In this document: positions 1 to 16,253 of the stretch, piece after piece
Layout: the number at the start of each line of letters is the position of its first letter
How positions within the stretch are numbered: the stretch's first letter is position 1
Source: Chamaesiphon sp.
GTDB lineage: Bacteria; Cyanobacteriota; Cyanobacteriia; Cyanobacteriales; Chamaesiphonaceae
Length of the DNA: 16,253 nucleotides
NCBI GenBank assembly: GCA_026786125.1
Contig: JAJAYU010000015.1
Location: 1-16,253 of the forward strand
Direction of reading: 5' to 3'
Made by a program: the position numbers and the translations under genes
Notes under the pieces: model-generated
Told to the model about the DNA's origin: nothing
Seen by the model: the letters and a program-made list of their open reading frames with translations, nothing else
Databases searched by the model: none

Positions 1-372
1 AGTCGAGTCCGCGCTCACGGTGGCGTAAATCAGCTAAATGCGGTCGGGGTGAGTGAGGCTCCACGGGGGACGCTGTTTCATCATTATCAAGTAGATGAAA
101 ACGGTCTAATCGAACGAGTAAATTTGATTATTGCGACGGGACAAAACAATCTGGCGATGAATAAAACGATTACCCAAATTGCCCAGGCATATATTCACAA
201 TGCTAATGGTGGGCATGAGATTTCTGCGGGATTATTGAATCGGGTGGAGGCGGGGATTCGCTGTTTCGATCCTTGTCTTTCTTGTTCGACTCATGCGATG
301 GGGCAAATGCCGTTGCATGTCCAATTAGTTAATGCTGCTGGTGAAGTGGTGAGCGAACGCTTTGCCAACTAA
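1..372 (+). CDS. hoxH: HoxH, large subunit of bidirectional NAD(P)-linked [NiFe]-hydrogenase (3' part only)
   Basis: This is the C-terminal 123 residues of the catalytic subunit of the cytoplasmic Hox hydrogenase, which reversibly couples H2 oxidation to NAD(P)+ or ferredoxin reduction. The frame is open from base 1, so the start lies outside the window. Seen directly: the segment [10 protein letters not shown] (46-75), typical of the large subunit, and the nickel-binding motif DPCLSCSTH (268-294), whose two Cys bind the Ni-Fe centre. After this His come 25 more residues ending in ERFAN. In the family this tail is cut off by the endopeptidase HoxW after metal insertion, so the gene encodes the unprocessed precursor. 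No hoxW follows here. The gene converges on the broken antitoxin, with only about 16 bp between stop codons. An uptake-type HupL is less likely because the local sequence is of Hox type. Confidence 0.93.
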
Positions 373-388
373 ATAGACAAGATCTAAT

Positions 389-469
389 CTAAGCAGCAGC
401 CACAATTTCAACGCGAACTTCCATCCCAGCATGAGTTAACATCGTAATTAATGGCTCAACTTGAAATCG
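389..469 (-). pseudogene. Displaced 3' end of the HTH antitoxin gene (26 codons plus stop)
   Basis: On the minus strand, a frame from 469 down to the TAG at 389-391 reads RFQVEPLITMLTHAG, then MEVRVEIVAAA. This is the usual C-terminal helix and strand of the HTH_37-type antitoxins (HigA/XRE class). It has no start of its own. It lies in a different frame from the antitoxin codons upstream, separated from them by the 22-bp insert. Joining codon Asp66 (492-494) directly to the Arg codon at 467-469 gives a continuous 92-residue antitoxin with the junction GDID-RFQVEP. The conserved amino-acid pattern shows it was coding until recently. Confidence 0.8.
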
Positions 470-491
470 TTGGCGTAGCCTACCGGAGGTA
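470..491. repeat. 22-bp twin-palindrome insert, resembling a cyanobacterial small dispersed repeat
   Basis: The 22 bases hold two small adjacent palindromes, GGC-GTA-GCC (472-480) and TACC-GGA-GGTA (481-491). Removing exactly these bases restores the antitoxin reading frame. The word GGCGTAGCC followed by a second short palindrome is a common pattern in the very small dispersed repeats described in filamentous and other cyanobacteria. That assignment is from memory of the family. A chance AATCG repeat flanks it (465-469, 491-495), but a 26-bp insertion based on that repeat would not restore the frame, so I prefer 22 bp without target duplication. Confidence 0.65.
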
Positions 492-689
492 ATCGATATC
501 GCCTGCGAGCAATCCTTCCACACAATCATTCGTCGTTTTCAGATGTACCGCCGCTGCTTCTAAACTCCATTGTTTCGATCGAATTAACTTCCGCAAACTA
601 ATCATCAAATCCGATCGAACTCTCAAATTTTCTGATTCCTCAGCCGAGAAACCTAGATCTTCAAAAATATTTTGATTAGTTTGAGTCAT
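480..689 (-). CDS. HTH (HigA/XRE, HTH_37-like) antitoxin, truncated by frameshift
   Basis: This is the probable antitoxin partner of the upstream toxin. Seen: 69 residues with the N-terminal pattern NIFEDLGFSAEESENL typical of HTH_37 proteins, then a helix-turn-helix (about residues 28-60, with WSLEAAAVHLKTTND...GLLAGDID). Such proteins bind their own operator and neutralise the toxin. The ATG (687-689) overlaps the toxin stop as ATGA, so translation is probably coupled. After Asp66 the frame enters the 22-bp insert, adds YLR and stops. The natural 26-residue C-terminus lies in another frame at 389-469. The DNA-binding part is therefore kept, while the C-terminal part, often involved in dimer or toxin contacts, is lost. 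Whether the short product is stable or still neutralises the toxin cannot be seen from the sequence. Confidence 0.75.
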   Translation of the reverse strand: MTQTNQNIFEDLGFSAEESENLRVRSDLMISLRKLIRSKQWSLEAAAVHLKTTNDCVEGLLAGDIDYLR

Positions 690-1027
690 TCTAAATCATC
701 CTGGCGTTGTTGCAGCATTTGTTTGTATCGTTGTTGTCCAATCTCAATATCGCTACGGGAAGTTTTCTGAGTCTTCTTTTGAAACGCATGAAGAACATAT
801 ACAGATTCCTCAAACCTAGCGACATAGAAAATACGGTAAGCATCTTCAGTCCGAATGCGGATCTCCTCCACCCCTTTCCCTACCGTGGACATCGGCTTGA
901 AGTCTGAGGGAAGATCGCCTTGCTGAATCGATCGTAACTCAAACCCAGCCTGACGACGTGCATCATCAGGAAAGTCCATCAGATCTTTTTTCACAGCACC
1001 AATCCATTGGATAGGTTTATCGGTCAT
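686..1027 (-). CDS. RelE/HigB-superfamily toxin (phage Gp49-like)
   Basis: A 113-residue protein of the Gp49-like/HigB family; members are usually ribosome-dependent mRNA endonucleases paired with an HTH antitoxin. Seen: the N-terminus KPIQWIGAVKKDL, the stretch FKPMSTVGKGVEEIRIR (about residues 43-59), AYRIFYVARFEESVYVLHAF (63-82) and the C-terminal KKTQKTSRSDIEI, all standard family blocks. Length is normal and I see no internal damage, so the toxin looks intact. The order is toxin first, then antitoxin, with a 4-nt overlap, as in higBA. It starts only 7 nt after the thrB stop and I see no Shine-Dalgarno sequence, so it may be expressed by read-through and translational coupling from thrB. 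Toxicity is inferred from family membership only. Confidence 0.85.
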   Translation of the reverse strand: MTDKPIQWIGAVKKDLMDFPDDARRQAGFELRSIQQGDLPSDFKPMSTVGKGVEEIRIRTEDAYRIFYVARFEESVYVLHAFQKKTQKTSRSDIEIGQQRYKQMLQQRQDDLE

Positions 1028-1034
1028 GAGGGAA

Positions 1035-1934
1035 TTAATAAACTATAGCCCCTTGCAAGTCTAGTTGGAGCGATCGAGCTTGCACCTGAATTTGATGAAT
1101 TGCCCAAGCTTCAGTCATTGCGGTAGCGACTGCTTCCGCAGATGTGGCAGTCGTGATGGCAAGCAATGTGGGACCAGCACCGCTAATCACCATCCCATAG
1201 CCCCCAGCGGCAATTACAGCGGACTCAACATCACCATAGCCAGTAATTAACTTTTGACGATAGGGTTGATGGATCTTATCTGTCAATCCAGCAGTCAGCC
1301 ATTGGGGATTTCCTGTTTCCAAACCTCGGATCATCAAGCCGAGATGGGCTGTATTAAAAATGGCATCGGCGCGGCTGTATTCTGTGGGCAGGACACTCCG
1401 AGCTTCTGTTGTCGAGAGTTCAAAATCGGGAATAGCAACTACAGGTACGATACTACTATGCCAGGGAATATCGGCGATCGCCCAACCACTATTTGCCGTA
1501 GCTGCCAAGCGACAACCACCAATTAGGGCGGGTACCACATTATCGGGATGTCCTTCCATTTTGATCGCTAGTTCCATCACTTCTGACTGGGAGAGGGGAT
1601 TTCCAGCGAGTTCATTGGCACCGAGCAAGCCCCCGACGATCGCAGTTGCCGAGCTACCTAGTCCTCTAGCTAGGGGTACGCCCAATAATATTTCTAGCTG
1701 AATCACTGGGGGCGTTTGATCGATTCGCGCGTATAGTTTGAGAAAGGCTTGATAAGCCAGATTACTAGTCCCTGTATCGACTTTAGCCGCTTCTAAACCC
1801 TGGACAGCGATCACTAGATCTGGTGTGTCGATCGGGGTGAAGGTAAACTCGTTATACATGCTCAGTGCAGCACCGATACAGTCAAATCCCGCGCCTAAAT
1901 TAGCAGTAGTAGCAGGTACACGAATTGTTGTCAT
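1035..1934 (-). CDS. thrB: Homoserine kinase
   Basis: This is a GHMP-family kinase that phosphorylates L-homoserine with ATP, the step before threonine synthase in threonine synthesis (cytoplasm). Counting from the ATG at 1934, the N-terminus is MTTIRVPATTANLGAGFDC, the family's start. The ATP-binding loop PLARGLGSSATA lies at about residues 87-98, the EGHPDNV motif at about 127-133, and the C-terminal SGAGPT motif at about 251-256. An in-frame ATG 7 codons upstream (1955) gives MPHASSP, but those codons fall in a heptamer-repeat tract (1942-1971) and do not look like protein. I therefore chose 1934, which gives 299 residues, a normal length. Neither start has a clear Shine-Dalgarno. A good promoter lies upstream (1997-2025). 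The toxin-antitoxin genes follow on the same strand. Confidence 0.93.
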   Translation of the reverse strand: MTTIRVPATTANLGAGFDCIGAALSMYNEFTFTPIDTPDLVIAVQGLEAAKVDTGTSNLAYQAFLKLYARIDQTPPVIQLEILLGVPLARGLGSSATAIVGGLLGANELAGNPLSQSEVMELAIKMEGHPDNVVPALIGGCRLAATANSGWAIADIPWHSSIVPVVAIPDFELSTTEARSVLPTEYSRADAIFNTAHLGLMIRGLETGNPQWLTAGLTDKIHQPYRQKLITGYGDVESAVIAAGGYGMVISGAGPTLLAITTATSAEAVATAMTEAWAIHQIQVQARSLQLDLQGAIVY

Positions 1935-1941
1935 AGGGGAA

Positions 1942-1971
1942 GAGGCGTGGGGCATTAGGTTTTAGGCTTTA
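1942..1971. repeat. Heptamer-like low-complexity tract before thrB
   Basis: On the minus strand this reads CTAAAGCCTAAAACCTAATG followed by CCCC. The unit is related to the AAAGCCT repeat at 13235-13262. It covers the alternative upstream thrB start at 1955, which is the main reason to reject that start. Confidence 0.5.
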
Positions 1972-1996
1972 GCACAGAATACTATGCCCACCGAAA

Positions 1997-2025
1997 ATTA
2001 TACCCGAAGGTTGTGGTGCTAAAAA
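1997..2025 (-). promoter_or_regulatory. Probable sigma-70-type promoter for thrB
   Basis: Minus strand: a perfect -10 TATAAT (1997-2002), exactly 17 nt spacing, and a weak -35 TTTTTA (2020-2025). A transcript would begin near 1990, about 55 nt before the chosen thrB ATG. The inverted repeat at 2042-2063 lies just upstream of the -35. Confidence 0.5.
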
Positions 2026-2041
2026 TTGATTTCTGGAGTTG

Positions 2042-2063
2042 GATTGTCAGATAGGTGACAATC
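2042..2063. promoter_or_regulatory. Perfect 8-bp inverted repeat, candidate operator between thrB and hpf
   Basis: GATTGTCA (2042-2049), 6-nt spacer GATAGG, TGACAATC (2056-2063). The arms match fully. The spacing and dyad symmetry fit a dimeric regulator site, and the site lies 17 nt upstream of the thrB -35 in a divergent control region. I recognise no specific regulator. Confidence 0.4.
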
Positions 2064-2371
2064 ATGCTAGGAAAGATAACGTAATATCCAAGATGTAAAT
2101 GAATGTCACAAAATGCGAAGTATTTTTACTAGCGATCGAATTAATGCCCTGACGAGGGGAATAAAATGCTAAAGTATAACTAGTTACAAAACATTTGCAT
2201 AAAAGGTGAGGTAATCATATTATCCACTGATGGATAATCATTTACAAAATCTGACTTCAAGCTACATGGTAAAGTTGTCAGCATAGTAAGTAAAATTCAC
2301 TACAGAGGAAACAGTGGTTTCCAAGATTTTTCTGTCTATCTCAACCTTAATTATAATCTAAATAGTGGGAG
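2064..2371. other. Divergent thrB/hpf intergenic region, hpf side
   Basis: This stretch is AT-rich and non-coding, with no gene seen. It holds two perfect hairpins. ATTATCCA-CTGA-TGGATAAT lies at 2219-2238. GGAAAC-AGTG-GTTTCC lies at 2307-2322 and is followed after four bases by TTTTT (2327-2331). If hpf is transcribed from a distal start, both would sit in its leader. In Synechococcus the equivalent lrtA gene has a long leader that affects transcript stability in the dark, so a long leader here is plausible but not shown. A TATAAC word at about 2175 could be part of a distal promoter, but no good -35 accompanies it. Confidence 0.45.
2329..2357 (+). promoter_or_regulatory. Possible proximal promoter of hpf
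   Basis: A perfect -10 TATAAT at 2352-2357 with a poor -35 (TTTCTG, 2329-2334) at 17-nt spacing. The start of transcription would fall near 2364, barely ahead of the Shine-Dalgarno, so this may be incidental or serve only a near-leaderless transcript. Confidence 0.3.
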
Positions 2372-2377
2372 ATGCTT

Positions 2378-2986
2378 ATGAAGCTTGTGCTCCAGAGTAA
2401 GAACATCGAAATTACCGATGCCATCCGTGACTATGTGAATCAAAAGATCGAAAAGGCTGTCAGTCATTTTGAAAACATTACGACCGGAATAGATGTCAAT
2501 TTATCAGTTGCTAAAAATCCGCGAATCGCCGCATCGCAAGTAGCTGAGGTCACAATTTATGCCAACGGTGCTACGATCCGTGCCGAAGAAGCCAGCGAAC
2601 ACTTATATGCAAGTATTGATTTAGTTGCCGACAAAATTTGCCGCCAATTACGTAAGTATAAGGAACGGAGCTTTAGCAAGAAAGATCGCACAGATGGATT
2701 GAAAGAGCTGGGGGAAGAACTAGATTTAGAATTATTAGATTATAATCTGGCTGACAATCGATCGGCAACATTACCCGCAGAGGTAGTTCGGACTAAGTAT
2801 TTTGCAATGTCAGCATTGACGATCGAGGAGGCACTAGCTCAATTGCAATTAGTCGATCATGATTTTTACATGTATCGCAGTGTTGAAACAGGCGAGATCA
2901 ATGTCGTTTATCGGCGAAATCATGGTGGTTTTGGGACGATTCAACCGCGTCCGACGACCAATGATAAAGTACCTGCGGTAACATAA
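2378..2986 (+). CDS. hpf: Long-form ribosome hibernation promoting factor (LrtA type)
   Basis: This protein binds the 30S decoding centre and dimerises 70S ribosomes into inactive 100S particles in dark or stationary conditions. Counting from the ATG at 2378 (202 residues), the S30AE/RaiA fold spans about 1-100 (MKLVLQSKNIEITDAIRDYV...). A charged linker follows at about 100-135. The C-terminal dimerisation domain covers about 138-192, with VVRTKYFAMSALTIEEA and the closing block EINVVYRRNHGGFGTIQP. This two-domain layout defines the long form. A GGGAG Shine-Dalgarno (2367-2371) sits 6 nt before this ATG, so I prefer it over the in-frame ATG at 2372. Cyanobacterial homologues were first found as light-repressed transcript lrtA. 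The gene is apparently monocistronic, with its own terminator at 3065-3097. Confidence 0.95.
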   Translation: MKLVLQSKNIEITDAIRDYVNQKIEKAVSHFENITTGIDVNLSVAKNPRIAASQVAEVTIYANGATIRAEEASEHLYASIDLVADKICRQLRKYKERSFSKKDRTDGLKELGEELDLELLDYNLADNRSATLPAEVVRTKYFAMSALTIEEALAQLQLVDHDFYMYRSVETGEINVVYRRNHGGFGTIQPRPTTNDKVPAVT

Positions 2987-3064
2987 CTTTTCTAGCTTAA
3001 CAGTTAGAATCAAGCGGTTTCCCATTGTTAAGTTGAGGATTTGAGAGAGTCTTCAAAGGTCGCG

Positions 3065-3097
3065 TCAGGAAGATTTACCAAAATCCTCCTGATTTTT
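3065..3097 (+). terminator. Rho-independent terminator of hpf
   Basis: A 12-bp stem with one mismatch (3065-3076 with 3081-3092, outer part TCAGGA/TCCTGA), 4-nt loop ACCA, then TTTTT (3093-3097). It lies 79 nt after the hpf stop. Confidence 0.85.
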
Positions 3098-3190
3098 GTG
3101 TAGCTATACATTGAGCGACGTAAGCTAAAATAGACGTGTTTTAGATTAGACAACCCACCAATTTACCCTCGTCCCACCCACCCTTTCCCA

Positions 3191-5443
3191 ATGTCTTCGC
3201 CGCCGCCAAAAAAGACACTCCTTGCTCAACTCAGTCAAGTCATCCAACGGACTAGAGTTAACTTTACCCGCTTGGCACTCAAACCCAATGCCAGAGTGCC
3301 CAAGCTACTAGTTCAAGATGCTGATGCCCCGGAGCCAGATATCTTTCCACTATTAGGTGAAAAATATGTACTGGGACGTAGCTCTACATCCTGTGATATT
3401 GTTGTGCGAAATGAGGTGGTCAGTCAGGTACATTTATCATTGAAGCGAGAAAAAAAGAATGGCAACACCTTCTTGCTCAAAGATGAGGGTTCGACCAATG
3501 GGATTTATCGGGGTAAGAAGAAGATTGATCGAATTGTCCTCAGAAATGGTGATATATTCACCCTCGGCCCCCCAGAACTCAAAGCAGCAGTCAAAATTAC
3601 CTATCTCGATCCGCCGCCTGTCTATCTGCGCGTATTGCGGTATGGGCTGTATGGAACAGGTAGTCTCTTGGGGCTACTATTACTCGCAACAGTAGCTGAA
3701 TCTACTAAAATTAATGTTAATCCCCTGCCAGATGCCAATGGACCAGTGATGGTATATGCTGACGACTTGGAAGAACCATTGCGTCCTGCCAAAACCGGAT
3801 CCCATCGAGATCTTGCTAAACTGACGGATTTTTCCAAGTACTTGCCCAAAGCTCTAATTGCATCTGAAGATAGTCGCTTTTACTGGCATTTTGGCATCGA
3901 TCCTTGGGGGGTGGGACGAGCGGTAATTGTCGGCAGGCAAAAGGGTAAGATGATCCAGGGTGCGAGTACACTGACTCAGCAGGTCGCACGTAGCTTGTTT
4001 CGATCGTATGTTGGGAGCGAAGATAATTTACCCCGAAAAATGCGAGAAGCTGTGGTCGCACTCAAACTGGAAGCTACCTATAGTAAAGATCGAATTCTCC
4101 TTACCTATCTCAATCGGGTATTTCTGGGTGATGAGGCGCACGGGTTTGAGGATGCCGCCCAGCATTATTTAGGTAAATCTGCCCGCGATCTGAATTTACC
4201 AGAATCGGCAATGTTGGTCGGGATTTTGCCTGGACCAAATATTTTCAATCCTTGTGTGGAAGATAAACAAGGACGCAAAGGGACAAAAGCGATCGAACGG
4301 CGAAATTTAGTCCTGACAAGAATGCTCGAAACAGGCATGATTACTCAATTAGAAGCACGAGAAGCGAGAAGATCGACGCTGAATTATCGGATCGAAGCTT
4401 GCGCGCCGAGTAGCAATACCAAGGCTCCCTATCTCTACAACTATGTTTTTCAGGAACTTCAGGAAATTTTGGGGGCTGAGACAGCAAAAGAAGGTAACTT
4501 TGCGATCGAAACAGGCTTAGACCTGAGGATGCAAGCCAAAGCTGAGGCGGCACTGCGAGCTAATATTGCCAATGCTGGCAGCAGATATCGATTCTCTCAA
4601 GGTGGTATCGTCAGCCTCGATCCTCGTACCGGAATTGTCAAAGCAATGGTCGGTGGTGTAGACTACCAAAAAAGTCAATTCAACCGTGCCACAGATGCCC
4701 AACGCCAACCTGGATCGACATTTAAGCTATTTGGGTACGCTGCGGCGATCGAAGGCGGTATATCGTCGGGAAAGTCCTATTCCTGCGATCCCATGTCGTG
4801 GGGGGGTAGACGCTTTCCTAGTTGCGGGCATGGCGCGTCAGGATCGGCGGATATGTATACTGGATTTGTCCTATCTGAAAATATTACTGCCCTGCGAATC
4901 GCGCGGGATATTGGCTTGCCCAAGGTATTAGCCACTGCCCAGAAAATGGGGATTCGATCGAAACTTGATGAAGTACCAGCAGTGATTTTGGGACAGAGCG
5001 TGGTAAACATGCTCGAAATTACTGGATCCTATGGTGCAGTTGCCAATCGCGGCATCTGGCACAAACCTCGCACGATTAAGCGGGTCTATGATACTAGCAA
5101 TTGTAATCTCAAGCAGCTTCGGACTTGTAGATTGATGTACGACTATACCAAAGACTCGCCGTCCCAGCGAGTCTTGCGGGCAGGTGTTACAGATAGCTTG
5201 ACCACAATGATGCGGGGGGTAGTTACTAGTGGTACTGGCAAAAATGCCGCGATTGGACTCGGTGAAGTTGGCAAAACTGGTACAACCGATGATAACGTTG
5301 ATATGTGGTTTATTGGCTTTATTCCCGATCAAAAAGTAGTCACTGGAGTATGGCTCGGTAATGATGATAATTCACCCACAAAAGGTAGCAGTGCCCAAGC
5401 TGCCCAACTATGGGGAGATTATATGGGTGCTGTTTATAAGTAA
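3191..5443 (+). CDS. Class A penicillin-binding protein (PBP1A-type) with N-terminal FHA domain
   Basis: A bifunctional peptidoglycan synthase that polymerises glycan strands from lipid II and cross-links the peptides outside the plasma membrane. Domains seen: cytoplasmic FHA domain at about 53-135, with GRSS (62-65), S78/H81 and STNG (101-104) as the phosphothreonine-binding residues; one membrane helix at about 148-170; GT51 glycosyltransferase at about 205-390, with catalytic Glu226 in SEDSRF and QGASTLTQQVARSLF; and transpeptidase at about 465-745, with SxxK at Ser509-Lys512 (QPGSTFKLF), SEN at 562-564 and KTGT at 695-698. All catalytic motifs are intact. The FHA domain suggests control by Ser/Thr phosphorylation. 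The ATG has no Shine-Dalgarno, which is common in cyanobacteria. The 120-nt gap to the sod gene argues against an obvious operon. Confidence 0.93.
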   Translation: MSSPPPKKTLLAQLSQVIQRTRVNFTRLALKPNARVPKLLVQDADAPEPDIFPLLGEKYVLGRSSTSCDIVVRNEVVSQVHLSLKREKKNGNTFLLKDEGSTNGIYRGKKKIDRIVLRNGDIFTLGPPELKAAVKITYLDPPPVYLRVLRYGLYGTGSLLGLLLLATVAESTKINVNPLPDANGPVMVYADDLEEPLRPAKTGSHRDLAKLTDFSKYLPKALIASEDSRFYWHFGIDPWGVGRAVIVGRQKGKMIQGASTLTQQVARSLFRSYVGSEDNLPRKMREAVVALKLEATYSKDRILLTYLNRVFLGDEAHGFEDAAQHYLGKSARDLNLPESAMLVGILPGPNIFNPCVEDKQGRKGTKAIERRNLVLTRMLETGMITQLEAREARRSTLNYRIEACAPSSNTKAPYLYNYVFQELQEILGAETAKEGNFAIETGLDLRMQAKAEAALRANIANAGSRYRFSQGGIVSLDPRTGIVKAMVGGVDYQKSQFNRATDAQRQPGSTFKLFGYAAAIEGGISSGKSYSCDPMSWGGRRFPSCGHGASGSADMYTGFVLSENITALRIARDIGLPKVLATAQKMGIRSKLDEVPAVILGQSVVNMLEITGSYGAVANRGIWHKPRTIKRVYDTSNCNLKQLRTCRLMYDYTKDSPSQRVLRAGVTDSLTTMMRGVVTSGTGKNAAIGLGEVGKTGTTDDNVDMWFIGFIPDQKVVTGVWLGNDDNSPTKGSSAQAAQLWGDYMGAVYK

Positions 5444-5565
5444 ATATTCAGTCAACTAGTTCACAACCTTTCGATAATTCTCATTACTTGATCGGCAAAC
5501 AATAATACAACTACTCGATCGAATATGTCAGACTAGTTGAATAATCTATCTCTTTTAGTAAAAGT

Positions 5566-6288
5566 ATGATCACTAACCGACGTAATTTTATCTACTTACT
5601 CACTGCTGGCACGACGGCTGCTTTCTTTGGAAGCGTTACCAAATCTAGTTGGGCAACGTCAGTGAATACACCAGATGTATTTAAGCTGCCACCATTAACT
5701 TATGATTACAACGCCCTAGAACCACATATTGATGCAGCAACGATGAAATTTCATCATGATAAACATCATGCTGCTTATGTGAAAAATTTGAATGTAGCCG
5801 TAAATAAATATCCACAGCTTAAAACTAAAACTGTTGAAGAATTGCTAAAGAATATCGATAAATTACCTAAAGATATTCAAACTGTTGTCATAAATAATGG
5901 TGGCGGACATCTCAACCATAGTATGTATTGGCAAATCATGGGGCCAAAGGGCGGCGGTGCTCCAACAGGTGAAATCGCCACCGCGATTAAGACTCAATTT
6001 GGGTCATTTGATACATTCAAAACCCAATTTAATGAAGCAGGGACAAAACTATTTGGCAGTGGTTGGGTGTGGTTAGTCAGATCGAAAGGTCAGCTCAAAA
6101 TTGTCACTACGAAAAATCAAGATAATCCCATTAGTCAAGGTTCATACCCAATTATGGGCAATGATGTCTGGGAACATGCCTACTATCTCAACTATCAAAA
6201 TCGTCGTCCTGATTATCTATCAGCTTGGTGGAATGTGATTAATTGGACAGAAGTAAATCAAAGATTTGGCAAATCTTTGAAAGCATAG
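5566..6288 (+). CDS. sodA: Mn-type superoxide dismutase with Tat-like export signal
   Basis: Converts superoxide to H2O2 and O2. Residues 1-30 form a signal with a twin-arginine core (NRRNFIYLL), a hydrophobic stretch and a possible cut after SSWA (27-30) or membrane retention. Export to the periplasm or thylakoid lumen is therefore likely, with metal loaded before transport. The Fe/Mn-SOD fold follows. Metal ligands by alignment are His63 (FHHDKHH), His118 (GGHLNHS), Asp200 and His204 (DVWEHAYY). The Mn-type signature is present: Gly114 in GGGHLNH and Gln185 in KNQDNP, where Fe enzymes carry their Gln at the first site instead. Length is normal for an exported SOD. It converges with vipp1 across a nested palindrome. 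No clear Shine-Dalgarno is visible. Cambialistic metal use cannot be excluded. Confidence 0.93.
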
Positions 6289-6296
6289 GTAAATAA

Positions 6297-6400
6297 TTGA
6301 TAATTGATAGATATGTAGGTTGGGTTGAAGAATGAAACCCAACAGCCTCACTACCCAACCTACAGATCTATCTACAGATCTTTGTACTATCAATTATCAA
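6297..6400. repeat. Nested inverted repeat between sodA and vipp1, also a likely bidirectional terminator
   Basis: The outer arms are 14 bp and perfect (6297-6310 with 6387-6400, TTGATAATTGATAG and its complement). The inner arms are 12 bp and perfect (6314-6325 with 6353-6364, TGTAGGTTGGGT). A competing inner pair GTTGGGTT/AACCCAAC lies at 6319-6326 and 6336-6343. The core word TGTAGGTTGGGTTGA...GAAACCCAAC is, to my knowledge, a frequent intergenic repeat in cyanobacteria. It lies between two convergent genes and could end both transcripts. Confidence 0.75.
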
Positions 6401-6404
6401 CTAA

Positions 6405-7199
6405 TTACAGACCATCAATTTGTTTGCGTAGTGCTTCCAATTCTGCATCTTGCACACTCACTGGAGCCTTAACAGTATCTGTCGGTGTTGCCGCCTTTGG
6501 CGATGCCGTCCCTTCAGGTAGAGCCGCCGTAGACTTGCTACCACCCAGCATTTGCTGCTTCATCTGTTCGAGTTCGTCATCAACATCACTACCTGCCGAT
6601 AGAGCTGCAAACTTGCTCTCTAGATCTGCACCCGTTAATTCTGCCGCAGCCTGAGACCTGGCTTCTTGAACGAGGACTTTTTCTTCCATCCGCTCAAATG
6701 CAGCCATCGCACTGTTGGTACCAATTCGACCCACAGCACCTTGTAGTTGCTCTTGGGCTTTGGCAGCTTGAGCACGAGACTTGAGCATGTCTTTCTTGGT
6801 TTTCGCCTCAGAAATCTTACCCTCTAGTTGCATCAGGCTCTTTTTCATCGTCTCTACCATGCCTGCTTGCCCATCTAACTGGGCTTTGAGACTAGCAGCA
6901 GTCTCACTATAGTTTTTCTTCCGCAGCAGGGCTTCACGGGCAAGATCTTCATCGCCTTTTTGCAATGCTAATTGCGCTTTACTCTGCCAGCTATTGGCAT
7001 CGCCCATCGCCTTGGTATATTGCTGCTCGGTGCGTTTTTGATTGGCGATACTACTAGCAACCGCTTGGCGAAGTTGCACCAAGTCTTCCTGCATGTCCAT
7101 CACCGCTTGTTCCAGAATTTTTTCTGGATCTTCGGCTTTAGCCACCATATCATTGACATTCGCCCGCAGCAGTCTGCTTACTCGATCGAACAATCCCAT
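6405..7199 (-). CDS. vipp1: Vipp1/IM30, PspA-family membrane-remodelling protein
   Basis: An ESCRT-III-related peripheral membrane protein that assembles rings and rods on the inner side of plasma and thylakoid membranes and is needed for thylakoid upkeep. Seen: N-terminal amphipathic helix MGLFDRVSRLLRANVNDM, then the long PspA coiled-coil (about 24-220), including EDPEKILEQAVMDM near the start. A low-complexity linker rich in Ala, Thr, Pro and Ser follows (about 220-250), then a short terminal helix ELEALRKQIDGL. This C-terminal extension is what separates Vipp1 from bacterial PspA, so I call Vipp1. The start is supported by AGAGGA about 7 nt upstream. No psp operon genes are adjacent. A perfect 8-bp inverted repeat lies in the upstream region (7224-7261). 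Confidence 0.93.
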   Translation of the reverse strand: MGLFDRVSRLLRANVNDMVAKAEDPEKILEQAVMDMQEDLVQLRQAVASSIANQKRTEQQYTKAMGDANSWQSKAQLALQKGDEDLAREALLRKKNYSETAASLKAQLDGQAGMVETMKKSLMQLEGKISEAKTKKDMLKSRAQAAKAQEQLQGAVGRIGTNSAMAAFERMEEKVLVQEARSQAAAELTGADLESKFAALSAGSDVDDELEQMKQQMLGGSKSTAALPEGTASPKAATPTDTVKAPVSVQDAELEALRKQIDGL

Positions 7200-7223
7200 A
7201 TTACTATCCTCTTTATAATTTCT

Positions 7224-7261
7224 AGCACTAGTAGTTGCTAACCAATCTCCCTCCTAGTGCT
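7224..7261. promoter_or_regulatory. Inverted repeat upstream of vipp1
   Basis: AGCACTAG (7224-7231) and CTAGTGCT (7254-7261) match perfectly, separated by 22 nt. It lies 25-62 nt upstream of the vipp1 start, in its probable leader or promoter. Function unknown. Confidence 0.3.
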
Positions 7262-7300
7262 GGAGCTGTAATTCAATAATTTTGATAAATAGCCTAATTT

Positions 7301-7500
7301 TGACATCCTCTCCGCGCGTAAACGCTCGGAGACTCCTAAACATCGCTATTTAGGTTCCTGTTTCATAGCAACTGCCTCAACCTCCTTTAAGGGTCTTCCG
7401 GTCTTATATTCGCTCCACAGGCTTTGGCTTTCGCCTCCCGCAAGCCCTGCGGTACAAGGTTAATTTAACACAAACTCTCCCTGAAGGAGGAGGTTTTCAC
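7301..7500 (-). mobile_element. Scar of an IS200/IS605-like element (right end and tnpB remnant)
   Basis: The + strand begins TGACATCCTC (7301-7310) and holds a hairpin CTCCG-c-GCG-TAAA-CGC-t-CGGAG (7310-7331). This layout resembles the subterminal right-end hairpin of cyanobacterial IS200/IS605 elements. A second small hairpin follows (CCTAAA/TTTAGG, 7335-7354). Behind it, on the minus strand, is a short decayed coding remnant (7346-7459). A further hairpin with CTCC-CTGAA-GGAG at 7480-7492 may be a leftover. No transposase domain with catalytic residues remains, so the element is dead. The left end is not identifiable and the upper boundary is approximate. Confidence 0.5.
7346..7459 (-). 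pseudogene. C-terminal remnant of an IS200/IS605 OrfB (TnpB)-like protein
   Basis: The minus strand has an open frame of 37 codons ending at the TAG at 7346-7348. It includes LWSEYKTGRPLKEVEA and ends AMKQEPK, with no start. Poorly conserved tails ending in MKQE-type residues just inside the terminal hairpin are usual for TnpB-type proteins in cyanobacteria. Identification rests on position beside the hairpin and on tail style, because no RuvC or zinc-finger motif is left. Confidence 0.45.
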
Positions 7501-7570
7501 CTAATTTTCTGATAACTTCTAAGACTGCCGATCGGGTACTAGCAATCTTTGCAGCAGGGATCCTCTGAGC

Positions 7571-8623
7571 CTAACGTTTTATGCCTGAGGGGATCGATCG
7601 ATAGCCCGATGATTTGGCATAAGCTTGAAAATTGGGTGGTAGTAGAGATTTGATCAAACTGTCGGCTAATCTCGGCTGAGATGTCATTGTCGCGGTGGGG
7701 ACAACTTGAGTTCTGGTAAAGGGGACTGGGGCTGGTACCGTTGCCGTCGTACCGAGGTTTGAGGTTGCAATGCTCACATTTGTCGTCGGAGCTGCGGCGA
7801 CTGTTGTTGGCAGTTTGATGTTATTGATCGTACTCAGATTGAGTTCGGTAAATTCATTGGCAGCTAAATTGGGGGTCTGAATCAAATTACTGGTAGTCGG
7901 TACAGCCAACTTTGTTGCAGTCAATGTTGTTAAAATATTTGGATTGAGCGCGGTATAAACTGCCCCACCAGCTAATACGCAAGCTGCTGCCATCGAGCCA
8001 ATCTTCAGCGGCGTAAAGTACTTGTTTTTGGGCTTCGGTGTGGCTGTCTGAGTCCGATTGAATGTCTCAGTTGAGGTGGGATAACCCGATTGAATTTGCC
8101 GTAATAATTCCTGGGATGATGACAGGTACTCATCATGAAAAGGAGCAATTTCGCCACTGGTGGCGAAATTCACATTTAAGCTCTCTTGCTGGGATGATGA
8201 ATCTTCTCGATAGATGGTCATCGGTGCATAGCTGACACTAGTACTTAAATCTTCACTAGTGGTTGCGGAAGTGGTCAGTCCATCAATGATGATAAAGCCA
8301 CTGGGTTCGGGGCGATCGTCTTCGTTCGCGGCGACGACTGTCCCAGCTACCGCTGGTTGAATAATTTGAGCTGTAAAAATATCTCGATCTGCATATAGAT
8401 CTTCTGAATTTTCCCAGGCCTCTGTCACTACTGGAGACAATTGTCGCTCTGGTAATCTATCTGTATGATTGGATCTAAATCTAGTCAGTTCGTCTTCCAA
8501 TTTGATGTCCAAGCAACCGAGAGCTTGTCCAATCGCAGGATTAAGCTCATGAGATTCACGATCTACTACAGCTTGACCGGATGGATGTACATTCGCACTA
8601 TCGTCAGATAAGTTGTGATTCAT
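7571..8623 (-). CDS. Cyanobacterial single-pass membrane protein of unknown function
   Basis: 350 residues; I do not recognise a characterised family. Seen: an N-terminal block LNPAIGQALGCLDIKLEDELTRFR (about 28-50), similar to a motif shared at the N-terminus of many uncharacterised cyanobacterial proteins. Then comes an acidic, polar region (50-195), a Lys-rich stretch KPKNKYFTPLK (197-207), and one hydrophobic helix (about 208-227). The tail is Thr/Ala/Pro-rich (230-320) and ends LLPPNFQAYAKSSGYRSIPS. The positive residues before the helix suggest that the N-terminus is cytoplasmic and the Thr-rich tail extracytoplasmic. A -10-like TATAAT (8645-8650, minus) lies just upstream. It is divergent from the DUF721 gene and separated from vipp1 by the IS scar. 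Confidence 0.75.
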   Translation of the reverse strand: MNHNLSDDSANVHPSGQAVVDRESHELNPAIGQALGCLDIKLEDELTRFRSNHTDRLPERQLSPVVTEAWENSEDLYADRDIFTAQIIQPAVAGTVVAANEDDRPEPSGFIIIDGLTTSATTSEDLSTSVSYAPMTIYREDSSSQQESLNVNFATSGEIAPFHDEYLSSSQELLRQIQSGYPTSTETFNRTQTATPKPKNKYFTPLKIGSMAAACVLAGGAVYTALNPNILTTLTATKLAVPTTSNLIQTPNLAANEFTELNLSTINNIKLPTTVAAAPTTNVSIATSNLGTTATVPAPVPFTRTQVVPTATMTSQPRLADSLIKSLLPPNFQAYAKSSGYRSIPSGIKR

Positions 8624-8644
8624 AAATCAGGGTTAAATACAAAC

Positions 8645-8650
8645 ATTATA
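8645..8650 (-). promoter_or_regulatory. -10-like element upstream of the membrane-protein gene
   Basis: A perfect TATAAT on the minus strand, 21 nt before the ATG at 8623. I find no convincing -35 at 16-18 nt. Confidence 0.3.
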
Positions 8651-8890
8651 AAAATTTTATCGCCATTGGTGCATATACCCACCAATAGGTAAACAATGGA
8701 TCGAGTTAGAGAATCTGAATATTTAGTGACGGAGAGAAGTTCCGTGTCCTAGTTTATCCATTTGGTACCAGCATTCTGAAGCGTTTAGGCTTGTCGATCG
8801 ATGCCGTCTCACTAATATATTCCAAAACTTCGCCAATTCACTAAATACTAGACATTTAGCTAGATTTTTCCATCATTACTATTGCCAACC

Positions 8891-9364
8891 ATGTCCTTAA
8901 TACCGATCTCCAAAATCACCTTCGAGATTCAATCACAACCAGGATGGGAAGGGGTACGAGACTGGGGCTTGATCGTCAGAGCCTGGATTGATACCGTATC
9001 ACCAATGATCGCCCAACATACCCAACCTCGATCGATCTCTAGAGAGATCCTCACGATTGCAACTAATAGTTCTAGCCTAGCGCATCAACTTACATTTGGG
9101 CGGCAAGCTTTGTGTCAGCAGTTAAATCACCGATTGAGTGTGCCAGTTCGGGAGCTACGATTCATCGCTGTGGGCTATAGTAGCTCCAGCAGTAACGCGA
9201 CTGCTACCGATGATTCACTGGTACGAATTGACTCAGGATCGATTGTCATTTGTTCCCATTGTAATTCTCGTGCCCGTGAGGGGGAAATATTTCGGTGGGG
9301 TGTTTGCCAATTCTGTGCTCTCGATTTAGGGATTATAGGCAGTAGATCTGTGATTAGACGTTGA
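8891..9364 (+). CDS. DUF721 (DciA-like) protein with C-terminal zinc ribbon
   Basis: 157 residues from the ATG at 8891; an in-frame TTG at 8882 is a weaker start. The DUF721 core (about 12-100) is seen in WIDTVSPMIAQHTQP, ISREILTIATNSSSLAHQLTF and LNHRLSVPVRELRF, with the usual order of a Trp region, a strand and a hydrophobic helix. DUF721 includes DciA, the replicative helicase loader of bacteria that lack DnaC/DnaI, so a role in loading DnaB is likely but inferred. The C-terminus holds CSHC (about 124-127) and CQFC (about 143-146), separated by REGEIFRWGV, a zinc-ribbon arrangement that I associate with cyanobacterial members. It is divergent from the membrane-protein gene, with 267 nt between them. 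Confidence 0.78.
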   Translation: MSLIPISKITFEIQSQPGWEGVRDWGLIVRAWIDTVSPMIAQHTQPRSISREILTIATNSSSLAHQLTFGRQALCQQLNHRLSVPVRELRFIAVGYSSSSSNATATDDSLVRIDSGSIVICSHCNSRAREGEIFRWGVCQFCALDLGIIGSRSVIRR

Positions 9365-9380
9365 TTAATGATGAATGAGG

Positions 9381-9412
9381 GACTGGGGGACTGGGAGACT
9401 GGGAGACTGGGA
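9381..9412. repeat. Four tandem 8-bp units (GACTGGGA)
   Basis: One GACTGGGG (9381-9388) followed by three identical GACTGGGA units to 9412. It begins 17 nt after the DUF721 stop. Similar short G-rich tandem tracts are common between cyanobacterial genes. Confidence 0.85.
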
Positions 9413-9875
9413 GATCAATGGATTCCAATAAGTAAAATCACTGCCTAATTCAACAACGCCCAAAATTAGTGATCATAGGACTTCGCCGATCGCTAACTGG
9501 TAGACTTTATGTATCAAAATAACTATTTATTCATCAAATCGACATTTCTACTGACAGGATCAAAGAAAAATTGATAGGAATAATCTCAAATCAGCAAAAT
9601 CTTCAATTCCTCGTTTGCAACGATCCCCAATAGTTTAGTCTCGTTTGCAAGTGGCATTGACTGGTTACAAATTTACTAAGTGTATATACTGAATACTCCA
9701 AGAAATGTATCTTTCTGTAAACTTAATCTAAAGAGAATATAAAGTATTAATTGGCTTGGGGATCGCTACAATCCAGATGGGAACGACGATTGCTGTCACT
9801 TTAACCTAAATTGACAACAGCCATAATAGAAAGCAGGAAGAAATTGAATTAGGTGCTCTCCCAAAGGTGATGTTA
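9413..9875. other. Non-coding region before the Cys-motif small gene
   Basis: AT-rich, with no open frame that looks like protein and no RNA gene recognised. It contains an 11-bp direct repeat CTCGTTTGCAA at 9610-9620 and 9640-9650 (30 bp apart), and a distant 10-bp inverted pair CGATCCCCAA (9621-9630) / TTGGGGATCG (9756-9765). TTGACT (9657-9662) and TATACT (9685-9690) resemble promoter boxes, but their 22-nt spacing is too long for a confident call. Together these suggest a control region for the gene at 9876. Confidence 0.4.
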
Positions 9876-10154
9876 ATGGCTAACCAAAATTGTCTTACTT
9901 CTGCATGTCGCTACTGTCGATTTTATCGACCAGAGGGACTGCGTGGTGGTGCTTGCGAGCAATTAGGTGTATCTGTCCACAGCGATTGGACGGCATGTCA
10001 ATTAGCCCTAACAGCAATTGCTAGTGTGTGGAACAATGCAGAAGAACTTACAGCTGCCAACTGGCAGGTCGAAATAGCACAAGTTTTACCCGATCAAGAA
10101 TTTAGTCCTGTCGGTCGTTTGGAACTGACTACTAGCTCCATTGCTAATAATTAA
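9876..10154 (+). CDS. Small conserved cyanobacterial protein with Cys-rich N-terminus
   Basis: 92 residues from the ATG at 9876, which has AAAGG 8 nt upstream; GTG 9867 and ATG 9870 are in frame but badly spaced. Seen: the N-terminal block CRYCRFYRPEGLRGGACEQL (about 12-31) followed by VHSDWTACQLA, giving several Cys (CxxC plus two more) that could bind a metal or an Fe-S cluster. The rest lacks Cys. I recognise the pattern as recurring in cyanobacterial genomes but know no function. It is followed after 76 nt by another small conserved gene on the same strand, so they may be co-transcribed. Confidence 0.75.
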   Translation: MANQNCLTSACRYCRFYRPEGLRGGACEQLGVSVHSDWTACQLALTAIASVWNNAEELTAANWQVEIAQVLPDQEFSPVGRLELTTSSIANN

Positions 10155-10230
10155 CTTTAATTGCTTGGGCTTGCGATCGACTCTACCTGAGCGCAAACTT
10201 GTAATGATAGATTGCAATTGGTAGTTACCA

Positions 10231-10569
10231 ATGACCGAACCGATCCCGTCGATTACTTTACTGCCAGCAACCAACCCGATTGAAGAGGGTGCTTGGCTTC
10301 AGACATCACTGAAACTGTGGCTCGATCGAGAGTTTATTCCTGAATCGATCAATGATACAATTGCCCTGCGCGCCGCTCAGATCTACACCCGCCAGCGAAT
10401 GGAAGGCGAGAATGATTTAGGCTGCCTCGTGATCGCAATTATCACCGAGATGCAGGCATTTAATTTTAATGAAAGCTTTTTTGGCGAATTCGCCGTCGCC
10501 AATGCTGTTAGCGACCTAATTTTAGACAGTCTGGGAATTGATAACCGTTGCTGTGGAAATAGGGATTAG
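10231..10569 (+). CDS. Small conserved cyanobacterial protein, function unknown
   Basis: 112 residues, acidic and apparently all-helical, with no signal peptide, membrane helix or metal motif. The central part (LKLWLDREFIPESIN, then AAQIYTRQRMEGENDLGCLV and FFGEFAVANAVSDLILDSLG) looks strongly conserved in the style of cyanobacterial-only proteins, and the last 8 residues (NRCCGNRD) look like an unconserved end. I do not know its role. It converges with rpsN, and an imperfect inverted repeat lies between them. Confidence 0.75.
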   Translation: MTEPIPSITLLPATNPIEEGAWLQTSLKLWLDREFIPESINDTIALRAAQIYTRQRMEGENDLGCLVIAIITEMQAFNFNESFFGEFAVANAVSDLILDSLGIDNRCCGNRD

Positions 10570-10624
10570 GGGATAGGGATTAGGGTAAAACCTAGCAACT
10601 AACCCTATACCCTTTATCCTAATC
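10564..10624. repeat. Imperfect inverted repeat of heptamer-like units, probable bidirectional terminator
   Basis: Arms 10564-10586 and 10602-10624 pair at 18 of 23 positions, with a 15-nt spacer. The left arm is built from GGGATTAGG/GGGATAG units. It fills the convergent junction between the gene at 10231 and rpsN, touching both stop codons, so it may end both transcripts. It has no clean T-run. Confidence 0.5.
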
Positions 10625-10926
10625 TACCAGCTAGATTTGACTACGCCAGGTAGTAAGCCTTGGTGTGCCCATTCACGCAGAACGTTACGGGATAGACCAA
10701 AATCACGATAGTAGCCACGGGGACGACCAGTTACCCAACAACGGTTGTGCAAGCGAGTAGGAGCACTATCGCGAGGTAATTGTTGGATTTTGCGGTGAAC
10801 TGCAAATCTAATTTGGGGTGTAGCTGCTGCTTTAAACTCTTCGAGTAGAGCTGCGCGCTTGTCAGCAAATTTCGCGACGATTTTCTCGCGCTTTTTTTGC
10901 CGCTCGATAATGCTTTTCTTCGCCAT
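10624..10926 (-). CDS. rpsN: 30S ribosomal protein S14 (long, non-zinc form)
   Basis: 100 residues, assembled into the head of the small subunit. Seen: [16 protein letters not shown] at the start, basic helices, then [20 protein letters not shown] and the invariant C-terminus [11 protein letters not shown]. It is the long form, which lacks the four-Cys zinc site of short S14. In cyanobacteria rpsN commonly stands alone, outside the large S10/spc cluster, as here. A possible promoter lies about 95 nt upstream. It converges with the small gene at 10231. Confidence 0.96.
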
Positions 10927-10963
10927 CTGGATACTTTCTCTATATTACATCAAACCTGAGCCG

Positions 10964-11019
10964 CTCTTGCGAAGCTACGCGACCGCTAGTCAAACGCATT
11001 ACAAGAGTGTCAAACACTC
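10964..11019. repeat. Palindrome-rich small repeat upstream of rpsN
   Basis: CTCTTG (10964-10969) and CAAGAG (11002-11007) bracket a 44-bp unit containing GCG-AAGCTA-CGC (10969-10980). A second perfect hairpin GAGTGT-CAA-ACACTC follows at 11005-11019. GCGAAGCTACGC-type words are frequent in cyanobacterial dispersed repeats. It probably lies in the rpsN leader. Confidence 0.45.
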
Positions 11020-11020
11020 A

Positions 11021-11026
11021 ATTATA
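11021..11026 (-). promoter_or_regulatory. Candidate -10 for rpsN
   Basis: Minus-strand TATAAT at 11021-11026, about 95 nt upstream of rpsN. No good -35 is seen 16-18 nt away. The leader would begin with the GAGTGT/ACACTC hairpin. Confidence 0.3.
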
Positions 11027-11131
11027 CAACATGTTTGGCTATTTTGGATATACTTCTTTACTAGTGAAAAATTAGATATCTAGTGTAGATGTGGATGGTG
11101 GATAGTGAATCAATGGTGTTGCTATATTGCG

Positions 11132-11161
11132 AAAAACAGGCGATCGAGATTCGATCGCCTG
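11132..11161 (-). terminator. Rho-independent terminator of groEL
   Basis: A perfect 11-bp stem (11137-11147 with 11151-11161, arm CAGGCGATCGA) with a 3-nt loop, followed on the minus strand by TTTTT (11132-11136). It starts 25 nt after the groEL stop. The stem carries GCGATCG words. Confidence 0.88.
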
Positions 11162-11186
11162 CCTTTAGCCTAAATTAAAGTGGGGA

Positions 11187-12878
<1,692 letters not shown>

Positions 12879-12882
12879 TCAT

Positions 12883-12889
12883 CTCCTCC
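12883..12889 (-). promoter_or_regulatory. Strong Shine-Dalgarno at unusual distance from groEL
   Basis: GGAGGAG on the minus strand, 19 nt before the groEL ATG at 12863. It touches another ATG (12880-12882) that opens a 5-codon frame (M-I-K-N-N-stop) ending one base before the groEL start. Confidence 0.5.
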
Positions 12890-12894
12890 AAAAT

Positions 12895-12921
12895 TTAGCA
12901 CTCTATGACGGGGAGTGCTAA
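12895..12921. promoter_or_regulatory. CIRCE operator (HrcA site) of groEL
   Basis: TTAGCACTC (12895-12903), 9-nt spacer, GAGTGCTAA (12913-12921): a full match to the CIRCE consensus on both arms. HrcA binds this element and represses chaperonin genes until heat shock. It lies 31 nt upstream of the groEL ATG. Confidence 0.97.
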
Positions 12922-12966
12922 ACGGATGCCGATCGATCTGTGTGCGGTTTCCCGAACTTTTGGCTG

Positions 12967-13200
12967 TTAAACTTGGAGCAGAAATGACAAAACTTGAGCA
13001 GCTAATTCGCGCGGATATTCTTGATCTAATCCTAATGTTCCAGGAAAGCTACAACTAGTCACGCGATCGACTTCTGCAACCGCCAGCATTTCGGCTGTGG
13101 ATCTCGGTAGGCTACTTTGACCGATCGGGAAGTCTGCTGACATCCGATCGATTATAATCAGGATCGCGCTAACTGCGTTCGTAAGTCGATCGACCTTCAA
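12967..13200 (-). pseudogene. Probable C-terminal remnant of an alpha/beta-fold hydrolase
   Basis: An open frame of 77 codons begins at a TTG (13200) with an in-frame stop four codons further up. The pattern fits the end of an alpha/beta hydrolase: a hydrophobic strand (AILIIIDRMSAD), a helix (STAEMLAVAEVDRV), then a strand-turn-helix close, SFPGTLGLDQEYP followed by RELAAQVLSFL. There is no nucleophile elbow, no credible start and no Shine-Dalgarno, so it looks like the tail of a gene whose front is lost. The lost side abuts the heptamer-repeat tract at 13235. The family assignment is by fold pattern only, and it could instead be a chance open frame. Confidence 0.4.
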
Positions 13201-13234
13201 ATCTCCACCAATCTAAGTATTTTTCCAAAAGTCC

Positions 13235-13284
13235 AAAGCCTAAAGCCTAAAGCCTAAAGCCTCTCCCCTATCCCCTATCCCCGA
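13235..13284. repeat. Heptamer tandem repeats before miaB
   Basis: Four perfect AAAGCCT units (13235-13262), then degenerate CCCCTAT units to about 13284, ending 5 nt before the miaB ATG. These resemble the short tandem heptamers known from cyanobacteria. They leave no room for a Shine-Dalgarno. Confidence 0.85.
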
Positions 13285-13288
13285 AACC

Positions 13289-14641
13289 ATGACACCTGCA
13301 ACTCGAAGCTATCACATCACCACTTTTGGCTGTCAGATGAACAAGGCTGATTCCGAGCGGATGGGTGGGATACTCGAAGGGATGGGATTTCAATGGTCTG
13401 ATGATCCATTTACATCAGATCTAGTTCTCTACAATACTTGTACCATTCGCGACCTCGCAGAACAGAAAGTTTATTCCTATCTGGGTAAACAAACCCGCCG
13501 CAAAAAAGAAAATCCCGATCTAATCCTGATTATGGCTGGCTGCGTTGCCCAGCAAGAAGGAGAAGCCTTGCTCCGCCGCATTCCCGAACTCGACATCATT
13601 ATGGGGCCACAACACGCCAATCGGCTTGAAGACCTGTTACAGCAGGTATTTGCTGGGGCGCAGGTAGTTGCTACCGAACCAATTCACATCATCGAAGATA
13701 TTACCAAGCCCCGTCGGGATAGTAGGGTGACTGCTTGGGTAAATGTGATTTATGGTTGTAATGAACGCTGTACTTATTGTGTGGTGCCAAATGTACGCGG
13801 GATCGAGCAGTCCCGTACTCCCGAAGCCATTCGCACCGAAATCAAAGATTTGGCACGTCAAGGCTATAAGGAAATCACCCTCCTCGGTCAAAATATCGAC
13901 GCTTATGGGCGAGATTTACCTGGCTCTACTGCCGAAGGTCGCCATCTCAACACCCTCACAGATTTACTCTATTATGTTCACGATATCGAAGGGATCGAAC
14001 GGATTCGCTTTGCGACTAGTCATCCCCGCTACTTTACCGAGCGATTGATTAAAGCCTGTCACGAATTGCCTAAGGTGTGCGAACATTTCCACATTCCCTT
14101 CCAGTCAGGGGATAATGATATCCTCAAAGCGATGTCCCGTGGCTACACCCACGAAAAATATCGTCGAATCATCGATACTATCCGTGAGTATATGCCCGAT
14201 GCGTCAGTTAGTGCTGATGCGATCGTCGGATTCCCTGGCGAAACAGAAGAGCAGTTTGAACGCACCCTGAGATTAATCTCCGATATCGGCTTTGATATGG
14301 TGAATACAGCAGCGTATTCGCCCCGCCCAAACACACCTGCGGCGGTGTGGACAAATCAGCTCAGTGAGGAAATAAAACTTGACAGACTCCAACGGATCAA
14401 TCATCTAGTTTCTCAAACCGCGATCGAGCGATCTGGACGGTATCTCGATCGAGTAGAATCTGTCCTAGTGGAAGAACGTAACGCCAAAAATCCCGACCAA
14501 GTGCTCGGTAGAACTGGCGGTAATCGCCTCACCTTTTTCAATGGCGATATCGAAGAGCTACGGGGTCAAGTCGTCCCTGTCAAAATTAGTCAAGTCCGCG
14601 CCTTTAGTCTCACGGGTGATATGGTGACTAAACTCACATAA
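13289..14641 (+). CDS. miaB: tRNA-2-methylthio-N6-dimethylallyladenosine synthase MiaB
   Basis: A radical-SAM methylthiotransferase that adds a methylthio group to i6A37 of tRNAs reading UNN codons. 450 residues, normal length. Domains: the N-terminal UPF0004 domain with auxiliary-cluster Cys15 ([11 protein letters not shown]), Cys51 and Cys85 ([11 protein letters not shown]); the radical-SAM domain with Cys157, Cys161 and Cys164 ([17 protein letters not shown]) binding the SAM cluster; and a C-terminal TRAM domain (about 378-446) for tRNA binding. The start is set by the conserved [12 protein letters not shown] a few residues in. There is no Shine-Dalgarno, because heptamer repeats run almost to the ATG. 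It converges with the aminopeptidase gene across a nested palindrome. All six cluster Cys are present, so it should be active. Confidence 0.96.
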
Positions 14642-14653
14642 TTTTGCTGGCAT

Positions 14654-14761
14654 GACATCTAGAAGCCATTTGGGATTGTCTGGTGGGGAGGGCGGGTTCG
14701 TTCAATATCGATCGGTACAATCGATATTGACTAGCATAAACCCGCCCCTACCATTGATGTC
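14654..14761. repeat. Nested inverted repeat between miaB and the aminopeptidase gene
   Basis: Three concentric perfect pairs: GACATC/GATGTC (14654-14659 with 14756-14761), GGGCGGGTT/AACCCGCCC (14690-14698 with 14739-14747), and CAATATCGAT/ATCGATATTG (14703-14712 with 14720-14729) around a 7-nt loop. The GGGCGGGTT...AACCCGCCCCTACC motif is, as I recall, widespread between cyanobacterial genes. It may act as a terminator for both convergent genes and may be a non-autonomous mobile repeat. Confidence 0.7.
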
Positions 14762-14787
14762 CTAAACGTCTTTGCGACTGCTATCGA

Positions 14788-16253
14788 CTATTTACTTTTC
14801 GCTTCCAAATTTTCTAAACGACCTTTCAATTCTTGATTGGTTTTCTTAACTTCTTCCAATTCCTCACGTAACTGTTTCACGGCTCGATCGTTACCAATTT
14901 TCTGCTGCACCTTTTGGACTCCTTCATCCGCTATTCGTTTAACTCGTCCGTCGGGACTTTGATTGGCTAAACTTTGCAATACGCCGATCGCTTTGACGGT
15001 TTCCATTTGGCTCAAGGCGTTGACTACGGATACTTGAGTTAGGAAAAATGATTCGCAAGCAAGTTCAGCTAATTTCTCAATAATCACGGTCAGATTTGCC
15101 TCTGATTGGCCTTGAGAAATCGCTCCTAGAGCACGAATCGAGGGTAAACGCAGTGGTTGGGGTACACCTGGTTTGACGTATTCTAGGACGGTATTTAGAG
15201 CTACGGGTGAATCGGTCATTTTACTCAAACCACCGATCGCACCTGCGCGAACTACTTCATTCCACCCAGCGCGGGTATTTAAGACCTCGGTGAGCAGGGT
15301 AATTACTTCTTCTTGCTTGGATTTGAGGCTAGCGGTGGTCATGCCACCGAGGGCGCGACAGGCAGCCGCTTCGACGTAGTAGCTCTCGTCACCTGCTTCG
15401 ACTAGTTGTTTAATTGCCGCATAGGTTTGGGGTGTTTTAATATTACCTAATTCATCGACGATCGCTTTACGGACAAAGGCATCTTCATCACCAATTTCAG
15501 CGATTAGATTAGTTGCCGAAATATCAAGTTTGATTTTGGCTAGTTGTTGCGCGGCTTCAAGGCGGACAGCCCAGAATTCCTCATTTGCTAGACATTCTGT
15601 TAGAGCAGTGACGGCTTCGAGGTTGCCTTTTTTAGCGATCGCTTCCGTGGCATAAATTCTGGAAATCGGGTCTGGATCAGACTTGAGCTGTGCTTTTAGT
15701 TCAGGTAATGGATATTCAAGGGTGACGGTTTTGAGATAGTTATTACCAACATCAAAGCTGATGAAATCGGGTTTAGTTTCCAGCGGGAAGTAGAGAACTT
15801 GTTCTTTTTCGTGGATCCGAATTTTGGTAACTTTGACATCGACTGCTTCGCCTGTGACATAACCAAACCCGATTGGAATTTTTAGGTCGAATAAGTCATT
15901 GGTAAGGGTATGAATACCTTCTTTCGCTTGAGTTTGAGTAATAGTTAGTTTTGCTAAATTACTCTCCCCATCCCAACTATAGGCAACTTTATAATCTGGA
16001 TGTCCACCTCGATAAACATACTGATCGAATAAGAACGCTAAATTGCGTCCGGTAGCTTTATCGATCGCCCGCAGTAGATCGATCGTTTCGACAGTTTTGT
16101 GAGCATTATCTCGCACGAAAGTATGGATGAATCGATCAAACAATTCATCGCCTAATTCTGCCCGAATCATGTGATAAACACAGGCACCCTTTTCATAGAG
16201 ATGTCGATCGTATAACTCGATCGCTTCTCGATAGATATTGGTAACGATCGGAC
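14788..16253 (-). CDS. M1-family (gluzincin) aminopeptidase with C-terminal HEAT-like repeats (5' part outside window)
   Basis: 487 residues are visible; the frame is open to the window edge. At the start of the visible part is LYDRHLYEKGACVYHMIR. Its HLYEKGA Tyr corresponds to the transition-state-stabilising Tyr of M1 peptidases. The HExxH zinc motif would lie outside the window. LAFLFDQYVYRGGHPDY closes the catalytic domain, followed by a beta domain (about 95-180) and a series of HEAT/armadillo-type helical pairs (about 180-450; for example DPISRIYATEAIAKKG and VRKAIVDELGNIK). The last ~30 residues form a Lys/Glu-rich coiled coil ending LENLEAKSK. M1 enzymes remove N-terminal residues from peptides. 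Similar M1-HEAT proteins are usual in cyanobacteria. Full length should be near 850-900 residues. Confidence 0.9.
   Translation of the reverse strand, partial: PIVTNIYREAIELYDRHLYEKGACVYHMIRAELGDELFDRFIHTFVRDNAHKTVETIDLLRAIDKATGRNLAFLFDQYVYRGGHPDYKVAYSWDGESNLAKLTITQTQAKEGIHTLTNDLFDLKIPIGFGYVTGEAVDVKVTKIRIHEKEQVLYFPLETKPDFISFDVGNNYLKTVTLEYPLPELKAQLKSDPDPISRIYATEAIAKKGNLEAVTALTECLANEEFWAVRLEAAQQLAKIKLDISATNLIAEIGDEDAFVRKAIVDELGNIKTPQTYAAIKQLVEAGDESYYVEAAACRALGGMTTASLKSKQEEVITLLTEVLNTRAGWNEVVRAGAIGGLSKMTDSPVALNTVLEYVKPGVPQPLRLPSIRALGAISQGQSEANLTVIIEKLAELACESFFLTQVSVVNALSQMETVKAIGVLQSLANQSPDGRVKRIADEGVQKVQQKIGNDRAVKQLREELEEVKKTNQELKGRLENLEAKSK

Follow-up and report, generated by a model that had tools for sequence, protein, structure and literature searches.

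Genes and features of the locus

The window, i.e., the whole stretch of 16,253 nucleotides analyzed here, is from a Chamaesiphon genome (G000) whose assembly is 77% complete. A toxin-antitoxin pair is positioned between thrB and, at 1-372, the apparent end of a hydrogenase large subunit gene (hoxH, assigned by eye) (Table 1). The antitoxin reading frame overlaps the 3' end of the toxin gene by 4 bases. The antitoxin is split after residue 66, and residues 67-69 (YLR) are encoded by an insert. The second open frame, used as a protein query, returned 5 proteins, none of which was recognized as its counterpart.

Table 1. Features of the toxin-antitoxin locus in window coordinates.
Feature	Position	Strand	Basis
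Homoserine kinase gene thrB	1035-1955	minus	name by eye
Gp49/HigB-like toxin, 113 aa, intact	686-1027	minus	PF05973, E 5.6e-27; conserved positions kept except S75
Truncated HTH_37 antitoxin reading frame, 69 aa, ends DYLR-stop	480-689	minus	ORF list, profile search, AF2 model
Stranded C-terminal end of the antitoxin with last helix and tail, other frame	389-469	minus	HTH_37 positions 57-79; alignment with relatives
Open second frame through insert into C-terminal piece, 46 aa from ATG	389-529	minus	ORF list
22-bp dispersed repeat, very probably SDR5-like	470-491	minus-strand reading	absent from L018/L023; dispersed copies; stem covariation
Insertion site, HIP1 core CGATCG split into CGAT and CG by the insert	466-497		sequence; same flanks in 4/4 G000 copies

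An antitoxin in two frames

The HTH_37 domain (PF13744) is covered in two pieces, and no single uninterrupted reading frame carries it in the window's antitoxin. The first piece takes up profile positions 1-57 (E 4.1e-6; 26.9 bits, just below the cut-off of 27). The second, in another frame, takes up positions 57-79, is weak when considered alone (E 0.1), and abuts the first exactly. A search with the toxin located two related pairs, L018 in genome G006 of the same genus and L023 in genome G025 of another family of the same order. Their DNA is 85.5% (L018, over window positions 395-1029) and 83.9% (L023) identical to the window. Compared to both, the window has 22 additional bases, 470-491, which in minus-strand reading are positioned between CGAT and CG. 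The antitoxins of L018 and L023 comprise 91 aa each in one frame, and 26 residues of the stranded C-terminal piece of the window align with them. The original prediction, made from the letters of the window, was that exactly these 22 bp break the antitoxin, that its C-terminus is preserved in the other frame, and that the toxin looks undamaged. The exact coordinates, the abutting profile pieces and the two relatives without the 22 bp bear out the break, and the second profile match together with the alignment to the relatives bears out the preserved end.

When 386 genomes of the phylum were searched with the L018 antitoxin (E ≤ 1e-5), 21 matches in 18 genomes were obtained. Nineteen of these are in a single frame and stop-free to at least residue 83 of 91; the other two are the pieces from the window. 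A chance origin of the arrangement was rejected because the profile pieces abut and the relatives lack the 22 bp; the core pattern of the insert was matched in only 9 of 200 shuffles of the window. An assembly error is unlikely because assemblies other than this one contain the identical protein end and, in relatives, a single gene aligns with both flanks.

The toxin indeed looks undamaged. It covers the Gp49/HigB family profile at full length (1-90; 94.1 bits at a cut-off of 23.9) and retains 46 of 47 positions which are at least 95% conserved among the 120 homologs listed of 4144. Its only sequence match in the PDB is HigB of Streptococcus pneumoniae HigBA (6AF3/6AF4; E 0.009). Aligned by eye, R65, F82, and K84 of the window toxin correspond to R73, F90, and K92, reported as catalytic in S. 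pneumoniae HigB (PMC7984235). With PADLOC the toxin matched NsnC weakly (E 0.00066). Relatives of the toxin are found on plasmids in 466 records.

Versus L018 the dN/dS ratios are 0.09 for the toxin, 0.10 for the first antitoxin piece, and 0.07 for the C-terminal piece (25 codons). In the latter, the changes specific to the window are two silent ones and one replacement, with 2 sites unassignable. By these comparisons the insertion looks recent, with little power as to selection since.

The insert is a dispersed repeat

In minus-strand reading the 22 nt consist of two short hairpin arms, TACC-TCC-GGTA and GGC-TAC-GCC, followed by AA. A 20-base core pattern, 2 mismatches being allowed, was matched 4 times in G000 and not once in its reversed control. 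With a 28-base pattern which includes the flanks (up to 3 mismatches), the number of copies was 4 for G000 and ranged from 9 to 37 among 8 congeners; altogether 18 of 60 genomes were matched, among them 9/9 of the genus, and the reversed control gave 0 in all 60. The 12 matches of a looser 17-base pattern in G000 (3 mismatches) were not counted since its reversed control gave 6. An exact scan of named contigs located the repeat in 21 stretches, 20 of them titled Chamaesiphon and one Nostoc.

The folding of the window's single copy is no better than that of shuffles. Across copies the stems were compared by leaving one or the other free in the search pattern, which yielded 80 and 82 copies in 9 genomes with the free stem varying in 19 and 21 of them, respectively. 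Among the stem pairs, one-sided changes which still pair number 5 and 1, and broken pairs 14 and 8. Two-sided changes which still pair number 7 and 15, and neither count was reached by any of 5000 shuffles; the copies are related, 12 of the 21 varying ones sharing a CGC/GCG variant, so independent events are fewer than these counts.

CGATCG is present in the window 49 times versus 4.3 expected from dinucleotides. On the plus strand of the window the insert splits this core as CG/ATCG, at the point which corresponds to that between nucleotides 3 and 4 of HIP1. All four G000 copies found with the core-only pattern are flanked by CGAT and CG, as are copies in 44 of 48 distinct contexts, most of which were found using patterns that contain those letters; the full HIP1 octamer is present in only 7 of the 48. 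It is very probable that the insert is an SDR5-like small dispersed repeat.

Two further places may be mentioned. In L002 (828-1345) a short reading frame, by eye similar to the C-terminal portion of acetate kinase, starts about 28 bases away from a copy; when the surroundings of this copy served as a DNA query, no clear empty site was retrieved. In L010/L047 (G000:C155, 1338-1354 and 1573-1797) another HTH_37 locus has, at a distance of about 220 bases, a diverged repeat-like sequence which departs from the 17-base pattern by 2 mismatches.

Truncated ends in other antitoxins

A protein search with the L018 antitoxin, lengths limited to 0.55-1.75 times that of the query, returned 114 proteins. 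Seven of these end in IDYLR: P0089, P0090 (the window), P0091, P0095, P0104, P0111, and P0114; the six others were compared as predicted proteins. The original prediction had set against itself the case of relatives with the same 69-residue protein and no conserved downstream C-terminus. Six other predicted proteins do end identically, and the 69-residue form is not unique to the window. Their YLR ends presumably derive from the same repeat element.

At the place of truncation an in-frame YLRAGFRQ is found in P0112 and a gain of 8 residues in P0057; P0088 terminates there in DFKSSH and P0101 in DFKLSH. At other places of the antitoxin, residues have been added in frame between LIR and W in 10 proteins, and 3 have SLQERFAN; a coding-degenerate DNA pattern for the latter matched 0/9 genomes of the genus. 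Proteins with in-frame extra residues at these two other places are P0054, P0058, P0101, P0102, P0107, P0108, P0110, P0111, P0112, P0114, and P0091. At least one of the two places has CGATCG in the window or its relatives.

In a tree of the 114 antitoxins the YLR label requires 6 changes, at least 4 of them forced by starred branches, with a mean of 6.9 after shuffling. These changes may be gains or losses, and the tree is poorly resolved (91 columns for 114 rows; 49 inner branches out of 111 are open and the bootstrap had not settled). One inherited truncation, i.e., a single clade, was rejected (AU p 0.001 for all seven; p 0.013 without P0104). A single clade of P0095, P0111, and P0114 alone is compatible with the data (p 0.21).

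P0095, which is truncated, and P0145, a toxin of 113 aa, are each from one JGI contig of 1505 bases. Probably this is the same contig, which would place a truncated antitoxin beside a full-length toxin. A corresponding pairing of P0170 with P0111, both from contigs of 1378 bases, was dropped, as the toxin group of P0170 is more distant (77%).

The C-terminal motif is absent in 13 of the 114 proteins, 12 of which end near the place of truncation. By pattern, 19 have no N-terminal motif, which in 14 cases reflects a missing N-terminal part, perhaps partly due to start calls or contig ends. Searched with four strings, the 114 proteins gave no instance of the element read in a different frame. A special tolerance for breaks at the place of truncation is not claimed, since N-terminal losses occur too.

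A sister copy and the mobility of the pair

In L023 the situation is reversed. Its antitoxin is intact, and its toxin gene is split by a copy of the repeat, 93.5% identical over 31 bp, at a place which corresponds to a CGATCG in the window's toxin; the region concerned is L023 1501-1861. This copy is the only match to the repeat in genome G025 and carries the CGC/GCG variant, which is shared by 12 of the 82 copies of the genus. The simplest reading is that it came as a passenger when the pair was transferred from a Chamaesiphon-like donor.

The gene thrB was found in 8 of 9 genomes of the genus. In the stretches examined in the 7 other congeners which possess it, neither a toxin nor an antitoxin match (E ≤ 1e-4) is located beside thrB in any of the 7, nor is the end of hoxH. 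The gene hpf, on the other side of thrB, is kept in 6 of the 7. The pair in L018 has a different gene neighborhood. Thus, the toxin-antitoxin pair looks mobile, because it is absent beside thrB in the congeners and is surrounded by other genes in L018.

The 69-residue form

An AF2 model of the intact L018 antitoxin (pLDDT 85.2) has helices at 8-11, 16-38, 43-49, 54-62, and 70-79. The model of the window's 69-residue form (pLDDT 82.9) has all of these except the last. By family profile the best solved matches are 2a6c and 2o38. In S. pneumoniae HigA a strand (6-9) and helices 10-17 and 20-42 contact the toxin, 47-54 and 58-66 constitute the helix-turn-helix, and a helix at 73-83 precedes the dimer strand 85-91 (PMC7984235). 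For Vibrio cholerae HigA2 it is reported that the N-terminus neutralizes, that helices 4 and 5 dimerize, and that a dimerization mutant does not repress (PMC11006873). Judged from the models and by analogy, the toxin-binding helices and the helix-turn-helix are retained in the 69-residue form, and what it loses is the last helix and the tail, which the closest solved relative uses for dimerization. On the same analogy it should dimerize and repress poorly; that it still neutralizes the toxin has about even odds.

Interpretation

We propose that the insertion of the repeat truncated the antitoxin, and that the shortened protein still restrains the toxin and represses its own operon poorly. We would give this reading a probability of roughly 0.55. 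The recent insertion of an SDR5-type repeat of 22 bp into a CGATCG site of a mobile, higBA-like pair would have supplied a stop codon after residue 66 of the antitoxin. The product would retain the N-terminal helices expected to neutralize the toxin, plus the helix-turn-helix. The last helix and the C-terminal tail, expected to dimerize, would be lost, and repression of the operon would be weak. The insertion relative to L018 and L023, the repeat family, its CGAT/CG context and the identical end of other predicted proteins are shown directly; the recency, the origin of the other YLR ends from the same element, the neutralization, the loss of repression and the manner in which the element moves are the parts of this scheme which we infer. 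Among the explanations listed with the original prediction a truncated antitoxin which still works is the best supported, if only indirectly.

The main rival is decay of the module. The repeat would have knocked out the antitoxin, and the toxin, being inactive, unexpressed or without its promoter, would be tolerated and not yet degraded. We regard this as the less likely course. In its favor, it is the toxin that is broken in G025, so a loss of the pair's function is tolerated somewhere; homologs missing either end of the antitoxin exist, and with 14 of 114 devoid of the N-terminal part there is more than one way in which the gene breaks, as would be expected of decay. Further, the pair is absent beside thrB in 7/7 congeners with thrB and is therefore dispensable. 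Against decay stand the conserved positions of the toxin (46 of 47) and its dN/dS of 0.09 versus L018, which weigh little since the toxin would in any case still be intact after a recent insertion, and the second truncated antitoxin, P0095, which probably resides beside the full-length toxin P0145.

A second antitoxin might act in trans; six other HTH_37 loci are present in G000, four of them above the family cut-off, and the incompleteness of the assembly leaves room for more. Yet these six are more distant, and at E ≤ 1e-5 the L018 antitoxin matches in G000 only the two pieces of the window, which renders a rescue in trans improbable. Even less credit can be given to a full-length antitoxin still being made, via ribosomal frameshifting or from insert-free molecules. 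The second frame is open from before position 529 through the insert and the C-terminal piece is still conserved; however, the recency of the insertion explains this conservation, and inspection by eye revealed no shift motif familiar to us.

Tentatively, and with considerable doubt, one may view the repeat as a portable stop codon which has repeatedly made antitoxins that neutralize, do not dimerize and do not repress, an allele that would have persisted with the loss of the end being tolerated or useful. Mobile repeats of such small size are mostly known as litter of the genome. The present one is located inside a gene pair with a testable consequence and could show how a repeat of 22 bp alters regulation. 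Tests can dispense with altered sequences because intact and truncated antitoxins, as well as a toxin gene split by a sister copy, are available naturally among the relatives. Filled and empty sites can be compared to study the movement of the element.

Comparison with known systems

The helix layout of the S. pneumoniae HigBA antitoxin is like that in the model of the intact relative L018. HigA of S. pneumoniae was not retrieved from the PDB by the family profile, and the shared layout is to be taken as an analogy. In the antitoxin of V. cholerae HigBA2 the N-terminus neutralizes and the C-terminal helices dimerize, as expected here; HigA2 differs in its disordered N-terminus and is unmatched by the family profile.

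A literature search, which mostly did not extend to subscription papers, brought up no report recognized as describing this element in Chamaesiphon. SDR5-type repeats are dispersed and about 21-27 nt in length. A study of 2008 by Elhai et al. is said to have dealt with SDR families in cyanobacteria and to have claimed compensatory stem changes. A later paper states that SDR5 is precisely inserted inside the HIP1 palindrome, between the third and fourth nucleotides (PMC4390886, citing Elhai et al., 2008). Unlike in SDR5, the target here is CGATCG and not the whole octamer, and the insert is located inside a gene. Like SDR5, the element of the window is very short (22 bp) and dispersed, and its stems display compensatory changes; in the window it splits CGATCG at the corresponding point.
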